Assembly (NCBI RefSeq): GCF_003325455.1
Contig: NZ_CP025198.1
Location: forward strand, 3,162,001 to 3,226,000
Reading direction: 5' to 3'
DNA from: Acidipropionibacterium virtanenii
GTDB lineage: Bacteria > Actinomycetota > Actinomycetes > Propionibacteriales > Propionibacteriaceae
DNA length: 64,000 bases
Positions 1 to 64,000 of this stretch are shown here, one piece after another (within the stretch, counting starts at the first letter, position 1; every line of letters begins with the position of its first letter). Under the pieces are notes generated by a model that had not been told where the DNA came from, made no database searches, and saw nothing but the letters and a program-made list of their open reading frames with translations. The translations under genes and the position numbers were made by a program.

Positions 1-25
1 TCGCCTCGAGATCCCGCGTACCGTC

Positions 26-55
26 TTGACGTGTCAGATGTTAGCACGTGATAAT
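26..55 (+). promoter_or_regulatory. Promoter with palindromic operator
   Basis: TTGACG (26-31) and GATAAT (50-55), 18 bp apart, form a good sigma-70-type promoter for the sugar porter gene that starts at 92. TTAGCACGTGATAA (41-54) is a dyad with only one mismatched pair and a central CACGTG, and it overlaps the -10. A dimeric repressor bound there would block transcription. Which regulator binds is not evident. Confidence 0.6.
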
Positions 56-91
56 CCAGACGGTCAACGGTCGCATCGAAGAGGATGACAA

Positions 92-1582
92 ATGACTTCA
101 CAAGCAACGGGGCAGAGTAGCCCCGGCCCTTCCGGCGCAGGACAGCCCAACATGTCGGAGACCCCACCAGGCACTCCGGAGCATCGGACGAAGGTCCGCA
201 GACGCCTCAACGTCGCCACTCTCGTGGTGACCTTCGGAGCCCTGGCCTTCGGCTACGACACCGGCGTCATCTCGGGCGCGCTGCCCTTCATGAAACTGCC
301 CACCGAACAGGGCGGGCTGGCCCTGACCCCCCTCACCGAGGGACTGGTCACAGCCTCACTGCTGCTCGGCGCCGCCTTCGGCTCAGTCGGCGGCGGGCGA
401 CTCTCCGACATGTACGGGCGCCGTCACAACATCAAGTGGCTGGCCATCGTCTTCCTCATCGGAGCCCTGGGAACAGCCCTCGCACCCAACCTGCCTGTCA
501 TGATCGCCTTCCGGGTCGTCCTCGGCTTCGCCGTCGGCGGAGCCTCGGCGACCGTCCCCATGTTCATCGGGGAACTGGCCCCCGCGAACCGGCGAGGACC
601 GCTGGTCTCCCGCAACGAACTGATGATCGTCACCGGCCAGCTGATCGCCTACACCACCAATGCCATGCTCGGCGTGTGGGGCGATCCGTCCCACGCCTGG
701 CGCTGGATGCTCGGCCTGGCCACCATCCCCGCCGTCGCCCTGTGGATCGGCACCTTCTTCGTCCCCGAATCCCCGCGCTGGCTGGTCACGAAGCGCCGCA
801 ACGGCGAGGCTCTCGATGTCCTCAAGCAGTTGCGCGAGGAGGACCCGACTAAGGAACTCGCCGAGATCGACCAGCTCGTGACCGAGACCGCCGCGTCCCA
901 GGCCCACTCACGTCAGCATCTGGGCACGCCATGGATCAAGCGGATCACCCTCATCGGGATCGGCTTCGGCATCGTCATCCAGCTCACCGGTGTCAACGCC
1001 ATCATGTACTTCGCCCCCACCGTCCTCATGTCCACCGGGCTGGGCACCAGCGCCGCGCTGGTCGCCACCATCGCCAACGGCATCGTCTCCGTCCTGGCCG
1101 TGGCCATCGGCCTGGGCATCATCGGGCGGGCCAACCGGCGCACGATGCTCAAGATCGGCATGGTCGGCATCATCTGTTCCCAGGTCCTACTGGCCTTCGC
1201 GTTCATGCTGCCCGAGGCGACCTGGCGCAGCTACGTCATCCTCGCCATGATGCTGGTCTACCTCTGCTTCATGCAGATGTTCTGCTCCATCGTCTTCTGG
1301 CTCATGATGTCGGAGATCTTCCCACTTCGGGTCCGCGGCCTGGCGATGGGCATCGCGATCTTCTGCCAGTGGATCTCCAACGGCCTGGTGACGTTCTTCT
1401 TCCCGATCCTGCTCGACAGGATCGGCGGCCACACCTTCTTCATCTTCGCCGTCATCAACGTCATCGCCCTCATCTTCGAGCAGAAGTGCCTGCCCGAGAC
1501 CAGGGGCAAGACCCTCGAGCGCCTTGAGGAGGAACTCGCCGCCGGAGGAGACGGCAAGCAACCCGCCCAGGCGGCCGCCTGA
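92..1582 (+). CDS. MFS sugar porter (SP family)
   Basis: This 496-aa integral membrane protein has about 12 hydrophobic segments and is a proton-linked sugar or polyol importer. Family signatures are clear: GYDTGVISGAL in helix 1, GRLSDMYGRR in the loop after helix 2, PESPRWL before the central loop, and PETRGKTLE at the end of the last helix. These mark the sugar porter family, which includes XylE, GalP and IolT. The ATG at 92 follows a GAGG at 81-84. The next gene, 45 bp downstream, is an IolE-like isomerase, so inositol or a related polyol is a plausible substrate. The exact sugar cannot be read from sequence. Confidence 0.9.
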   Translation: MTSQATGQSSPGPSGAGQPNMSETPPGTPEHRTKVRRRLNVATLVVTFGALAFGYDTGVISGALPFMKLPTEQGGLALTPLTEGLVTASLLLGAAFGSVGGGRLSDMYGRRHNIKWLAIVFLIGALGTALAPNLPVMIAFRVVLGFAVGGASATVPMFIGELAPANRRGPLVSRNELMIVTGQLIAYTTNAMLGVWGDPSHAWRWMLGLATIPAVALWIGTFFVPESPRWLVTKRRNGEALDVLKQLREEDPTKELAEIDQLVTETAASQAHSRQHLGTPWIKRITLIGIGFGIVIQLTGVNAIMYFAPTVLMSTGLGTSAALVATIANGIVSVLAVAIGLGIIGRANRRTMLKIGMVGIICSQVLLAFAFMLPEATWRSYVILAMMLVYLCFMQMFCSIVFWLMMSEIFPLRVRGLAMGIAIFCQWISNGLVTFFFPILLDRIGGHTFFIFAVINVIALIFEQKCLPETRGKTLERLEEELAAGGDGKQPAQAAA

Positions 1583-1626
1583 CCCCAGAATCGCCCACCC
1601 CGAATATCAATCGAGAGGAAACAACC

Positions 1627-2553
1627 ATGTCCAAGGCCAACTCCACCGATCCGAAGTACGCGAAGCTGTCAGTCGGCGTCGCCTGCGACTCGTGGGGGGT
1701 GTGGTTCCCCGACGACGACAAGCAGCTGCCCCCACTGACAGTGCTCGACCAGATGGCCGAGTCCGGATTCGTCAACATCGAGACGGGCCCCTACGGCTTC
1801 TTCCCCACCGATCCGGACATCCTCAGGAAGGAGACCAAGGCCCGCGGGCTGACCGTGGTCGCCGGCACCCAGGGCGGCCCGCTGCATCACAGGGAGGACT
1901 GGGACTCGACGATCGGCGACATCCGCGCCGTCGCCGGGACCGTCTCCCCGTTGGGGGCCAAGCATCTGGTCTACCTGCCGACGCCCTTCATCGACTACAA
2001 GACCTCCGAGCAGATCGAGCCCGACACGATCGCCGACGACGCCTGGAAGGTCTACATGGAGGGCCTCAACAAGGTGGGCGCCATATTGCGCGACGACTAC
2101 GGCATGACCCTGGGCGTCCATCCTCATGGCAACACCTACATCCAGACCGAGGAGGAGATCACCCGGATGCTGGCCGACACCGATCCCTCGGTGGTGTCCC
2201 TGTGCCTGGACACCGGCCACGTCGTGTATTCCGGTGGCGACCCGATCCGCGTCATCGCCGATCACGCCAGCCGGATCTCCTTCGTCCACATCAAGGCCAT
2301 GGACCAGGACGTGCTGGCCGAGACCAACCGGAACAACTGGTCCTTCGGCGAGGCAGTGGCCCACGGCGTCTCGGTGACCCCGCCCAAGGGGCAGCCCGAC
2401 ATGGTGGCCCTCATCGACGCCCTGGCCGGCCTCGACAAGGAGCTCAACGTCGTGGTGGAGCAGGATCTCTACCCCGTCGATCCCGCCTTCCCGCTGCCCA
2501 ACGCCATCGCAACCCGCGAGTACCTGGCAGGCTGCAACCTCGGGAGTCTGTGA
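1627..2553 (+). CDS. Sugar phosphate isomerase/epimerase, IolE-like TIM barrel
   Basis: The 308-aa cytoplasmic protein belongs to the AP-endonuclease-2-type TIM barrel family (xylose isomerase-like). The opening ACDSWGVWFPDD and the following GPYGFFPTDP resemble inosose dehydratase IolE. Likely metal ligands are visible as HPH near residue 165, CLDTGH near 195, SFVHIK near 220 and VVVEQD near 280. GAGAGGAAACAACC before the ATG supplies the ribosome site. It is probably co-transcribed with the upstream porter, and a hairpin follows its stop. A step in inositol or related polyol catabolism is inferred; another ketose or inosose isomerisation is possible. Confidence 0.8.
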   Translation: MSKANSTDPKYAKLSVGVACDSWGVWFPDDDKQLPPLTVLDQMAESGFVNIETGPYGFFPTDPDILRKETKARGLTVVAGTQGGPLHHREDWDSTIGDIRAVAGTVSPLGAKHLVYLPTPFIDYKTSEQIEPDTIADDAWKVYMEGLNKVGAILRDDYGMTLGVHPHGNTYIQTEEEITRMLADTDPSVVSLCLDTGHVVYSGGDPIRVIADHASRISFVHIKAMDQDVLAETNRNNWSFGEAVAHGVSVTPPKGQPDMVALIDALAGLDKELNVVVEQDLYPVDPAFPLPNAIATREYLAGCNLGSL

Positions 2554-2595
2554 TCGATCGACCTGCGGCGGCAGCCCCTGTAGCCGCCGCACCCC

Positions 2596-2640
2596 GGCCG
2601 CCGGCGGAGCATTGCGTCTTCGCCGGCGGCCTCTTCTGCT
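2596..2640 (+). terminator. Probable rho-independent terminator
   Basis: GGCCGCCGGCG (2596-2606) pairs perfectly with CGCCGGCGGCC (2621-2631) around a 14-nt loop, followed by the pyrimidine-rich CTCTTCTGCT. It lies 42 bp after the isomerase stop and before the lacI promoter, so it probably ends the porter-isomerase transcript. The U-tract is weak, as is common in high-G+C genomes. Confidence 0.6.
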
Positions 2641-2750
2641 CACGATGAGCCGCCGGATGGTTGTCCGCGGAGTGGGGCGCCTCCTCTCCGTCACCCGGGT
2701 TGGGTATCGACCGTTTCGGTCGGGGTACGGACGCCCGTCAACGCGAACCC

Positions 2751-2801
2751 TTGACGGTCCCGCCCGAAAGCCTTACCTTTGTATCTACCTAAACGCTTAG
2801 G
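2751..2801 (+). promoter_or_regulatory. lacI promoter with LacI-type operator
   Basis: TTGACG (2751-2756) and TACCTT (2774-2779) are 17 bp apart. Just downstream, CCTAAACGCTTAGG (2788-2801) is a 14-bp dyad with the central CG typical of LacI/GalR operators. It overlaps the expected start site and the ribosome site AGGGAGG (2799-2805) of the LacI-family gene. Autorepression of the regulator and the importer genes behind it is the simplest reading. Confidence 0.7.
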
Positions 2802-2813
2802 GAGGTGATTTCG

Positions 2814-3875
2814 ATGACGAAACCCACGATGGCGGACGTGAGCCGCGAGAGCGGCCTGAGCCTGTGGACGGTCTCGCAGGTGCTCAACGAGAAACCCGGC
2901 GTGGCAGAGGGCACCCGCGAGCTGGTTCAGGCCGTGGCCCACGATCTGGGATACGTGGTGAACAGAGCTGCCAGCGACCTCAAACGCAACGAGCAGAGCG
3001 GTATCGCCGTCATCACCGCGAGCACCGTCAACTCCTACTACATTGACATGGTCCAAGGCATCCACGCAGAGCTGCGAGGTTCTCGACACACCGCGATGGT
3101 CACCGATATAGCGGCAGAGGGACACTTCACCCAGGCGGCCGAGGACCTCACGATCCAGAGCATCCTAGGAGCACGGCCTGCGGCCGTGATCTCGACACTG
3201 CCTCTCTCGACCGACAACCTCGATCTGCTGCGGCGGTGGGATGTTCCCGTAGTCTTCGTCGACTCGCCTCCGCCGGCCGGGGTCCAAGACGCCGCCAGTG
3301 TCACCACCGACAACGTCAGGGCGAGCGAGGACCTCGGCGCGCATCTGGGCATCCATGGTTACAGGACATGGCTGGCACTGATGTATCCCGGCCGCTGGAC
3401 GACACGCTCACCGCGCGAAGCCGGTCTCCGAGCAGCAGCCCAGCAGGTCGGCGCAGTCCTGCACGTCGCCGAGTCCGACAACGACCCGAAGTCGGCGGCC
3501 GCGAATCTGAATGTCTATCTCCAGCGCAATCCCCTTCCTGACGCATTGATCGCCGGAAATGCACCGATGCTGCAGGGCATCATGCAGTGTCTCGCCGACC
3601 ATCACATCCTGATACCGGACGACGTGGCGGTCGTGGCATTCGACGACTTCGCATGGGCGGGCCTGCTGAAGCCACCGATGACGGTGGTTGACGAGGACGC
3701 CGACGCCATCGGACGGCGCGCAGCGGAACTCGCACTTGACCTCATCGATCGGCAGCCCGCCACTGGACGAGTGAAAGGAGGCGTCACCGGCCCCATCTAC
3801 ACCCCCGCAGATCGTCTGATCACCCAGGCGACCCTGCGCATCCGGGAATCCTGTGGCTGTCCCTCACGGCGATAG
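2814..3875 (+). CDS. LacI-family transcriptional regulator
   Basis: The 353-aa protein begins with a LacI-type helix-turn-helix (TMADVSRESGLSLWTVSQVL) and the hinge region that contacts the minor groove, followed by a periplasmic-binding-protein-like sensor domain. It should repress sugar genes until an effector sugar binds. The ATG at 2814 is preferred over an in-frame GTG at 2805 because AGGGAGG lies 8 nt upstream and the HTH then starts about six residues in. A LacI-type operator sits in its own promoter. The SBP gene begins 63 bp after its stop, so it is probably the local regulator of the importer operon. Confidence 0.9.
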   Translation: MTKPTMADVSRESGLSLWTVSQVLNEKPGVAEGTRELVQAVAHDLGYVVNRAASDLKRNEQSGIAVITASTVNSYYIDMVQGIHAELRGSRHTAMVTDIAAEGHFTQAAEDLTIQSILGARPAAVISTLPLSTDNLDLLRRWDVPVVFVDSPPPAGVQDAASVTTDNVRASEDLGAHLGIHGYRTWLALMYPGRWTTRSPREAGLRAAAQQVGAVLHVAESDNDPKSAAANLNVYLQRNPLPDALIAGNAPMLQGIMQCLADHHILIPDDVAVVAFDDFAWAGLLKPPMTVVDEDADAIGRRAAELALDLIDRQPATGRVKGGVTGPIYTPADRLITQATLRIRESCGCPSRR

Positions 3876-3938
3876 CCCAACGGAGACGCGGCCGGGTCAA
3901 TGAACGCCCGTTCCCGTCGCACCCCTGACAAGGAAGTC

Positions 3939-4895
3939 ATGAATATCTCCAGACGCGCCATGCTCGGCGCCAGCGCAGCCCTACTCGGATCCATCCCACT
4001 CGCGGCATGCACCACCGGGGACGAGGCCGTGAAGCCTCGCACCAGGAAGATCGAATCCATCGGTCTCATGGTGCAGGACATGTCCAATCCGTTCTTCGCC
4101 GCTATGGCGAAGGGTGCACGACAGGCCGCCGCCTCGCTCAACGCGAACCTAAACGTTCAGGACGCTCGGCTCGACCTGGCCGAGCAGTACTCGCAGATCG
4201 ACTCCTTCGTGCTCCAGGGCATCGACCTGGTCATCATCAGTGCCATCGACAGCGAGGGCATCGCACCCGCGCTCCGCAAGGCCAGGAACCACGGCATGAT
4301 CGTCATCGGAGTCGATTCCGCCGCGCAGGGCGCCGACGCGACGGCCATGACCAACGCCGTGGAGGCCGGCGAGAAATCCGCCGAGTACCTGTTCAAGCAA
4401 ATGGGCGGCAAGGGAAAGATCCTGATCGTCGACGGGACTCCCCTGCAGACCATCCGGGACCGGGTCAAGGGATGCAAGAACGTGCTCGCCAAATATCCGG
4501 GCATCAAGGTCGCCGGCCACCAATCGTCCAACAATGACCGCGCTTCGAGCCTCACCGTCACCACTGACATGCTCACCTCAGCCCGCGACGTCACCGGGAT
4601 CTGGGCGATGAATGACCCCTCGGCTCTGGGAGCGGTGCTCGCCGTGGAGCAGGCCGGCCTCCAGGACCGGATCATCGTCACGGGCATTGACGGCAGTCCT
4701 GAGGGTGTGGCTGAACTCAAGCGGAAGAACACGCCGTTCATCGGCTTCGCGACCCAGAATCCGGCGGAGATGGTGCGCCAAGGAGTCAAAGCCGCTCAAG
4801 GCATTATCGAAGGACATCCCCCAAAGAGCCCGAAGATCCTGATTCCAAGCAAGCTCTACACCCGCGAAACCATCAACACCTACCCGGGGTGGTGA
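3939..4895 (+). CDS. Ribose-type sugar-binding lipoprotein of ABC importer
   Basis: This 318-aa extracytoplasmic receptor feeds sugar to the permease encoded downstream. The N-terminus has twin arginines and a lipobox LAAC with Cys24, so it is probably a lipid-anchored surface protein. The mature part is a periplasmic-binding type 1 fold (RbsB-like), with MVQDMSNPFFAAMAKGA near its start and GIDGSPEGVAEL in the C-terminal half. I chose ATG 3939, preceded by AAGGAAG, over a longer in-frame start at 3900 that would put 13 residues before the signal. It is followed 4 bp later by the ATPase gene. The ligand is unknown. Confidence 0.88.
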   Translation: MNISRRAMLGASAALLGSIPLAACTTGDEAVKPRTRKIESIGLMVQDMSNPFFAAMAKGARQAAASLNANLNVQDARLDLAEQYSQIDSFVLQGIDLVIISAIDSEGIAPALRKARNHGMIVIGVDSAAQGADATAMTNAVEAGEKSAEYLFKQMGGKGKILIVDGTPLQTIRDRVKGCKNVLAKYPGIKVAGHQSSNNDRASSLTVTTDMLTSARDVTGIWAMNDPSALGAVLAVEQAGLQDRIIVTGIDGSPEGVAELKRKNTPFIGFATQNPAEMVRQGVKAAQGIIEGHPPKSPKILIPSKLYTRETINTYPGW

Positions 4896-4899
4896 CAGC

Positions 4900-6429
4900 A
4901 TGTCCACACACAATTTCCCTGAAGCGACGCCCCTTCTCCAGCTCAGGGGCATTTCCAAGAGATACGGTGCGACACAAGCACTCAATTCCGTCGACTTCGA
5001 CGCCTATCCCGGCGAGGTCCATGCCCTCATGGGCGAGAACGGTGCGGGAAAATCGACCCTGATGAAGATCCTCGCCGGAAATGAATCCCGTGATGCCGGC
5101 ACCATCCTCATTGACGGCGAGGCCGTCGAGATCTCATCTCCCGCTGACGCCGTCAGCCATGGCATTGCCATCATCCATCAGGAGCTGAACACGGTTCCTG
5201 ACATGACCGTGGCGGAGAACCTTGCCCTCGGACGCGAACCGCGTGGCAGGCTCGGGGCCCTGGACAGGAGGCGGATGCTGACAGAGGCTCGCCGGAAGCT
5301 CGCCCTGATCGGAGCCGAGATCGATCCCCGCACGACTCTGGGACGGCTGAGCGTCGGGCGCCAGCAGATGGTCGAGATTGCGCGCGCGGTCAGTGAGAAC
5401 GCGCGCGTCCTCGTCCTCGACGAGCCCACCGCGGCCCTGTCACGCACGGAATCTGAGCAGCTGTACTCGCTCATCCAAAAGATGCGCGACGACGGGGTGG
5501 CGCTCATCTACATCTCCCACCGCATGGAGGAGGTGTGGATGCTCGCCGATCGCGTGACCGTCTTCAGGGACGGCGGTCTCGTCGGCACCCGCGACAAGGA
5601 GACGATTGAACCCGCCGACGTCGTACGCATGATGGTCGGCCGTGACGTCGTCGACCTCTACGGGCACGAGAGGCGAAGCCCGTCAGAGGTGCTGCTCGAG
5701 GTGCATGATCTCACCGGCGCGGCGGCCGGCCCAGCCAGCCTGAGCGTGCGTGCCGGCGAGGTCGTGGCGATGGCCGGCCTTATCGGCTCCGGGCGGACCG
5801 AACTGGTCCGCATGATCTTCGGCGCCGACCCGGCGTTCAGCGGAACCGTCGAGGTCGCCGGACGGAGCACCCCTCCCCGCCGGCCCTCAGAGGCGATCCA
5901 TCGTGGCATCGCCATGGTGCCCGAGAGCCGGAAGGAACAGGCGTTGTTCCCTGAGCAGTCCGTGGAGCGCAATATCTCCATCAGCACGCTGCCGACGTAC
6001 TCTCCCGGCGGCGTGATGCAGGCGAGGAAGGCCCGCACCGCCGCCAAGCAGGAGATGAAGCGCCTGAACCTGCGCGAGAACGCAATCGACCTGCCTGCAC
6101 GCGCACTGTCGGGAGGCAACCAGCAGAAGATCGTCCTCGCCCGGTGGCTGATGGCCGACTCCGACGTCCTGATCCTCGATGAGCCGACCCGCGGGGTCGA
6201 CATCGGGGCCAAGAGCGAGATCTATGACGCCATCAACTCCTTGGCCGAAGCCGGCAAGGCGATCCTCGTGGTCTCCTCCGACCTGCCGGAAGCCATCGGC
6301 ATCAGCGATCGGGTCCTGGTCATGCGCCACGGGCGGATCGTCGCCGATCTTGATTCCGCCACCACCACCGAAGAAAACGTCATGCTCCACGCAACTGGCA
6401 CCGCCGCCACGCGAGAGGAAAAGAAATGA
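4900..6429 (+). CDS. Sugar ABC importer ATPase, RbsA/MglA type
   Basis: The 509-aa protein has two fused ABC domains, as in RbsA and MglA. Domain 1 has Walker A GENGAGKST near residue 46, a signature LSVGRQQM near 150 and Walker B VLVLDEPTAAL near 170. Domain 2 has the degenerate P-loop usual for this family (GLIGSGRTEL near 285), then LSGGNQQKIVLARW and VLILDEPTRGVD. It energises import by the permease. Its 3' end overlaps the permease start (ATGA), indicating translational coupling. Confidence 0.92.
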   Translation: MSTHNFPEATPLLQLRGISKRYGATQALNSVDFDAYPGEVHALMGENGAGKSTLMKILAGNESRDAGTILIDGEAVEISSPADAVSHGIAIIHQELNTVPDMTVAENLALGREPRGRLGALDRRRMLTEARRKLALIGAEIDPRTTLGRLSVGRQQMVEIARAVSENARVLVLDEPTAALSRTESEQLYSLIQKMRDDGVALIYISHRMEEVWMLADRVTVFRDGGLVGTRDKETIEPADVVRMMVGRDVVDLYGHERRSPSEVLLEVHDLTGAAAGPASLSVRAGEVVAMAGLIGSGRTELVRMIFGADPAFSGTVEVAGRSTPPRRPSEAIHRGIAMVPESRKEQALFPEQSVERNISISTLPTYSPGGVMQARKARTAAKQEMKRLNLRENAIDLPARALSGGNQQKIVLARWLMADSDVLILDEPTRGVDIGAKSEIYDAINSLAEAGKAILVVSSDLPEAIGISDRVLVMRHGRIVADLDSATTTEENVMLHATGTAATREEKK

Positions 6430-7433
6430 GCACAGCAACGACCACCCGCCCGAGCGAGCGGGAACCCTTCGACTTCGCCACCTGGTGGGACCGCTGGGGA
6501 ATCCTCTTGGTCCTCGTCGCGCTCGTCGCCCTGATGGCGGCCATAGCGCCGAATTTCGCCTCCGTGGACAACATCTGGAACATCGCCCGGTCCATCTCGA
6601 TCAACGCGATTCTCGCCGCAGGCATGACCTTCGTCATCATCACCGCGGGAATCGACCTGTCGGTCGGGTCGACAGTAGCCGTGTCGGGCGTCGTCAGCGT
6701 GCTCGTGTCAATGGCCGGGGTGCCGGCCCCGCTCGCGGTGCTGATCGGAGTGCTCGCCGGAGCTGCGGCGGGTCTCATCAACGGCATGCTGACCGCTTAC
6801 ATGACTCTGGCCGCATTTATCGTCACCCTCGCGTCGATGACATTCCTTCGCGGCCTGGCCTACACGATGACCGGCGGTCAGCCGATCGTCGACGGGAACC
6901 TGAGTTTCCGCGGGCTCGGTAACGGCGGTCTGCTCGGCATACCGGCACCGGTGATCTGCATGCTGATCGTCTACGTACTGGCCTGGTTCCTCCTGGAGCG
7001 CACCCGATACGGTCGGCACGTCTACGCTGTCGGCGGCAATCCTGAGGCGGCACGCCTGGCGGGTGTCAACGTGAAGGCGATTCTCACCTCGGTATACGTC
7101 ATCGCGGGTGCATGTGCGGGGCTGGCCGGGGTCATCTTCGCGGGGCGCGTCGTCTCCGCCCAGCCGACCGCGGGCAACGGTTACGAGCTCGATGCGATCG
7201 CCGCAGTCGTCCTCGGCGGTACAAGCCTCGCGGGCGGCAAAGGCCGGGTCATCGGTACCTTCATCGGCGCGCTGATTCTCGGGGTCCTGTCCACCGGTCT
7301 CATTCTCATGAATGTCCCCTTCTTCACCCAGCTCCTCGTCAAGGGGATCGTCATCATCATCGCGGTGTCAATCGACAGCCTCAAGCAGCGGCGGTTCACC
7401 TTCCGGCGCAAGGCCGCGAAGATAGCCTCCTGA
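6426..7433 (+). CDS. Sugar ABC importer permease, RbsC type
   Basis: The 335-aa membrane protein carries about 8-10 hydrophobic segments and the conserved GMTFVIITAGIDLSVGS and AVGGNPEAARLAGV stretches of the BPD_transp_2 (RbsC/AraH) family. It forms the channel, presumably as a homodimer, for the preceding lipoprotein and ATPase. The start overlaps the ATPase stop. The operon order regulator, binding protein, ATPase, permease is standard for CUT2 importers. The transported sugar is not identified. Confidence 0.92.
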   Translation: MSTATTTRPSEREPFDFATWWDRWGILLVLVALVALMAAIAPNFASVDNIWNIARSISINAILAAGMTFVIITAGIDLSVGSTVAVSGVVSVLVSMAGVPAPLAVLIGVLAGAAAGLINGMLTAYMTLAAFIVTLASMTFLRGLAYTMTGGQPIVDGNLSFRGLGNGGLLGIPAPVICMLIVYVLAWFLLERTRYGRHVYAVGGNPEAARLAGVNVKAILTSVYVIAGACAGLAGVIFAGRVVSAQPTAGNGYELDAIAAVVLGGTSLAGGKGRVIGTFIGALILGVLSTGLILMNVPFFTQLLVKGIVIIIAVSIDSLKQRRFTFRRKAAKIAS

Positions 7434-7477
7434 TCGTGGACACTCACCATGCGTCCTCCCCGACTGAGAGCGAGCTC

Positions 7478-8845
7478 ATGACCACACGAATTGCCATCTC
7501 TGACCCGCTTCCGGGCCATCGCACGGCCGAACCCGTCCGTTTCACGGTCGACGGCGCCCTCCCCCATCCACTCCACATCGCGCACACGGCCAGTGGTGAC
7601 CCCGTCCTGTGTCAGCGCCTGAACCACCAGTCGGATCAGAGGTCGACAACATTCGTCGCCGTCCTGGATCTCGACGGCGAGCAGACGCTGGAGCTTGGCG
7701 GCCCCCTGGATTCCGGCAGCCCTGAAGCGGAAGGAATTCGGACTCTGACGCCCACGGAGGAGGATGGCTTCGTGCGGCTGGACACGGGGTACTTCGACCT
7801 GGAACTCTGCACCGGCACGGCCATGGGCACCGGTGCCTCCAAGTGGGGGTTGAGGCATTTCTCGGCCCACTACGAGGGGATTGATCTGCTGCCATCTGGA
7901 AACAATGCGATAGGCGGTTTCTACGGACCGTTCTTCACCCCGGAGAACGGTCTCATCAACCCTCCTGAACACTCCGTGGTATCGATCGAGGCCGTGGAGG
8001 CCGGCCCCGTCCTCCACCACTACCGGCTCCACGGAACCATCCCGGACGGCCTGATCGACGACCTGAAGGGGAAGTCCTATGCGATCGACTGGATCTTCAC
8101 CCTGGGGACCCCGTACTTCGAGCGACGGTATGTCGTGGACGACTTCCAGACCGTCATCAACGGACGATCCATCACGAACAAGATCACCGTCGGCGACGAG
8201 TTCGAGGGAGGACCCGGCGAACTCGTCTTCGACCGGTTCGCCTCTGAATCCGGCACCTGGTACCGGGCAGGCGATCCGTACGCGATGAAACTGGCCGACG
8301 AGGTCGAAGAGGTTATCGGGACGGCCTCCGGGCAGCAGGACCGATCGCAGAAGTTCGAGGAGTTCCGCCGGCAGCTCGGCAGCGGGATGGAATCTGCCCA
8401 CTGGGATCTGTACTGGCGCCTGTTCAGTGCCTGGGAGCGTGCCCTTCCCGAGGACGAGATCACTACGCGACTGGCCCAGGTGCGCCGTTCGGCACATGTT
8501 CTGGCGGATGCTCCCGATCGGCCGTGGGTGCTGGACACCCGTCCGGTTGACGTGTCATCGGTACCTGATGAGACGATCTTCACTGGGCCGGTTCAGAAAT
8601 CGGTGGAGTTCAGCACCACCAAGGACCGAGCCATGATCTGGTGGACAGGACGCCCCTCCGGAGCCTTCCAGATCGTCCAGCGAAAGCAGTCCGGCTGGGT
8701 CAACTGGGGCTCCAACGGTGAGAATGAGTGCCCCGAACTCCCGGTCGGGGTGCCGATCAAGACCGCCTATGGTCCCTTCACCCAGACCTGGGAGGGGATT
8801 GCCGACCAGCTGGCGACACCGGTGACGGTGACTGTGGGTCAGTAG
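7478..8845 (+). CDS. Uncharacterised protein linked to sugar importer
   Basis: I do not recognise this 455-aa protein. It has no signal peptide or membrane segment, and is rich in aromatic residues and short beta-prone stretches (for example SKWGLRHFSAHYEG, NAIGGFYGPFFTPENGLINPPEH, YAIDWIFTLGTPYFERRYVVDD), suggesting a beta-sandwich or carbohydrate-active fold. It starts 44 bp after the RbsC-type permease gene, in the same direction, so it probably acts on the imported sugar or glycoside. ATG 7478 is chosen; an in-frame GTG at 7436 would add 14 residues. The IS3 element begins 36 bp after its stop, so any following genes of the operon may have been separated or lost. Confidence 0.6.
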   Translation: MTTRIAISDPLPGHRTAEPVRFTVDGALPHPLHIAHTASGDPVLCQRLNHQSDQRSTTFVAVLDLDGEQTLELGGPLDSGSPEAEGIRTLTPTEEDGFVRLDTGYFDLELCTGTAMGTGASKWGLRHFSAHYEGIDLLPSGNNAIGGFYGPFFTPENGLINPPEHSVVSIEAVEAGPVLHHYRLHGTIPDGLIDDLKGKSYAIDWIFTLGTPYFERRYVVDDFQTVINGRSITNKITVGDEFEGGPGELVFDRFASESGTWYRAGDPYAMKLADEVEEVIGTASGQQDRSQKFEEFRRQLGSGMESAHWDLYWRLFSAWERALPEDEITTRLAQVRRSAHVLADAPDRPWVLDTRPVDVSSVPDETIFTGPVQKSVEFSTTKDRAMIWWTGRPSGAFQIVQRKQSGWVNWGSNGENECPELPVGVPIKTAYGPFTQTWEGIADQLATPVTVTVGQ

Positions 8846-8911
8846 ACGGTGGGGGGCGGGCGTTCGGGCCCGTGAAGGGCCTGTCAAGTGTCGCGTTTGA
8901 TGGAGGCTGAT

Positions 8912-9838
8912 TTAGTTGGTTTCGGTGAGTGAGAGCTCGCGCGTTGTGGCGCGGTAGGTCGCTTCGAACTCGGCGGGTGGGACGTGTCCGATCTCGCCGT
9001 GCAGGCGACGGTTGTTGAACCAGTCGACGTATTCGGCGGTCGCGATCTCGACATCGTTGATGCCGGTCCAGGGGCCGCGGTTGCGGATCAGCTCAGCCTT
9101 GTAGAGCGAGTTCAGGGCCTCGGCCATCGCGTTGTCGTAGCTATCGCCTTTGGAGCCGACGGAGGCGACAGCGTCGCAGTCTGCGAGGCGTTCCGAGTAG
9201 CGGATGGCTCGATACTGGACGCCCCGATCGGAGTGGTGGATAAGGCCGGTCAGGTCGTCGCCGGCGTGCTGGCGACGCCAGATCCCCATCGTCAATGCGT
9301 CCAGCGCGAGATCGGTATAGAGGCGGGTGGAGACCTGCCAGCCGACGACGAGCCGGCTGAACACGTCGAGAACAAACGCGACGTAGACCCAGCCGGAGAA
9401 CGTATGGACATAGGTGATGTCCGCGACCCAGAGTTCGTTCGGACGCGTCGCGACGAACTGGCGGTTGACCAGGTCCAGCGGGCGCCCGGTCTCCGGAGCC
9501 GGTTTCGTCGTCCGCGGGCCCTTCGCCCGCGAGATTCCGCGAAGCCCCGCCTCCCGCATGAGGCGACGGACCGTGGACTCGGCGACCTTCTCGCCCTGCC
9601 GGCGCAGCTGCGCATGGACTTTCCGGACCCCGTAGACGCCGTAGTTGTCGGCGTGGATCTTCCGGATCATCACCAGCAGCTCTTCGTCCCGGACTGACCG
9701 GGCCGAGGGCGCGCGGCCCACAGCGGCGTAGAACGTAGACGGGGCGACCTGGGCGGGCGTTCCTTCCAACGCCCGGCAGATCGGCTCGACCCCGTGCTCG
9801 TCGCGATGCTCCGCGACGAACCGGACGCGTTCGCTCAT
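8912..9838 (-). CDS. IS3-family transposase OrfB
   Basis: The 308-aa catalytic subunit has an N-terminal HTH_21-like region and an rve integrase core. The DDE residues lie in WVADITYV, HHSDRGVQY and DNAMAEALNSLYKAEL, and the family motif YVDWFNNRRLHGEIG closes the domain. Its start codon overlaps the OrfA stop (ATGA), so it may be made by coupled translation or as an OrfAB fusion. I see no classical A-rich slippery run at the junction. Confidence 0.95.
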   Translation of the reverse strand: MSERVRFVAEHRDEHGVEPICRALEGTPAQVAPSTFYAAVGRAPSARSVRDEELLVMIRKIHADNYGVYGVRKVHAQLRRQGEKVAESTVRRLMREAGLRGISRAKGPRTTKPAPETGRPLDLVNRQFVATRPNELWVADITYVHTFSGWVYVAFVLDVFSRLVVGWQVSTRLYTDLALDALTMGIWRRQHAGDDLTGLIHHSDRGVQYRAIRYSERLADCDAVASVGSKGDSYDNAMAEALNSLYKAELIRNRGPWTGINDVEIATAEYVDWFNNRRLHGEIGHVPPAEFEATYRATTRELSLTETN

Positions 9839-10152
9839 CGGGAGGGGCGGTCGAGCTCCGCCGCGAAGAAAGCCGACGCCTGCTTCAGAATCGTGTTCGC
9901 TCGCCGCAGCTCACGAACCTCCCGCTCCAGCTCCATGATCCGGGCGGCGTCGTCCGTCGTACGGCCGGGACGCAGGCCCTCGTCAGTCTCGGCCTGCTTC
10001 ACCCACGTGCGCAACGCTTCAGGATGGACGCCGAGCTGCTCGCCGACACGCCGATAAGCGCCGGCACGCGTCGCGGGATCCTTCCGCGCGTCAATCGCCA
10101 ATCGCGTCGCTCGCTCCTTGAGCTCAGCGGGGTACTTACGAGGTGCTGCCAT
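9835..10152 (-). CDS. IS3-family transposase OrfA
   Basis: The 105-aa DNA-binding subunit starts MAAPRKYPAELKERATRLA and has an HTH_Tnp_1 helix-turn-helix (GEQLGVHPEALRTWVKQAE) followed by a leucine-zipper-like helix (MELEREVRELRRANTILKQA) used for multimerisation. ATG 10152 is preferred because AAGGAAC lies upstream and IS3 OrfA proteins usually begin at this point. An in-frame extension to 10200 would start in the terminal repeat. Confidence 0.92.
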   Translation of the reverse strand: MAAPRKYPAELKERATRLAIDARKDPATRAGAYRRVGEQLGVHPEALRTWVKQAETDEGLRPGRTTDDAARIMELEREVRELRRANTILKQASAFFAAELDRPSR

Positions 10153-10203
10153 GATGGCGGGTTCCTTCCGGGTGTTCCTACCCTCCATCAAACCCGACAC
10201 GAT

Positions 10204-10972
10204 TCAGCCTCGGGCGGATCCTGGAGTCAGGGACGCACTGCGTCGCAGCTCCAGGATCCGCTTGCGGAACCGGCTGTCGATGCTGCTGCGGATCCCGGCG
10301 ATCGTGAACAGCGCGGCGATCTGGAGCACGCCCAGTCCGACGACCGCACCCACCGATCCGGGAAGCTGCAGCAACGGCCCGGCCGCCGCGAGCATGTGCC
10401 AGGCGGGTACGACCCACAGGCAGGTCAGCAGGGTCGTGCCAGCCATCAGACCCTTGCGCGGTCGCTGCCGGTCCTCGAAGACGCGGCGCAGGTCTTCGGG
10501 GGAGGACCACGAGAAGGCATCGGCGTCCGAATCGTCCACGAACCTCAGAATCCTCGCCTGCCATCTCACCAGAGTCCGTACGGCTGGGCGCCCGGTCGTC
10601 ACGCCGGCAGAAGGCCGCGTCGTCGAGCTGCACCTTGTTGATGTGGTCGACGGGCGGGGGGATGACGCCGTTCAGCGATCTCGCCAGACGATGCCGCACC
10701 TTACCGATCCGCACCGCCTGGATGATCCCCCCATGCCAGGGCGATGATCTGGAGGAACGGAATGACCGTCAGCACTGCGTCATAGACCGATCCCGTGAAC
10801 CGGTACGGATCCCGCGCGCCGAGATATGTCGTCATCTCGGTGACACCCGGGATGACCGGCATCGTGACCACCGGATACCCGATACCCACCCATGGGAAGG
10901 CCCTCGACGGCATCGCGATGCTGCGGCGTCCGGAGTCTGGGAGACCGGGATCAGGTAGTGCGAAGTGCCCAC
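10204..10972 (-). pseudogene. Degraded membrane-protein gene cut by the IS
   Basis: Protein-like sequence continues on the minus strand through several frames. A possible GTG start at 10972 gives VGTSHYLIPVSQTPDAAA, another frame gives PWVGIGYPVVTMPVIPGVTE and VLTVIPFLQIIALAWG (10913-10735), a third gives VRHRLARSLNGVIPPPVDHI (about 10700-10640), and a last one carries two hydrophobic segments (10602-10204). The pieces join in order, so this was probably one gene with about three frameshifts. The final TGA (10206-10204) comes from the IS end, so the original 3' end is displaced. The family is not recognised. Confidence 0.6.
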
Positions 10973-11003
10973 CTGTGGATGCTATCGACGGCGAGGGCCC
11001 GGC

Positions 11004-11354
11004 CTAGTGGTCCTGGGCGATGTTGATCACCACTCCTCCGGGTCCTCGAACGAAGAACCGGTAGACGCCCCAGGGCTCCTGGGTGAGTGGATGGGCGATC
11101 TCATAGCCGCGATCGACAGCCTCGCGGTATGCGGCCTCGACCTCGTCCACCTTCACCGAGATCGCGGGATTCTCGGGTCCGGTGGCGTCGGCGGTGAGGA
11201 TCTGCAGACTGGCTCTGGTGTCGGGCTGGGTGAGCCGGGCCACCCACCCCAGACTGAACTCCTCCTCACCGAGGCCGAGATAGTCGGTGTAGAAAGCGCG
11301 GGCGCGCTCCATGTCGGGAACGGGAATGTCGGCGATGATGCTCATCACTCTCAT
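11004..11354 (-). CDS. VOC-family (glyoxalase/bleomycin-resistance-like) protein
   Basis: The 116-aa protein is a single VOC module pair: IIADIPVPDMERARAFYTDYLGL opens the first beta-alpha-beta unit and WGVYRFFVRGPGGVVINI closes the second. Such proteins are metal-dependent lyases, dioxygenases or drug-binding proteins; the substrate is unknown. ATG 11354 is chosen because GGAGG lies about 6 nt upstream, while a longer reading to 11435 has no such site. That ribosome site sits at the edge of a perfect hairpin (11362-11381), which may regulate translation. Nearby genes are damaged, so it appears to stand alone. Confidence 0.82.
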   Translation of the reverse strand: MRVMSIIADIPVPDMERARAFYTDYLGLGEEEFSLGWVARLTQPDTRASLQILTADATGPENPAISVKVDEVEAAYREAVDRGYEIAHPLTQEPWGVYRFFVRGPGGVVINIAQDH

Positions 11355-11361
11355 GAGAACC

Positions 11362-11381
11362 TCCTCGGACTGATCCGAGGA
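11362..11381 (-). promoter_or_regulatory. Hairpin overlapping VOC ribosome site
   Basis: TCCTCGGA and TCCGAGGA form a perfect 8-bp stem with a 4-nt loop directly before the VOC gene. On the minus strand the 3' arm contributes the start of the AGGAGG ribosome site. In mRNA it could hide that site; as DNA it could be an operator. Confidence 0.5.
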
Positions 11382-11602
11382 ACCTACGGCACGGGCGGCC
11401 CACCAGCGCTGCCTCCCACCTTGGAACACCATCATCTCGTCCAGTCACCTCGACGCCGAGCAGGTATCTCTCGGGGTTGTGAACCGCTTGCTGCCGCTGG
11501 CGCGGACGAGACGAAGAAGACGTACATTTACGAGCCGACACAGTCGCCAGGATCCGGTGGCGGATCCACGAGCGGACCACTGCGAATCCACGAGCCAAAG
11601 TT

Positions 11603-12738
11603 ATGATCACACCATGGTTTCCCACCTGGAACGGCATTACCCGGGACCGCATCCTGGAAGCGCTGGGTGATACGCGGGTCGTCGTCGTCCAAGGCGCACG
11701 ACAGGTCGGGAAGACCACACTTGTCCGCAGCATTGCGGACGAAATCGGCATGCGGTTCGTCATCTTCGATGACAGGCTGACCCGCGAAGCGGCCCAGGCC
11801 GACCCCCAAGGCTTCCTCCGGACGACGGGGGATGGATTACTGGCCATCGACGAGGTACAGCGGGTACCCGGGATCGTGCTTGCCCTGAAGCTCGTTGTGG
11901 ATCGCGATCCTCGACCCGGGCAGTTCCTGCTCACTGGATCCGAGGACCTTCTGAAGTTGCCGGCCACACCAGCGCCCTGACCCGGCGCGACTATCTCGGC
12001 CGCGCCATCTCCGGCGGATATCCCGAGGCGCTGGCCAGAACCCCGGGAAGACGCCGGAACAGTTGGCTGGACAACTACCTCGGACGCATTATCCACCGGG
12101 ACGCCCCGGACATCTCCACCCGTCAACGGCTGGACGAGTTGCCCGGAACACTGAGAGCGCTCGCCGCGCAGAACAGCGAGGAACTGAACGTCGCCGGCCT
12201 CGCCAGTGACGTCGGTGTACCGGCCTCCACATTGAGGCCGCTACTCGACCTCCTGGAGACCCTCTACCTCATCCAGCGAATACCGGCATGGTCCACCAAC
12301 CTGACGCGGCGTGCCATCTCCAGACCGAGGATCGCACTCCTGGATACCGGGCTGGCGGCCCGGTTGGTCAACGTTTCCGCCGATGGCGCCTCACCCACCG
12401 CGAGCGGCGATGTGGCGGGGCATCTACTTGAAGGATTTGTCGCCAGTGAACTGCGCAAGCGGACCGCCTGGGCTGAGGAGAACACCCGGATGTACCACTA
12501 CCGGGATCGCATGGGAGGCGAGATCGATCTGATTCTGGAGAGCGGGGACGGCCGGGTGGCCGGGATAGAGGTAAAGGCGACATCGAACGTCGGTGGACGC
12601 GACGCCAAGTGGCTGGCGATGCTTCGGGAGAAGCTTGGTGCCCGATTCGTCCGGGGCCTCGTACTCCACACCGGGCCGGAAGCCGCCCCTTTCGGGGACA
12701 GGATCGAGGCGGTCCCGATGGACGTCCTCTGGAGCTGA
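11603..12738 (+). pseudogene. Broken DUF4143 AAA ATPase
   Basis: The 5' part (11603-11980) encodes the ATPase core: VVVQGARQVGKTTLVRSI is the Walker A region and LLAIDEVQRVP the Walker B. It stops soon after LTGSEDLLKLPAT. Homology resumes in another frame at about 11977 (ALTRRDYLGRAISGGYPEAL) and runs to 12738 with a DUF4143 region and a nuclease-like EIDLI...GIEVKAT motif. A stretch normally found after SxxLLxLP, roughly 50-60 residues, is missing, so a deletion plus frameshift disabled the gene. An intact relative is at 27536-28807. Confidence 0.82.
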
Positions 12739-12791
12739 CTACGGTCGGGGCCTGGAGACTCCGGCCTGGCGCGCCACATCGCACGTCACAG

Positions 12792-12853
12792 TCGTTCTGT
12801 CCAGTAACACCGATGCCGAGTACGTATTGCGTCCGGGGCGAACCGCCTACCGT
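12792..12853 (+). promoter_or_regulatory. GH2 gene promoter with shared 13-bp box
   Basis: TCGTTCTGTCCAG (12792-12804) lies 22 bp before TTGCGT (12827-12832), which is 15 bp before TACCGT (12848-12853). Exactly the same box and spacings occur upstream of the importer operon at 15873-15934. The poor promoter match and short spacer suit an activated promoter. The AraC-family protein encoded between the two copies is the obvious candidate activator. Confidence 0.6.
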
Positions 12854-12883
12854 CACTGGCACGCAGAGACGAAGGAGACTCAC

Positions 12884-14909
12884 GTGCCCCCAGCCGATCA
12901 CCCCGCGATGCCGAAACCCTCACGACGCGCTGTTCTCACCGGGGCCGCGGCCACGGCCGCCGCCGTTCTCCTCCCTGCATTCCCGCAGACCGCCGTGGCG
13001 GCGCCCACCCGGGGCGACGCCACACCCCGGACAGATCCCCATCCCGACGCCGAACCCTCCGGCACCCACGTCCGCTCGCTCAACGGCGTTTCGGTCGCCT
13101 TCGCATACGGGCATGTCATCCCCTCCTTCGACGGATGGAGCAACCACTCCCCGACTCGGAATTACCTGCATCTCGACGGGGCGTGGAAATTCCGATTCGA
13201 TCCGAAGGACGTCGGCAGGACCGAGGGCTGGTACCGAAGGGACCTGAACGACTCCACATGGCAGCCCACCCAAGTTCCAGGTACCTGGGATCTCATCTCG
13301 ACCCCCGGATTCCCTTCACTGGACGGAACCCACTTCGGAGAAGGAACCGCATTCACCGACGGGTACGGCTGGTACCGTCGCACGATCGTCCTCGGGAACT
13401 CATGGCATGGGAGAATCCAGCGGATTCATTTCCTCGGTGTGGGGTACTCCGCAGACGTATGGTTCGACGGCTTCCATCTCGGAAAGCATGAGGGCGCCGG
13501 TGGCCCGTTCGCGATGACCATTCCGGAGAAGCTGTGCGCCCCGGGCAATCACGTCCTGGCAGTGCGGGCCTTCCGGAGCGCCTCGTACCTCGACTACGCC
13601 ACGAACGCCTCCCCCGTGACCGATGACCTCGCGGTTCCGTACAAGCCGGTCGACTACTGGCCCTATGCCGGGATCTACCGGCCGGTGTGGCTCGAGGGGG
13701 CGCCGGCAGTGAGCATCTCGAAGCTCCTCATGACGCCGACGTCGAGGACCGTCCGGCTGGACTGCATCATCGAGAACCAGTCGTCGAATCCCTGGCACGG
13801 CACGATCCGCGTCCGCGAGCCCGGTTGGCCCACCCGGGATATCACCGTGCCGGCGGGCAGCGCGGCCGCCTTCAGCCTTTCCAGGCCGACCGGTCGGCTC
13901 ACACCGTGGACCCGGACGAACCCCGCTCTGCACCGGGCCACGACGATCCTCACGGACAGCCGGCGCCGGCCGGTTGATTCTCTCGCCACCCAGTACGGAA
14001 TCCGCGAGATCGGCGTCGAGGGCGGGCGCCTCCTCCTCAACGGCGATCCAGTCTTCCTCAAGGGGATGAACTGGCATGAGGAGACCGCACAACACGGGCG
14101 CGCGATGACTATCGCCGAGTACCGGCACGAATTCGAACATATGAAGACTCTGGGGGTCGACCTCATCCGGAACTGCGTCTACGGACGCCACCCCTACGTC
14201 TACGAATGGGCGGACAGGAACGGGGTGCTCATCCTCGACGACCTGGAGACCATGTGGCTGAACACCAGACAGGAGAAGCTGCAGACCGATACCTACGGGC
14301 TCACAAGAGCCATGGCCGTCACCGCGGCCTGGATCCATCACAACCATCCCTCCGTCGCGCTGTGGGGCCTCCAGAACGAGTCCGAGATGGATGCCGGATC
14401 GGCCTCCGTCTACACCTCGTGGCTCCGGCAGATGAAGGAGGCGATCCGTTCGGTCGACACCCAGAAGCGCCCTGTCACCTGGGCCTCGTCATCCACCGAC
14501 GACCCCGCTTTCGACCTGGCGGACGTCATCGGCTTCAACGAGTATTTCGGATACTTCTACGGGGCCACGAAGGATCTCGGACCGGCTGTCGACGCGGTCG
14601 CCTCAAAACATCCAGGGAAACCGATTCTCATCACGGAGAACGGCTCGTGGTCCATTGCAGGAACACATGGGAGCCCGGAAACGCAAGGCACCGAGGAATG
14701 GCACGCCTCATATCTCAAGGATCACTGGAGCCTGATCGCCTCCCGCCAGAGCACCGTATGCGGATACTGCTTCTGGGGTCCTCAAGGACTACAAGCAACG
14801 TGCCGGTTACAACCAGCAGTACAATGGCATCTCGACAATGGGATTGCTAGCCTTCGACGGGCAGACCCGGAAGCTCGCATACGACGCCTTCCGGAAGTTG
14901 CGATCCTGA
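12884..14909 (+). pseudogene. Secreted glycoside hydrolase family 2, frameshifted near 3' end
   Basis: A GTG start at 12884 with AAGGAGA upstream gives a Tat-type signal (PSRRAVLTG, then a hydrophobic stretch ending AVAA) and a GH2 enzyme of beta-galactosidase/beta-glucuronidase type. The sugar-binding domain (NYLHLDGAWKFRFDP, GFPSLDGTHFGEG), Ig-like domain and TIM barrel are in order. The acid/base Glu lies in GLQNESEMD and the nucleophile in ILITENGSW. After CGYCFW, one extra G in a GGGG run (14775-14778) shifts the frame. The other frame gives VLKDYKQRAGYNQQYNG and ends normally at 14909, whereas the uncorrected frame ends at 14968. The lost part is about 45 residues. This may be a real mutation or a sequencing error. 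Confidence 0.8.
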
Positions 14910-14960
14910 GACCGTCCCGACGGCCCGATGCTGCGCCAGGGGCACGAACGGACACGGATC

Positions 14961-15857
14961 ATGGATGATGCACCGCACGTCGACGAGCAGGAGCTGATCA
15001 GGGACGGCTTCCCCGGGCAGCGGATGCTCGTGCTCCCCCGACCGCTGGTCCGCGCGGCACTGGCGACCCCGGTCACCCGCGAACTCCTCGTCACAGATGC
15101 GGGCTACTTCCCGCGGGCGGGAGGCCACGGCCGGATACGTCACCGGCCGATAAGTCAGGCAGTGGTGATGATCTGCGTCCGCGGCCGTGGCTGGTGCGCC
15201 ACCCCTGCGGGGCGTTTCGACGTCCGGCAGGGGGAGGTGGCGATTCTTCCGCCCCATCTTCCCCATTCATACGGAGCCGACCCTGAAGACCCCTGGACCC
15301 TCTGGTGGATCCATATCTCAGGGGAGTCGGTACCCATCCTGGTCGAGGCGACGGGCGCGACGACGCAGTCGCCCGTGCAGGTCCCCGGGGACCTGCACCA
15401 TCTCGCCGCGCTCGCCACAGAACTCATCTCCGTCATGGAGAGGGACACCACCGCTCCGCGCCTGCTGGAAGCCTCCGGCATCGCCTGGCATCTCATGACC
15501 TCCCTGATCACCAGTCACAAGTCCCATGCCGACACCGACGAGTTGCTCGACACCATCGCACAGCAGCTGCGCGACAACCTGGGGAATCGCCCGACGGTCA
15601 GCGAGCTCGCATCGACCGTGGGGCTCAGCGCCTCCCACTTCGCCGCCCTCTTCCGGCAGCGGTTCAAGGTGCCGGTGAACCAGTACCAGATCCAGCTGCG
15701 GATGGCGCGAGCGCGCGAACTGCTCGACACGACGTCTCGCCCAGTCGCCGACGTGGCCCGCGAACTCGGCTACGACGACGCCTTCTACTTCGCCAGGCAG
15801 TTCGGCAAGCTCCATGGCATCAGTCCTTCGAAGTACCGCCGACAGGACAAGGGATAG
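14961..15857 (+). CDS. AraC-family transcriptional regulator
   Basis: The 298-aa protein has an N-terminal cupin-like sensor (GEVAILPPHLPHSYGADPEDPW, WWIHISG) and a C-terminal double helix-turn-helix (TVSELASTVGLSASHFAALFRQ, then PVADVARELGYDDAFYFARQFGKLHGISPSKYR). This is the usual layout of AraC activators of sugar genes. It lies between the GH2 gene and the importer operon, whose promoters share a 13-bp box, so it probably activates both. The start is uncertain: ATG 14928 would add 11 residues, and neither start has a strong ribosome site. Confidence 0.88.
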   Translation: MDDAPHVDEQELIRDGFPGQRMLVLPRPLVRAALATPVTRELLVTDAGYFPRAGGHGRIRHRPISQAVVMICVRGRGWCATPAGRFDVRQGEVAILPPHLPHSYGADPEDPWTLWWIHISGESVPILVEATGATTQSPVQVPGDLHHLAALATELISVMERDTTAPRLLEASGIAWHLMTSLITSHKSHADTDELLDTIAQQLRDNLGNRPTVSELASTVGLSASHFAALFRQRFKVPVNQYQIQLRMARARELLDTTSRPVADVARELGYDDAFYFARQFGKLHGISPSKYRRQDKG

Positions 15858-15872
15858 ACCTCTCGTCCATCG

Positions 15873-15934
15873 TCGTTCTGTCCAGGCATGGCGTTGAAGG
15901 GTGCCTGTTGACGGCGTCTCCCCCTGCTTAGTGT
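15873..15934 (+). promoter_or_regulatory. Importer operon promoter with shared 13-bp box
   Basis: TCGTTCTGTCCAG (15873-15885) is 22 bp upstream of TTGACG (15908-15913), followed after 15 bp by TAGTGT (15929-15934). The box and both spacings match the GH2 promoter at 12792-12853 exactly. It begins 15 bp after the AraC gene stop and 115 bp before the SBP start at 16000. Confidence 0.62.
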
Positions 15935-15999
15935 GACTGCTGTCCGGGAGCGGCAGGAGACCCCTCCCGGGAGCACTCACACTCAACGGAGAGACAACT

Positions 16000-17298
16000 A
16001 TGAGACGAAGGACGTTCTTGGGCGCCATGCCTCTGGCCGCCGCGCCGCCCCTTCTCGCCGGCTGCGGGACCGGCGCCGAGAACCGGGCCGGCGCGACGCT
16101 CGTGTTCTGGTCCTGGGTTCCGGGGATCGACAAGGCGGTGGCGCTGTGGAACCGGACCCACCCGCAGATTCAGGTGGACCTCCAGGACACTCCGGCCGGC
16201 TCGAACGGCACATACGCCAAGATGTACGCCGCCATCCGCGGCGGCCGCGGCGGCCCCGATGTCGCGCAGGTCGAGTACCAGGAGCTGCCCGGCCTCGTAC
16301 TGGAGAACGGGATGGCCGACCTCGGCCCCCTGGGTATGCGCAGGATCGCGTCGAGGTTCGTGGACTGGCAGCTGGCGCAGTGCACCTTCGAAGGGCACGT
16401 CTACGCCGTGCCCCAGGCCTCGGGGCCGATGGGCCTGTTCTACCGCCGGGACATCTTCAGCACCCTCCATCTCGACCCGCCGACGACCTGGCAGGAATTC
16501 GCCGACGCCGCCGAGGCCATTCACAGATCGGACCCGAAGCGCTACATCTGCACCTTCCCCCCGGGCAACTCCGCGTGGTTCGCCGCCCTGGCGTGGCAGG
16601 CGGGGGCCCGCTGGTTCGGCGTCGACGGATCCACCTGGAAGGTGACCATCGACACCCCCACCACCATCAAGGTCGCCGAGTACTGGGACGATCTGCGCAA
16701 GCGCGGTGTCATCGCGACGATGCCTGACTTCTCCAACAGCTGGTACGCCGACCTGCAGAACGGAAACATCGCCACCTGGCCCTCGGCCCAGTGGGGCCAG
16801 TCGATGCTGGCCGGCAATGCCCCCAAGACGTCGGGGAAATGGTCGCTGTCCTCGCTGCCCCAGTGGGATGCCTCGGACACGCCGCGGTCGGCGAACTGGG
16901 GAGGGTCGGCGACGGGGGTCTTCGCGAACTCCCCGCATCAGGCCGAGGCCGCGCAGTTCGCGATGTGGCTCAACACGGCCCCCGAGAGCATCGACATCCT
17001 GATCGCCGGGGGCGCCGGATGGCCAGCCGTCAAGGGCGGTTCCAAGGGCACCGCCCTGGACGAGGCCGACCCGTTCCTGAATGGGCAGAACGCCGGCCGC
17101 GACGTCTTCATCGAGGCCGACGCCAATATCGACACGAAGTGGCAGTGGGGGCCGACGACCGCCAACACCTACGCCCACCTCAATGACGCCTTCGCCGCGG
17201 CCGTGGCCGGTAATGGCTCCTTCGCCGGAGCGGTCCGGAAGGCCCAGGAGGAAACAGTGCGGGACCTGCGGGCGAAGGGCCTCACCGTCGAGGGCTGA
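16000..17298 (+). CDS. Sugar-binding lipoprotein, family 1 (CUT1)
   Basis: The 432-aa receptor has signal MRRRTFLGAMPLAAAPPLLA and a lipobox LAGC with Cys22, so it is membrane-anchored outside the cell. The mature protein is a family-1 solute-binding protein: FWSWVPGIDKAVALWNRTHP opens it, and PDVAQVEYQELPGLV and PQASGPMGLFYRRDIF mark the conserved core. It should bind an oligosaccharide for the two permeases downstream. ATG 16000 follows GGAGAG. Linked glycosidases suggest a plant or host glycan fragment as ligand; the exact sugar is unknown. Confidence 0.9.
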   Translation: MRRRTFLGAMPLAAAPPLLAGCGTGAENRAGATLVFWSWVPGIDKAVALWNRTHPQIQVDLQDTPAGSNGTYAKMYAAIRGGRGGPDVAQVEYQELPGLVLENGMADLGPLGMRRIASRFVDWQLAQCTFEGHVYAVPQASGPMGLFYRRDIFSTLHLDPPTTWQEFADAAEAIHRSDPKRYICTFPPGNSAWFAALAWQAGARWFGVDGSTWKVTIDTPTTIKVAEYWDDLRKRGVIATMPDFSNSWYADLQNGNIATWPSAQWGQSMLAGNAPKTSGKWSLSSLPQWDASDTPRSANWGGSATGVFANSPHQAEAAQFAMWLNTAPESIDILIAGGAGWPAVKGGSKGTALDEADPFLNGQNAGRDVFIEADANIDTKWQWGPTTANTYAHLNDAFAAAVAGNGSFAGAVRKAQEETVRDLRAKGLTVEG

Positions 17299-17343
17299 CC
17301 CCGCCCCACATGCCGCTATTACATCCAAGCAGAAAGCTCCGAC

Positions 17344-18240
17344 ATGCACAGAAGCAATTCGACTCGGCGCAGACTCGCCATCTTCGGTCTTCTCGGTCCA
17401 TTCACCCTTGTCTTCGCCGCCATGATCGTGCTGCCCATCATCGTCGCGATCTACCAGAGCATGCTCAGCGTCAGATACGAGGGCCCGCTGGGCCGCGGTA
17501 TCCGCGCCGAGCACTTCGTCGGCCTGTCCAACTACGGCCGCGCGCTCGCCGAGCCGGGTTTCGTCTCGAGTATCGGCCGGGTCCTCATCTTCGCGATCGT
17601 GGCAGTTCCGGTGATGATCATCCTGGCCACCGTTCTCGCCCTCATGCTCGATTCCGCCTCGGCCCGATGGGTGCCGTTCTTCCGATCGTCCTATTTCCTT
17701 CCCTACGGGGTTCCCGGAGTCATCGCCTCCCTCCTGTGGGGGTTCCTATACACGCCGGGCCTGAGCCCGCTGATCTCCATGGGCGAGAAGATCGGGGTCG
17801 TACCCGATTTCCTCGCGGCGGGGAGCATCCTCTGGTCGATCGCCAATATCGTGATCTGGGAGTTCGCCGGATACAACATGCTGGTCGTCGTCGCACAGCT
17901 GAAAGCGATCGACGCAGACCTGTTCGAGGCCGCCTCGGTCGACGGCGCATCCGCCTGGCAGACCATCCTGCGGATCAAGATCCCGCTGATCCGTCCCGCG
18001 ATCATCCTTACGACGGTCTTCACGATCATCGGAACCCTCCAGCTGTTCGGCGAACCCCTTATCCTCAAACCCCTCACCGGATCCATCACAAGCACATTCA
18101 CCCCGAACCTCACCGCTTACAACGAAGCCTTCGTCAACAACAACACCAATCTGGCCGCAGCAGAGTCCGTTCTTCTCGCTCTCGTCGCATGCGTATTCTC
18201 CTTCGGCTTCCTCAAGATCGCCAACAGGAGTGAACAGTGA
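17344..18240 (+). CDS. Sugar ABC importer permease, MalF/UgpA type
   Basis: The 298-aa membrane protein has about six transmembrane segments and the EAA loop EAASVDGASAWQTILRIKIPLIRP that docks on the ATPase. It pairs with the following permease, whose start codon overlaps its stop by 4 bp. No ATPase gene is in this operon, so a shared MsmK/MalK-like ATPase encoded elsewhere must energise it, as is common in actinobacteria. Confidence 0.92.
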   Translation: MHRSNSTRRRLAIFGLLGPFTLVFAAMIVLPIIVAIYQSMLSVRYEGPLGRGIRAEHFVGLSNYGRALAEPGFVSSIGRVLIFAIVAVPVMIILATVLALMLDSASARWVPFFRSSYFLPYGVPGVIASLLWGFLYTPGLSPLISMGEKIGVVPDFLAAGSILWSIANIVIWEFAGYNMLVVVAQLKAIDADLFEAASVDGASAWQTILRIKIPLIRPAIILTTVFTIIGTLQLFGEPLILKPLTGSITSTFTPNLTAYNEAFVNNNTNLAAAESVLLALVACVFSFGFLKIANRSEQ

Positions 18241-19130
18241 GCGCCACAACCCAGAAATCAGGTCCGCGCAGACTCCGGCGCAAGGCCACCGAGGCATCGA
18301 CGCCGGCGAAGATCATCATGACGGCCTGCCTGGCCGTCGCGGCGATCTACTTCCTGTTCCCCGTGTACTGGCTCATCATCGCCGCGACCAAGGACACCGG
18401 CGATCTCTTCGGAAGCTCCGGTCTGAGACTCAGCAATCCCCACCCCGGACGCAACCTCCTCGCCGTCCTCCACTACGACGACGGGATCTTCCTCCGGTGG
18501 GCCGGGAACAGCCTGCTGTACTCAGGGGTCAGCGCAGTCATCGCCACCCTGCTCGCCATGGCGGGCGGCTACTGTCTCTCCAAATTCCAGTTCCGGGGGC
18601 GGACCGCACTGTTCAACGTCTTCCTGGCGGGCGTCATGATCCCGGGCACTGCGCTCGCACTGCCGCTCTTCCTGCTCATGAGCGGTGCCGGCCTCACCAA
18701 CACGATCTGGGCAGTCCTGCTGCCCTCCCTCGCCAGTCCGTTCGGCGTGTATCTGGCCCGCATCTACGCTGACGCCGCGGTGCCCGACAGCGTCCTCGAG
18801 GCCGCCCGAATCGACGGAGCCGGAGAGTTCCGGATCTTCTCCACCCTCGCCCTGCGGGTGATGACACCGGCCGCGGTCACCGTTCTGTTGTTCCAGTTCG
18901 TCGGCGTCTGGAACAACTACTTCCTGCCCTTGGTGATGCTGTCGGATCAGAAGCTCTATCCGATCACCCTGGGACTGGTCGGCTGGCAGAGCGTCTCCGA
19001 CAGGCACCCCGAGCTGTACCAGATGACCATCGGCGGCGCGCTCATCTCCGTCGTACCACTGATGATCGCGATCGTCGCCCTTCAGCGCTTCTGGAGAGGC
19101 GGGCTCACCCAGGGCAGCGTCAAGGGCTGA
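18237..19130 (+). CDS. Sugar ABC importer permease, MalG/UgpE type
   Basis: The 297-aa membrane protein is the second half of the importer channel. It has about six transmembrane helices and the EAA loop EAARIDGAGEFRIFSTLALRVMTPA. ATGA overlap with the preceding permease indicates coupled translation. The gene order binding protein, permease, permease, then intracellular carbohydrate proteins is typical of oligosaccharide loci. Confidence 0.92.
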   Translation: MSATTQKSGPRRLRRKATEASTPAKIIMTACLAVAAIYFLFPVYWLIIAATKDTGDLFGSSGLRLSNPHPGRNLLAVLHYDDGIFLRWAGNSLLYSGVSAVIATLLAMAGGYCLSKFQFRGRTALFNVFLAGVMIPGTALALPLFLLMSGAGLTNTIWAVLLPSLASPFGVYLARIYADAAVPDSVLEAARIDGAGEFRIFSTLALRVMTPAAVTVLLFQFVGVWNNYFLPLVMLSDQKLYPITLGLVGWQSVSDRHPELYQMTIGGALISVVPLMIAIVALQRFWRGGLTQGSVKG

Positions 19131-19201
19131 TTCCTGGTCCTCACACCGGCCTGGTCCCCCACTCCGGACTGCTCCATATCGACACCACGCAGAAAAGGAT
19201 C

Positions 19202-20467
19202 ATGATGCGAATCCCCTCGCACCTCCCCGAGGCCCTGACCGTCACACTCTGGGACTTCTCCTGGTACACCCGTACCTGTCCGGGCGAGCCCTTCCATGAC
19301 CTGGACCGGGCCTTCACCGAGGCCGTGGAGCGGGGTTACAACACAGTGCGCATCTGCGCCGCCCCCCTGCTGCTGTTCGGCGAGCACGACATCGCCTGCG
19401 ACGCCCTCGCGTTCGCCAACATGGGGGGGCGGGTCGGCCAGCGCACGCGATGGTACGACGCCCGGGGCGGTGCGGTGCTGGACCTGCGCGACCGTCTTCT
19501 GGAGCTGTTCGGCCTGGCCCGCGATCACGACATGTACGTGATCATCTCGTCGTGGGAGTACCAGCAGAGCCCGGCCTTCCTGGCCGAGCGGTCCTGGTGG
19601 GACATGCTGAGCGGCATCCCCGCCCAGCAGCGCCACCTGGCCCTGGCGAAGGCCGAGTCGGCGATGGTGTCCTGGCTCGACTCCCACGGGTTGAAGGACC
19701 GGATCGCCTACGTCGAGCTGCACAACGAGGTGGACCTGAGCCACCTGGCCGACGTCGCAGCCCCCGGCCAGGACGTCTGCTGGGCCCAGCACGACCTCAT
19801 CGGGTCGGCCCTCGACGTGCTCCAGAACGACCACCCGGATGTGCTGTCTACCGTGTGCTACGGCCAGCCGCCGTTTCTGGACATGGCCGCGATCCCGCGC
19901 AACGCGCAGGTGCTGCACGCTCACATCTACGTGTACGGGGTGCTGGGGGCCATCGACGAATGGGCCGGGACCCGCGACATCTCGGACGCCTTCCCGAGCC
20001 CGGAACTGAGGTCGCTCCTCCGCGACGACGCGCCCGAGCTGTCCGAGTGGCCCGCCGCGATCGAGCCGTGGCGCCTGGAGGCCACCGGTATCGGCGCCAA
20101 CATGTTCTACGCCCACGACTGGATCGACACCGTGGCCTGGGACGCATGGCTCTATGAGCACTATCAGGAGCATGTGCGCTCGATGCGCGACCGGATCCGG
20201 ATGCGCCTGCAGGCCTTCGCCACCGAGGCGGCCCACCGGGACGTGCCCGCCGCGGTCGGCGAGGGATGGATCGGCTACACGCCGCTGGAGGCCGAGTTCG
20301 AGGACGGGCCGGCCGGCCAGGTGCTGGCCGGCCGCGCCGTCGAGCTGTGCCGGAGCCTCGGCTTCTGGGCCACCCTCCCCGGCTCCAACTCAGCGCCCCA
20401 GCACCCCTCCGGCTGGCGCAACGTCGAGTTCCAGAAGACCCTCAACGCCCGCTTCATGTCCCGCTGA
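19202..20467 (+). CDS. Cellulase-like TIM-barrel protein
   Basis: The 421-aa protein lacks a signal peptide and is probably cytoplasmic. It resembles the cellulase-like branch of clan GH-A: VTLWDFSWYTRT at the start, YNTVRICAAP, VIISSWEYQQ, and a candidate acid/base pair in YVELHNEVDLSH (Asn-Glu). AAVGEGWIGYTPLE near residue 355 may carry the nucleophile. It probably cleaves an imported oligosaccharide. AAAAGGA lies before the ATG at 19202; a second ATG follows at once. It sits 71 bp after the permease, in the same direction. Substrate specificity is not known. Confidence 0.72.
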   Translation: MMRIPSHLPEALTVTLWDFSWYTRTCPGEPFHDLDRAFTEAVERGYNTVRICAAPLLLFGEHDIACDALAFANMGGRVGQRTRWYDARGGAVLDLRDRLLELFGLARDHDMYVIISSWEYQQSPAFLAERSWWDMLSGIPAQQRHLALAKAESAMVSWLDSHGLKDRIAYVELHNEVDLSHLADVAAPGQDVCWAQHDLIGSALDVLQNDHPDVLSTVCYGQPPFLDMAAIPRNAQVLHAHIYVYGVLGAIDEWAGTRDISDAFPSPELRSLLRDDAPELSEWPAAIEPWRLEATGIGANMFYAHDWIDTVAWDAWLYEHYQEHVRSMRDRIRMRLQAFATEAAHRDVPAAVGEGWIGYTPLEAEFEDGPAGQVLAGRAVELCRSLGFWATLPGSNSAPQHPSGWRNVEFQKTLNARFMSR

Positions 20468-20501
20468 ATCCCTGCCAGACACTCCCTCAAGGACACACCT
20501 G

Positions 20502-23500
20502 ATGAATTCCAGGATCTCCCTTCCTGAAGCCCCCCGCGACGCCTGGGTGAATGGCGTGGCCGTATGGTCGGCCCCCCTGGCCATCGACACCTACGACCCA
20601 GTCGATCCCGGTCCCTACCCCGAATTCCTCGACAACCGGGTCTACCAAGGATCCTCCGGCCGGGTGTACCCGCTGCCCTTCCACGAGCGCATCTCCCGGC
20701 AGAAGAGGCCGAAGCAGTGGCAGGCCATCCACATGGAGAACGCCTGGCTTCGCCTCGTGATTCTTCCGGAGCTCGGCGGGCGCCTCCACATCGCCTACGA
20801 CAAGTCCGCCGATTACGACCTGTTCTACCGGAACAACGTCATCAAGCCCGCCCTCGTGGGGCTGGCCGGCCCTTGGATCTCCGGGGGCATCGAGTTCAAC
20901 TGGCCCCAGCACCACCGCCCGGCCACCTACCTTCCCACCGACACCTCCATCGAACGTGCCCCGGACGGAACCGCGACCGTATGGTGCTCGGATCACGATC
21001 CGTTCGCGCGGATGAAAGGCATGCACGGCATCCGGCTGACCCCCGACAGCTCCCGGATCGAGGTGGAGGCCCATCTCTACAACCGAAGTGAAGTACCCCA
21101 GACCTTCCTGTGGTGGGCCAACGTCGCGGCCGCGGTGAACGACGACTACCAGTCGTTCTTCCCCGGTGACGTCACCAGCGTCGCCGATCACGCGAAGCGT
21201 GCTGTCGTGTCATTCCCGAAGCCGGACGCGCCCTATTACGGCATCGACTACTCAACCCGGGCCACGGTTGAGCGGCCCGATGGCGACCGGATCGACTGGT
21301 ACCGCAACATTCCGGTACCGACGTCGTACATGGCGCTGGGCAGCTCTCAGGATTTCTTCGGCGGCTACGACCACGACAGGGATGCCGGATTCGTCCACGT
21401 CGCCGCCCATGAGTTCTCCCCGGGCAAGAAGCAGTGGACCTGGGGAAACGCCCCGTTCGGATGGGCCTGGGACCGTCAGCTCACCGATGATGACGGTCCT
21501 TACGTCGAGTTAATGGCCGGCATGTACACGGACAACCAGCCAGACTTCGCGATCCTCGCCCCCGGCGAGAGCAAGAGGTTCATCGAGACGTGGTACCCGA
21601 TCCACCGCACGGGTCCCGTCCAGTTCGCCGACCGGCATGTCGCGGTGAGCGCACGTGCCGAGGGCGACGAGGTGAGTATCCGGGTCTGTGCCGCGGACGC
21701 CCTCCCGGACGGGCAGGTCGTCGTTAAAGGGACCGACGGTGCCGCCCTCGCCAACCAGCATCTCGGCCTGGCTCCGGGTGACACATGGGAGTCGCTGATG
21801 CCTGGTGGAGCGCAGGTCGACGAGTTGACCGTCGAGGTGCGCTCCGGTGGCCGGGTCCTCGCGCACGTGCGGCTGGCCGGCCCGGAGCATCCGGATCATG
21901 TGATACCGGCTCGGAGGGCCGTCGCTCCTCCGGCCCCTGAGGAGGTGACGAGCATCGATGAGCTGATCCACATCGGCTGGTACCTGGACCAGTACCGGCA
22001 CGCCACACGATCGAGCGTCCCGTATTTCCAGGAGGCGCTGGACCGCGACCCCGACGAGACGCGCGCACTCACAGCACTGGGCGCCAAAGCCTACGACCGG
22101 GCCGACTACTCTTCGGCAATCGCTCTCCTTCGGCGAAGTGCCGATCTCGCCACACGGTGGACCTCGACCCCGGTCTCGGGCGAGACTCATTACCGGCTCG
22201 GCCTGGCACTGGCCCGCGACGACCGCGACCCCGAAGCCGCCACCGATTTCGCACTGTCCGCCTGGGATGCGCGATACTCGGTCTCAGGACGATTCGCCTT
22301 GGCCCAGCTCCGTTGCCGCCAAGGAGCACTCGACGTCGCGGAGACGCTGCTGCGGGAGGCGCTGCAGATCGATGCGCATCACCTGCAGAGCCTGGATCTG
22401 CTGGCCCTGGTGCTGGCCGCTCAGGACCGAACGGCTGAGAGCCGGGCGACGATCACGGCCGCTCTGGAGGTCGACGGGCTCGACGCCTGGGCGCGCGATC
22501 TGAACGGCGACGCGGCGACCGCCGATGCCACCGTGATGCTGGATGTGGCCCTCGAGTACGCGAACGCTGGATTCGCCGACCGTGCCGCCAAGGCCCTCGA
22601 GGCGGTTGTCGATCTCGCCCCCCGGCAGCCGTCGGGACAGGTGAACGTGGGACCGATCGCCTGCCTTCATCTGGCGACCCTCCGGCTGAGCGACGGAGAC
22701 CGGGGTGGCGCGGCCGAGGCGGTCCACCGGGCGAACGGTCTGGACATCACGTCCGCCCACCCCTCCAGACTCGACGACGAGCGCGCGCTGCGGATCGTCG
22801 CGGCGCAATTCCCCACCGACCCGCTGTCGGTGAGCCTGCAGGGCCACTGGCTGTACGCCCACGGGCGCCATGAGGACGCCATCGCGAGCTGGGAGGGGGG
22901 GATCGCGCGGGGGGCCGGTGCGGGACTCGCGGCCGTGCTCCACCGCAATCTCGGCATCGCGTCCTACAACGTCGTCCAAGACGTGGAGCGGGCGACGCTC
23001 CACTATGACAGGGCGATCGCGCTCGCACCGCAGGATGCGAAGCTCAGGTTCGAGGCCGACCTGCTGGCGGCCCGGGCAGGGGCCGGTTCTGAGACGAGGC
23101 TGGCGTCTCTCGAGGCGGTTCCGCAGCTGGTGGCGGCCCGGGACGATCTGGCTGTCGCTTTCGCCCACCTGCTCCTGGACGTGGGCCGGACCCGGGAGGC
23201 GCGCGAGTTCCTGTCCGGTCGCGCGTTCCAGCCCTGGGAGGGCGGCGAGGGCCAGGTCCTGGCGGCATGGGACCGGGCCAACACAGCGTTGGCCCGCGAA
23301 CTCCTCGCCGCCGGGCGGGCCGCAGGGGCCGTCTCGGTGATGGATTCGTCGATCAATCCGCCACATTCCCTGGGTGAGGGCCGCCACGAGCTGGCCAATA
23401 TCGCCGAGATCAACCTGACACTGGGCGACGCCCTCGCCGCGGCCGGGGACCGGGATGGGGCGTCATCCCGGTGGCAGGCCGCTGCCTCCTCGACCCGCGA

Positions 23501-23774
23501 TTTCGTGAATATGGCCGAGAAGCCGTTCAGCGTCAGCTCCATCAATGCGGCGTACGCGCTTGTGCGGCTGGGGCGCGAGCAGGAGGCCGACGCACTGGCC
23601 GGTGACATGGAGGCGTGGCTCGCCACCTATGAGACGGCCGATGTCCAGGTCGACTTCTTCGCCACCAGCCTGCCCGAGCTACTGGTCTTCCACGAGCCGC
23701 CCTCGGCGGCCAGGGACCGGGAAGCCGCTGCCATCCGGTCCCAGCTGGAGAGGTGGCACGCAGCACGGTCCTGA
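20502..23774 (+). CDS. DUF5107 and TPR-repeat protein
   Basis: The 1090-aa cytoplasmic protein has an N-terminal DUF5107 domain (about residues 1-340; ENAWLRLVILPELGGRLHI, GGIEFNWPQHHRP), thought to be a galactose-mutarotase-like beta-sandwich, and a long tail of TPR-like helical repeats (about 480-1090; SVPYFQEALDRDPDETRALTALG is one). The family occurs in carbohydrate loci, but its biochemical role is not established. AAGGA lies 8 nt before ATG 20502; the open frame extends upstream over the preceding gene in another phase and is ignored. It is the last gene of the importer cluster, 34 bp after the cellulase-like gene. Confidence 0.82.
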   Translation: MNSRISLPEAPRDAWVNGVAVWSAPLAIDTYDPVDPGPYPEFLDNRVYQGSSGRVYPLPFHERISRQKRPKQWQAIHMENAWLRLVILPELGGRLHIAYDKSADYDLFYRNNVIKPALVGLAGPWISGGIEFNWPQHHRPATYLPTDTSIERAPDGTATVWCSDHDPFARMKGMHGIRLTPDSSRIEVEAHLYNRSEVPQTFLWWANVAAAVNDDYQSFFPGDVTSVADHAKRAVVSFPKPDAPYYGIDYSTRATVERPDGDRIDWYRNIPVPTSYMALGSSQDFFGGYDHDRDAGFVHVAAHEFSPGKKQWTWGNAPFGWAWDRQLTDDDGPYVELMAGMYTDNQPDFAILAPGESKRFIETWYPIHRTGPVQFADRHVAVSARAEGDEVSIRVCAADALPDGQVVVKGTDGAALANQHLGLAPGDTWESLMPGGAQVDELTVEVRSGGRVLAHVRLAGPEHPDHVIPARRAVAPPAPEEVTSIDELIHIGWYLDQYRHATRSSVPYFQEALDRDPDETRALTALGAKAYDRADYSSAIALLRRSADLATRWTSTPVSGETHYRLGLALARDDRDPEAATDFALSAWDARYSVSGRFALAQLRCRQGALDVAETLLREALQIDAHHLQSLDLLALVLAAQDRTAESRATITAALEVDGLDAWARDLNGDAATADATVMLDVALEYANAGFADRAAKALEAVVDLAPRQPSGQVNVGPIACLHLATLRLSDGDRGGAAEAVHRANGLDITSAHPSRLDDERALRIVAAQFPTDPLSVSLQGHWLYAHGRHEDAIASWEGGIARGAGAGLAAVLHRNLGIASYNVVQDVERATLHYDRAIALAPQDAKLRFEADLLAARAGAGSETRLASLEAVPQLVAARDDLAVAFAHLLLDVGRTREAREFLSGRAFQPWEGGEGQVLAAWDRANTALARELLAAGRAAGAVSVMDSSINPPHSLGEGRHELANIAEINLTLGDALAAAGDRDGASSRWQAAASSTRDFVNMAEKPFSVSSINAAYALVRLGREQEADALAGDMEAWLATYETADVQVDFFATSLPELLVFHEPPSAARDREAAAIRSQLERWHAARS

Positions 23775-23807
23775 TTCTCCCCTTGCCCCGTCCGGCATTT
23801 TTTCTCT

Positions 23808-23854
23808 CCAGAACCCGGATCCCGACGCCAGAGTCGGTGATCCCGGGCTTCTGG
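23808..23854. terminator. Hairpin between convergent genes
   Basis: CCAGAACCCGGATC (from 23808) pairs, with small bulges, with GATCCCGGGCTTCTGG (23839-23854), and an inner CGAC/GTCG stem extends it. It lies between the convergent DUF5107-TPR and MocR genes. A T-run (cattttttct) precedes rather than follows it on the + strand, so it is at best an atypical bidirectional terminator. Confidence 0.4.
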
Positions 23855-23869
23855 GGAGCGAAAATGTCG

Positions 23870-25234
23870 TCAGATCCGCCCCAGCGCCTCCGCCAGCATC
23901 TGAGGATCGTGCCACAGGGGCAGTCTCAGCATCGTCCGCTGGCCGTCCTGGGGCGAGAAACTGGGGCCCGGCGCCAGCCTCACCTTCGCCCGTTTCGCCG
24001 GCTCGGCCAGGGCCAGGACGTCTCCACCGGTGTCGATCCACAGCCCGGTGCCGCCCCGGATCGGCTCCCACCGCCACCCCGGGAAGATCTCCCTGACCAC
24101 CTCCTGGGTGCTACCGAGCCGTGACGCCAGCATCTGCCGCCGCTCCCGGCGCGCCTCCACAGCATGCCGCAGGAGCTGGGTCGCCAGCAGCTGGCTCATC
24201 ACCGAGGTCGCCAGATCCTGAGCCTTGCGCAGTTCCAGGATCTGGCGAATCCGGCTCGCCCCGGCCCTCGCCCAACCGACCCTCAACCCACCCCAGAACA
24301 GTTTCGACAGAGATCCGATCATCACCAGGAGATCATCGCCGACGTGCCCGGCCAGCGTCCGCGCGACGCCCGGGCCTCTTGTCAGGTCGTAGGAGCAGCA
24401 GTCCTCGATCACGGCTGTCCCGGCCCCGTTCACCAGCTCCCCCACCTCGGCCCGAGTGCCGCGGGGCATCGTCGTCCCCGTCGGATTGTGGATGCCGGTC
24501 TGGCAGTACAGCACGGCAGGTCTGCGGACAAGAGCGTGGCCGAGCAGGTCGACGTCGATCCCCTCGCTCCTGAGCGGCACTCCCTGGACCCGGGCCCCGA
24601 GAGTGCGCAGTGCCTCCAACCCGCCGCGATAGGTCGGGTCCTCGACGATGGCCAGGTCCCCCGGCGAGACCAGGGTGCGCATCGCCAGGTAGGTGGCCTG
24701 CTGGGCGCCGCTGGTGATGAGGATCTGCTGGGGAACGGTGGGGATGCCGTCGCGGGTCAACCGGTCGGCGATCGCCTGGCGCAGCACCGGCAGCCCGGCA
24801 GGGAAGTAGCCGTCGGTCTCCAGGTAGTCGTCCAGTCCCGAGACGCCGGTGGCGAGTTCCCGTCTGGCCACCTCGGAGGCGGGCAGTGCCCCGGTCGAGA
24901 GGTCGATGACGCCGGGGGCCGAATGGGTGAAGGAGAACAGTCGCCCGTTGGTCGCGACCGCCGCCCGCCCCGATCGCACTCGCGTCCCCGATCCGACCGT
25001 CGACGCCAGGTAGCCGCGGGCCTCGAGCTCCGCGAACGCCGAGGCCACCGTGCTGCGTGAGACGCCCAGCGCCTTCGCGCAGTCGCGCTGGGCGGGCAGC
25101 ACACTGCCCGCCGGGGCGAAACCGGCGTCGATGAGTTCCAGCAGCCCCGCAGCCAGCGCATCGGGCAGCAGCCTTCCGGGCCGGGCCCAGTCGCCGAGCA
25201 TCCGGCTGAGCTCGGCGGCATCCATCTTCGGCAT
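23870..25234 (-). CDS. MocR-family regulator (GntR HTH + aminotransferase fold)
   Basis: The 454-aa protein fuses a GntR-type winged helix (residues about 15-75; KALGVSRSTVASAFAELEARGYL) to a PLP-dependent class I aminotransferase domain. The PLP lysine is in GSLSKLFWGGLRVGW, with CQTGIHNPTG upstream. MocR proteins usually sense PLP or an amino-group metabolite and regulate a divergent gene. Here that gene encodes the Tm-1-like protein at 25344. ATG 25234 is preferred over a TTG at 25261. Repeats in the intergenic region may be its operator. Confidence 0.87.
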   Translation of the reverse strand: MPKMDAAELSRMLGDWARPGRLLPDALAAGLLELIDAGFAPAGSVLPAQRDCAKALGVSRSTVASAFAELEARGYLASTVGSGTRVRSGRAAVATNGRLFSFTHSAPGVIDLSTGALPASEVARRELATGVSGLDDYLETDGYFPAGLPVLRQAIADRLTRDGIPTVPQQILITSGAQQATYLAMRTLVSPGDLAIVEDPTYRGGLEALRTLGARVQGVPLRSEGIDVDLLGHALVRRPAVLYCQTGIHNPTGTTMPRGTRAEVGELVNGAGTAVIEDCCSYDLTRGPGVARTLAGHVGDDLLVMIGSLSKLFWGGLRVGWARAGASRIRQILELRKAQDLATSVMSQLLATQLLRHAVEARRERRQMLASRLGSTQEVVREIFPGWRWEPIRGGTGLWIDTGGDVLALAEPAKRAKVRLAPGPSFSPQDGQRTMLRLPLWHDPQMLAEALGRI

Positions 25235-25256
25235 GACCCGAGTATCGCCGAGATGA

Positions 25257-25310
25257 GCCAATCAGGCCACTTCTCCCTAATTGGCCCGGTCTGTGCGAGG
25301 GCCCACTTCT
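25257..25310. promoter_or_regulatory. Candidate MocR operator in divergent intergenic region
   Basis: GCCAAT (25257-25262) and ATTGGC (25280-25285) form an inverted pair, and CCACTTCT occurs twice in direct orientation (25267-25274, 25303-25310), 36 bp apart. MocR regulators are known to bind spaced direct and inverted repeats. The site lies between the regulator and the Tm-1-like gene. Confidence 0.45.
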
Positions 25311-25343
25311 ACCGTCGGGGTGAACGACCACGAAGGAGTGCGC

Positions 25344-26567
25344 ATGACCACTGTTGCCCTGATGGGAACTCTCGACACGAAGGGGGATGAATTCAGCTGG
25401 CTGCGCGACCGGCTCACCGGCGACGGGATCGACGTCGTCCTCATCGACGTGGGCTCCTTCTCGGACAGCCCCTTGGCCGACGTCACCTCAGACCAGGTGA
25501 TCGCCGCCGCCGGGGCCGACGCGGCGCAGCTGAGGGCACGGCGCGACCGCGGCGAGATGATGGGGGTGATGGGGCGCGGTGCAGCAGCCGTCGTCGCAGA
25601 CCTCGCCAGCTCCGGCAGAATCCACGGATTCCTGTCCATCGGCGGCTCCGGCGGCTCCTCGGTCGCCGCACCCGCCATGCAGGCCGTGCCGGTAGGATTC
25701 CCGAAACTGCTCGTCTCCACCATGGCGTCGGGGGATGTGCAGCCCTACGTCGGCGAGTCCGACGTCGCGATCATGTACTCGGTGGTCGACGTCGCCGGCA
25801 TCAACTCGATCTCCACCATGGTGCTCGGCAACGCCTGCGCGGCGATCACGGGCATGGCTAGGGCCTACGAGGCGCGACCGGCCGCCCCCGAGCAGGACCA
25901 CAACCCCCCGGTCGGGGTGACGATGTTCGGTCTCACGACGCCGGCGGCCGACGAGGCGCGCAGGACGCTCACCGACCTGGGCTACGAGGTGCTGGTCTTC
26001 CACGCCACCGGCGCCGGTGGGAGGGCGATGGAGAAACTGGTGGACTCCGACCTGCTCGCCGGGGTGTGCGATCTCACCACCACCGAGCTGGCCGACGACC
26101 TGGTCGGCGGGGTGCTGACCGCCGGGCCGCACCGGATGGAGGCCGCCGGGGCACGCGGCCTCCCGCAGGTGGTCAGCGTCGGCGCCCTGGACATGGTGAA
26201 CTTCGGGCCGCGCGAGACCGTCCCGCCGAAGTTCGACGACCGGAACCTGTACGTCCACAACCCCACCGTCACCCTGATGCGCACCAGCCCCGAGGAGATG
26301 GTCGAGCTCGGGCGCCGGATCGCCAGGAAGCTGCGCGACGCCGCCGGGCCGGCGCAGTTGTTCCTGCCGCTGCGCGGGGTGAGCGGGATCGACGTCGACG
26401 GCCAGCCCTTCCGCGACGCCGAGGCCGACGAGGCCCTGTTCGCCGCGCTGCGGGAGGGGCTGTCCGGCAGCCATGTCGGCCTCAACGAACTCGACCTGGC
26501 CGTCAACGATCCCGGTTTCGGCCGAGCGATGGCCGAGGCGCTTCACCGCCAGATCACCAACCGCTGA
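25344..26567 (+). CDS. Tm-1-like ATP-binding protein (UPF0261)
   Basis: The 407-aa protein matches the UPF0261/Tm-1 N-terminal family: [21 protein letters not shown] opens it, followed by [11 protein letters not shown] and [16 protein letters not shown]. In tomato Tm-1 the homologous domain binds ATP and a viral replicase; bacterial function is unknown. AAGGAG precedes ATG 25344. It is followed 41 bp later by a PEP-hydrolase-like gene, and the two families are fused in plant Tm-1. MocR control is inferred from divergence. Confidence 0.85.
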
Positions 26568-26608
26568 CTTTCGCAATTCTGATTTCCGCAATGACAAGGA
26601 GAGATGCA

Positions 26609-27439
26609 ATGTCACGTCAAGAGATTCTCGACAGGTTCCGCGCCCAGGTGGCCGCTGGGACGCCGATCGTCGGCGGTGGCGCCGGCACCGGCATCACCGC
26701 GAAATCGGCGGAGGCCGGGGGCATCGACCTGCTGGTGATCTACAACTCGGGCCGGTTCCGGATGGCCGGGCGCGGGTCCCTGTCGGGCCTGCTGGCCTAC
26801 GGCGACGCCAACGAGATCGTCATGGACATGGCGCGCGAAGTGCTGCCGGTCGTCAAGCACACGCCTGTGCTGGCCGGCGTCAACGGCACCGACCCGTTCC
26901 GGTCGATGCCGCGGTTCCTCCAGCAGGTCAAGGACGCCGGCTTCGCCGGGGTGCAGAACTTCCCGACGGTCGGCCTGATCGACGGCACCTTCCGGGCCAA
27001 CCTGGAGGAGACCGGGATGGGCTACGGGCTGGAGGTCGACATGATCAGGGCCGCCCGGGAGCTGGACCTGGTCACCTCGCCGTACGTCTTCGACACCGAC
27101 CAGGCCAAGGACATGGCACGGGCCGGAGCCGACATCCTGGTGCCGCACATGGGCCTGACGACATCGGGCACCATCGGCGCGAAGACTGCGCTGACCATCG
27201 AGGAGGCCGCGGTCAAGGTGCAGGAGCTGGCCGACGCCGCCAAGTCGGTGAACCCGGACATCCTGTGCCTCTGTCACGGCGGGCCGATCGCCAACCCGGA
27301 GGACGCCCAGTACGTGCTCGACCACACCGAGGGGATCGTCGGCTTCTACGGCGCCTCCTCGATCGAGCGGTTCCCCGCCGAGACCGGCATCAGGAAGCAG
27401 ACCGAGGACTTCAAGGCCATCACCTTCCGGAAGGACTGA
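26609..27439 (+). CDS. PEP-hydrolase-like TIM-barrel protein
   Basis: The 276-aa protein belongs to the phosphoenolpyruvate-hydrolase-like TIM-barrel family (C-terminal half of Tm-1): [27 protein letters not shown], then [15 protein letters not shown] and [15 protein letters not shown]. It is related to the isocitrate lyase/PEP mutase superfamily; the real substrate is uncertain. AAGGAGAG precedes ATG 26609; the longer open frame upstream only reads over the Tm-1-like gene. It probably forms a functional pair with the upstream protein. Confidence 0.85.
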
Positions 27440-27443
27440 CCCT

Positions 27444-27502
27444 CGTCCAGATGCCTAACAGGCCTACGTCCAGATGCCTGATGGATCTCCGTCGAGATGC
27501 CT
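27444..27502. repeat. Three phased 13-bp direct repeats
   Basis: CGTCCAGATGCCT occurs at 27444-27456 and 27467-27479, and CGTCGAGATGCCT at 27490-27502, with an exact 23-bp period, immediately before the DUF4143 ATPase gene. The spacing puts repeats roughly on one helix face every two turns. They look like an operator array rather than an origin, as no replication protein is near. Confidence 0.72.
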
Positions 27503-27535
27503 GATTCGAATGCCCTGCGGTGCTAGGTTCCCATC

Positions 27536-28807
27536 ATGGAGTACCGCCGACGCATCCTCGACGACATCCTCGACACAGAGATGGCAGATCTTCCGGCCAT
27601 CGCCCTCGAGGGCGCCAAGGGAGTCGGGAAGACGGCCACGGCGAGCCGCCGAGCGGCCAACATTCTGACTCTCAGCGACCCGCGGAGCCGCGCGAGCGTA
27701 GCCGCGAACTACGACCTGGTGGCCGATCTGGAACCGCCAGTGTTCATCGACGAGTGGCAGCTCGAACCTCAGGTGTGGGAGCGGGTGCGTCGATCAGTGG
27801 ACGACGCCCCGTACGACGGAGGACGATTCCTTCTGGCGGGATCGGCGAGTCTGGCGCCGGGTGTCCGAATCCACAGCGGGGCTGGTCGCATCGTCAGGAT
27901 GACGATGCGACCGATGTCCCTGGCCGAGAGAGGACTCGAAGAACCGACGGTCCCATTGCGTGCGCTCCACGCTGGCAACCCACCGATCTCCGGATCAACT
28001 CATCTCCGTGTGAAGGACTACGTCACGGAGATTCTCAGGTCCGGGTTGCCCGGTATCAGGGATGCGTCCGAGAGGGCTCGCAACAGACTCCTCGACAGCT
28101 ATCTCGATCGGATAGTCGAGAGGGAGCTGCCCGACAACGGCATGCCGATCCGGCGACCGGGCACTCTTCTGGCATGGCTGCGCGCCTATGCGGCCGCGAC
28201 GTCCTCGACCACCGACTACACGAAGATCCTCAACGCCGCCACGGCCGGCGAACCGCTCAAGCCTGCCCGGGCGACGGTCGATGCGTACAGGGAACATCTC
28301 ACGCGCCTGTTCATCCTCGATCCGGTCGAAGCATGGACACCTGTCTTCGCCCCGCTCAAACGACTGACCAACTCGGCGAAGCACCATCTCGTTGATCCTG
28401 CGTTGGCCGCGCGCCTCGTCGGCGTCGGGGCGAAAGGTCTTCTGGTGGGAGAAGGGCACGTGGTCGCACCGTCCACGGGCACTTGGCTCGGGGCACTGTT
28501 CGAATCGCTGGCAGTTCAGTCCGTTCGGGTCTACGCCGAGGCGATGAACGCCTCGATCGGCCACCTGCGCACCAAGAACGGCGATCACGAGGTGGACATC
28601 GTCGTCGAGACCGACGACCGCCGGATCATCGCCATAGAGGTGAAGCTCGCAGACACGGTCAGCGACGACGACGTCAGCCACCTTCACTGGCTCAGGGGGC
28701 AGGTCGGCCCGCTCCTGACCGACGCGGTGGTCCTCAACACCGGGCCCTATGCGTATCGACGTGAGGACGGGATTGCAGTCGTACCGCTGGCCCTGCTCGG
28801 CCCGTAG
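27536..28807 (+). CDS. DUF4143 AAA ATPase, intact
   Basis: The 423-aa protein has an AAA_14 ATPase domain with Walker A EGAKGVGKTATA near residue 25 and Walker B VFIDEWQLEP near 70, then a DUF4143 domain. Its C-terminal region has the restriction-endonuclease-like motif VDIVVETDDRRIIAIEVKLAD, and the protein ends VVPLALLGP. Family members are widespread but uncharacterised; addiction or DNA-related roles have been suggested. Three phased repeats precede it and a 15-bp inverted repeat follows. Two broken relatives are at 11603-12738 and 49820-50059. Confidence 0.87.
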   Translation: MEYRRRILDDILDTEMADLPAIALEGAKGVGKTATASRRAANILTLSDPRSRASVAANYDLVADLEPPVFIDEWQLEPQVWERVRRSVDDAPYDGGRFLLAGSASLAPGVRIHSGAGRIVRMTMRPMSLAERGLEEPTVPLRALHAGNPPISGSTHLRVKDYVTEILRSGLPGIRDASERARNRLLDSYLDRIVERELPDNGMPIRRPGTLLAWLRAYAAATSSTTDYTKILNAATAGEPLKPARATVDAYREHLTRLFILDPVEAWTPVFAPLKRLTNSAKHHLVDPALAARLVGVGAKGLLVGEGHVVAPSTGTWLGALFESLAVQSVRVYAEAMNASIGHLRTKNGDHEVDIVVETDDRRIIAIEVKLADTVSDDDVSHLHWLRGQVGPLLTDAVVLNTGPYAYRREDGIAVVPLALLGP

Positions 28808-28862
28808 CAGGGCCGGCGTCTGGAGGGGCTCAGCGGCAGCATCGACGGTGCCCTGGGAACCA

Positions 28863-28902
28863 CTGTCGAGTTGATGCGGAATGACCAGCATCAACTCGAC
28901 AG
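28863..28902. repeat. 15-bp perfect inverted repeat
   Basis: CTGTCGAGTTGATGC (28863-28877) and its exact complement (28888-28902) flank a 10-nt loop, 42 bp before the oxidoreductase ATG. No T-tract follows on either side, so a terminator is unlikely. An operator or a dispersed palindromic element is possible. Confidence 0.65.
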
Positions 28903-28944
28903 CGCTTCGGGCAACGCATTGAACTTGTGCGGCAGACTGGCGGG

Positions 28945-29931
28945 ATGAACGACATCAGGTGGGGAATCCTGGCCACCGGCGGCATCGCCCACATGTTCAC
29001 CTCCGATCTGCGGACCGCGGGGCTCGATGTCGCCGCCGTCGGATCCCGCTCCCAGGCCTCGGCCGACGCATTCGCCCACGAGTTCGAGATCCCGGCCGCG
29101 CACGGCTCCTACGAGGCCCTCGTCGCCGACCCAGACGTCGACATCGTCTACGTCGCCAGCCCGCACGGCTTCCACGCCGAGCACGCCGCCCTGGCGCTGG
29201 AGGCGGGCAAGCATGTCCTTGTGGAGAAGGCCTTCACCCTCACCCAGCCCCAGGCGGCGGCCCTCCGGGATCTCGCGGCCGCCAACAAGCTCCTCCTCAT
29301 GGAGGCCATGTGGACCAGGTACGTCCCGAACATGATCCGGATCAGAGAACTCATCCGGTCCGGGACGCTCGGCCAGGTGCGCGCCGTCATCGCCGATCAC
29401 ACCCAGGCCCTGCCCACCGACCCGACGCACCGCCTCAACTCCCTGGAGCTGGGCGGTGGGGCGCTGCTGGATCTCGGCGTCTACCCGGTCTCCTTCGCCC
29501 ACGACATCCTCGGGGCACCTGAGACGATCACCGCCACCGGCCGCCTCGGCTCCACCGGCGCCGACACCGAGGTGGTCGTCACCATGACCCACGCCGACGG
29601 GGCGATCTCCACGAGCATCTCCTCGGCCCGGACGGCCGGCCCCAACGAGGCGCACATCCTGGGCACCGAGGCCCGCATCGATCTGGACCCGGTCTGGTAC
29701 ACCGCCACCACCTTCCGGCTGGTGGGTCGCCACGGCGAGGTCATCGAGTCCTACGACGCACCGGTCGCCGGCCGCGGCATGCAGTACGAGGCGCTGGCCG
29801 CCGAGCAGTACCTGCGCGAGGGCCGGACCTCCAGCGAGTTGGAGCCGATCGACGAGACCGTCGCGATCATGGGCACCCTCGACGAGATCAGGAGGCAGAT
29901 CGGGGTGCGCTACCCGGGCGTCGATCGATGA
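28945..29931 (+). CDS. Gfo/Idh/MocA-family oxidoreductase
   Basis: The 328-aa enzyme has an N-terminal Rossmann fold (IRWGILATGGIAHMFTSDL), the family EKxF motif in VEKAFTLTQPQA near residue 95 and the C-terminal beta-sheet domain beginning near GGGALLDLGVYPVS. Such proteins oxidise or reduce sugars and inositols with NAD(P)(H). ATG 28945 is chosen because the fold starts at once; GTG 28927 would add six residues. Its 3' end meets manA tail to tail, 3 bp apart. A 15-bp inverted repeat upstream may regulate it. Confidence 0.87.
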   Translation: MNDIRWGILATGGIAHMFTSDLRTAGLDVAAVGSRSQASADAFAHEFEIPAAHGSYEALVADPDVDIVYVASPHGFHAEHAALALEAGKHVLVEKAFTLTQPQAAALRDLAAANKLLLMEAMWTRYVPNMIRIRELIRSGTLGQVRAVIADHTQALPTDPTHRLNSLELGGGALLDLGVYPVSFAHDILGAPETITATGRLGSTGADTEVVVTMTHADGAISTSISSARTAGPNEAHILGTEARIDLDPVWYTATTFRLVGRHGEVIESYDAPVAGRGMQYEALAAEQYLREGRTSSELEPIDETVAIMGTLDEIRRQIGVRYPGVDR

Positions 29932-29934
29932 GCC

Positions 29935-31281
29935 TCACATGCCGTCCACCTGCGGGGAGCCAGGGGAGGCCAGCACGACGTCGAAGGCACCCTCCAACGT
30001 CACGGCCCCCTCCCCCGGTCGCAGGTAGACGGCGTGACCGGCGGTCAGTTCGCCCCCGGTGAGCCGTCCGGTGACGCGGGCCGAGCCGGACAGGCACAGG
30101 GCGATCGTCGGCGTCGCGCCGTCGACCTCCACCTGCCTCGCGGCCCCGTCGTCGGCAGTGATCCGCCGCAGCTGGAAATCCGGTATGCCGGGGGCCAGCA
30201 GCGTCGACCCGTCCGCCAGCTGGTGGGCGGGCAGGATCGGATCGGGCACCGGGGCGAAGACGAGAGCCTTCAGGAGCTCGTCGACGTCGATGTGCTTGGG
30301 CGTGATGCCGCCGCGCAGCACATTGTCGCTGGCCGCCATGATCTCGATGCCCAGGCCCTCCATGTAGGAGTGCAGCGTGCCCGCGCGGACGAACACGGCC
30401 TGCCCGCGAGGGATCGACACGTGGTTGAGCAGCAGGATCAGCAGGACGCCGGGGTCGCCGGGGAAGAACTTCTCGAGGCGGCGCACATTGCGCGCCTGCC
30501 TGGTGGTGTCTTCGGCCGCCGCCTCCGGTGAGTTGGCCCATGCGTGGACCGCCTGGACGGCCGCGGCGATCTGCGGGTCCTCGCGGGCCGGGACGCGGAT
30601 GCCGTCATGGTCGCGGTCGCGCAGGATCCAGGCGACGAGCTCGCGAAGACTACCGGCGTCATGGACGCCGGCCACCATCTCGGCGAAGGCCGAGAAGCCG
30701 GCGTCGGCATGACCGTCCTGAGCGAGGAGATCGGTGATCCCGGCGACCAGGCCGCGGACCTCGGCGAGATCACGGAATCCGCAGACGGCCTCGATGGTCG
30801 GCGTCAGTGCGAGGATGAGCTCGGGCTTGTGCCAGGGGTCCTTGAAGTTGCGCTGCGGATCGTCCAGGGCGATGCCGGCGGCGTTCTCACGGGCGAACCC
30901 TTCGCGCGCCTCGTCAAGAGTCGGGTGGGCCTGCAGCGACAGCGGCTCGCGGGCCGAGAGGACCTTCATGATGTAGGGCAACCGGGCGCCCTCCCCGCGG
31001 ATGCCGTCGCTCAGCTCCCCGAGAGCCGAACCCGGGTCGGCGTCGATCCACTCGGCCAGATTCGCCGCCCCGCCGATCAGATCGGGCTGGGCGACGCGGG
31101 TGGGGCCGGCCGGATGCGCTCCGAACCACAGCTCGGCCTCCAACGCCCCGGGCCCGTCGGGCTCGATGAGCGCACCGCCGGTTCCCAGTAGGGCGCGGAT
31201 CTGCCCGTGGCCGCCCCAGGCGTAGCGCATCGGGGCGTTCATCAGCTCGATCAGCGGGCCCCTGCCCGACAGTCCCGTCAT
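29935..31281 (-). CDS. manA: Mannose-6-phosphate isomerase, class I
   Basis: The 448-aa cytoplasmic zinc enzyme interconverts mannose 6-phosphate and fructose 6-phosphate. The core MNAPMRYAWGG, zinc-site QAHPTLDEA near residue 120 and KPELILALTPTIEAVCGFRD are diagnostic of class I. The C-terminal cupin has GDPGVLLILLLNHVSI and LHSYMEGLGIEIMAASDNVLRGGITPKHID. ATG 31281 with GGAGAG upstream is preferred over ATG 31320. It may supply GDP-mannose or feed mannose into glycolysis. It has no obvious operon partner. Confidence 0.93.
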   Translation of the reverse strand: MTGLSGRGPLIELMNAPMRYAWGGHGQIRALLGTGGALIEPDGPGALEAELWFGAHPAGPTRVAQPDLIGGAANLAEWIDADPGSALGELSDGIRGEGARLPYIMKVLSAREPLSLQAHPTLDEAREGFARENAAGIALDDPQRNFKDPWHKPELILALTPTIEAVCGFRDLAEVRGLVAGITDLLAQDGHADAGFSAFAEMVAGVHDAGSLRELVAWILRDRDHDGIRVPAREDPQIAAAVQAVHAWANSPEAAAEDTTRQARNVRRLEKFFPGDPGVLLILLLNHVSIPRGQAVFVRAGTLHSYMEGLGIEIMAASDNVLRGGITPKHIDVDELLKALVFAPVPDPILPAHQLADGSTLLAPGIPDFQLRRITADDGAARQVEVDGATPTIALCLSGSARVTGRLTGGELTAGHAVYLRPGEGAVTLEGAFDVVLASPGSPQVDGM

Positions 31282-31387
31282 TCTGGACAGCTCTCCATCA
31301 TTCCCGTTGCGAACGCCCATGCCTCAGGTCGGGCCACCCCGTCAGCCTATCCCTGATCGACGCTCCCCACGATCAGCACTGGGGCCC

Positions 31388-32566
31388 TCAGCCCCGCCTC
31401 GGCGGGCGGCGCATCAGCAGCGCCAGCGCCGCAGTGGCGACCACCAGGAAGGCCCCGCCGATCGCGACGGCCACCGGAATGCCCCACAGCGCGCCCAGAA
31501 ACGCCAGCGTGAGACCGTTACCGGTGCGCAGTCCGGACCCGAACATCGAGTAGACGCCGACGACCCGGCCGCGCTCGGCCACCGGTGCGCGCAGCTGGAC
31601 GATGGCCTGGCTCACCGTGTTGGAGGCGAGGTTGGCGAACCCGCCGATCGCCAGAGCCACCAGGGCGATCGCATAGAAGTGGGTGGTGGCCACGATGAAC
31701 GTGGTCAGCCCGAACAGGATCGAGGAGACCACCACCACCCTGACCGTCGGGCGGATCCGTCCCGTCGCCTCCAGGAGGAAACCACCCAGCACACCGCCCA
31801 CCCCGCCGGCGAACAAGAGTGTGCCGTAGCCCAGGCCCCGGGACCCGACCGACAGGTTTCCGGTCGCGAAATCCGGCATCGAGACCTGCAGGGAACCGCC
31901 GATCGCCAGGGCGCCGAGGCCGGCGAGCATGATCATGCCGAAGAGCACGCGATCATGGGCGACGGTGCCCAGCACGCTGAAGGTCTCGCGGAGGCCCGGG
32001 CGATGATCCATGAAGTACCCGCTGCGCAGATGCCCGGTCTGCGGGGTGCGCAGCAGCAGGAGGGTCATCGGCAGGTACAGCGCGATATTGGCGAAGATGC
32101 CGTAGGTGGGCCCGAGGATCAGCATCAGTGCCGAGCCGACGACGGGCCCGCACAGCACGCCGATACTGCGGAAGGTGGCGTTCATGCGAACGGCGCCGGG
32201 CAGATCCTCGGGCTCGGCGAAGTCATGGAGCATCAGCTGCTCGGCCGGCCCCCACAGCGCGCCGGCGCATCCGTGCAGCACGAGCAGGACGCAGGCCTCC
32301 CACATCTGGAGGGAGTCGGTGAGAAACAGGACGCCCCAGCTGAAGGAGACGAACATGAACAGCAGCTGCGAGACCTGGATGAGGCGCCGGCAGTCGTAGC
32401 GCTCGGCCAGCGCCCCGAAGGGCACGCCGAGCAGCAGGAAGGGCAGCCAGTGACTGACCACCTCGAAACCGACCAGGGCGGGCGAGTGGAAGGCCTGCCA
32501 CAGCATCCAGTAGGTGATGACGTGTTCGACGTTGTCGCCCATCATGGACAGCCCGGCGGTCACCAT
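31388..32566 (-). CDS. MFS transporter, MFS_3/enterobactin-exporter-like
   Basis: The 392-aa membrane protein has about 11-12 hydrophobic segments and loop motifs such as GALAERYDCRRLIQVSQ. It resembles MFS_3 efflux proteins; no substrate can be inferred. The N-terminus is uncertain: the frame stays open upstream of ATG 32566 (LAPRRFGALRQRDSRRYMVTAG), which looks like a genuine cytoplasmic N-terminal arm, but no ATG, GTG or TTG is visible there. It lies 106 bp from the start of manA and may be monocistronic. Confidence 0.83.
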   Translation of the reverse strand: MVTAGLSMMGDNVEHVITYWMLWQAFHSPALVGFEVVSHWLPFLLLGVPFGALAERYDCRRLIQVSQLLFMFVSFSWGVLFLTDSLQMWEACVLLVLHGCAGALWGPAEQLMLHDFAEPEDLPGAVRMNATFRSIGVLCGPVVGSALMLILGPTYGIFANIALYLPMTLLLLRTPQTGHLRSGYFMDHRPGLRETFSVLGTVAHDRVLFGMIMLAGLGALAIGGSLQVSMPDFATGNLSVGSRGLGYGTLLFAGGVGGVLGGFLLEATGRIRPTVRVVVVSSILFGLTTFIVATTHFYAIALVALAIGGFANLASNTVSQAIVQLRAPVAERGRVVGVYSMFGSGLRTGNGLTLAFLGALWGIPVAVAIGGAFLVVATAALALLMRRPPRRG

Positions 32567-32787
32567 GTACCGGCGCGAGTCCCTCTGACGCAGTGCGCCG
32601 AAACGGCGGGGCGCCAGGGGCCCGGGGGTGCCGTCCGGGGGCGACGCCGTGGGGTCTGAGCTGGCCGTGATCTGTCTCCGTCCTCGATGACAACATCACG
32701 ATCCTGCCTCACCGCAGTGGTGGATCGGCGACCGGTCCATGCCCTGGGCGCTCTCCCGGCCCCTTCACCCACCTCGCCACTACGTTT

Positions 32788-32871
32788 CGGGTGCGCATAT
32801 CACTAGCTCGAGGCCCGAAAACGACAGAAACTTCCCGATAAGGGCGCTCGAGCTAGTGATATGCGCACCCG
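32788..32871. repeat. 84-bp element with 25-bp perfect inverted repeats
   Basis: Arms 32788-32812 and 32847-32871 are exact complements (25 of 25; CGGGTGCGCATATCACTAGC... and its reverse). The 34-nt loop can extend the stem through GCCC/GGGC with one bulged base. It is intergenic, between the start of the MFS gene and the 3' end of the nitrilase gene. No U-tract follows on either strand. A REP-like or mini-transposable palindromic element is likely. Confidence 0.8.
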
Positions 32872-32948
32872 TCATGGCATGCCCTCCACCGGAGCTGCCG
32901 GTGGTGTCGTCGATCTGCACAGGCGAGGCAACTGTGCATCGCGCGCTC

Positions 32949-33758
32949 TCAGATCCTCCGGTTCTCCAGGACCGGGATCGCGGCCCGGATCGGGACCACC
33001 CCGTCGGGGTTGATGTCTATCACCCGGAACTCCACGCCGTCGCCGAGCTCGCACAGCACCCACCCGTCCGGGGCGACCGCCATGCTGTGGCCGATGCCGG
33101 TCGGGGCCCCCGACGGCTCCTGGCCGATGGTCGCAGGGTCTCCCTGACCGACGGCGACGATGAAGCAGGTGGAGTCCAGAGCGCGGGCGCGGGTGAGCAG
33201 ACGCCACTGGTCGAGCTTGTCGGCGCGCTGCTCGTCGGTGGTTCCGGCCCCCCAGGATGCGGGCAGGATGATCACCTTGGCGCCGGCGTCAGCCAGGCGG
33301 ACGAAGAGGTTCGGGAATCGGACGTCGTAGCAGACCGCCAGGCCCACCGGTACACCTCCGATCCGGCAGACCGTCGGCTCGGAACCGGGCGTCACAGTGT
33401 CGGACTCGGCGAACCCGAAGGCGTCGAAGAGATGGATCTTGTCGTATGCGGCGAGGATGCCGTCGGGGCCCGCGACCAGCAGGGTGTTGCGAACCCGGCC
33501 ACCATCGCCGGGGGTGAAGATGCCCAGGGCGATGGTGGCGCCGTGCCGGGCGGCGATCTCCTGCACAGCGCTGGCGAAGGGACCGTCGAGGGGCTCGGCG
33601 ACGCCCTTCAGCGAGTGCCCGAAGGCCCGCATCGTCGCCTCGGGAAAGATCACCAGTTCGGCCCCGGCGTCCGCCGCCCGGGCGGTCCGGTCCCGGACGA
33701 TGTCCAGGTTCGCGGCGACGTCGCGTCCCGTGATCACCTGCATGAGAGCTGTCCGCAT
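32949..33758 (-). CDS. Carbon-nitrogen hydrolase (nitrilase superfamily)
   Basis: The 269-aa cytoplasmic amidase-type enzyme has the Glu-Lys-Cys triad: Glu in VIFPEATMRAFG, Lys in AAYDKIHLFDAFG and Cys in GLAVCYDVRFPNLF. The family hydrolyses C-N bonds of amides, omega-amides or deaminated glutathione; LFDAFGFAESDTV resembles the Nit1/Nit2-like branch. ATG 33758 is chosen because GGGAGG lies 5-6 nt upstream; ATG 33776 would add six residues. It is divergent from the M23 protein, with an inverted repeat between them. Confidence 0.87.
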   Translation of the reverse strand: MRTALMQVITGRDVAANLDIVRDRTARAADAGAELVIFPEATMRAFGHSLKGVAEPLDGPFASAVQEIAARHGATIALGIFTPGDGGRVRNTLLVAGPDGILAAYDKIHLFDAFGFAESDTVTPGSEPTVCRIGGVPVGLAVCYDVRFPNLFVRLADAGAKVIILPASWGAGTTDEQRADKLDQWRLLTRARALDSTCFIVAVGQGDPATIGQEPSGAPTGIGHSMAVAPDGWVLCELGDGVEFRVIDINPDGVVPIRAAIPVLENRRI

Positions 33759-33828
33759 CTCGTCCTCCCGACTCATGTGCTCGTCTCGTGTCCATACCGT
33801 ATGGCCATCAGCCTTATGACCCCGAAGG

Positions 33829-33870
33829 TGTGTAGGAAGCTGGTCAGTAGACGAACCACTTTCCTACACA
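33829..33870. promoter_or_regulatory. Inverted repeat in divergent promoter region
   Basis: TGTGTAGGAA (33829-33838) and TTCCTACACA (33861-33870) are perfect 10-bp complements, 22 bp apart, with further partial matches outside (GGT/ACC). They sit between the divergent nitrilase and M23-type genes and could bind a regulator of both. The spacing is too long for a simple terminator. Confidence 0.5.
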
Positions 33871-33901
33871 ACCTCGGACTTGCAGGCACGGGGAGGGCTC
33901 C

Positions 33902-34528
33902 ATGACCGCCACCATCAGCCTCGAATACCCGTTCACCGGGCGCTGGATCGCCCACAACAGCCCCGCCGACCGGGTTCCGAGTCACAGGACGGAGCTTTTC
34001 GCCACCGCGCTGGCCATCGACTTCCTGCCGGTCGACGCCAGGGGACGCACCGCGCCCGTCACCCTCGGGTCTCTGGTGCGGCCTGAACCCCCGGAACGGT
34101 TCACGGGCTTCGGGCGGGCGGTCCTGGCTCCGGCCGACGGCGTCGTCGTGGCCGTCTCAGGCGCCGCTTTCGACCATCCGGCGTATCGAGGCCTCCCGTC
34201 GATCCGCTACGCGGCGACCCAGCGGAATCGGATCTCGTCGGGGTGGAAGGCTCTGGCGGGCAACCACGTGTTGATCGACTGCGGTGGGCCCGGCGGTGGA
34301 GCGATTGTGGCCCTGTGCCACCTGCGTCACGGCAGCATCGAGGTCGAGATCGGCCAACAGCTCCGCTCCGGCGAGCGGATCGGCCGCTGCGGAAACACCG
34401 GCAACAGCACCGAGCCGCACGTGCATATTCAGGCGATGGACGGTCCCGATCCGCGGACGGCCCGCCCGGTCCCGATGACCTTCAAGGGATCACTGCCCCA
34501 CAACCGCGAGATCGTTGACTGCCGGTAG
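33902..34528 (+). CDS. M23-type (LytM-like) peptidase domain protein
   Basis: The 208-aa protein has the M23 core: AVLAPADGVVVAVS, then GNHVLIDC, a strand with ALCHLRHGSIEVEIGQQLRSGERIG, and the zinc motif HVH in GNTGNSTEPHVHIQ. No signal peptide or membrane anchor is visible, which is unusual for a cell-wall peptidase, so it may be cytoplasmic or an uncharacterised branch. GGGAGG precedes ATG 33902. It is divergent from the nitrilase gene. Confidence 0.82.
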   Translation: MTATISLEYPFTGRWIAHNSPADRVPSHRTELFATALAIDFLPVDARGRTAPVTLGSLVRPEPPERFTGFGRAVLAPADGVVVAVSGAAFDHPAYRGLPSIRYAATQRNRISSGWKALAGNHVLIDCGGPGGGAIVALCHLRHGSIEVEIGQQLRSGERIGRCGNTGNSTEPHVHIQAMDGPDPRTARPVPMTFKGSLPHNREIVDCR

Positions 34529-34605
34529 TGGACCGCCGGCCACGCGGGAATCCCCAGACGCTTCGAGGTGACGAGGAAGTCCGCGCGGCAGGATGGCCAG
34601 GAAGG

Positions 34606-34627
34606 ACGTGCGCGTCCTGACGCACGT
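34606..34627. promoter_or_regulatory. Inverted repeat upstream of xylulokinase
   Basis: ACGTGCG (34606-34612) and CGCACGT (34621-34627) are perfect complements, 8 bp apart, 33 bp before the xylulokinase start. It is a plausible operator, but no regulator gene is adjacent. Confidence 0.4.
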
Positions 34628-34659
34628 GCGAGGAACCACCGGCGATCACTGGAGATGGA

Positions 34660-36000
34660 GTGGACGTGAGCACACAGACAGATCGGCAGCGGCCCTACGT
34701 GGCGGGGGTGGACACCTCCACCCAGTCCTGCAAGGTGGCGATCCTCGACCCCACCACCGAGCAGATCGTCCGCCAGGGACGCGGCACGCACCCCGTCGGC
34801 ACGCAGATCAATCCCGAGTACTGGTGGCAGGGATTCCTCGAGGCGGTCGATGACGCCGGCGGGCTGGACGACGTCGCCGCCCTGTCTGTGGGCGGTCAGC
34901 AGCACGGCATGGTCTGTCTGGATGCCGACGGGACTGTCATCCGCCCGGCCCTGCTGTGGAACGACACCCGGTCCGGGCAGGCCGCCGCCGACCTCGTCGA
35001 CGAGCTGGGAGCGGCGTGGTGGGCCGATGCGACCGGGTCGGTGCCGGTGGCGTCGCTGACGGTCACGAAGCTGCGCTGGCTGGCCGATCATGAGCCTGAC
35101 AACGCGTCGCGCATCGCCGCGATCTGCCTGCCCCACGACTGGCTGACCTGGCGGATCTCCGGCTCGACGGACCTTCACGATCTGGTCACCGACCGCTCCG
35201 ACGCCTCGGGCACCGGGTACATGGACCGCCAGGAGCCGGTCTACCGCTACGACATCCTCGCCCGTGCGCTGCACATCACCGAGGACGCCGCGCAGCAGAT
35301 CATCCTGCCGCAGATCCTGGAGCCCTGGCAGGTCGCCGGCCACGGAGACGCCGCCCGCGGCTGGGGAGAGATCGTGCTCGGCCCCGGCTGCGGCGACAAC
35401 GCCGGCTCGGCCCTCGGCGTCGACCTGGCGCCTGGCAGGGCACTCATCTCCATCGGCACCTCCGGTGTGGCGGCCGCCGTCTCCGAGAGCTCGGTGGCCG
35501 ACCCGTCAGGCCTTGTCACGGGCTTCTCGGACGCCACCGGCCGCTGGCTGCCACTGGCCTGCACCCTCAATGCGTCGCGGATCATCGACGCCATCGGATC
35601 GGTCATCGGCGCCGACTACGCCGAGCTCAACGAGCTGGCCCTGTCAGTGCCCGATGCCGGCGGACTGACGCTGACGCCGTACTTCGAGGGGGAACGGACC
35701 CCGAACCTGCCCGACGCCACGGCGTCGATCACCGGCATGACCCTGGCGAACTCCGACCGCGCACACATGGCGCGGGCGGCCGTCGAGGGCCTGCTGGACC
35801 TCATGCGCGGGGCTCTGGACGCTGTACGGAACCTCGGTGTGCCCGTCGAGAAGGCACTGCTGGTCGGCGGTGGAGCGCAGTCGAAAGCCGTGCAGGAACT
35901 GGCCGCCGAGCATCTTGACGCCGAGGTGACGCTCCCCGAGACCAGCGAGTACGTGGCCATCGGAGCCGCCAAACAGGCCGCCCGGGTGATCGCGAAGTAG
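34660..36000 (+). CDS. xylB: Xylulokinase
   Basis: The 446-aa FGGY kinase phosphorylates D-xylulose before the pentose phosphate pathway. It has the phosphate-binding start GVDTSTQSCKVAILD, the substrate-site VGGQQHGMVCLDADG, PALLWNDTRSG and the C-terminal ATP motif LLVGGGAQSKAVQELAAEHLDAEV, all typical of XylB. Length is slightly short for the family (480-500). GTG 34660 follows GGAGATGGA; GTG 34666 is also possible. No xylose isomerase gene is adjacent. Confidence 0.88.
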   Translation: MDVSTQTDRQRPYVAGVDTSTQSCKVAILDPTTEQIVRQGRGTHPVGTQINPEYWWQGFLEAVDDAGGLDDVAALSVGGQQHGMVCLDADGTVIRPALLWNDTRSGQAAADLVDELGAAWWADATGSVPVASLTVTKLRWLADHEPDNASRIAAICLPHDWLTWRISGSTDLHDLVTDRSDASGTGYMDRQEPVYRYDILARALHITEDAAQQIILPQILEPWQVAGHGDAARGWGEIVLGPGCGDNAGSALGVDLAPGRALISIGTSGVAAAVSESSVADPSGLVTGFSDATGRWLPLACTLNASRIIDAIGSVIGADYAELNELALSVPDAGGLTLTPYFEGERTPNLPDATASITGMTLANSDRAHMARAAVEGLLDLMRGALDAVRNLGVPVEKALLVGGGAQSKAVQELAAEHLDAEVTLPETSEYVAIGAAKQAARVIAK

Positions 36001-36157
36001 TCGCTCGGACGCAGGTCGGGGCCTCTCCCCGGCGCAACGCAGAAAGTGGGGGGTCGGTTGCGATACGGTCACGCCGAATCATCCGGTCGATGGCGTTCAG
36101 ACGGCGGTCGTCTCTGACAGCCAGGCCACCTCGGGGAGAAGGAGTCAGCGAACGCAC

Positions 36158-36943
36158 ATGTCGAATGAGCAGTGGAGGTACTACGACCCTCAGTTCCAGG
36201 ATCCGGATGCGACCCTTCGCCCCGACGGCCGGCCCTGGGGGACGCCTCCCCAGAGCCCCGACGTCCAGAACAGCCAGACCTGGCAACCGCAGCCGGCCCC
36301 CTACTCCCAGCAGCCACCGGTCGGCCTGCAGTCCTCTCCGTACGCCCAGTTCCCGCAAGACTCGCCTGCCCCGCCGAGCGCAGGACCCGCCTCGGATCCG
36401 TACTATCCGACTCCGTTCCCCATCAATCCGACGAGCGGCTACGGCCAGGCGCCCGGTCAGCCGCCGGTGTACCGCCTGATGGCACCCGCTGCGGGACGCC
36501 CCCGGTCCTCGGTGTCATTCGGGAGGGCGATCAAGCTCTTCTTCAAGAACTACTCCGTCTTCAGCGGGCGGGCCTCCAGGTCGGAGTACTGGTTCTCGGT
36601 GCTCTTCACCACCCTCGTCATCCTTGCACTTGACTTGGTGTACTACGCGGTCACGGGCGCCGGCATGTTCTACGGCGCCCGCCTCGCGGACATGGACGAC
36701 GGCACAGCCACCAAGGGCGCGCTTCTGGCCCTGCTTCTTTTCACTTTCATGGTTGGGACCCTTATTCCGAACCTCGCAATCACCTGGCGACGCCTCCACG
36801 ACAGTGGCAAGTCCGGAGGGACCTTCTTCCTGTCGTGGATCCCCTACATCGGAGCCGTGGTCCTGGTGATCTTTCTTCTTCTGCCGTCGAGCCCGAGCGC
36901 TTGGCAGCGATTCGACACCGGGAGACTCCCCGCCGGGAACTGA
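36158..36943 (+). CDS. DUF805 membrane protein
   Basis: The 261-aa protein has a disordered Pro/Gln/Tyr-rich N-terminus (about residues 1-120) and a DUF805 domain with the diagnostic FSGRASRSEYWFSVLF and four transmembrane segments ending near LVIFLLLPSSPSAW. Function of the family is unknown. AAGGAG lies upstream of the ATG, somewhat distant. It is flanked by unrelated genes. Confidence 0.87.
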   Translation: MSNEQWRYYDPQFQDPDATLRPDGRPWGTPPQSPDVQNSQTWQPQPAPYSQQPPVGLQSSPYAQFPQDSPAPPSAGPASDPYYPTPFPINPTSGYGQAPGQPPVYRLMAPAAGRPRSSVSFGRAIKLFFKNYSVFSGRASRSEYWFSVLFTTLVILALDLVYYAVTGAGMFYGARLADMDDGTATKGALLALLLFTFMVGTLIPNLAITWRRLHDSGKSGGTFFLSWIPYIGAVVLVIFLLLPSSPSAWQRFDTGRLPAGN

Positions 36944-37002
36944 GGGGTCAGCGCTGCCCGTCGCGGGGCCAGACGGGGACTCGTCGCCGTGTCGACAAAT
37001 CT

Positions 37003-37029
37003 CCCAGAACCAGGTGTCCACATTCTGGG
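37003..37029. promoter_or_regulatory. Inverted repeat between DUF805 and HNH genes
   Basis: CCCAGAA (37003-37009) and TTCTGGG (37023-37029) flank 13 bp, and ATTTTGGGGGTTCT follows. It may act as a weak terminator for the DUF805 gene or as an operator for the HNH gene starting at 37084. Confidence 0.35.
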
Positions 37030-37083
37030 ATTTTGGGGGTTCTGTCGCCAGGAACTGTCAGACCCGGCTGGTTGGCTTGATCC

Positions 37084-38445
37084 ATGGAGGCGATGACGCG
37101 GTTCAGGGCGGCGGGCGACCGACTGGTCGACGCCGATACCGCAGTGCGTCGCGCCCAGGCCGACCGGCTGCTGGCGGTGGCCGAGATGATCGACACCTAC
37201 CCCGCACCCCAACCCTTGGTGGATTCTCCCGCCGCCGAACGGGTGGTCTCGGCAGGGGCCGCCGGTGCCGGCTCCATCGGCGAGTTCGTGGCCCTGGAGA
37301 TGGGCGCGCTGCTGGGTCTGAGTGAGCCGGCGGCCTGGAGCCTGATCCATGACGTCGCCAACCTGCGCTCCCGTCATCCAAAGTTGTGGGCCGCGGTCGA
37401 CGGACTGCGGGTGGAGGCGTGGCAGGCCTGCAAGGTCGCCCTGGCCTGCCAGGACCTCTCTCGTGACGCCGCGTTGTGGGTCGACGGGAAGCTTGAGTCG
37501 GTGTGGGGTGCCGTGCCCTGGCCGCGGATCCGACGCCGCCTGGCGGGCCTCGTCGTGCGCGTCGACGCCGACCTGGCCAGACGGCGGGCCGAGACCGCCC
37601 GGCGCGACCGGTTCGTGTCGATCCGCCATCTGGGAGACTCCACCTCGGTGCTCACCGCCCGGATGGACACCGCCGCAGCGCTCACGCTGGGTGCCTCGCT
37701 CGACATGATCGTCGACCAGATGATCCTCGAGGGCGCCCAGGATCCGCTGCCAGTGTTGCGGGCCCGGGCACTGGAGATGCTGGCCACACCCCCGCTCCCC
37801 GACGCCACCGCACCCAACCCGTCACCAGCCCTTCCTCTGGCCGACGTCGTCGTCCATATCGCCGCCGAAGCCCTCGACACAACAGCCACCGATGACGCGA
37901 ATGTGGCCAGGGTCCTCGCCCGGTGCGGAGACGTCGGCCCGGTGCTGGTCGACCAGCTGGCCCATCTTCTCGGCCACCACCGCATCCGCGTGCTGCCGGT
38001 CACCGACCTGGCCGGTGACCCCGCGGTGGACGCCTACGAGATCCCCGACCGCCTCCGGCGTCAGCTGGTGATCCGGGAGGACTGCTCGGTCTTCCCCTTC
38101 TCGACAGCCAGGTCCCGCAGCGCCGATCTGGATCACACCGTGGCCTACCGGCGGTCGACGCCGGGTTCCCCGGCACCGCCCGGTCAGACCCGCGTCTCCA
38201 ACCTCGGGCCGCTGGCCCGGAGGGAACACCGCGCCAAGACCGCCGGACTCTGGAAAGTCGACCAGCCCGAGCCGGGCGTCTACGAGTGGACCAACCGCAC
38301 CGGCAGGCGCTGGCAGGTCACCCGGGGCCGCACTGTGGGCCTGCCCGACAAGGAGCCCAACCGGCTTGGGACCGATCGCCCGCGCACCGAATCTCGCACC
38401 GTCAAGAGAGTCGACCTCGTCTTCAGCGGTGCCGTCACTATCTGA
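37084..38445 (+). CDS. DUF222/HNH endonuclease (13E12-type)
   Basis: The 453-aa protein has an N-terminal DUF222 helical domain (residues about 20-290) and a C-terminal HNH region: DLDHTVAY, VSNLGPLARREHRAKT, then WKVDQPEPGVYEWTNRTGR. The H, N and H positions are present, so nuclease activity is possible. This family is multi-copy in many actinobacteria (REP13E12 in Mycobacterium); its role is unsettled. ATG 37084 is followed by a second ATG at 37093. Confidence 0.85.
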   Translation: MEAMTRFRAAGDRLVDADTAVRRAQADRLLAVAEMIDTYPAPQPLVDSPAAERVVSAGAAGAGSIGEFVALEMGALLGLSEPAAWSLIHDVANLRSRHPKLWAAVDGLRVEAWQACKVALACQDLSRDAALWVDGKLESVWGAVPWPRIRRRLAGLVVRVDADLARRRAETARRDRFVSIRHLGDSTSVLTARMDTAAALTLGASLDMIVDQMILEGAQDPLPVLRARALEMLATPPLPDATAPNPSPALPLADVVVHIAAEALDTTATDDANVARVLARCGDVGPVLVDQLAHLLGHHRIRVLPVTDLAGDPAVDAYEIPDRLRRQLVIREDCSVFPFSTARSRSADLDHTVAYRRSTPGSPAPPGQTRVSNLGPLARREHRAKTAGLWKVDQPEPGVYEWTNRTGRRWQVTRGRTVGLPDKEPNRLGTDRPRTESRTVKRVDLVFSGAVTI

Positions 38446-38564
38446 GCCAACACGAGAACGTCTGATGGTGCGAGGACCAGCCGATACAGTAGCCCCCCGT
38501 CTCCTCCACCTCAGCAACCATCAGATTCCACCACGAACGTGACTTTCAGTGGGCCAATAGTTAG

Positions 38565-39158
38565 TTGCCCGATACAGAAGAGGCCATCACCAAAATCGTG
38601 TTCCATCAGCGCGTTCTTGCATTCCTACTCGTCATCTCTATTGGATTCATAGTGACGGCCCCGTGGCCAAGCTTCGCGAGATTCATCAGAAACAAGACTC
38701 GGGCGAGTTCGTGGTGGCACACGATCCGTGATCATCCTTGGCTCTTCCTGGCGACCACCGCTTACGTCCTGGGTTGGGCAGTGTCACACGTGTCCTCAAT
38801 CAGGCTCCTTGATCAAAAAGCATCAGAAGAGCTTCTCCGCTCGACACTCACTGCATACATAATCGGAGGACTCGTATTCGCCGGAGTCGGGCAGTTCATG
38901 CAAGCCGCGACTCATAATAGAACCGAGAATTGGGCACAGCGAATCGACGGGGTAGGAAAGTCTGTTTCAGTCTTTGGATGGTCATTCGGAATCTTTGGAA
39001 CGATAATTTTCACAGCTGAAGGTACGACCATCCCCCTTTGGACCATAGAAGTATCGGTCTCAGCCATGCTCATTGTGCCGTGCATCCCATTACTGTTCTT
39101 GATGACCCAAGGCACTATCAGCAACATTCGGAGGCATAGAACTTCACACCGTGGCTGA
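38565..39158 (+). CDS. Hypothetical membrane protein
   Basis: I do not recognise this 197-aa protein. Four hydrophobic helices are visible: VLAFLLVISIGFIVTA, PWLFLATTAYVLGWAV, LTAYIIGGLVFAGVG and the region SVFGWSFGIFGTIIF to MLIVPCIPLLFLM. A TTG start is inferred at 38565; a later GTG at 38589 is possible. Base and codon use are visibly more AT-rich than neighbours (aga, ata, aaa codons), suggesting horizontal acquisition. Confidence 0.6.
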   Translation: MPDTEEAITKIVFHQRVLAFLLVISIGFIVTAPWPSFARFIRNKTRASSWWHTIRDHPWLFLATTAYVLGWAVSHVSSIRLLDQKASEELLRSTLTAYIIGGLVFAGVGQFMQAATHNRTENWAQRIDGVGKSVSVFGWSFGIFGTIIFTAEGTTIPLWTIEVSVSAMLIVPCIPLLFLMTQGTISNIRRHRTSHRG

Positions 39159-39247
39159 TCCCGATCTCCCACCCCCACCGATCTCCCCACCCCCACCCAC
39201 GGGCCCCGATACGCTCCAGATCGAGGACACGTGGAGGAGGAGACCGC

Positions 39248-39835
39248 ATGCCGAAGAGGAGCAGCGAGCATCTGGCGGCCAGGCGCGAGCACATCGCCAC
39301 CGCGGCCGAGGAGGTGCTCGTCGACAACGGCGTCGCAGGGTTCTCCACCACCGCGGTGTGCCGCCGGGCCGGCGTCAGCATGGGAAACCTGTACGCCTAC
39401 TTCCCCTCCAAGGAGGACCTCCTCGACGTCCTCGTCACCCGCGCCTTCCAGGCCCGCCAGCAGTGGCTCGACGCCGACTCCCTGCCGGAGCTGCGGGCAC
39501 GCCTCCGCGACCTCATCGCATTCCTGCAGACTCCCGACGGATACCGCTCGGCCCGGCTCGACGTCGAGCTCGGCCTGGTCGCCCGCACACACCGGCGCCC
39601 GGCCGACACTCTCTCCTCATCGACTCTCCACGACGCCATCGAGGCCACCCTCGCTCGCCTCGTGAGCCCGACCACCGACCCCGACAACTCTGGCATTGCC
39701 ACCGACGGCCTCACCGCCCTGGTCGCCGGCTGGAGTTACCTCGTCTCGCTGGGCCAGGGCGTCCCCGACCATGCGATCGAGTCGGTCGACCGGTTCCTGG
39801 CCCTCCTCGAGGCCCCCGATCCGTCCAAGGACTGA
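39248..39835 (+). CDS. TetR-family regulator
   Basis: The 195-aa repressor starts with a TetR helix-turn-helix: AAEEVLVDNGVAGFSTTAVCRRAGVSMGNLYAYFPSKEDLLDVLV, followed by an all-helical ligand domain. A strong GGAGGAGGAG lies before ATG 39248. A palindrome at 39873-39892, between this gene and the M14 gene, is a good candidate operator. It probably represses the peptidase-hydrolase group that follows. Confidence 0.87.
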   Translation: MPKRSSEHLAARREHIATAAEEVLVDNGVAGFSTTAVCRRAGVSMGNLYAYFPSKEDLLDVLVTRAFQARQQWLDADSLPELRARLRDLIAFLQTPDGYRSARLDVELGLVARTHRRPADTLSSSTLHDAIEATLARLVSPTTDPDNSGIATDGLTALVAGWSYLVSLGQGVPDHAIESVDRFLALLEAPDPSKD

Positions 39836-39872
39836 TACCCCCTTGTGCCTCTGATCCATCCGACGTTCAATA

Positions 39873-39892
39873 AAACGAGAGACTTCTCGTTT
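39873..39892. promoter_or_regulatory. TetR-type operator
   Basis: AAACGAGA (39873-39880) and TCTCGTTT (39885-39892) are perfect complements around GACT, and the match continues outward with A/T flanks. The 20-bp site lies between the TetR stop (39835) and the M14 start (39908). Confidence 0.65.
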
Positions 39893-39907
39893 AGATCGGA
39901 GCGTCCG

Positions 39908-41314
39908 ATGATCCAGGAGCACCCGTTCCCCGTCGAGGCGAACGACACCCCCGCCACCCAGCTGCTGCACGACGCCCTCCCCCAGCGATGGCGGGGACTG
40001 TTCACCGCCCCCATCGTCAACCGCTTCCTGACATCGACCGACGCCGAGGCCCGCGTCCAGGCGGCCGCCCGGAAGGCCGGCGCACAGATCGTGACCGTGG
40101 GCGAGTCCCGCGAGCACCGGCCGCTGCACCTCTACCGCTTCGGCGAGACCTCCCGGCGCACCTTCTGGTACGCCGGCCCCCACGCCAACGAGCCGGTCGG
40201 CGTCTCCACCGTCGTCTCCCTGGCCGAGGCCCTGGCCGCCCACCCGCAGTACCTCGACACCATCGGGTTCGACCTCATGGTCTGCGTCGACCCGGACTCC
40301 CATGTCGCCAACGAGCACTGGTTCCCCAGCTACGCGGGCGGCCTGCGCAGCTACTACGAGAACCTCTACCGCCCCGCCCGCAGCGAGTTCTGCGACTGGG
40401 ACATGCCCTTCGAGCTCGAGGCCGGGGACACGACATTCCGCCGCGAGTCGCAGCTCCCCGAGGGCGACGCCCTGCGCAAGGCCCTCGACCTCAGCCGCCC
40501 GCAGATCGTGATGTCCCTGCACAACGCCGAGGTCGGCGGCATGTACATCCACCAGATCGGCGGCACCAAGACGCTCGCCGGAGCACTCTCCACCCTCCCG
40601 GGCGCCTTCACCATCCCCGCTGAGCCCGCCCCCATCGACGCGCCCGGCGAGCAGCCCGTCGCCCCCGGAGTCTTCGGCCTGCCGAGCATCGCGGACATGT
40701 ACGGCCCGCTCTTCGACCTGACATCCGACCACCCGCTGAACATCCTTGTCATGGGCGAGTCGGCGATGACCTGGTCGCTGCGCTACGGCGCCGTATCGCT
40801 CGTCACCGAGGTCCCCCTGTGGTCGCCGATCGACGCCCTGCCCGAGCCCGGGCAAACCCTGGCCGACGTCTCCACCGAGGCCGCGGACCGCCTGGGCGAG
40901 ATCGCCGACTGGCTCACCGCCTTCTGCGAGCAGAACGCGGCCATTCTGCCCTCCTCCGACGCCCGGGCGCGCTCGGTCCGCGACTCCATCGGCATGCTGG
41001 CAGGGCTGTCGGCGATGCTCACGGCGCTGGCCGGCTCCCCCGACGGCCCGAACCCGGCGACCGAGGAGGACGTACGGCGCTGGCGGCTCATGCTGAGTCT
41101 GAGCGTCCCGCTGCGATCGCTCGGCATGCTGCTGGGAGCGCTGCGCGGCAACGACGCTCCGGACGGCGTTGTCGGCGAGGTTCAGGGAAGGTTCGACGCC
41201 TTCGAGGCGCTCCTGGAGGGCTACCACTACCGATTCCACGGGGTGGACGTCGTGTCCGGCATTCAGATCGCGGCCGGCGTCGCGGCGATCGAGAATCTGG
41301 AGGCCGAGCAGTGA
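39908..41314 (+). CDS. M14-type zinc carboxypeptidase
   Basis: The 468-aa cytoplasmic protein has the M14 zinc motif in WYAGPHANEPVGV (HxxE) and the third ligand in MSLHNAEVGG. It resembles zinc carboxypeptidases or succinylglutamate-desuccinylase-type deacylases. ATG 39908 with GGAG 7 nt upstream is chosen over ATG 39845, which would begin in the operator region. The stop overlaps the next gene (GTGA). Linked M20 and alpha/beta-hydrolase genes suggest a peptide- or amide-degrading operon. Confidence 0.83.
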   Translation: MIQEHPFPVEANDTPATQLLHDALPQRWRGLFTAPIVNRFLTSTDAEARVQAAARKAGAQIVTVGESREHRPLHLYRFGETSRRTFWYAGPHANEPVGVSTVVSLAEALAAHPQYLDTIGFDLMVCVDPDSHVANEHWFPSYAGGLRSYYENLYRPARSEFCDWDMPFELEAGDTTFRRESQLPEGDALRKALDLSRPQIVMSLHNAEVGGMYIHQIGGTKTLAGALSTLPGAFTIPAEPAPIDAPGEQPVAPGVFGLPSIADMYGPLFDLTSDHPLNILVMGESAMTWSLRYGAVSLVTEVPLWSPIDALPEPGQTLADVSTEAADRLGEIADWLTAFCEQNAAILPSSDARARSVRDSIGMLAGLSAMLTALAGSPDGPNPATEEDVRRWRLMLSLSVPLRSLGMLLGALRGNDAPDGVVGEVQGRFDAFEALLEGYHYRFHGVDVVSGIQIAAGVAAIENLEAEQ

Positions 41315-42624
41315 GCACCGCGGATCTGGACCGGATGCTGGCCGATCTCCGCGGGCTCGTGGCGATCCCGTCGGTGAGCGCCGATCCGTCCCGGGCCGGC
41401 GACGTCATCGCCTCCGCCGAGAAGGTCTCGGCCCTGTTCCGCGAGGTCGGGGTGGAGACGCAGGTGGTCTCCGCCGGTGGTGCCCCGGCGGTGATCGGGC
41501 GCCGTGAGGGCCCAGCCGGTGCACCGACCGTGCTGCTGTACGCCCATCACGACGTCCAGCCGGTGGCCGATGACTGGCGCACCGACCCCTTCGAGCTCAC
41601 AATCGACGGCACACGTGCCTATGGCCGTGGAGCCGCCGATGACAAGGCCGGGGTGGCGGTGCATCTGGAGGCGCTGCGTCTGCTGGGCGAGGATCTTCCG
41701 GTCTCGGTGGCGGTGCTCGTCGAGGGCGAGGAGGAGGTGGCCTCCCCCACTCTGGGCGCCATCATCAACGCCCATGCGCAGACCCTGCGCGCCGACGTCG
41801 TCCTGGCCCCCGACGCGGTCAATGCCGGCGTCGATGCGCCCGCGATCACGACGTCTCTGCGCGGCATCCTCAATGTGCGGATCGGCGTGCGGACGGCCGC
41901 CCGGGCGGTGCATTCGGGGATCTACGGCGGCGTCCTGCCCGATGCTCTGGGGGTACTGGTGCACCTGCTCGACAGCCTCACCGATGAGGCCGGGAGGGCG
42001 GCGATCCCCGGGATCGCGGCCGATCCGGACCCGAGGGATCCCAGCGCCGCAATGAGCGCCGAGGAGATCGCCGTGGCCGCCGGTGCGGTCGATGATCTGC
42101 GGTCGGCATCCGATGAGCTGGCCGCCGACCTGTGGACGCGGCCGTCGGTCACCGTGCTGGGGATCGACGCCCCGAGGACCGATGCGGCGTCGATGGTGCT
42201 GACCCCGCAGGCCCGGGCTGTCGTGAGCCTCCGGCTGCCTCCAACAGTGTCACCGAAGGACGCCGAGGAGGCGTTGCGGGCGCGCCTGGAGGCGCAGAAT
42301 CGGGTGGGTGCCGAGGTGTCGGTCGAGGTGCTGCTCGGCGGGCGGGGATGGTCGGATTCCGGCACGAGTTCGGCGAGCGATCTGGCACTGAATGCCTTGT
42401 CGGAGTCATTCGGGCGGGACGCCGTGACGCTGGGCGTGGGCGGTGGGATCCCGTTCATCCAGACGTTGACCGAGCGCTTCCCGGGGATCGAACCGGTGAT
42501 CACGGCAGTGCAGGATCCGTCGTCGGCGGCTCATGGCGCAGACGAGTCGGTGTCGCTGCGGACGCTGGTCGCGGCGGCCGAGGCGGAGGCCGGAATGCTT
42601 CGCAGGATCGCAGGCGCCAGGTGA
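41311..42624 (+). CDS. M20-family dipeptidase
   Basis: The 437-aa metallohydrolase has the M20 signatures LLYAHHDVQP (metal His and Asp), GRGAADDKAG (bridging Asp) and VLVEGEEEVASP (general base Glu-Glu). It should remove an acyl or aminoacyl group from peptides or amides. The GTG at 41311 overlaps the M14 stop, and its own stop overlaps the start of the alpha/beta hydrolase, so the three are translationally coupled. Confidence 0.9.
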   Translation: MSTADLDRMLADLRGLVAIPSVSADPSRAGDVIASAEKVSALFREVGVETQVVSAGGAPAVIGRREGPAGAPTVLLYAHHDVQPVADDWRTDPFELTIDGTRAYGRGAADDKAGVAVHLEALRLLGEDLPVSVAVLVEGEEEVASPTLGAIINAHAQTLRADVVLAPDAVNAGVDAPAITTSLRGILNVRIGVRTAARAVHSGIYGGVLPDALGVLVHLLDSLTDEAGRAAIPGIAADPDPRDPSAAMSAEEIAVAAGAVDDLRSASDELAADLWTRPSVTVLGIDAPRTDAASMVLTPQARAVVSLRLPPTVSPKDAEEALRARLEAQNRVGAEVSVEVLLGGRGWSDSGTSSASDLALNALSESFGRDAVTLGVGGGIPFIQTLTERFPGIEPVITAVQDPSSAAHGADESVSLRTLVAAAEAEAGMLRRIAGAR

Positions 42625-43403
42625 CCCGGACGATGACCCTTCCCGATGGCCGGACGATGGCGTGGGAGGAGTTCGGGGCGGCCGACGGCCGTCCGGTCCT
42701 GTTCCTGCATGGGACGCCGGGCGGCCGGTTGAGCGCCGCCAAGTACGAGCCTTTCGCGCTGGCCCGGGGGCTGCGTCTCGTCGCGCCCGATCGACCCGGC
42801 TACGGCCTGAGCAGCGCGCGGCCGGGAATGACGCTGTCCGACTACGCGGAGGACCTCCTGGACCTGTGCTGGTGGCGCGGCTGGGGCCCGGTTCCCGTGG
42901 TGGCCGGTTCGGCGGGGGCGGCCTACGCCCTGGCTCTCGGGGCGGCGGCCTCGGAGATGGTGACCGGATTGTCAATCTTCTCCGGCATCGCGCCCATGAC
43001 AGACGCCGAGGCGACCACGCTCATCCCGGTGAACCAGCAGCTGCGGGTGGCCGTGGATGATCCCGTCGAGTTGCAGCGTCTTGTCGGGCAGGTGCGCGAC
43101 GCGATCCTGAGCGGAACACTGGAGGGCGTGCCCGAGGATCCCGCCCTGGTTGACGCCCTGAGGCCGGGCGCCGACGGGATGGTCGCCGACTACCGGAATG
43201 TCTTCGGCGAGTGGGGTCTCGATCCCGTCGCGGTACGAGTGCCGGTGTTCTGGATCCACGGGACCGACGACGTCAACGCCCCGATCTCGGCGGCCCGACG
43301 GCTGGCCGCACAACTGCCCGATACCAGCTTCGAGGAGATCGGCGGCGGGGTTCACGCCCCGTCGGCCGAGACGCTGAACAAGGTGTTCGACGCGACCCAG
43401 TGA
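42621..43403 (+). CDS. Alpha/beta hydrolase
   Basis: The 260-aa protein has an alpha/beta hydrolase fold: LFLHGTPGGRLSA is the oxyanion loop, AGSAGAAYALAL the nucleophile elbow (Gly-Ser-Ala-Gly), IHGTDDVN the acid and GGGVHAPS the His. Substrate is unknown. GTG 42621 overlaps the M20 stop; ATG 42633 is an alternative with four fewer residues. It is the last gene of the TetR-M14-M20 group. Confidence 0.86.
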   Translation: MTRTMTLPDGRTMAWEEFGAADGRPVLFLHGTPGGRLSAAKYEPFALARGLRLVAPDRPGYGLSSARPGMTLSDYAEDLLDLCWWRGWGPVPVVAGSAGAAYALALGAAASEMVTGLSIFSGIAPMTDAEATTLIPVNQQLRVAVDDPVELQRLVGQVRDAILSGTLEGVPEDPALVDALRPGADGMVADYRNVFGEWGLDPVAVRVPVFWIHGTDDVNAPISAARRLAAQLPDTSFEEIGGGVHAPSAETLNKVFDATQ

Positions 43404-43437
43404 TCGTGCCCCGTATTGCCGTTGCTAACGTCGAGGC

Positions 43438-44358
43438 ATGGGGAACGAAGCGGGGATCGAATCTGAACACCAACTTCCGGATAACAACCGTCCCATCTGG
43501 GTACCTGTCGTGGCCACGGTCGTGTCGGCGGCAATCATCAGCGTGATCAGCGGTGGACTCAATGCGTTATTCAGACGGATTATCTCCGGACCGACATACA
43601 CCGGTTCCGACACCACCTGGCTCACGGTGCTGCAGACATTCGGCTACCTCATCACAGCGGCTCTGGGCGTCCTGGCGGCCTGGCTGCTGGTCCGCTTCGT
43701 CGACCATCGCGGCATCCGCAACCTGGGCCTGAACAGCGGGTGGCGCCGCGGGCTCATCGGCGCTCTGATCGGCCTGGTCGTCGCCCTGGCGGCGAGCGCG
43801 CTCGCCATTCTCATCGGCCACGGCCTCGGATTCCTGTCCGGGATCGAGCTCGAATGGATCTACTCCGGCGCACCGGCATCACAAATCATTTCAGGATTCG
43901 CATACGCGGCTCTGGTGTCCATCCTGATCGGCATCGGAGGCAATACCTTGTGGTGCGGATACCTCCTGCGCAGCATATCGGCGCGTCCGCTGATTGCGGT
44001 CGTGGTGGTCGCGGTGGTTCCCAGCCTGGTGGGTTTCACCCCCAGGCCGGGTCAGGGGATGTACAGCATGCAGCTCGCCGCGTGGCTGCCGAGCCTTCCG
44101 GCCGAGATCGGCGTGGGCCTGGCCATCGTCGCCTTTGCCATCGTGTTTCGATCGGTGTGGGCGGCGGTCGGGGTCACAGTCGGCCGTTCTCTGGTCACCT
44201 ACGCCATCCCGGTTCCCGTCGGATCCCCGTCGACTGCCGGCACACTCAGCGTCTCGGTGCTCGCAGGCGTCCTGTTCATCATCGCCGCACTGATCGCGCT
44301 GTGGGTGGGCCGACGCCGGTGGCAGCAGTTCGCCGAGACCGGCCCGTTCGACGTCTGA
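43438..44358 (+). CDS. CPBP-like membrane protein lacking catalytic motif
   Basis: The 306-aa protein has about eight transmembrane segments and resembles CPBP (CAAX protease and bacteriocin processing, Abi) proteins. Where the family has EExxxRG in the fifth or sixth helix, this one reads IGGNTLWCGYLLR, so the glutamates and arginine are absent. It may be a non-proteolytic relative or not a true CPBP member. It is convergent with the TetR gene at 44377. Confidence 0.62.
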   Translation: MGNEAGIESEHQLPDNNRPIWVPVVATVVSAAIISVISGGLNALFRRIISGPTYTGSDTTWLTVLQTFGYLITAALGVLAAWLLVRFVDHRGIRNLGLNSGWRRGLIGALIGLVVALAASALAILIGHGLGFLSGIELEWIYSGAPASQIISGFAYAALVSILIGIGGNTLWCGYLLRSISARPLIAVVVVAVVPSLVGFTPRPGQGMYSMQLAAWLPSLPAEIGVGLAIVAFAIVFRSVWAAVGVTVGRSLVTYAIPVPVGSPSTAGTLSVSVLAGVLFIIAALIALWVGRRRWQQFAETGPFDV

Positions 44359-44376
44359 GGCTGACGCTCGTCGACG

Positions 44377-45057
44377 TCAGCTCAGCGCGAATCGCTGGCA
44401 GATGCTGCGCAACTCTTGATCCAGGCTCTCCTGGCCGAAGGCGGCCAGCGCCGCACCGAGCTGGCCGAAGACCTCCCCGCTGATGACGCCGACGAGCGAC
44501 ATCCACGCCACCAGTGCCTCGGCGAGCGTCGAGGGATCCATGTCGAGATCGGTCTCCTCGATCGCGTCCCGCAGAGCCTTTTCGTATCCAGCTGAGAGCC
44601 CGGATGCCGAGGCCGATCGGGATCCCTGTGCCAGGATCTCGGCGACTCGACGCATCACGCGAATCCCCGACGACACCGTGGTCTCGGGGGCGGAGTATCC
44701 GGCCACCGGGGACCCGTACAGCAGCGCCCACTGCGCCGGATGCTCGAGCGCCCAGGCCCTCATGGATTCGGCGAGGGTGCGAAGCTGTCCTGCCGGCGAC
44801 GACTCGGAGCCGTCGAGCGCGGCGTCGACGGTATTGGCCAGATCGGTGAACGAGTCGATGAGCAGGATGGTCAGCAGCTCGTCGCGGCTGCTGACATACC
44901 GGTAGACCGCCGAGGACGCCACCCCGAGTTCGCGGGCGATCTCGCGCAGAGAGAGCTTGTCGGCGCCGCGCTCGGCGAGTTGGGCGCGCCCTGCGCGCAG
45001 GATCCCCTCAGTCATCTCGGCGCGTGCCTGTGCGTGGGTCCGGTGAACACGGGGCAT
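44377..45057 (-). CDS. TetR-family regulator
   Basis: The 226-aa protein has a TetR HTH (GADKLSLREIARELGVASSAVYRYVSSRDELLTILLI) and a helical TetR_C-like ligand domain. It is divergent from the NAD-dependent epimerase gene. Two 17-bp sites in inverted orientation lie in the intergenic region (45085-45101 and 45144-45160), which it very likely binds to repress both. Confidence 0.88.
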   Translation of the reverse strand: MPRVHRTHAQARAEMTEGILRAGRAQLAERGADKLSLREIARELGVASSAVYRYVSSRDELLTILLIDSFTDLANTVDAALDGSESSPAGQLRTLAESMRAWALEHPAQWALLYGSPVAGYSAPETTVSSGIRVMRRVAEILAQGSRSASASGLSAGYEKALRDAIEETDLDMDPSTLAEALVAWMSLVGVISGEVFGQLGAALAAFGQESLDQELRSICQRFALS

Positions 45058-45084
45058 GTCCTCAGTGTGGCACGTCGGAAGCGA

Positions 45085-45160
45085 TTAGTGAGCAGTGCTC
45101 TTGTTCATGTCATCGTCGCGGTCTACTCTGGAGACCAGAACAGAGAGCACCGCTCACTAA
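45085..45160. promoter_or_regulatory. Paired TetR operators
   Basis: TTAGTGAGCAGTGCTCT (45085-45101) and AGAGCACCGCTCACTAA (45144-45160) are inverted copies with one mismatch. The first contains the perfect dyad GAGCAGTGCTC. The second lies just before the ribosome site GAGGAGG of the epimerase gene. Confidence 0.72.
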
Positions 45161-45174
45161 ATGAGGAGGTCGTC

Positions 45175-46110
45175 ATGAAGTACCTGATCACCGGTGCCGG
45201 CCAGATCGGCTCCGTCATCACACAGCAGCTCATCGACGCCGGCCACGACGTCGCGATCATCCGCCGAAGCCAGAAGCCCATTCCGGGCGCACCGTCAGCG
45301 CGGGTCATCGCCGGTGACGCCGGGGACTCTGCGCTGCTCGAGCGCGAGCTCGACGGCGTCGACGCCGTCCTCCACTGCATTCATGCCGCCTACGACGCCC
45401 AGGACTGGCGGGCCACCCTGCCCGGCCGGGAGCTGGCCGTCATGGATGCCGCGGCCGTCCGCGACGTGCCGGTCGTCTTCCCCGAATCGGTCTACGCCTG
45501 GGGCCACAGCGCCGAGAATCTCGTGGAAGACGCGGCCGGGGAGCACGCACCGGTCCCCTGCTCGCCGCTCGGCGAGGTCCGCGCCGAACTCCTGGCAGCC
45601 CGCGCGGCGCATCCGGCAAGGACCCTGTCTCTGGTCGCCTCGGATCTTTTCGGCCCGACCGCCGATTCGGGCAGCTCGGTGGCGACGCTGTCGGTCATCG
45701 GGCCGATCGCCCGGGGCAAGCGGGGCTTCCTGCTGGGAGACCAGAGCCTGCCCCACTCGCTGACCTATCTTCCGGACATGGCCCGCGCCATGATCCACGC
45801 CGCTGACCATGCCGAGGCCCTCGCCCCCGACGGGAACGCCGTCCTGCATGCGCCGAGTCTCCCGGCAGAGTCGATGCGGGACCTGGCCGGAAGGGTCGCG
45901 GCCCTTACGGGGAACCGGCCGCGCCTCACCGGCGTCCCCAGCTGGCCACTGGCCGCCGCGTCCCATCTGCACCCGATGGCGCGGGAACTTCACAACCAGT
46001 CCTACCTGTGGCGCCGCCCCGCGATCCTGCGCGACGGTCGCCTCGCGGGGGTCCGGCAGCTGGCCCCGAGTCCCTGGGACGACGCCCTGAGGGCCTCGAT
46101 CAGCCGTTGA
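45175..46110 (+). CDS. NAD-dependent epimerase/dehydratase family protein
   Basis: The 311-aa protein has the Rossmann motif ITGAGQIGSVITQQL and the SDR-extended pattern; FPESVYAWGH takes the place of the catalytic YxxxK region. It could be an NAD(P)-binding reductase or quinone-responsive protein rather than a true sugar epimerase. GAGGAGG lies before ATG 45175. Control by the divergent TetR is likely. Confidence 0.85.
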   Translation: MKYLITGAGQIGSVITQQLIDAGHDVAIIRRSQKPIPGAPSARVIAGDAGDSALLERELDGVDAVLHCIHAAYDAQDWRATLPGRELAVMDAAAVRDVPVVFPESVYAWGHSAENLVEDAAGEHAPVPCSPLGEVRAELLAARAAHPARTLSLVASDLFGPTADSGSSVATLSVIGPIARGKRGFLLGDQSLPHSLTYLPDMARAMIHAADHAEALAPDGNAVLHAPSLPAESMRDLAGRVAALTGNRPRLTGVPSWPLAAASHLHPMARELHNQSYLWRRPAILRDGRLAGVRQLAPSPWDDALRASISR

Positions 46111-46227
46111 CGAGCCACTGCGCCAAGGCCCGGCCGGTGGCCGCCAGCTCGGCTTCGTGGGCGCCGAAGACCACCGCGGTGGACGCCGCCATGAGCGGCA
46201 CTCTGTGGCGGGTCCGTTCCGGCACGG

Positions 46228-49200
46228 TTACATCAGCCCCTCCACCACCTCGTCGGAGATCCGGGTGAGCTCGGCGGTGTCGGGGTGCTGCACGATCCAC
46301 CGCTTGTGCGCCAGCTCCACCTGCTCGGTGAAGTTCCTGGCCCAGCGACCGTTCGACCGGTCCCGCTCCCCCAGCGCCGCATATCTGGAGCTGGCGACGT
46401 CTCCCAGCAGCTCCTCGTTGACGCTCCAGTCGGCGGCGATCCGGGCCACCACAATCCGCCCCACCTCGTCGGAGGTGTAGTCGGGGAAGACGATTGTGTG
46501 CGGGATCCGCGAGCGCAGCCCGGGGTTCTGATCCAGGAAGCGCTCCATCTGCTCGGTGTAGCCGGCGAAGATGGCCACGAAACTCGAGCGCTTGTTCTCC
46601 AGGGCGGTGAGCAGGGTCTCGATCGCCTGCCTGCCGAAGTCGCGCTCGAATCCTTCGACGGAGAGCTGGTAGGCCTCGTCGACGAACAGGACGCCGCCCA
46701 TCGCCTCGTCGATCGCCCGGCCGGTCTGCTGCTCGGTGTGCCCCACATAGCCGCCGACGAGATCGCGCCGCTCGACGGTCTTGACGTTGGCGTTCTCCAG
46801 GATCCCCAGAGCGTGGAACAGCTTGGCGACGATCTCGGCCACCGTCGTCTTCCCCGTGCCGGGATTGCCCTCGAAGACCATGTGGTAGGTCGGCTGGGAG
46901 GCCGGGCGCCCGGCCCGGGCCAGCTGCTGATCGGCCTGCATCTGGACGACGAGATCGCGCACAAAAGCCTTGACCGGCGCCAGCCCGACCATGGCGTCGA
47001 GTTGCCCGAGCAGCTCGTCGACGCTCTCGCGGCGGGATGCGGCGTCGCCGCCGGAGAAGGTGTGCAGGTCCTCGTCGAGGATGGTGGAGACGTCCCCGCC
47101 AGACTCTGCGTACCGGTCGATGACCACCCCGATGAGTTCCTGGTTCCGGTTGCGGATCCAGCGTCCGTTGGAGTGGTCGGAGGTCCGCGCATACTTCCTC
47201 TTGACCACGGATGCGTACAGCTCGGCGTTGACGCTCCAGCCGTCGTCGGCGAGCATCGACAGGCCGATCCGGGCGATCTCGTCGGGCGTGTAGTCCTCGA
47301 ACTCGAAGGTGTTGGTGACCCGGGAGCGCAGGCCCGGATTCATGTTGAGGAAGTCCTGCATCTTGTCGGTGTAGCCGGCAAAGATCACCATGATGTCGCT
47401 GCGATGGTCCTCCATGAATTTGAGGATCGTGTCGACGGCCTGGGGTCCGTAGCCTCCACTGCCGGCCTCCTGGTAGAGGCTGTAGGCCTCGTCGATGAAC
47501 AGCACGCCGCCCAGCGCGCTCTCGAGCACTGCGCGGGTCTTCTGCGGCGTCTCCCCGATATTGGGCGAGACGAGGTCTTCCTGGCTGACTTCGACGAACA
47601 CGTCGGAGCTGATCGCGCCGGCCTGGGCGAGGGCCTGGCCGAGGAGCCGGGCGACGGTGGTCTTGCCGGTGCCGGGGCTGCCGAGGAACAGCGAGTGCAG
47701 GGTCATCTCGACGCCGTGGTGACCCTGGGCCTCGCGCTGCTGGTTGAACTCGACGGTCCGCAGGAAGCGGCGGATCTGCGCCTTGACCGAGTCGAGCCCG
47801 GTGAGCGCGTCGATCCGCGCCATCGGATCGTCGGGGGCCTGGGAGGACGCCGCCTTCCCGGTCTGCGTCGACTGCTCCGAGGGGTCGGGGACGTCGGTGT
47901 CGCCACCGGCGGGGAGGGGCTGGTCCGCGTGGTCGGAGGCCGTTCGCATCTGGGCCAGCGGGTTGTCGTCGAGGTCACGGCGCTGGATCCAGTCCGGCAG
48001 GTCGACGTCGGCGTCCTGGGCCAGATCGATGTAGCCCTGGCGGGTGCCCTCGATCTCGTTGACGCGCAGTGTGCCCTCGACCTTCATCGCGAGTTCGGCG
48101 TCCGGGCATACCAGCCGGTGAAGGATCACCGAGGCGCTCTCGTCGACCACGCAGTTGAAGAAGCCCGGCACCGGCGTGTGGCGCACCTCGTCGTCGGAGG
48201 TGATGCGGCCGCCGTCGAGGGCGTAGAGGACGCGGGCGTCGCAGGAGGACAGCTCGGCGGTGCCGCCGTCGGCGACGAGGTTCCCGAGATCGGAACCATC
48301 GGCCGTCAGCCGGCCGCCGGACACCGTCGTGGAGTTGTCATGGCCGTCGACCATGACTCGGCAGTTGTCCATGGTCATGTCGCCAGATTCGATCCTGACG
48401 GCGTCGAAGGTGCATCCGGAGAGTTGAGTGACGCCGTCGTCGATGCAGCCGAGGCACTCGATATCGCACCCCTGGGCGTTCAGTCGGCCGCTCTGAACCG
48501 ACACCGTGTAGACCGTCCGCCCGGAGTCGTTGCGCACGGTGACCGACGACATCGTCAGCTCGCCGCCGGGCCGAACGCTGAGAGCGTTGTACTCGGGGAG
48601 TCCCTGGAGAGTGAAATTCGACAGGGAGTGACGGGCCCCGTCGTCGACGGTGAGTCCTTCGACCTTCAGCAGGGTCTTCTCGGGGCGCCCCTTCCCCAGG
48701 ATGTCGAACTGGAGCTGGACGGTCTCCGGGATGGTGTGCTCGCCCTCCTCCAGCAGAAGGGTGTCGTCGATCTTGAGGTCCTGGGTCAGGGTTTGCCAGT
48801 CGGCTCCGGCCGGCCAGGTGACGGTCTTGGGCCGGTACGGCTCCGGCTCCGGCGGCGTCGGGTCGACGACGTGGGCGGTCTCGGCCGGGGCATCGACGGC
48901 GGACCGACCCTCGATGATGACCGGCAGGGACGCCCGCTCAAGAGGATCCCCGGTGGTGTGCAGGGCCAGGCGCAGGAAGCCGTTCTTGCAGAAGGCCTCG
49001 GCCTGGCTGGAGGTGTGGAGCCGCACGAGCTCGCAGGTCGACTGCCCGGAGACGACGATCTGGCGCCGGCGCAGGCCGTTCCCAAGGATGACGAGATCTC
49101 GGGAGGAGACCCGGCTGCCTCCCTCCAAGTAGAGCTGGCCAGCCGAGAGGTGCGACAGTGCGGCGCTCGAGGCGCCCAGCACCCAGACCTGGGACTCCGG

Positions 49201-49680
49201 ACAGGAGGTCTGCGCCAGCTGCACGCGGGCGGCCGCGTCCGCCTTGATGGCGCACAGCATGGTGTTCTCGGAACGGTTCGCCCGGGCACGGCCGACGGTG
49301 CATGACGTGGCCTCGAGGATGCCTCCCGTCACCCAGATGCCGACCTTGTCGCTGGCCGGTTCGGCCACGATGTCGACGCCGTCCAGGAGGGCCTGTGCGC
49401 CCTTGCGGACGATGATCGCATTCTTGAAGGCGGGGGCGCGGACCGTCAGGTTGGCCAGGGCCGCCCGCCCAGTGACGTCGAGGGTGGTGTCCAGAACGAC
49501 GGAGCCGCGCTCGCCGACGCCGCGCAGGGTCAGTGCCTTGAGTTGGAACCCGTCGGGGAAGGGGTAGACGCCGGGATCCAGGAGGAGGACGTCGCCCGGC
49601 GACGACGATGTGATGGCCTCGACGAGGTTCTTCTTGCGGAACCCACTGCCTACCCGGACCGTGCTCACTACCCATCCCAT
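46228..49680 (-). CDS. Beta-helix and double CbxX/CfxQ-type AAA protein
   Basis: The 1150-aa protein has an N-terminal right-handed beta-helix (about residues 10-570, repeats such as LNAQGCDIECLGCIDDGVTQ and LTADGSDLGNLVADGGTAEL), a linker, and two AAA domains of the CbxX/CfxQ/EccA type. AAA1 has Walker A GSPGTGKT near 668 and GGVLFIDEAYSLY; AAA2 has GNPGTGKT near 940 and GGVLFVDEAYQLS. The ATPase half resembles EccA-type chaperones of type VII secretion, but no ESX genes are present. The helix half probably binds a ligand or partner. ATG 49680 lies 26 bp from a palindromic element. Confidence 0.86.
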   Translation of the reverse strand: MGWVVSTVRVGSGFRKKNLVEAITSSSPGDVLLLDPGVYPFPDGFQLKALTLRGVGERGSVVLDTTLDVTGRAALANLTVRAPAFKNAIIVRKGAQALLDGVDIVAEPASDKVGIWVTGGILEATSCTVGRARANRSENTMLCAIKADAAARVQLAQTSCPESQVWVLGASSAALSHLSAGQLYLEGGSRVSSRDLVILGNGLRRRQIVVSGQSTCELVRLHTSSQAEAFCKNGFLRLALHTTGDPLERASLPVIIEGRSAVDAPAETAHVVDPTPPEPEPYRPKTVTWPAGADWQTLTQDLKIDDTLLLEEGEHTIPETVQLQFDILGKGRPEKTLLKVEGLTVDDGARHSLSNFTLQGLPEYNALSVRPGGELTMSSVTVRNDSGRTVYTVSVQSGRLNAQGCDIECLGCIDDGVTQLSGCTFDAVRIESGDMTMDNCRVMVDGHDNSTTVSGGRLTADGSDLGNLVADGGTAELSSCDARVLYALDGGRITSDDEVRHTPVPGFFNCVVDESASVILHRLVCPDAELAMKVEGTLRVNEIEGTRQGYIDLAQDADVDLPDWIQRRDLDDNPLAQMRTASDHADQPLPAGGDTDVPDPSEQSTQTGKAASSQAPDDPMARIDALTGLDSVKAQIRRFLRTVEFNQQREAQGHHGVEMTLHSLFLGSPGTGKTTVARLLGQALAQAGAISSDVFVEVSQEDLVSPNIGETPQKTRAVLESALGGVLFIDEAYSLYQEAGSGGYGPQAVDTILKFMEDHRSDIMVIFAGYTDKMQDFLNMNPGLRSRVTNTFEFEDYTPDEIARIGLSMLADDGWSVNAELYASVVKRKYARTSDHSNGRWIRNRNQELIGVVIDRYAESGGDVSTILDEDLHTFSGGDAASRRESVDELLGQLDAMVGLAPVKAFVRDLVVQMQADQQLARAGRPASQPTYHMVFEGNPGTGKTTVAEIVAKLFHALGILENANVKTVERRDLVGGYVGHTEQQTGRAIDEAMGGVLFVDEAYQLSVEGFERDFGRQAIETLLTALENKRSSFVAIFAGYTEQMERFLDQNPGLRSRIPHTIVFPDYTSDEVGRIVVARIAADWSVNEELLGDVASSRYAALGERDRSNGRWARNFTEQVELAHKRWIVQHPDTAELTRISDEVVEGLM

Positions 49681-49705
49681 CCCGGACCGGGCGCCTGGAC
49701 CACGG

Positions 49706-49729
49706 CCCTTGTGACGGTGTCACGCTAAC
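49706..49729. repeat. 24-bp palindromic element, copy 1
   Basis: CCCTTGTGACGGTGTCACGC, continuing to 49729, contains GTGAC-GGT-GTCAC. A second copy at 50654-50677 matches 19 of 24 bases and keeps the dyad through paired changes. It is 26 bp upstream of the beta-helix/AAA gene on the minus strand and may be part of its promoter or operator. Confidence 0.55.
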
Positions 49730-49819
49730 AGGTGGGTCGGACAGTGCCCGTTTCCATGTCCGGGGCAAGGGACGACGCCCAGATCTGTCACCTCAACGCC
49801 GGCGAAACTGTAACCCTAA

Positions 49820-50059
49820 GGCCTGCGATCCTGTCACACCTACAGCGACCGGCTCCGCGACTCCGACGGCCGCATCCTGGCCGCCGAGGTGAAACTTCAG
49901 TCGCCGGTCGAGGCGCGCGAGGTGCGCCATCTGCTGTGGCTGCGCGAGCGGCTCGGGAAGGATCGCATCGCATCGCTTGCCGTCATCACCGCCGGTCAAC
50001 ACGCCTACACGCGGCCGGACGGAATCCAGGTGGTGCCGATCGCCCTTCTGGGACCGTGA
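49820..50059 (+). pseudogene. C-terminal remnant of DUF4143 ATPase
   Basis: From 49841 to the TGA at 50057-50059 one frame reads YSDRLRDSDGRILAAEVKLQ, then VRHLLWLRERL and a final GIQVVPIALLGP. This matches the end of the intact DUF4143 protein at 27536-28807 (AIEVKLAD, SHLHWLRGQV, GIAVVPLALLGP). The ATPase part is absent, and an in-frame TAA lies at 49817. It is a tail left by deletion. Confidence 0.75.
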
Positions 50060-50350
50060 ATGCATGTCAGGGTCGCGGCTGTGCGCCGGCGGGGCCGGGG
50101 AAATACCATGGCTGCACAGCCCCCCTTGCGAGGGATCAGGAAGTGAGCCTCGGGATATCCTGCCGGACGACAGGGCCCGGGGCTCGCGTTCGCTCGGGTC
50201 ACCAGCGGGTTACACCCCTCATAAGGGGCACTACTCTCGCTCCACTGCTGTTGCAGTATCGGCGGCAGGTGAATCTGGCTCGGTCCTACGATCTTGAGCT
50301 CACGACGGACCTTTCAGGGGTAACGACGTGATAGCCCGGTGCAAGCATCT

Positions 50351-50647
50351 TCAGGGGCTTTTCAGGACGCCGAGCCATCCGGATTTCGCGAAGTGGCTCA
50401 GCGGCCCGGTATCAACCACCCAGGTCACGAGATCGCACCCCACAGGGTGTCGGGAGGCAGAGCGGACCTGATCGGCAGTATCCCAATCCATCACCCTGGC
50501 CTCGGTCAGGCGTCGGGCCAGCGTGGCCATGTTCACCCGATAGCGGTTGCCCGCCCTGACCGCCGCTCCACGGACTCCCACGTTCGCCGCGTTGTCCCAG
50601 GCCTCTACCAGATCCTCCGCCGGAATCAGCAAGGCGCGTGCCGAAGG
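50351..50647 (-). pseudogene. ImmA/IrrE-like and PIN-domain remnants
   Basis: The open frame joins two unrelated pieces. The first, ARALLIPAEDLVEAWD...RYRVNMATLARRLTEARVMDW, resembles the C-terminal part of ImmA/IrrE-type metallopeptidases fused to XRE regulators. The second, VTWVVDTGPLSHFAKSGWLG, resembles the first strand of a PIN nuclease and stops soon after. This is probably a deleted regulator-PIN toxin pair. Assignment is by eye. Confidence 0.5.
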
Positions 50648-50653
50648 CCACCG

Positions 50654-50677
50654 CCCTTGTCACGACGTGACCCTAAC
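50654..50677. repeat. 24-bp palindromic element, copy 2
   Basis: CCCTTGTCACGACGTGACCC, continuing to 50677, contains GTCAC-GAC-GTGAC. It matches copy 1 (49706-49729) at 19 of 24 bases. It lies just upstream, on the minus strand, of the ImmA/PIN remnant and 19 bp after the antitoxin stop. Confidence 0.55.
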
Positions 50678-50695
50678 GGAGCGGTGAGGCGCGTT

Positions 50696-51010
50696 TCAAG
50701 CGACCTGCAGGCGCTCGTCGCCGCTGACGTACTCCACTGCGAGCTGTCCCCCGACTGCCTCGAGGTACTTGCGAATCGTGCCGACGCGCGCACTGTCGAG
50801 GTCGCCTCGTTCGATCTTCGAGACCTGGCGCTGTCCAACTCCGATCCGCTCGGCGAGCTGGGCTTGGGTGAGCCCGGCTCGCTCCCGCAACTCGCGCAAA
50901 CGGTACGCGCGGACCTCGGCAAGCATGGTCGCCTTGTGGGCGTCGATCGCCGCCTGATCCTCAGGCGTCACTGGATGCTTGGCCAGATATTCATCAAGTG
51001 CCAGAGACAT
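50696..51010 (-). CDS. HigA-like XRE antitoxin
   Basis: The 104-aa protein has an XRE helix-turn-helix (LRERAGLTQAQLAERIGVGQRQVSKIERGDL) and ends like HigA-type antitoxins (TIRKYLEAVGGQLAVEYV). It follows the toxin gene with a 1-bp gap, the toxin-first order of HigBA systems. It should neutralise the toxin and repress the promoter; a dyad at 51377-51392 is a candidate binding site. Confidence 0.88.
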   Translation of the reverse strand: MSLALDEYLAKHPVTPEDQAAIDAHKATMLAEVRAYRLRELRERAGLTQAQLAERIGVGQRQVSKIERGDLDSARVGTIRKYLEAVGGQLAVEYVSGDERLQVA

Positions 51011-51011
51011 G

Positions 51012-51365
51012 TCATCGCCTTTCCCTCAACGCACGAAGATGCTCATCGAGCAGATCGTCTGCGACCGGAAGATTCTCCTTGTACCACCGCGACCAGTTCC
51101 CCTGCTTGTCCCCTGCCACAAGCAGAATCGCCTGACGACGCGGATCGAATGCGAACAGGATCCGGAGCTCGGAGCGCCCAGCAGATCCTGGTCGCAGTTC
51201 CTTCATGTTCGTGTGTCTCGAACCGACCACAGTGTCCAGGAGTGGACGGCCGAGCTGTGGACCGTGATCTCGCAGCACCTGCAGTGCGGCGATCACCTGT
51301 CGCCAGGACGCACGATCGAGGTCGTCGAGCCAGTCCTGGATCAGGGCAACATCGACGACCCACAT
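51012..51365 (-). CDS. HigB-like RelE/ParE-superfamily toxin
   Basis: The 117-aa protein matches the Gp49/DUF891-type RelE family: LDRASWRQVIAALQVLRDHG, MKELRPGSAGRSELRILFAFDPRRQAILLVAGDKQGNWSRWY. Such toxins cleave mRNA at the ribosome. The Arg and Lys-rich strand pattern is present and the gene is full length. It is followed by the HigA-like antitoxin. Confidence 0.88.
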   Translation of the reverse strand: MWVVDVALIQDWLDDLDRASWRQVIAALQVLRDHGPQLGRPLLDTVVGSRHTNMKELRPGSAGRSELRILFAFDPRRQAILLVAGDKQGNWSRWYKENLPVADDLLDEHLRALRERR

Positions 51366-51376
51366 GTCGGCATTCT

Positions 51377-51392
51377 AGACCTTTTATGGTCT
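51377..51392. promoter_or_regulatory. Candidate HigA operator
   Basis: AGACC-TTTTAT-GGTCT is a perfect 5-bp dyad 12 bp upstream of the HigB-like ATG. Its AT-rich core may overlap the -10. It also overlaps the last codons of the mcrC-like gene. Confidence 0.5.
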
Positions 51393-52394
51393 GCGTGCCA
51401 GGGTTTGCACACCGGCCATAAGCCTGTCGGCGAGGGCGCCCATGCATGCCAGGAGGTCGGCCGGCGGCAGGGACAGGTCCAGGGTGTGGGCGACGAGGCG
51501 GGTGCCTGCGCGCCGGACCGTGTACTGGCGCGACGGCTCGTTGCCCTTGGCGTAGATGAGGTGGCCGACGGGCAGATCCAGCACAGTGCAGTAGGCGAGC
51601 AGCTGGTACAGGTCGGCGTTGGGGAATCCGGCGGGCTTCTCGGCCTTGTACTTGGCGTCGGCGACGATGACGGGCCTGCCCTCGCGCAGCCACACGAAGT
51701 CCGGGCGGACGTCAACCAGGTCACCATCGTCGAGGTGAGTCGGGTACTGGAACGACGCCCTGCCGCCATACGGTTTGAGCGCCTCGGCCAGGGCGACGGC
51801 GACGAAGTCCTCGAAGATCTTCGCCATGGAGAACAGGTATCCGGTGACCCTCACGTCCCCGGCCCGCTGTTCGAAGGACCTCCCGGCGAGGATGAGTTCG
51901 GCGATCTCCAGGGCCGGCTGGTAGCGCGCATTGAGGCGGCTCGGTGTCCAGGTGGGGCGGGCCGATGGTGGAGTGACGTCGGTGAGCTGAAGACGGAGCC
52001 GCTGCAGGGCCGCGCGCTGTTTGTGCCGGGTGGTGGGCAGCTTGAAGAGCCGCAGAGTGGCAGCCAAGAGGATCTGGTTCTCGGGGATGTCGACGGTGAA
52101 CTCGTCGTAGCGCACCTCGAGCGGGATGGTACGACCCCAGTGGTGGCGAATCTGGTCGGCCTCGCGGATCCGCCCCCGCAGCACCGGAAGACGGGCCTCG
52201 ATCTCCTGGTAGCCCTTGAGCAGGCCCTGATCCAGAGCCCTGGTGGCCAGCCGGATGAAGGCGCGGGTGAGGGCCTGCGGCAGGTCGTCCTCGGTGCCGA
52301 GGGTGACGACGTCGCCGCGCCAGAATCGCGGGCGACGGGCGTATCCCATGCGGAATATGAGCCGGTCGATGGGGATCTTCGGCTGGATGATCAC
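51384..52394 (-). CDS. McrC-like protein, N-terminally truncated
   Basis: The 336-aa frame matches McrC, the nuclease partner of the methyl-dependent restriction GTPase McrB. It has VIIQPKIPIDRLIFRMGYA near the start, YDEFTVDIPENQIL, and the PD-(D/E)XK motif in VRPDFVWLREGRPVIVADAKYK. The frame stays open upstream to 52497 and still reads McrC-like (AARYGLDTIRARVAAKTQFA), then meets a stop, so the normal N-terminal region is missing. No mcrB is adjacent. It is probably inactive or a remnant. Confidence 0.75.
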   Translation of the reverse strand: MIIQPKIPIDRLIFRMGYARRPRFWRGDVVTLGTEDDLPQALTRAFIRLATRALDQGLLKGYQEIEARLPVLRGRIREADQIRHHWGRTIPLEVRYDEFTVDIPENQILLAATLRLFKLPTTRHKQRAALQRLRLQLTDVTPPSARPTWTPSRLNARYQPALEIAELILAGRSFEQRAGDVRVTGYLFSMAKIFEDFVAVALAEALKPYGGRASFQYPTHLDDGDLVDVRPDFVWLREGRPVIVADAKYKAEKPAGFPNADLYQLLAYCTVLDLPVGHLIYAKGNEPSRQYTVRRAGTRLVAHTLDLSLPPADLLACMGALADRLMAGVQTLARRP

Positions 52395-52506
52395 CTGCAG
52401 CCCGGCGAACTGGGTCTTCGCGGCGACGCGGGCCCGGATAGTGTCGAGTCCGTAGCGGGCGGCACCGCCAATACGGCCACCACTAAGTCATGCGACATCA
52501 TAGTTT

Positions 52507-52540
52507 GGGGCGTCGGATTGTCATGACAACCCGACGCCCC
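52507..52540. repeat. 34-bp near-perfect palindrome
   Basis: GGGGCGTCGG (52507-52516) and CCGACGCCCC (52531-52540) flank TTGTCATGACAA, itself a perfect 12-bp palindrome. Only one base pair (A52517/C52530) breaks symmetry. It lies at the truncated end of the mcrC-like gene and before the IS630 remnant, and could be fused element ends, a terminator or a recombination site. Confidence 0.75.
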
Positions 52541-52654
52541 AGGAGTTATGCCCGCGCACTGGCTTCAACCCTATTCGGGAATTCCACTCGTTGGGGGCTC
52601 CCATCCTAGCCCTGGCTAGCACAGAACCGATGTCAAAGCCTACTCCTCGACCCA

Positions 52655-52783
52655 GAGCGGGTCAACCGGTGGAACGTCGACCCGAAACCCTACATCCGAA
52701 CAAAGACCGCCGAGATGACCTTCACGGCCGTGGCCTCCTACTTCACCATCCTCAACCGCACCAACGAACAAATAGAAGCTTAG
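52655..52783 (+). pseudogene. IS630-family transposase C-terminal remnant
   Basis: The frame RVNRWNVDPKPYIRTKTAEM, ending NRTNEQIEA and TAG at 52781-52783, resembles the conserved end of IS630-type transposases (RWN..PKPFIWTKTAD). Nothing of the catalytic domain is seen upstream. It is a degraded insertion-sequence tail. Confidence 0.65.
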
Positions 52784-53511
52784 GAGTCAGGACACCAGGG
52801 CCCACCCACCGCCTCCACCCCGCTCGGCAGCCTCTGATCACAACGATCCCTCAGAAAGGAAGCACAACTCTTGCGGGGCGCTGATTGACTTTCCGACACT
52901 GCAGCCGTTCAGGCGGTGACGGGCATCAAGGCTTGTCGGTCAAGCACATCGCGTCACAACTGTTTTAAACGTGCGAGGCCGAGGCGGCTAGGTAGGAATG
53001 AATCCAGACGACGCCCCGTGCGCCGTGGGGATCCAGTGGCGCCCAGAAATCTGTTGGTGTACCTTCGAACATCATGATCTCCCGTTGGGTCGCGTGCATT
53101 CCGGTTCCACGGCCCATGCGAAGGCGAATCACAAGTACTCCTCAGCCGAAGGATCTGCAACGGGGATAAATAACCACTGTTTCGCCAGCTATGTGCCGAC
53201 CCGTCCGCGGCCACGGTCCGCAATCGTGCTGTCGATGTTGAGTGTGCGTGTTTGAACTCCTAGAACTCGGGGCCGACGTGCCCGGTAGCAGCACGAGCCT
53301 TCACGTCGTGCATCATCACCAAGAGCATCCAAGGCCTACAGGGCAAAGCAGAACGCGCACCCGGCAGGGGGGTGAGTGTCGTGATACTGGCGGGCCACGA
53401 CCAGCTCCGACGGTCATCCTGAACCATGGGAGATCCTGGAACGTCGCAGACCTCTACGAAGAAATCAGGATCGACTCGCCCTCGAGTCCTCAGTGAAACG
53501 GCTGGCAATAG
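52784..53511. other. Gene-poor stretch
   Basis: No supported gene, RNA or clear repeat is visible in these 728 bp. Short open frames on both strands have no recognisable domains, and ribosome sites are poor. Given flanking remnants, it is probably decayed mobile DNA. The 3' end of the ASCH-protein gene begins at 53512. Confidence 0.5.
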
Positions 53512-54021
53512 TCAATCGACAGCCACAACCGTCCAGGTCGCCTCCATCAGTTCCGAATACCTATGAGCGCTCACATACCTCCAGCTCTGGGGCGGTTCAA
53601 GCCCCATCTCTCTGAGCCGATCAAGCTCAATCGTCCGACGAGCAGTTTTCACCGACCCCAGCTCCAATGCCACGGCTATTTCCGACCCGGAGAAATAAGA
53701 ATCAAACTCTTCTCGTGACATGGCGGAAGCATTTCCATATCTATCCCAGATCGCCTCAGGACGATCGATAGTCTTATTAAGAATTTCTACCGACCCGAGT
53801 ACAGAACCCATCTTACCGGAACCATACACCACCATAGTCGGAGGTAGCCAACGAGGAGATCGCCTTCGAAACTCGACCTTTTTTGACCCATCCATGATGG
53901 CCGATGCAAATCGGGGCTTTATAGACGCCAACATAGCGGTATGTTGCTCTGATCCGGAAACGGGGCCGCTGGAGGCGGGCCATTCGACTTCGGGCGCCAC
54001 CATCCCTCGTCTGTTCATCAT
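53512..54021 (-). CDS. ASCH-domain protein
   Basis: The 169-aa protein has an ASCH (PUA-like) fold: MLASIKPRFASAIMDGSKKVEFRRRSPRW is the classic opening, followed by VVYGSGKMGSVLGSVEI. ASCH domains bind RNA or modified nucleotides. The start overlaps the stop of the GNAT-PIN gene (ATGA) with GGGGAGGGG upstream, so it is translated with it. The same fold type appears to end the neighbouring protein. It is the last gene of the four-gene minus-strand operon. Confidence 0.78.
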   Translation of the reverse strand: MMNRRGMVAPEVEWPASSGPVSGSEQHTAMLASIKPRFASAIMDGSKKVEFRRRSPRWLPPTMVVYGSGKMGSVLGSVEILNKTIDRPEAIWDRYGNASAMSREEFDSYFSGSEIAVALELGSVKTARRTIELDRLREMGLEPPQSWRYVSAHRYSELMEATWTVVAVD

Positions 54022-56045
54022 ACAATCCCCTCCCCATAAACAGCAAAAAAACTTCCGGGGTCCACCCGCCGTGGCGATTGCAACGGCTCCAATTTGGGGT
54101 CGATCTGACGTAGCCTTGGAAGCGGCACAGGTTTAGAAAACAACTCTGTGTCGCAGAACTTCAAAGCCATCACTCTCCCGTCGGGTCCAAACTGTGACTC
54201 TACCGCCTGAAGATCCAATGGCGAAATCCTCTGGAATCGCCTGTGAAGAACCTTGGGGTTTCCTACCAGAACGTCTTCCAAATGGGACACCCCGAGCGCC
54301 TCCTTGGCAGGCGTACTCGAGTACCACAAGATTCGCCCAGGAGCCGAAATTCTGCATCCGTGACTCGACCGATAATAGACCTGCTCCCACGAAAGTAGGA
54401 GTTCATCGTCATTGAAAAGTGCATCACGGCAACCAAATAATGCATCAGCAAGCCTTGGCCGAATTGGAACGAGATAGCATGGGATCAGTGAGTCGACTAT
54501 CTTCAACGGCCACTGGCTCTTCTCGACTGACGCGGCTCTCTGAATTGACTTCTCTCCATCTTCAATTGCCGGCGATCCTTCTTCACGCTCAAACCAGTCT
54601 ATGCATTCAGACCAAGTTCGTTGCCCCTTAAATACCCTAGCTCTATATCCACCGGGGGCCCTCTCATATCCCATCTCCAACAGCGCCGACCTCACGACGT
54701 CGCCGATGCGCGTGTCCGTGACCATCAGCGTTGAAGCATTGACTCTTATCGCCCAGGTTCGGAGTATGTGGATTAGCTGTATAGCAAGCGTCTTGTCTAG
54801 CCTTGAGTGGGCGACTCGAAGAACATCAACACGGAGCTCTCCGTCGGGTTTATGAATCGCGAACGCGGCTCCAACAACTTGGCCTTCGCCGTTTCGTATG
54901 ATTCGTCTCTCCCCGCCTGCGCCAACTCTCGCTCCAACCCTTCGTGTTCTCGTTCGAAGTTCGGTTAGCCGTTCTCCCTCTGCGCTATTAAGTAGAGGTC
55001 TTATGTCGTCCTCTTCCTTTGAAGAGAGCTCCGATGTCGTATAGCCGCTATTCTTAAGAGAGGTTGGCGAGTAGTTGGCGTTGTCTCGAAGCTCGTCCAA
55101 ATGAACAATCAAGTCAGTAGGAGTCGACAGCCATATTGTGCTTATGCCATCGGCAGCGCGTGTTAGCGTCCTAAGAGCTGCAGCGTCTCTCGTAACGAAT
55201 GCATCAGCTTGCGCGACCGATGCTTCAAGAAAGAGGCGGGCATCATTCTTAAGACTTGGATCATGTTCTATTACATCATTAGGTATTCGGCTCATAAGCT
55301 TTTGCAATTGGTCCTCAAGCTGAACTCTATCCTCCGGGCTAGAAGCTGCCAAGATCTCATAATTCCGACTGTGAGCGCTGCTTAATAGTGATTCTCTGAT
55401 GCTTGCTTCCGGAATCCTATTCATCTCGTTAACGCTAGATGCAATCAGTCTCAGCTCTATTTGATCATCGAGCCACTCGTCTTCAAGTGCGCGCGACTCA
55501 ATCGCACCTTCTCCGCGATCATTTTGGACAATGTCGCGAAACACGTTCGTATCTATTGCCACCACTAGACGCCGGTTGAGGTCGGAGTCGGTAGTAAATA
55601 GGTCGTCCTTCCCGAAGTCCATCCACCATGTCGTGAGCTGTTCTCCGCTCTTGCTTCGCCCCGGTTGGTTAGATCTTGCAACGAACCCGAGTGACTCCCA
55701 ATATTCGTTTGCCGGCCAGTCACGGCGGCAGCGAAGTTGTATTCCCTCTCGACCTGGGTGTAATGCGGCTATGTAGTCAATTACTTTTTTGGCGATGCCA
55801 GTCCTTCGGATTGATTCGTCTACACAGAGTTGGACGAGTCGAATTCGATTTAGTGGCAAATCCGTTACAGCGTAGCCAATCAGTTTATCGCCATCTAAAG
55901 CGACGATGATCTTTCCCGACTTGGCGTACTCTTCGTATGCACCCCGGGGTAGGAGACCAAGAGTCCGCCGATTTCGGTCGCCTAATTGCACAACCTGACG
56001 CAGCAGCGCATCCTGATATGGTTCAAGGATGTTAATCCTGATCAT
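54018..56045 (-). CDS. GNAT-PIN-GNAT-PUA-like multidomain protein
   Basis: The 675-aa protein seems to hold four parts. Residues 1-145 are a GNAT acetyltransferase (LVQLCVDESIRRTGIAKKVI, with the Q/RxxGxA acetyl-CoA loop). Residues 158-315 are a PIN nuclease with acidic residues D165 (AIDTNVF), E207 (NEMNR), D268 and D281 or D287 (ADAFVTRD). Residues 345-475 look like a second GNAT (LRVDVLRVAHSRLDKTLAIQ). Residues 515-675 resemble a PUA/ASCH-type fold (CRISAPGRILWYSS, RVMALKFCDTELF). The DNA is visibly more AT-rich than the helicase genes upstream. It overlaps both neighbours. Function is unknown; RNA cleavage or modification is inferred. Confidence 0.72.
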   Translation of the reverse strand: MIRINILEPYQDALLRQVVQLGDRNRRTLGLLPRGAYEEYAKSGKIIVALDGDKLIGYAVTDLPLNRIRLVQLCVDESIRRTGIAKKVIDYIAALHPGREGIQLRCRRDWPANEYWESLGFVARSNQPGRSKSGEQLTTWWMDFGKDDLFTTDSDLNRRLVVAIDTNVFRDIVQNDRGEGAIESRALEDEWLDDQIELRLIASSVNEMNRIPEASIRESLLSSAHSRNYEILAASSPEDRVQLEDQLQKLMSRIPNDVIEHDPSLKNDARLFLEASVAQADAFVTRDAAALRTLTRAADGISTIWLSTPTDLIVHLDELRDNANYSPTSLKNSGYTTSELSSKEEDDIRPLLNSAEGERLTELRTRTRRVGARVGAGGERRIIRNGEGQVVGAAFAIHKPDGELRVDVLRVAHSRLDKTLAIQLIHILRTWAIRVNASTLMVTDTRIGDVVRSALLEMGYERAPGGYRARVFKGQRTWSECIDWFEREEGSPAIEDGEKSIQRAASVEKSQWPLKIVDSLIPCYLVPIRPRLADALFGCRDALFNDDELLLSWEQVYYRSSHGCRISAPGRILWYSSTPAKEALGVSHLEDVLVGNPKVLHRRFQRISPLDLQAVESQFGPDGRVMALKFCDTELFSKPVPLPRLRQIDPKLEPLQSPRRVDPGSFFAVYGEGIV

Positions 56046-58362
56046 TATGTACCGGCCTATTCTGATTCTTTTCCGGACCTCTAGCTTCGCTGCGCCCTCT
56101 GTATTTCTTCAAGCTGTGAACAATTGCTAATTCATCCCTTGCCCTTGATGCCGCGACGTAGAGGAGGGAGCGTTCCCTCTTCTGGGCGTCGGCCTGGTCC
56201 TCCTCACTGAAGTCGTAACCGTGGGACATCCTCCCAGCTCCCTCCAGGTCCACGTCGAACAGCAGCACCTTGGTGAACTCGGTTCCCTTGGCCCGGTGCA
56301 TGGTCATCACCACAGGCTCATCCACACCGCCCGCCCCGACGCCACCGCGGTCCACAGCCCGTGCCGCGACCCCACGCTCATTCAGTCCGGACACCACGCG
56401 GTCCCGCTGCTGCTTGTCCCGCATCAACACCGCAAGAGCCTCGGACCGTCCACTCTGCCGGGCCTCGGAGATCCAGCCCCTCAGGACCTCAGCAGTGACG
56501 TCCAGTTCCTCCACCAGCCCGGAACACGACTTCACCACGGGCTCGGCCCCATGCCTGGCGGACCGGTACCCATCAACGGTGTCCTCTTGCCCGTCGAGGT
56601 CCGCGTAGTCCAGCCCCTTCAACCTCGCCGTCGCCCACCGCAGATTCTCCGCCGTCGTCCGGTAGTTCAACGTCAACCGCCGCGACCGCCCTCGCGTCTC
56701 AATCCCGTAGTGCGACAGCACCACTTTCTGCCCGTAGATCCGCTGATGCCCATCCTCGGCGATGAAGATGTCATTGGCCCTCGCCCCCACCAACGCCCGG
56801 ATCAGCATCCAGTGGCTCGGCTTCAGATCCTGTCCCTCATCCACCAGCACGTGATCGGCGACATGACCCCCATCGGCCACGCGAGCCTTCAAACATTCAG
56901 CAGCAATGGCCGCCTTCTCCGCGAAGTCAGCGCACCCCTGCAGCGCCTCCTCCTCGCGATACCTCGCCACAGCCTGCCACACCGCCTGCCGCACACCCTT
57001 GTTCAGTCGCACACCCCGCCCCGGCCTGCGCACCCGCAGATACCCGGCCTCGTCCACAATCCTGTTCGGCAGCACAACCATCTCGTACTCCGACTCCAGG
57101 AACCGCGCATTCCTCAGCTTCTCCGGCAGCTCGGAAACCTCACCGGCAACCGTCCCCCACAGGTGATTGTCCACACGCCCGCCCACATCGGCCCGCGCGG
57201 CACCCAGCACCTTCTGCGCCGCCGCGGCGAGCTCCCCCGGCTGGGCACTGCGAATCACCGCGGACGCCAACGCGTCAATCCCGGTCACATGGACGCCATT
57301 CTCCCCCAGCCCCACCTGCGGCACCTGCGGATCCAGACTTTTCAGACTGCTCGCCAGATCATCAGCCAGATTCCTGGTGAACGTCGTCATCACAATCCGC
57401 GCATCAGGCCTATCGTTCGCCAGCCTCCGCGCCCGGTGCACCAGGACCACGGTCTTCCCGGTCCCGGCTCCGCCCGCCAGCCGGAGCGGCCCGTTGGTGT
57501 TCTTCTGGACCCACGTCCGCTGCACCGGATGAAGGAACACCCGCCACGCGCCGAAGTCGCCGTCCTCGATCACCCGGCGCAGCTCGTCGGCGCCCTTGAT
57601 CTTGGCGAACTGCATCTGGCTGGCCGGCTTCTTCAGAGCGGCGATCAGCTCCTGGTCCGATCCAGGAACGACAGGCTCCTCAGGCGCCGAATCAACCCTC
57701 CCCTCAGCAGCGACCTCCTCCGGCGCCTCGAACAGGTCCCGCCGCACGTCGTCCAGCGAGCTCCCGGTCGCCAGCGCCAGCAGCGCCTCCGACTGCCAGG
57801 TCGGCAACTGCGAGGTCGGCGAGGGCGTCACCAGCGCATTGAATGCTCGGTCATCGGTCATCTGCACAGCCCGCTGGGCGAGCCGGGAGTCGATGCCGAG
57901 CTCGACGAGCTCGGCCATCGACACGCTCAACAGCGGCTGCGGACGCGGCGGTTCCTCAGCCGGTGCGGCCACCTCAGGCTCCACGACGGCCAGCCGAGAC
58001 TCAGGCTGCGTCTCTGGCTCGGCAGCAGCCTCCTCCTGGATGATCTCGGCCACACCATTCACCGGATTCATCCGGAACTTCGTGATCCTGGCCTGGCGGA
58101 TCGCCTCGTCGTGCATCCAGATGCCGTGGACGACGTAGGTCGGCGTCTCCCCCGCCAGCTTGAACAGCACGGCCCGGTACTTGTCGTCGACCCGGCCCGT
58201 CCGCACCCGCCGATCCACAGCGCCGACAATCGGTTCGATATGCAGCCCGGGAGCGGAGTCGTCGTTGATGAGCTTCTGCAGGAAGGTGTACGCCTTCTGC
58301 TTCACAGACCCGTCAATATCGTTGGCCTGCTTGGTCATGATCAACGTCGACTCAGCCATCAT
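56032..58362 (-). CDS. UvrD/Rep-type SF1 helicase with RelE-like N-terminus
   Basis: The 776-aa protein starts with a RelE-like segment (residues about 15-100; KQKAYTFLQKLIND, DKYRAVLFKLAG, YVVHGIWMHDEAI), then an acidic Pro/Glu-rich linker and an SF1 helicase. Walker A GGAGTGKT is at 297-304, motif II DEGQD at 508-512, LTLNYRTTAENLRWA follows, then VMTMHRAKGTEF and LLYVAASRARDEL. It should unwind or translocate on DNA or RNA. The start overlaps the large helicase stop by 11 bp, and its 3' end overlaps the GNAT-PIN start by 14 bp, implying co-translation. Confidence 0.85.
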   Translation of the reverse strand: MMAESTLIMTKQANDIDGSVKQKAYTFLQKLINDDSAPGLHIEPIVGAVDRRVRTGRVDDKYRAVLFKLAGETPTYVVHGIWMHDEAIRQARITKFRMNPVNGVAEIIQEEAAAEPETQPESRLAVVEPEVAAPAEEPPRPQPLLSVSMAELVELGIDSRLAQRAVQMTDDRAFNALVTPSPTSQLPTWQSEALLALATGSSLDDVRRDLFEAPEEVAAEGRVDSAPEEPVVPGSDQELIAALKKPASQMQFAKIKGADELRRVIEDGDFGAWRVFLHPVQRTWVQKNTNGPLRLAGGAGTGKTVVLVHRARRLANDRPDARIVMTTFTRNLADDLASSLKSLDPQVPQVGLGENGVHVTGIDALASAVIRSAQPGELAAAAQKVLGAARADVGGRVDNHLWGTVAGEVSELPEKLRNARFLESEYEMVVLPNRIVDEAGYLRVRRPGRGVRLNKGVRQAVWQAVARYREEEALQGCADFAEKAAIAAECLKARVADGGHVADHVLVDEGQDLKPSHWMLIRALVGARANDIFIAEDGHQRIYGQKVVLSHYGIETRGRSRRLTLNYRTTAENLRWATARLKGLDYADLDGQEDTVDGYRSARHGAEPVVKSCSGLVEELDVTAEVLRGWISEARQSGRSEALAVLMRDKQQRDRVVSGLNERGVAARAVDRGGVGAGGVDEPVVMTMHRAKGTEFTKVLLFDVDLEGAGRMSHGYDFSEEDQADAQKRERSLLYVAASRARDELAIVHSLKKYRGRSEARGPEKNQNRPVHNDQD

Positions 58363-61300
58363 TCCCCCTCACTGCCGCGGCCACGGCGTCCACGTCTGCG
58401 GGCACCAACGTCCACCGCTCACTGCGCAACTCCTCAGCGTCCCCCTCCTGCTCCTCGAAAAGCACCACTACTCTGGCAGAAGGCCACGACATTTCTGTGG
58501 GAATGCCCGCAATTTCCTCGCCGGTCTCGGGTACTGGGACGCCGGCATCCGCCAGTCCGCGCACAAGCTCGTCCAGGCTGCCGTCGACATCGGCGAGCAC
58601 CCCGGCCCATTCAGGCGGCAGCTCCACCGCGACATCGACTCCACCCACACCACGGTCGACGACGTCGACGCGCTCGGACGGCCGAGTGGCCACCTCAGGC
58701 TCATGCTCGGGCTCGACCGCCGATGCAAGCTCCGCAGCGACAGACACCACAGTGACGATCTCCGTCACCCGATCCTCAGACCGCGCGACAAGAGCGTTCG
58801 AGATCCGCAGCCATTCCCGCCACGCCTCCTCGAACCCGTCGGCCGCCGGGTCGCGATCGTCCAGGACGACGCACACGTCAAACCGCTGCCCACCCCGGAA
58901 CGTGACGAGGACTCCCATCTGGTCGCGCTTCCACCAGAAGGTGGCCGACGACGTGGACGCCACCGCCGGCGCCCCGCACATCAGCTCCGCGGCGGCCCGG
59001 GTCAGCGTCGTCCCCTCAGCCAGGTACACCCGACGCCCGGCACCCATGAAGTAGGCGGGCACGACGTCGGAGAACCTCGCCAGGTCTGCCCGGCTCCCGC
59101 CGGACACCAGATAGCTCAGGTACGCGAAGGGCCCGCCGGCCAGCGCGTCCACGGCATCCTGGCTGAAGCCAGCACGCCCGCGCAGCCCACCAGTGACCCG
59201 CTCGTCCAGCCACGCCGGCCGCGCAACAGCAACGCCCCGTTCGCGCAGGTCCGCCTCATCCTGGCAGTCGGCCATCGTGACGCCGAGCACCTGCTTGCCC
59301 TCCAACCGCAGCGCAGCCCGCTTGACGGCGTCGTCGGCCACCCCGTTGTGCTCGGGCGAGGCGTGGTACCGGCGCCCGTCAGTGAAGATCTCCACCGGAG
59401 GCACACCCGACCCGACAAGCTCGAAGTCCGGCTTGGAGCCGGCGACATTCACCTGGGGACGGATGCGGAACATCCGCTCCCCGGCCAGAGCCACCATGAC
59501 GTTTCCGCTGGCCCCTGGCACCTCCGTCACCCTCCCCAGCCCGGACAGCCGGGCGCCCAGCTCCGCCCGGAATCTCTGCTCCAGAACCGACTCGTCGCCG
59601 GGGCCGATGGAGGTCGGCAGGTTCGTCACCTGCCATCCCATCTCCTCGCTCGGGTCCTCGCCGGTGAAGCTCCCGGTCAGCAGCTCACGCAGGTGCCTCT
59701 CGGCGGAGACCCGCGAGACGCGCGACACCTCCCACGGCGCTGCATAGGGCAGCAGGCACCGGTGACAGGCCAGCCGACCCCCCTGCTGGGCCCCCTCGTT
59801 CTGGCAGGGACAGTCGTGCACCGTGCGCCAGGCGCTGTACAGCATCCGCCACACGTCATCCGGGTTGGCGAGCTTCGCCAGATAACCCGTCCCACCGGGC
59901 ACCAGATCGTGCAGCAGCAGGGCGGGCAGTTTCTCGGCGCCCGGGGTGGTCGGATCGATCACCACCTCCACACCGATGTGGTCGGGGGATCCTCCGAACT
60001 CGTTCCGCAGCCCCATGAGCACGGCCGCCGCCAGGCTCGGCACGGCGAACTCGTCGCCGGTGGTGACGCTCCACGGCAGCGGCAGCAGCACCCCCTGGGT
60101 GGTCATGGTGCGCGACAGCGCGATTGCCCGGTTGTGCTCCTGGGGCTCGTCGCGGTACTGGCACCACGGCGCATGCTCGGAGCGGGAATTGGCCCGCGAC
60201 TCGGTGTCGAGGTGGCCACATCCCTCGCACACCCGGAACAGGGGTGCGACGTAGTCCCGCCCGGCGATCTCGCGCCGCGGCCCCTGCTCGACGCGCCGGC
60301 CCAGGTTGAGCCAGCGCAGCGTCATTGCGTTGACGAGTTTCGCCCCGAACTCCCTGCCTTCCACGAACCACTGACGGGTGATCCGCGCCGGGTCGACGTC
60401 GGCGGCCAGCATGACATTGAAACTGACCCGGGTCCGCTCATCGGAGGAGTCCGTGATCCTGGAGGAATCCCGGTTCACATTGGCCGACGCCTTGGTGAAC
60501 TCGACGACGTCCACCCGGGTGCCCGAGTCCCCGATGCCCTCGGAACCGCAGCGCGGGCAGACGGTCACCGTCTCCTCGACGCCGTGCACCCCCAGATCCT
60601 TGCCGAAGCCGCACTGGGGGCAGAACACCCAGGTGCGCACCTGGGTGGCGTCGGGCCCCAGCTCCACCGAATCGATCCGCACCGCGTAGCCGTGGGCGTA
60701 GAAGGTGGCCCCCGGGGCGAACTCGCGCAGCGCCGCAGCCAATCCCCGCTGGAAACTGTCGGGTTCGTGCTCGTAGGACCCGGAATCGGGGTTGTACCAG
60801 CTCATCGCGACGTCGAGGGTCACCGAGTCGTCCAGCAGCGTGTAGTTGGGGAACAGCCCGTACTCCTCCAGGGCGGAGATCCAGTACTCGGTGCCGGCCT
60901 CGGCGATCTGTCGTCTGACAAGGGCGAGGGCCGATCTCGCGGTTCGCTCCGCCTCCTTGTCGTCGACGGTGGCGGTGGGCGATTCGGCATGACGGTGGAG
61001 GTCGTCGATCACCGCCTCGATCTCGCTGCGACGGTGCCGCAGGGTCTCCTGGCCCTCGCGCCATGATCGCGAGGCCTCGTAGACCATGGCGGCCAGTGCG
61101 CTGTGGGTCGGCTCGGCGCCGGACGCCGCCCAGGCCCGCAGTGCATCGACGGCGGAGGACTCCACATGCTCGAAGGTGGCCAGGAAGGCGTCGAGGCGGC
61201 TGGGTTCCTCGGCCGCCCGGATGAGCCCGTCAAGGTATCCGCCCGCCTCGGCGTTCATGGCGACTGCGATGGTGCGCGGATGATGGGCGTCGACATCGTC

Positions 61301-64000
61301 GCGGGCCAGTCCGTCGGCGACATGGGCCAGGTACTGGCGTTTGAGGATCTCCTCGGCCGAAAGATACGTGGCCGGTGGCATGACGTCGCCGTTGATGAGG
61401 GATTCCGGCTCGCCCAGTCTGGGCAGGAACTCGCCGCGGCCACGCACATAGGCCATATCGAGGGCGTTGCCGGTGAGGCGCCCGGCGCGTCCGACCCGCT
61501 GGACATAGTTCGCGACGTGACGTGGCAGTCCGGCCAGGAAGACAGCCGACAGGTCGCCGATGTCGATGCCCATCTCCAACGTCGGGGTGGCCACCAGCAC
61601 ATTGGGGGCGGCGGGATCATCGGACCCGTTCTTGAAGGCGGTCTCGTACTCGGCGCGGGTCTTCGTGCTCAACAGGGAGGTGTGTTCCCGGGAGATCACC
61701 CGGCGCATGTCGCTGGAGCCGTACAGGTGCCGGTAGGCGTTGCCCGGGTCCCCGGCCTCGGCCCGCAGATGGCCGGAGCACTTGGCCGACAGGCAGGGCC
61801 CGCTCTCCAGTTCCTCGACAGTCCTGGGGGCGCCGGACCACGGCGTCTGGCAGACGTCGCAGCGCAGGAACACCCGGGACTGTGACAGGTCCTCATCGGA
61901 CACCGGCTCGATGACGATGCGGTCGGCGGGGATCTTGTAGACGGTGCGCCCGCTGCTTCTGGTCTGTACCGCCTCGAGAATCCCCTGTCCCGCGAGTCGG
62001 GCCAGCAGGTCCTTGGCCAGGGGGCCGCCGAGTCTGGCCGGTACCCCGAGGACGCGGCGGGTCCAGTCGGCGTACCAGGACTGGGTGTCGGTGACCGGGT
62101 CGAGCTCCATCCGGTTGCCGACGCCCCGGGAGCGCCCAGCATCCCAGGACCGGGCAGCTCCGCCGCCGACGTAGGGGAATCCGGGTGTGGCACGCCCGGC
62201 GGGGAAGGCCGGCATGCCCTCTCCGCGGGGGCGTCCGCCCCACAGGTAGAAGCGACGCCCGTCGTTCTCGATGAACTTCTTGAACCAGGGGTGATCGATG
62301 GCCCCCTGGGTACGCATCCGCTCCAGGACGCCCCGCACCCACCGGATCTGGACGTCCTCGGGAGTGCTGGCTGCCATCGGATCGCCGAGCCGATCCTCGT
62401 CGAACTCGGCCAGCACCTTGCGGGCGATGCCGCTCAGCGCTTCCGGCGTGGCCTCGACTGTGGCGGACGCTGATCCGGTGCGTTCCAGGGTGCGGCCGAA
62501 ATGGCCGGAGAGGCCGAATTCGAGGATGGCGTCGAAGCGCAGACGTCGGCTCACCGTGCGGCGCACGGCGTCCGGGATGCCCGACCAGGTGGGCGACGTC
62601 CAGAAGGCCTTGTTCTCCTCGCCGGCGAGCTCTGCAGGCAGGAGCCGGTAGCGGCGGAAGCGGTCGTCTCGGGCCAGTTCCAGCACGCGGGAGGTGAGTT
62701 CGGGGAGGCTGAGGGACTCGTCCCCCAGAGCTTCGCGCAGCACCGCGCGCAGGGTGATGGCGTGGGACCGGGCGGAGATGAACCCGGCGTGGTGGGCGGC
62801 GTCCTGGACGGAGTCGGCGAAGACCAGCGCCTTCTTCTCGCGAGGATCCAGCTCCTGGCTGCCGAACAGGTTGGACATGGTGACCGACAGCAGGGTGGCG
62901 ACGGCCGATCCGAGGAAGCGGATCCCGTCGCGCTGGCCGCAGGAGGGGCAGACGTCGTTCTGGGAGTCCTCGCCGGCGTTCTCGCCGGTGAGCATGAGCA
63001 CCGGCAGGGTGAGGCCCTCGCGGTAGTCCTGCTCGGCGAGGTCGTCATCGTCGAGGCCGGGCGGCTGGGTGGAGAAATTCCTGCCTCGGGGCCTGAACCA
63101 GACAAGCTGGCGGCCGGCGCCGGGGTCCTGGCCGTCCTGTGCTGCTTCGGCCTCGTTGCGGGCGCTGATGAGAGCCCGGATCTTGTCGCTGTGGTTGGCG
63201 TGGTTGCGCCGGATGGCGTCGTCGCGGGCCGCCAGATCGGTGCCGGTGTTGGCGAGCTGCACCGCCCACCCGGAGCGCCCGCAGTGGCGGCAGTAGACGG
63301 CGGGGAACCAGTAGTGCTCCTCATCGGTCGGGTCATCGGCGTCGGTGGTGGGGGCGCCGTCGTCGGACCAGTGGTAGCGGACGCCGGTGGTGGCCTCGCG
63401 GTCGATGCGGGAGAGTTCGCGGATCCACAGGTGGGTCTCGGTGGAGACGACGTTGCGGTTAGGCAAGGCGCGCAGATGCGCCAGAGCGGAGACAAGATCC
63501 AGCAGGAATGCGACGCGGTCCCCGTGACCCTTGCTGCCCGATTCGCCGGGGAAGAGCTCGGGATCGTCGGCCAGGGCGTCGACGTGGGTGGCGTCGCGGG
63601 TGGCCGTAATGAGTTTCTGGACGAGGGGGTGGGCGCGGGCCAGGGCAAGAAGGCCGGCATGGTCGTCGGTCTTCGGACGGGCCGGGTCACGGTCCAGATC
63701 TGTGGGCTCGTACATCCGATTGAGGACGGCGTGACAAATGGCGGCGGAATCGTCGGCATTGTCGGCTGCGCGGTGGATATCGGTGGCGCCGCTGGTGGTG
63801 ACAGGAGCCGGCGCCAGGCCCATGGCGGCCACCTCGTCGGCGGCGCCGGTGGCCCATTCGTCGACATCCTGGCGGGACTCGGTGACCACGCAGGACTGGT
63901 CGAACTGTTCGCCGAAGATGGTGCTGGCGAAATCAACCATCTGAGCGCGACCGTCGTCGGAGCCCCCTCCGAGGGTGGCGGAGGTGCCGACGGGGGTGAC
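58352..64000 (-). CDS. Large DEAD/H helicase, DUF1998 and Vsr-like nuclease (5' partial)
   Basis: At least 1882 residues are in the window; the frame continues past 64000, and the first visible residues VTPVGTSATLG are helicase motif III, so Walker A and DExH lie outside. Counting from Met at 63940: zinc-type Cys pairs near 218, 335, 695, 1110-1135 and 1238; ATPTLEMGIDIGDLSAV and QRVGRAGR near 815; a DUF1998 region around 1330-1420 with CHRCLLPYA. SKPDFELVG and VEIFTDGRRYH near 1500-1520 resemble a Vsr/DUF559-type nuclease. The layout resembles DruE or fused DrmA-DrmB defence helicases. Exact family is not proven. Confidence 0.82.
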   Translation of the reverse strand, partial: VTPVGTSATLGGGSDDGRAQMVDFASTIFGEQFDQSCVVTESRQDVDEWATGAADEVAAMGLAPAPVTTSGATDIHRAADNADDSAAICHAVLNRMYEPTDLDRDPARPKTDDHAGLLALARAHPLVQKLITATRDATHVDALADDPELFPGESGSKGHGDRVAFLLDLVSALAHLRALPNRNVVSTETHLWIRELSRIDREATTGVRYHWSDDGAPTTDADDPTDEEHYWFPAVYCRHCGRSGWAVQLANTGTDLAARDDAIRRNHANHSDKIRALISARNEAEAAQDGQDPGAGRQLVWFRPRGRNFSTQPPGLDDDDLAEQDYREGLTLPVLMLTGENAGEDSQNDVCPSCGQRDGIRFLGSAVATLLSVTMSNLFGSQELDPREKKALVFADSVQDAAHHAGFISARSHAITLRAVLREALGDESLSLPELTSRVLELARDDRFRRYRLLPAELAGEENKAFWTSPTWSGIPDAVRRTVSRRLRFDAILEFGLSGHFGRTLERTGSASATVEATPEALSGIARKVLAEFDEDRLGDPMAASTPEDVQIRWVRGVLERMRTQGAIDHPWFKKFIENDGRRFYLWGGRPRGEGMPAFPAGRATPGFPYVGGGAARSWDAGRSRGVGNRMELDPVTDTQSWYADWTRRVLGVPARLGGPLAKDLLARLAGQGILEAVQTRSSGRTVYKIPADRIVIEPVSDEDLSQSRVFLRCDVCQTPWSGAPRTVEELESGPCLSAKCSGHLRAEAGDPGNAYRHLYGSSDMRRVISREHTSLLSTKTRAEYETAFKNGSDDPAAPNVLVATPTLEMGIDIGDLSAVFLAGLPRHVANYVQRVGRAGRLTGNALDMAYVRGRGEFLPRLGEPESLINGDVMPPATYLSAEEILKRQYLAHVADGLARDDVDAHHPRTIAVAMNAEAGGYLDGLIRAAEEPSRLDAFLATFEHVESSAVDALRAWAASGAEPTHSALAAMVYEASRSWREGQETLRHRRSEIEAVIDDLHRHAESPTATVDDKEAERTARSALALVRRQIAEAGTEYWISALEEYGLFPNYTLLDDSVTLDVAMSWYNPDSGSYEHEPDSFQRGLAAALREFAPGATFYAHGYAVRIDSVELGPDATQVRTWVFCPQCGFGKDLGVHGVEETVTVCPRCGSEGIGDSGTRVDVVEFTKASANVNRDSSRITDSSDERTRVSFNVMLAADVDPARITRQWFVEGREFGAKLVNAMTLRWLNLGRRVEQGPRREIAGRDYVAPLFRVCEGCGHLDTESRANSRSEHAPWCQYRDEPQEHNRAIALSRTMTTQGVLLPLPWSVTTGDEFAVPSLAAAVLMGLRNEFGGSPDHIGVEVVIDPTTPGAEKLPALLLHDLVPGGTGYLAKLANPDDVWRMLYSAWRTVHDCPCQNEGAQQGGRLACHRCLLPYAAPWEVSRVSRVSAERHLRELLTGSFTGEDPSEEMGWQVTNLPTSIGPGDESVLEQRFRAELGARLSGLGRVTEVPGASGNVMVALAGERMFRIRPQVNVAGSKPDFELVGSGVPPVEIFTDGRRYHASPEHNGVADDAVKRAALRLEGKQVLGVTMADCQDEADLRERGVAVARPAWLDERVTGGLRGRAGFSQDAVDALAGGPFAYLSYLVSGGSRADLARFSDVVPAYFMGAGRRVYLAEGTTLTRAAAELMCGAPAVASTSSATFWWKRDQMGVLVTFRGGQRFDVCVVLDDRDPAADGFEEAWREWLRISNALVARSEDRVTEIVTVVSVAAELASAVEPEHEPEVATRPSERVDVVDRGVGGVDVAVELPPEWAGVLADVDGSLDELVRGLADAGVPVPETGEEIAGIPTEMSWPSARVVVLFEEQEGDAEELRSERWTLVPADVDAVAAAVRGNDG

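Follow-up and report, generated by a model that had tools for sequence, protein, structure and literature searches.

Introduction

A long-standing question is whether the palindromic repeats interspersed in genomes act as parasites or as working parts of the chromosome. The BIMEs of E. coli have been proposed to organize or relax DNA. ERIC/IRU elements, about 127 bp long, are imperfect palindromes over their whole length, lie between genes and have no known transposase. The matS, Noc and SlmA sites are dispersed protein-binding sites that mark domains and are regionally confined. In the parts of the literature drawn on here, Di Nocera et al. 2013 (PMC3733652) describe GTAG- and CGTC-tagged REPs and REP dimers/BIMEs, while in PMC12306157 a row of counts is all that is given for A. 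thoenii, that paper's tool defaulting to palindromes of at most 32 nt with loops of at most 11 nt.

Here we analyzed an inverted repeat in a window of 64,000 nucleotides (the whole stretch of DNA under analysis, G000:C1:3162001-3226000). This repeat is a member of a dispersed ~76-bp palindrome family, found so far in Acidipropionibacterium and undescribed in the parts of PMC12306157, PMC5644110, PMC6920887 and PMC3733652 consulted. Five genomes of this genus were searched: G000, to which the window belongs, its sister species G001, and G002-G004.

As with the REP dimers/BIMEs in the relevant parts of PMC3733652, the family consists of short inverted palindromic pairs that are intergenic, mostly 3' of genes and sometimes in frame within ORFs; homo- and heterodimers, several families per genome and species specificity are also common to both. 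Paired inverted units that are extragenic and present in many copies, as in BIMEs, were found, but the units are not recognizable as REPs. Unlike GTAG/CGTC REPs, in which the tag stands next to a stem-loop unit of 20-40 bp, the consensus arms carry neither tag (by eye). Furthermore, REPs are also found singly, whereas in G000 the family's half-sites are paired in one 60-61 bp register: of 28 matches to the half-site TGCGCATNNNNCTAGC in G000 with at most one mismatch, 26 lie within paired elements by our tally, and the other two lack the family's YR step.

ERIC/IRU elements resemble the family in being imperfect palindromes dispersed between genes with no known transposase. Compared by description, the family differs from them in its length (~76 versus ~127 bp, on which ERIC membership was rejected), its conserved arms, its variable middle and its many arm types. 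With matS, Noc and SlmA sites it shares regional confinement and a dispersed, protein-binding-like character, but it is much longer, bipartite and species-variable, and is found on the origin side instead of the terminus. By the tests made, the family works like a BIME or an ERIC-type interspersed palindrome, and not like a GTAG/CGTC REP, a RAYT-linked REP, an attC site or a terminator.

Results

The copy in the window and its neighbors are as follows.

32788-32871, no strand: palindromic element, 84 bp as modelled, with a 76-bp core at 32792-32867
32788-32812, plus strand: left arm, 25 nt, CGGGTGCGCATATCACTAGCTCGAG, with the conserved half-site TGCGCATATCACTAGCTcGAG
32813-32846, no strand: middle, 34 nt, variable between copies
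32847-32871, minus strand: right arm, exact reverse complement of the left arm
32949-33776, minus strand: CN_hydrolase family gene, upstream, its 3' end facing the element
31388-32566, minus strand: MFS transporter gene, downstream

The initial annotation had described a perfect 25-bp inverted repeat without a U-tract, and both points are borne out: the arms are complementary at 25 of 25 positions around a 34-nt loop, and by eye neither arm of this copy is followed by the T-run that, after a G+C-rich hairpin, marks an intrinsic terminator. Covariance model R1, built from 37 copies including this one, scores it at 78 bits on the plus strand and 74.5 on the minus strand. The element is intergenic, 77 bp past the CN_hydrolase stop and ~220 bp upstream of the MFS gene, as placed by our own gene caller. 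In G001-G004 no element was found close to the nitrilase orthologue, nor is the MFS gene matched at those loci; the window copy is therefore not an ancient fixed site and lies at a synteny break.

A search of the genome and its relatives, with copies counted, gave about 20 places of this arm type in G000, so the element is not single-copy. The earlier suggestion of a dispersed REP/BIME or MITE-like element holds in kind for its REP/BIME part (many copies, mostly intergenic, nearly one genus among the genomes searched); its MITE part is not supported, no transposase-linked copy having been found. A 121-base query had further copies in two of 37 genomes, G000 itself and G001. R1 located 19 places in G000, plus one further weak place, and 23 places in G001 among the matches listed; since 48 strand-matches were counted in G001, about one place exists beyond these 23. 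With 150 candidates scored per genome, R1 matches occurred in all five genomes of the genus, and weak copies elsewhere may be missed. Under stricter filters (23 candidates scored per genome), 6 of 197 genomes of the taxonomic family had matches, the sixth being G083, whose locus is 98.9% identical to that of G001 over 2101 bp, which indicates recent transfer. An exact pattern scan also found a match in the A. thoenii DSM 20276 record. At another pair of loci, L063 (G001:815673) and L077 (G002:C16), ~4 kb around the element are 99.2-99.8% identical, as against 78-84% at other compared G001/G002 loci, and this too points to recent transfer.

Each copy has two inverted ~22-bp arms 60-61 bp apart and a near-constant size, the aligned copies showing arms of the form YGCGCATWTYRCTMGCTGGAGG and a variable middle. 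Arm types differ between species (TGAACATTTCACTCGC.. in G003, TGCGCAGATCACTCCGCAGAC.. in G002, TGMACATTTCACTCGC.. in G004) with element length unchanged, and variant-arm copies are present in all five genomes of the genus. The core pattern TCACTCNC-N(40..48)-GNGAGTGA matches 162 times in G003, 18 in G004, 5 each in G002 and G000, and 3 in G001, while a reversed-pattern control gives 0 in all five. In 20 of 386 other genomes of the order the core pattern occurs 1-3 times, and the reversed control does so in 12; five matches in viral contigs were judged, on a rough estimate, to be chance hits. Of the 162 G003 matches, found over spacings of 40-48, 161 persist with 42-46 bases between the cores. 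Several subfamilies can be told by eye among the G003 matches listed. In G000/G001 the two arms vary independently of each other at the CA/TG step (half-site positions 10-11).

The arms outlast the middle. In 14 orthologous G000/G001 pairs, 552 of 615 arm positions are identical (0.90) versus 301 of 437 in the middle (0.69; Fisher 2.5e-17), and 424 non-orthologous pairs give 0.78 and 0.63, respectively. Homogenization between copies, instead of selection, could mimic part of this conservation. A copy is read in frame within the linker of a multicopper-oxidase-type protein in three species (G000, G001 and G003), each time with the species' own arm type. Cupredoxin/multicopper-oxidase fusion loci with the element as linker were seen at L065 (578-3385), L056 (715-3436) and L108, and the same locus has also passed to another genus (G083).

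In the two complete genomes, G000 and G001, the copies are confined to the origin-proximal part and are intergenic, usually 3' of genes. By our own gene caller, 25 of 42 copies lie between co-directional, 10 between convergent and 4 between divergent genes, with 2 in an ORF and 1 unresolved; in 22 of the 25 co-directional cases the upstream stop is closer to the copy than the next start is. In G003, divergent genes flank 6 of 21 copies. With dnaA at base 424 in G000 and 1,145,935 in G001, the origin half holds all 23 places listed in G001 and 19 of the 20 in G000, where the most distant place lies 0.98 Mb out of 1.72 Mb from the origin. Thinned to one per 20 kb, the counts are 15/16 (p 2.6e-4) and 17/17 (p 7.6e-6); G000 and G001 share sites, and their origin statistics are therefore not independent. 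A broader model, R2, found one place in the 800 kb around the terminus of G000 and G001. E. coli REPs, in the parts of PMC12306157 consulted, show no clear clustering, unlike this family in G000/G001.

The remaining genomes were placed by similarity. In G003, among the matches listed, the dnaA contig has 34 copies in 384 kb, and two others, of 461 and 371 kb, have 5 and 8; these sparse contigs each map ~1.2 Mb from the origin in G000 through one flanking piece, and one of the two does so only via a G004 piece that is nearly identical. From G002-G004 loci, 36 pieces were compared with G000: 30 mapped directly and one more through near-identity, none of them farther than 1.25 Mb from the origin, and the other 5 gave no useful position.

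The origin bias extends to palindromes with unrelated arms. The window itself has a second, degenerate one.

23789-23873, no strand: degenerate ~80-bp palindrome of type CTCTCCAGAACCC..GGGCTTCTGGGGAGCGA, intergenic (R2, E 2.8e-4)

A sequence-blind scan of 704 kb of G000/G001, consisting of the window and blocks chosen around family copies, gave 59 palindromes versus 1 in a triplet-shuffled control, with about a dozen unrelated arm types by eye. Omitting the family from the counts and taking gaps of at least 85 bp, 39 other intergenic palindromes were found for 292 gaps in these origin-side blocks versus 3 for 235 gaps in the 800-kb terminus set (p 5e-8); with coding ones included the numbers are 42 versus 15 (p 4.9e-5), 12 of the 15 terminus palindromes lying within coding sequence. 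With no length preset, inverted repeats of 35-39 bp half-span numbered 28 versus 2, or 21 versus 2 without seven family copies. Terminator-sized repeats (half-span 15-24 bp) had no origin bias (46 in 704 kb, 64 in 800 kb). Origin-proximal confinement thus seems a property of a size class and not of one sequence. Blocks L185-L216 of G000/G001 hold about a dozen additional families of ~76-bp palindromes whose arms are unrelated (CTCCCAACACGCCGTC, CACGCAGCGCCAGAGTTCG and CTTCGGCAGTGAGTTTTCACTTCGGCAG are examples), and by eye several of these share a central GGTATTCCA-like motif.

Discussion

We propose, with a probability of roughly 0.5, that the element belongs to a family of interspersed DNA palindromes that is BIME-like and specific to the genus, and in which every copy forms a single bipartite site whose arms are putatively recognized as DNA. 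The arms, as duplex or as extruded cruciform, would be bound by a protein that has diverged from species to species; the copies would multiply by some copying mechanism and be retained, or no more than tolerated, in the half of the chromosome nearest the origin, and may there contribute to organizing or relaxing the surrounding DNA. Near-constant size, arms that outlast the middle, species-specific arm types and the origin contrast make the parasite-or-part question directly testable here. The contrast between origin and terminus is sharp and common to unrelated arm families, and it occurs in the small genomes of dairy and industrial bacteria.

A bolder extension, which we hold to be rather unlikely, is that Acidipropionibacterium marks its origin-proximal domain with a large number, conceivably hundreds, of bipartite ~76-bp palindromes, which come in many arm types and are read by fast-evolving DNA-binding proteins. 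This would be an origin-side counterpart of matS-type addressing, built from BIME-like repeats. If true, palindrome-reading proteins would organize, relax or segregate the origin domain.

The strongest competitor, less probable than recognition of the arms as DNA but well worth weighing, is that these are purely selfish palindromic repeats (REP-, ERIC- or foldback-like) with no host function. The origin bias would then reflect where insertion or retention is easiest, and the arms would be alike since the copies are young or homogenized. Several observations fit such repeats: at least 161 copies in one species (G003) versus about 20 in another, halves of different types joined in single G003 elements (by eye, among the matches listed), many unrelated arm types side by side, sites just 3' of genes as for REPs in the parts of PMC3733652 used here, and the lack of the window copy in the four other genomes of the genus. 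However, a near-constant size and the 90% versus 69% identity of arms and middle at orthologous loci argue against it, and the near absence from 800 kb around the terminus seems beyond what gene dosage alone would give. Nor was an associated transposase found. Unlike RAYT-linked REPs, the family has no Y1 transposase in four of the five genomes, and a RAYT link was rejected because PF01797 occurs in one genome only, with no R1 element in the 11 kb around that gene; the gene is a lone IS200-like Y1 transposase (Pfam PF01797) at L080 5153-5683 (G001:C1:609 kb). As to a MITE parent transposase with the same terminal repeats, half-sites with at most one mismatch occur in G000 at 60-bp spacing only, and plasmid and phage collections had no match. 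As to target-site duplications, the intergenic flanks of empty sites are too divergent for base-level alignment.

Two other explanations appear improbable. First, the element might be a site for site-specific or palindrome-mediated recombination by which genes are gained or lost, like the attC of integron cassettes. With palindromes plus R2 matches counted as sites, in 3 of the 45 G000/G001 indels that measure 300 bp or more, a site borders the long allele on either side and another is present in the short allele; a rotated-site control averages 0.003 and reaches 3 in 0 of 2000 trials. This control ignores that indel ends and palindromes are both intergenic, and the cassette-like indels at palindromes are therefore a lead only, suggestive at most. 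One of the three cases is flanked by different palindrome types, another has a degenerate second copy, and in 32 of the 45 indels neither end carries a site. A site at one end only was seen in 10 (3.1 expected) and a site in the short allele in 10 (2.65 expected). Moreover, the copies are dispersed and form no arrays, and an integron attC site was rejected because no TIGR02249 integrase exceeded the cut-off in the five genomes, sub-threshold matches occurring in all five but also in 14 of 14 control genomes. L057/L066 is one of the three both-end indels; L051/L058 looks alike and was not scored at both ends. In L202-L203 (G001:C1:310001-350000), at block positions 11-24 kb, seven consecutive alignment gaps at gene boundaries exceed their G000 counterparts by ~90-330 bp in G001, and these gaps hold repeats, tandem units included.

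Second, the element might act as RNA, either as a transcription terminator or as an mRNA-stabilizing 3' hairpin. The preference of co-directional copies for the upstream stop agrees with this, as does a very stable fold: positions 32780-32880 give -63.3 kcal/mol as RNA versus a mean of -27.1 over 200 shuffles (z -11.2; none of the shuffles as good). An RNA stem under selection would be expected to favor G.U, but in 41 copies oriented in the sense direction (41 of the 43 between co-directional genes, one transferred and one duplicated copy being omitted) stem mismatches comprise 57 G.U versus 74 A.C (p 0.16), and thus there is no RNA-stem signature. The missing T-run at the window copy, the copies between divergent G003 genes and the origin bias of the 35-39 bp class, which terminator-sized repeats do not share, also speak against an RNA role, and the copy in frame within the multicopper-oxidase ORF cannot be a terminator. 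The sole Rfam match, to a miRNA family at 23.9 bits versus a gathering score of 200, was taken as chance. The structured RNA suggested by the initial annotation is accordingly unsupported.

For recognition as DNA, the covariation between the halves is neutral. It was no better than shuffle in the first 37-copy alignment; among 41 copies picked for arm-type diversity, 31 of 33 pairs change on both sides, which 0 of 500 shuffles reach. Such strong covariation across diverse copies means that both halves of a copy belong to one subfamily, and it does not separate DNA from RNA. Given the left/right symmetry in G003, G002 and G004, it is possible that the hairpin or cruciform itself has a role. Identity between left and right beyond shuffle is absent in G000 (z 1.4 and 0.5) and weak in G001 (inner z 2.2, outer -1.0), while in G003, in a set that includes one duplicated locus, it reaches z 3.4 (outer) and 5.4 (inner); for the outer arms it is z 4.0 in G002, with one foreign-type copy in the set, and z 2.9 in the six copies of G004.
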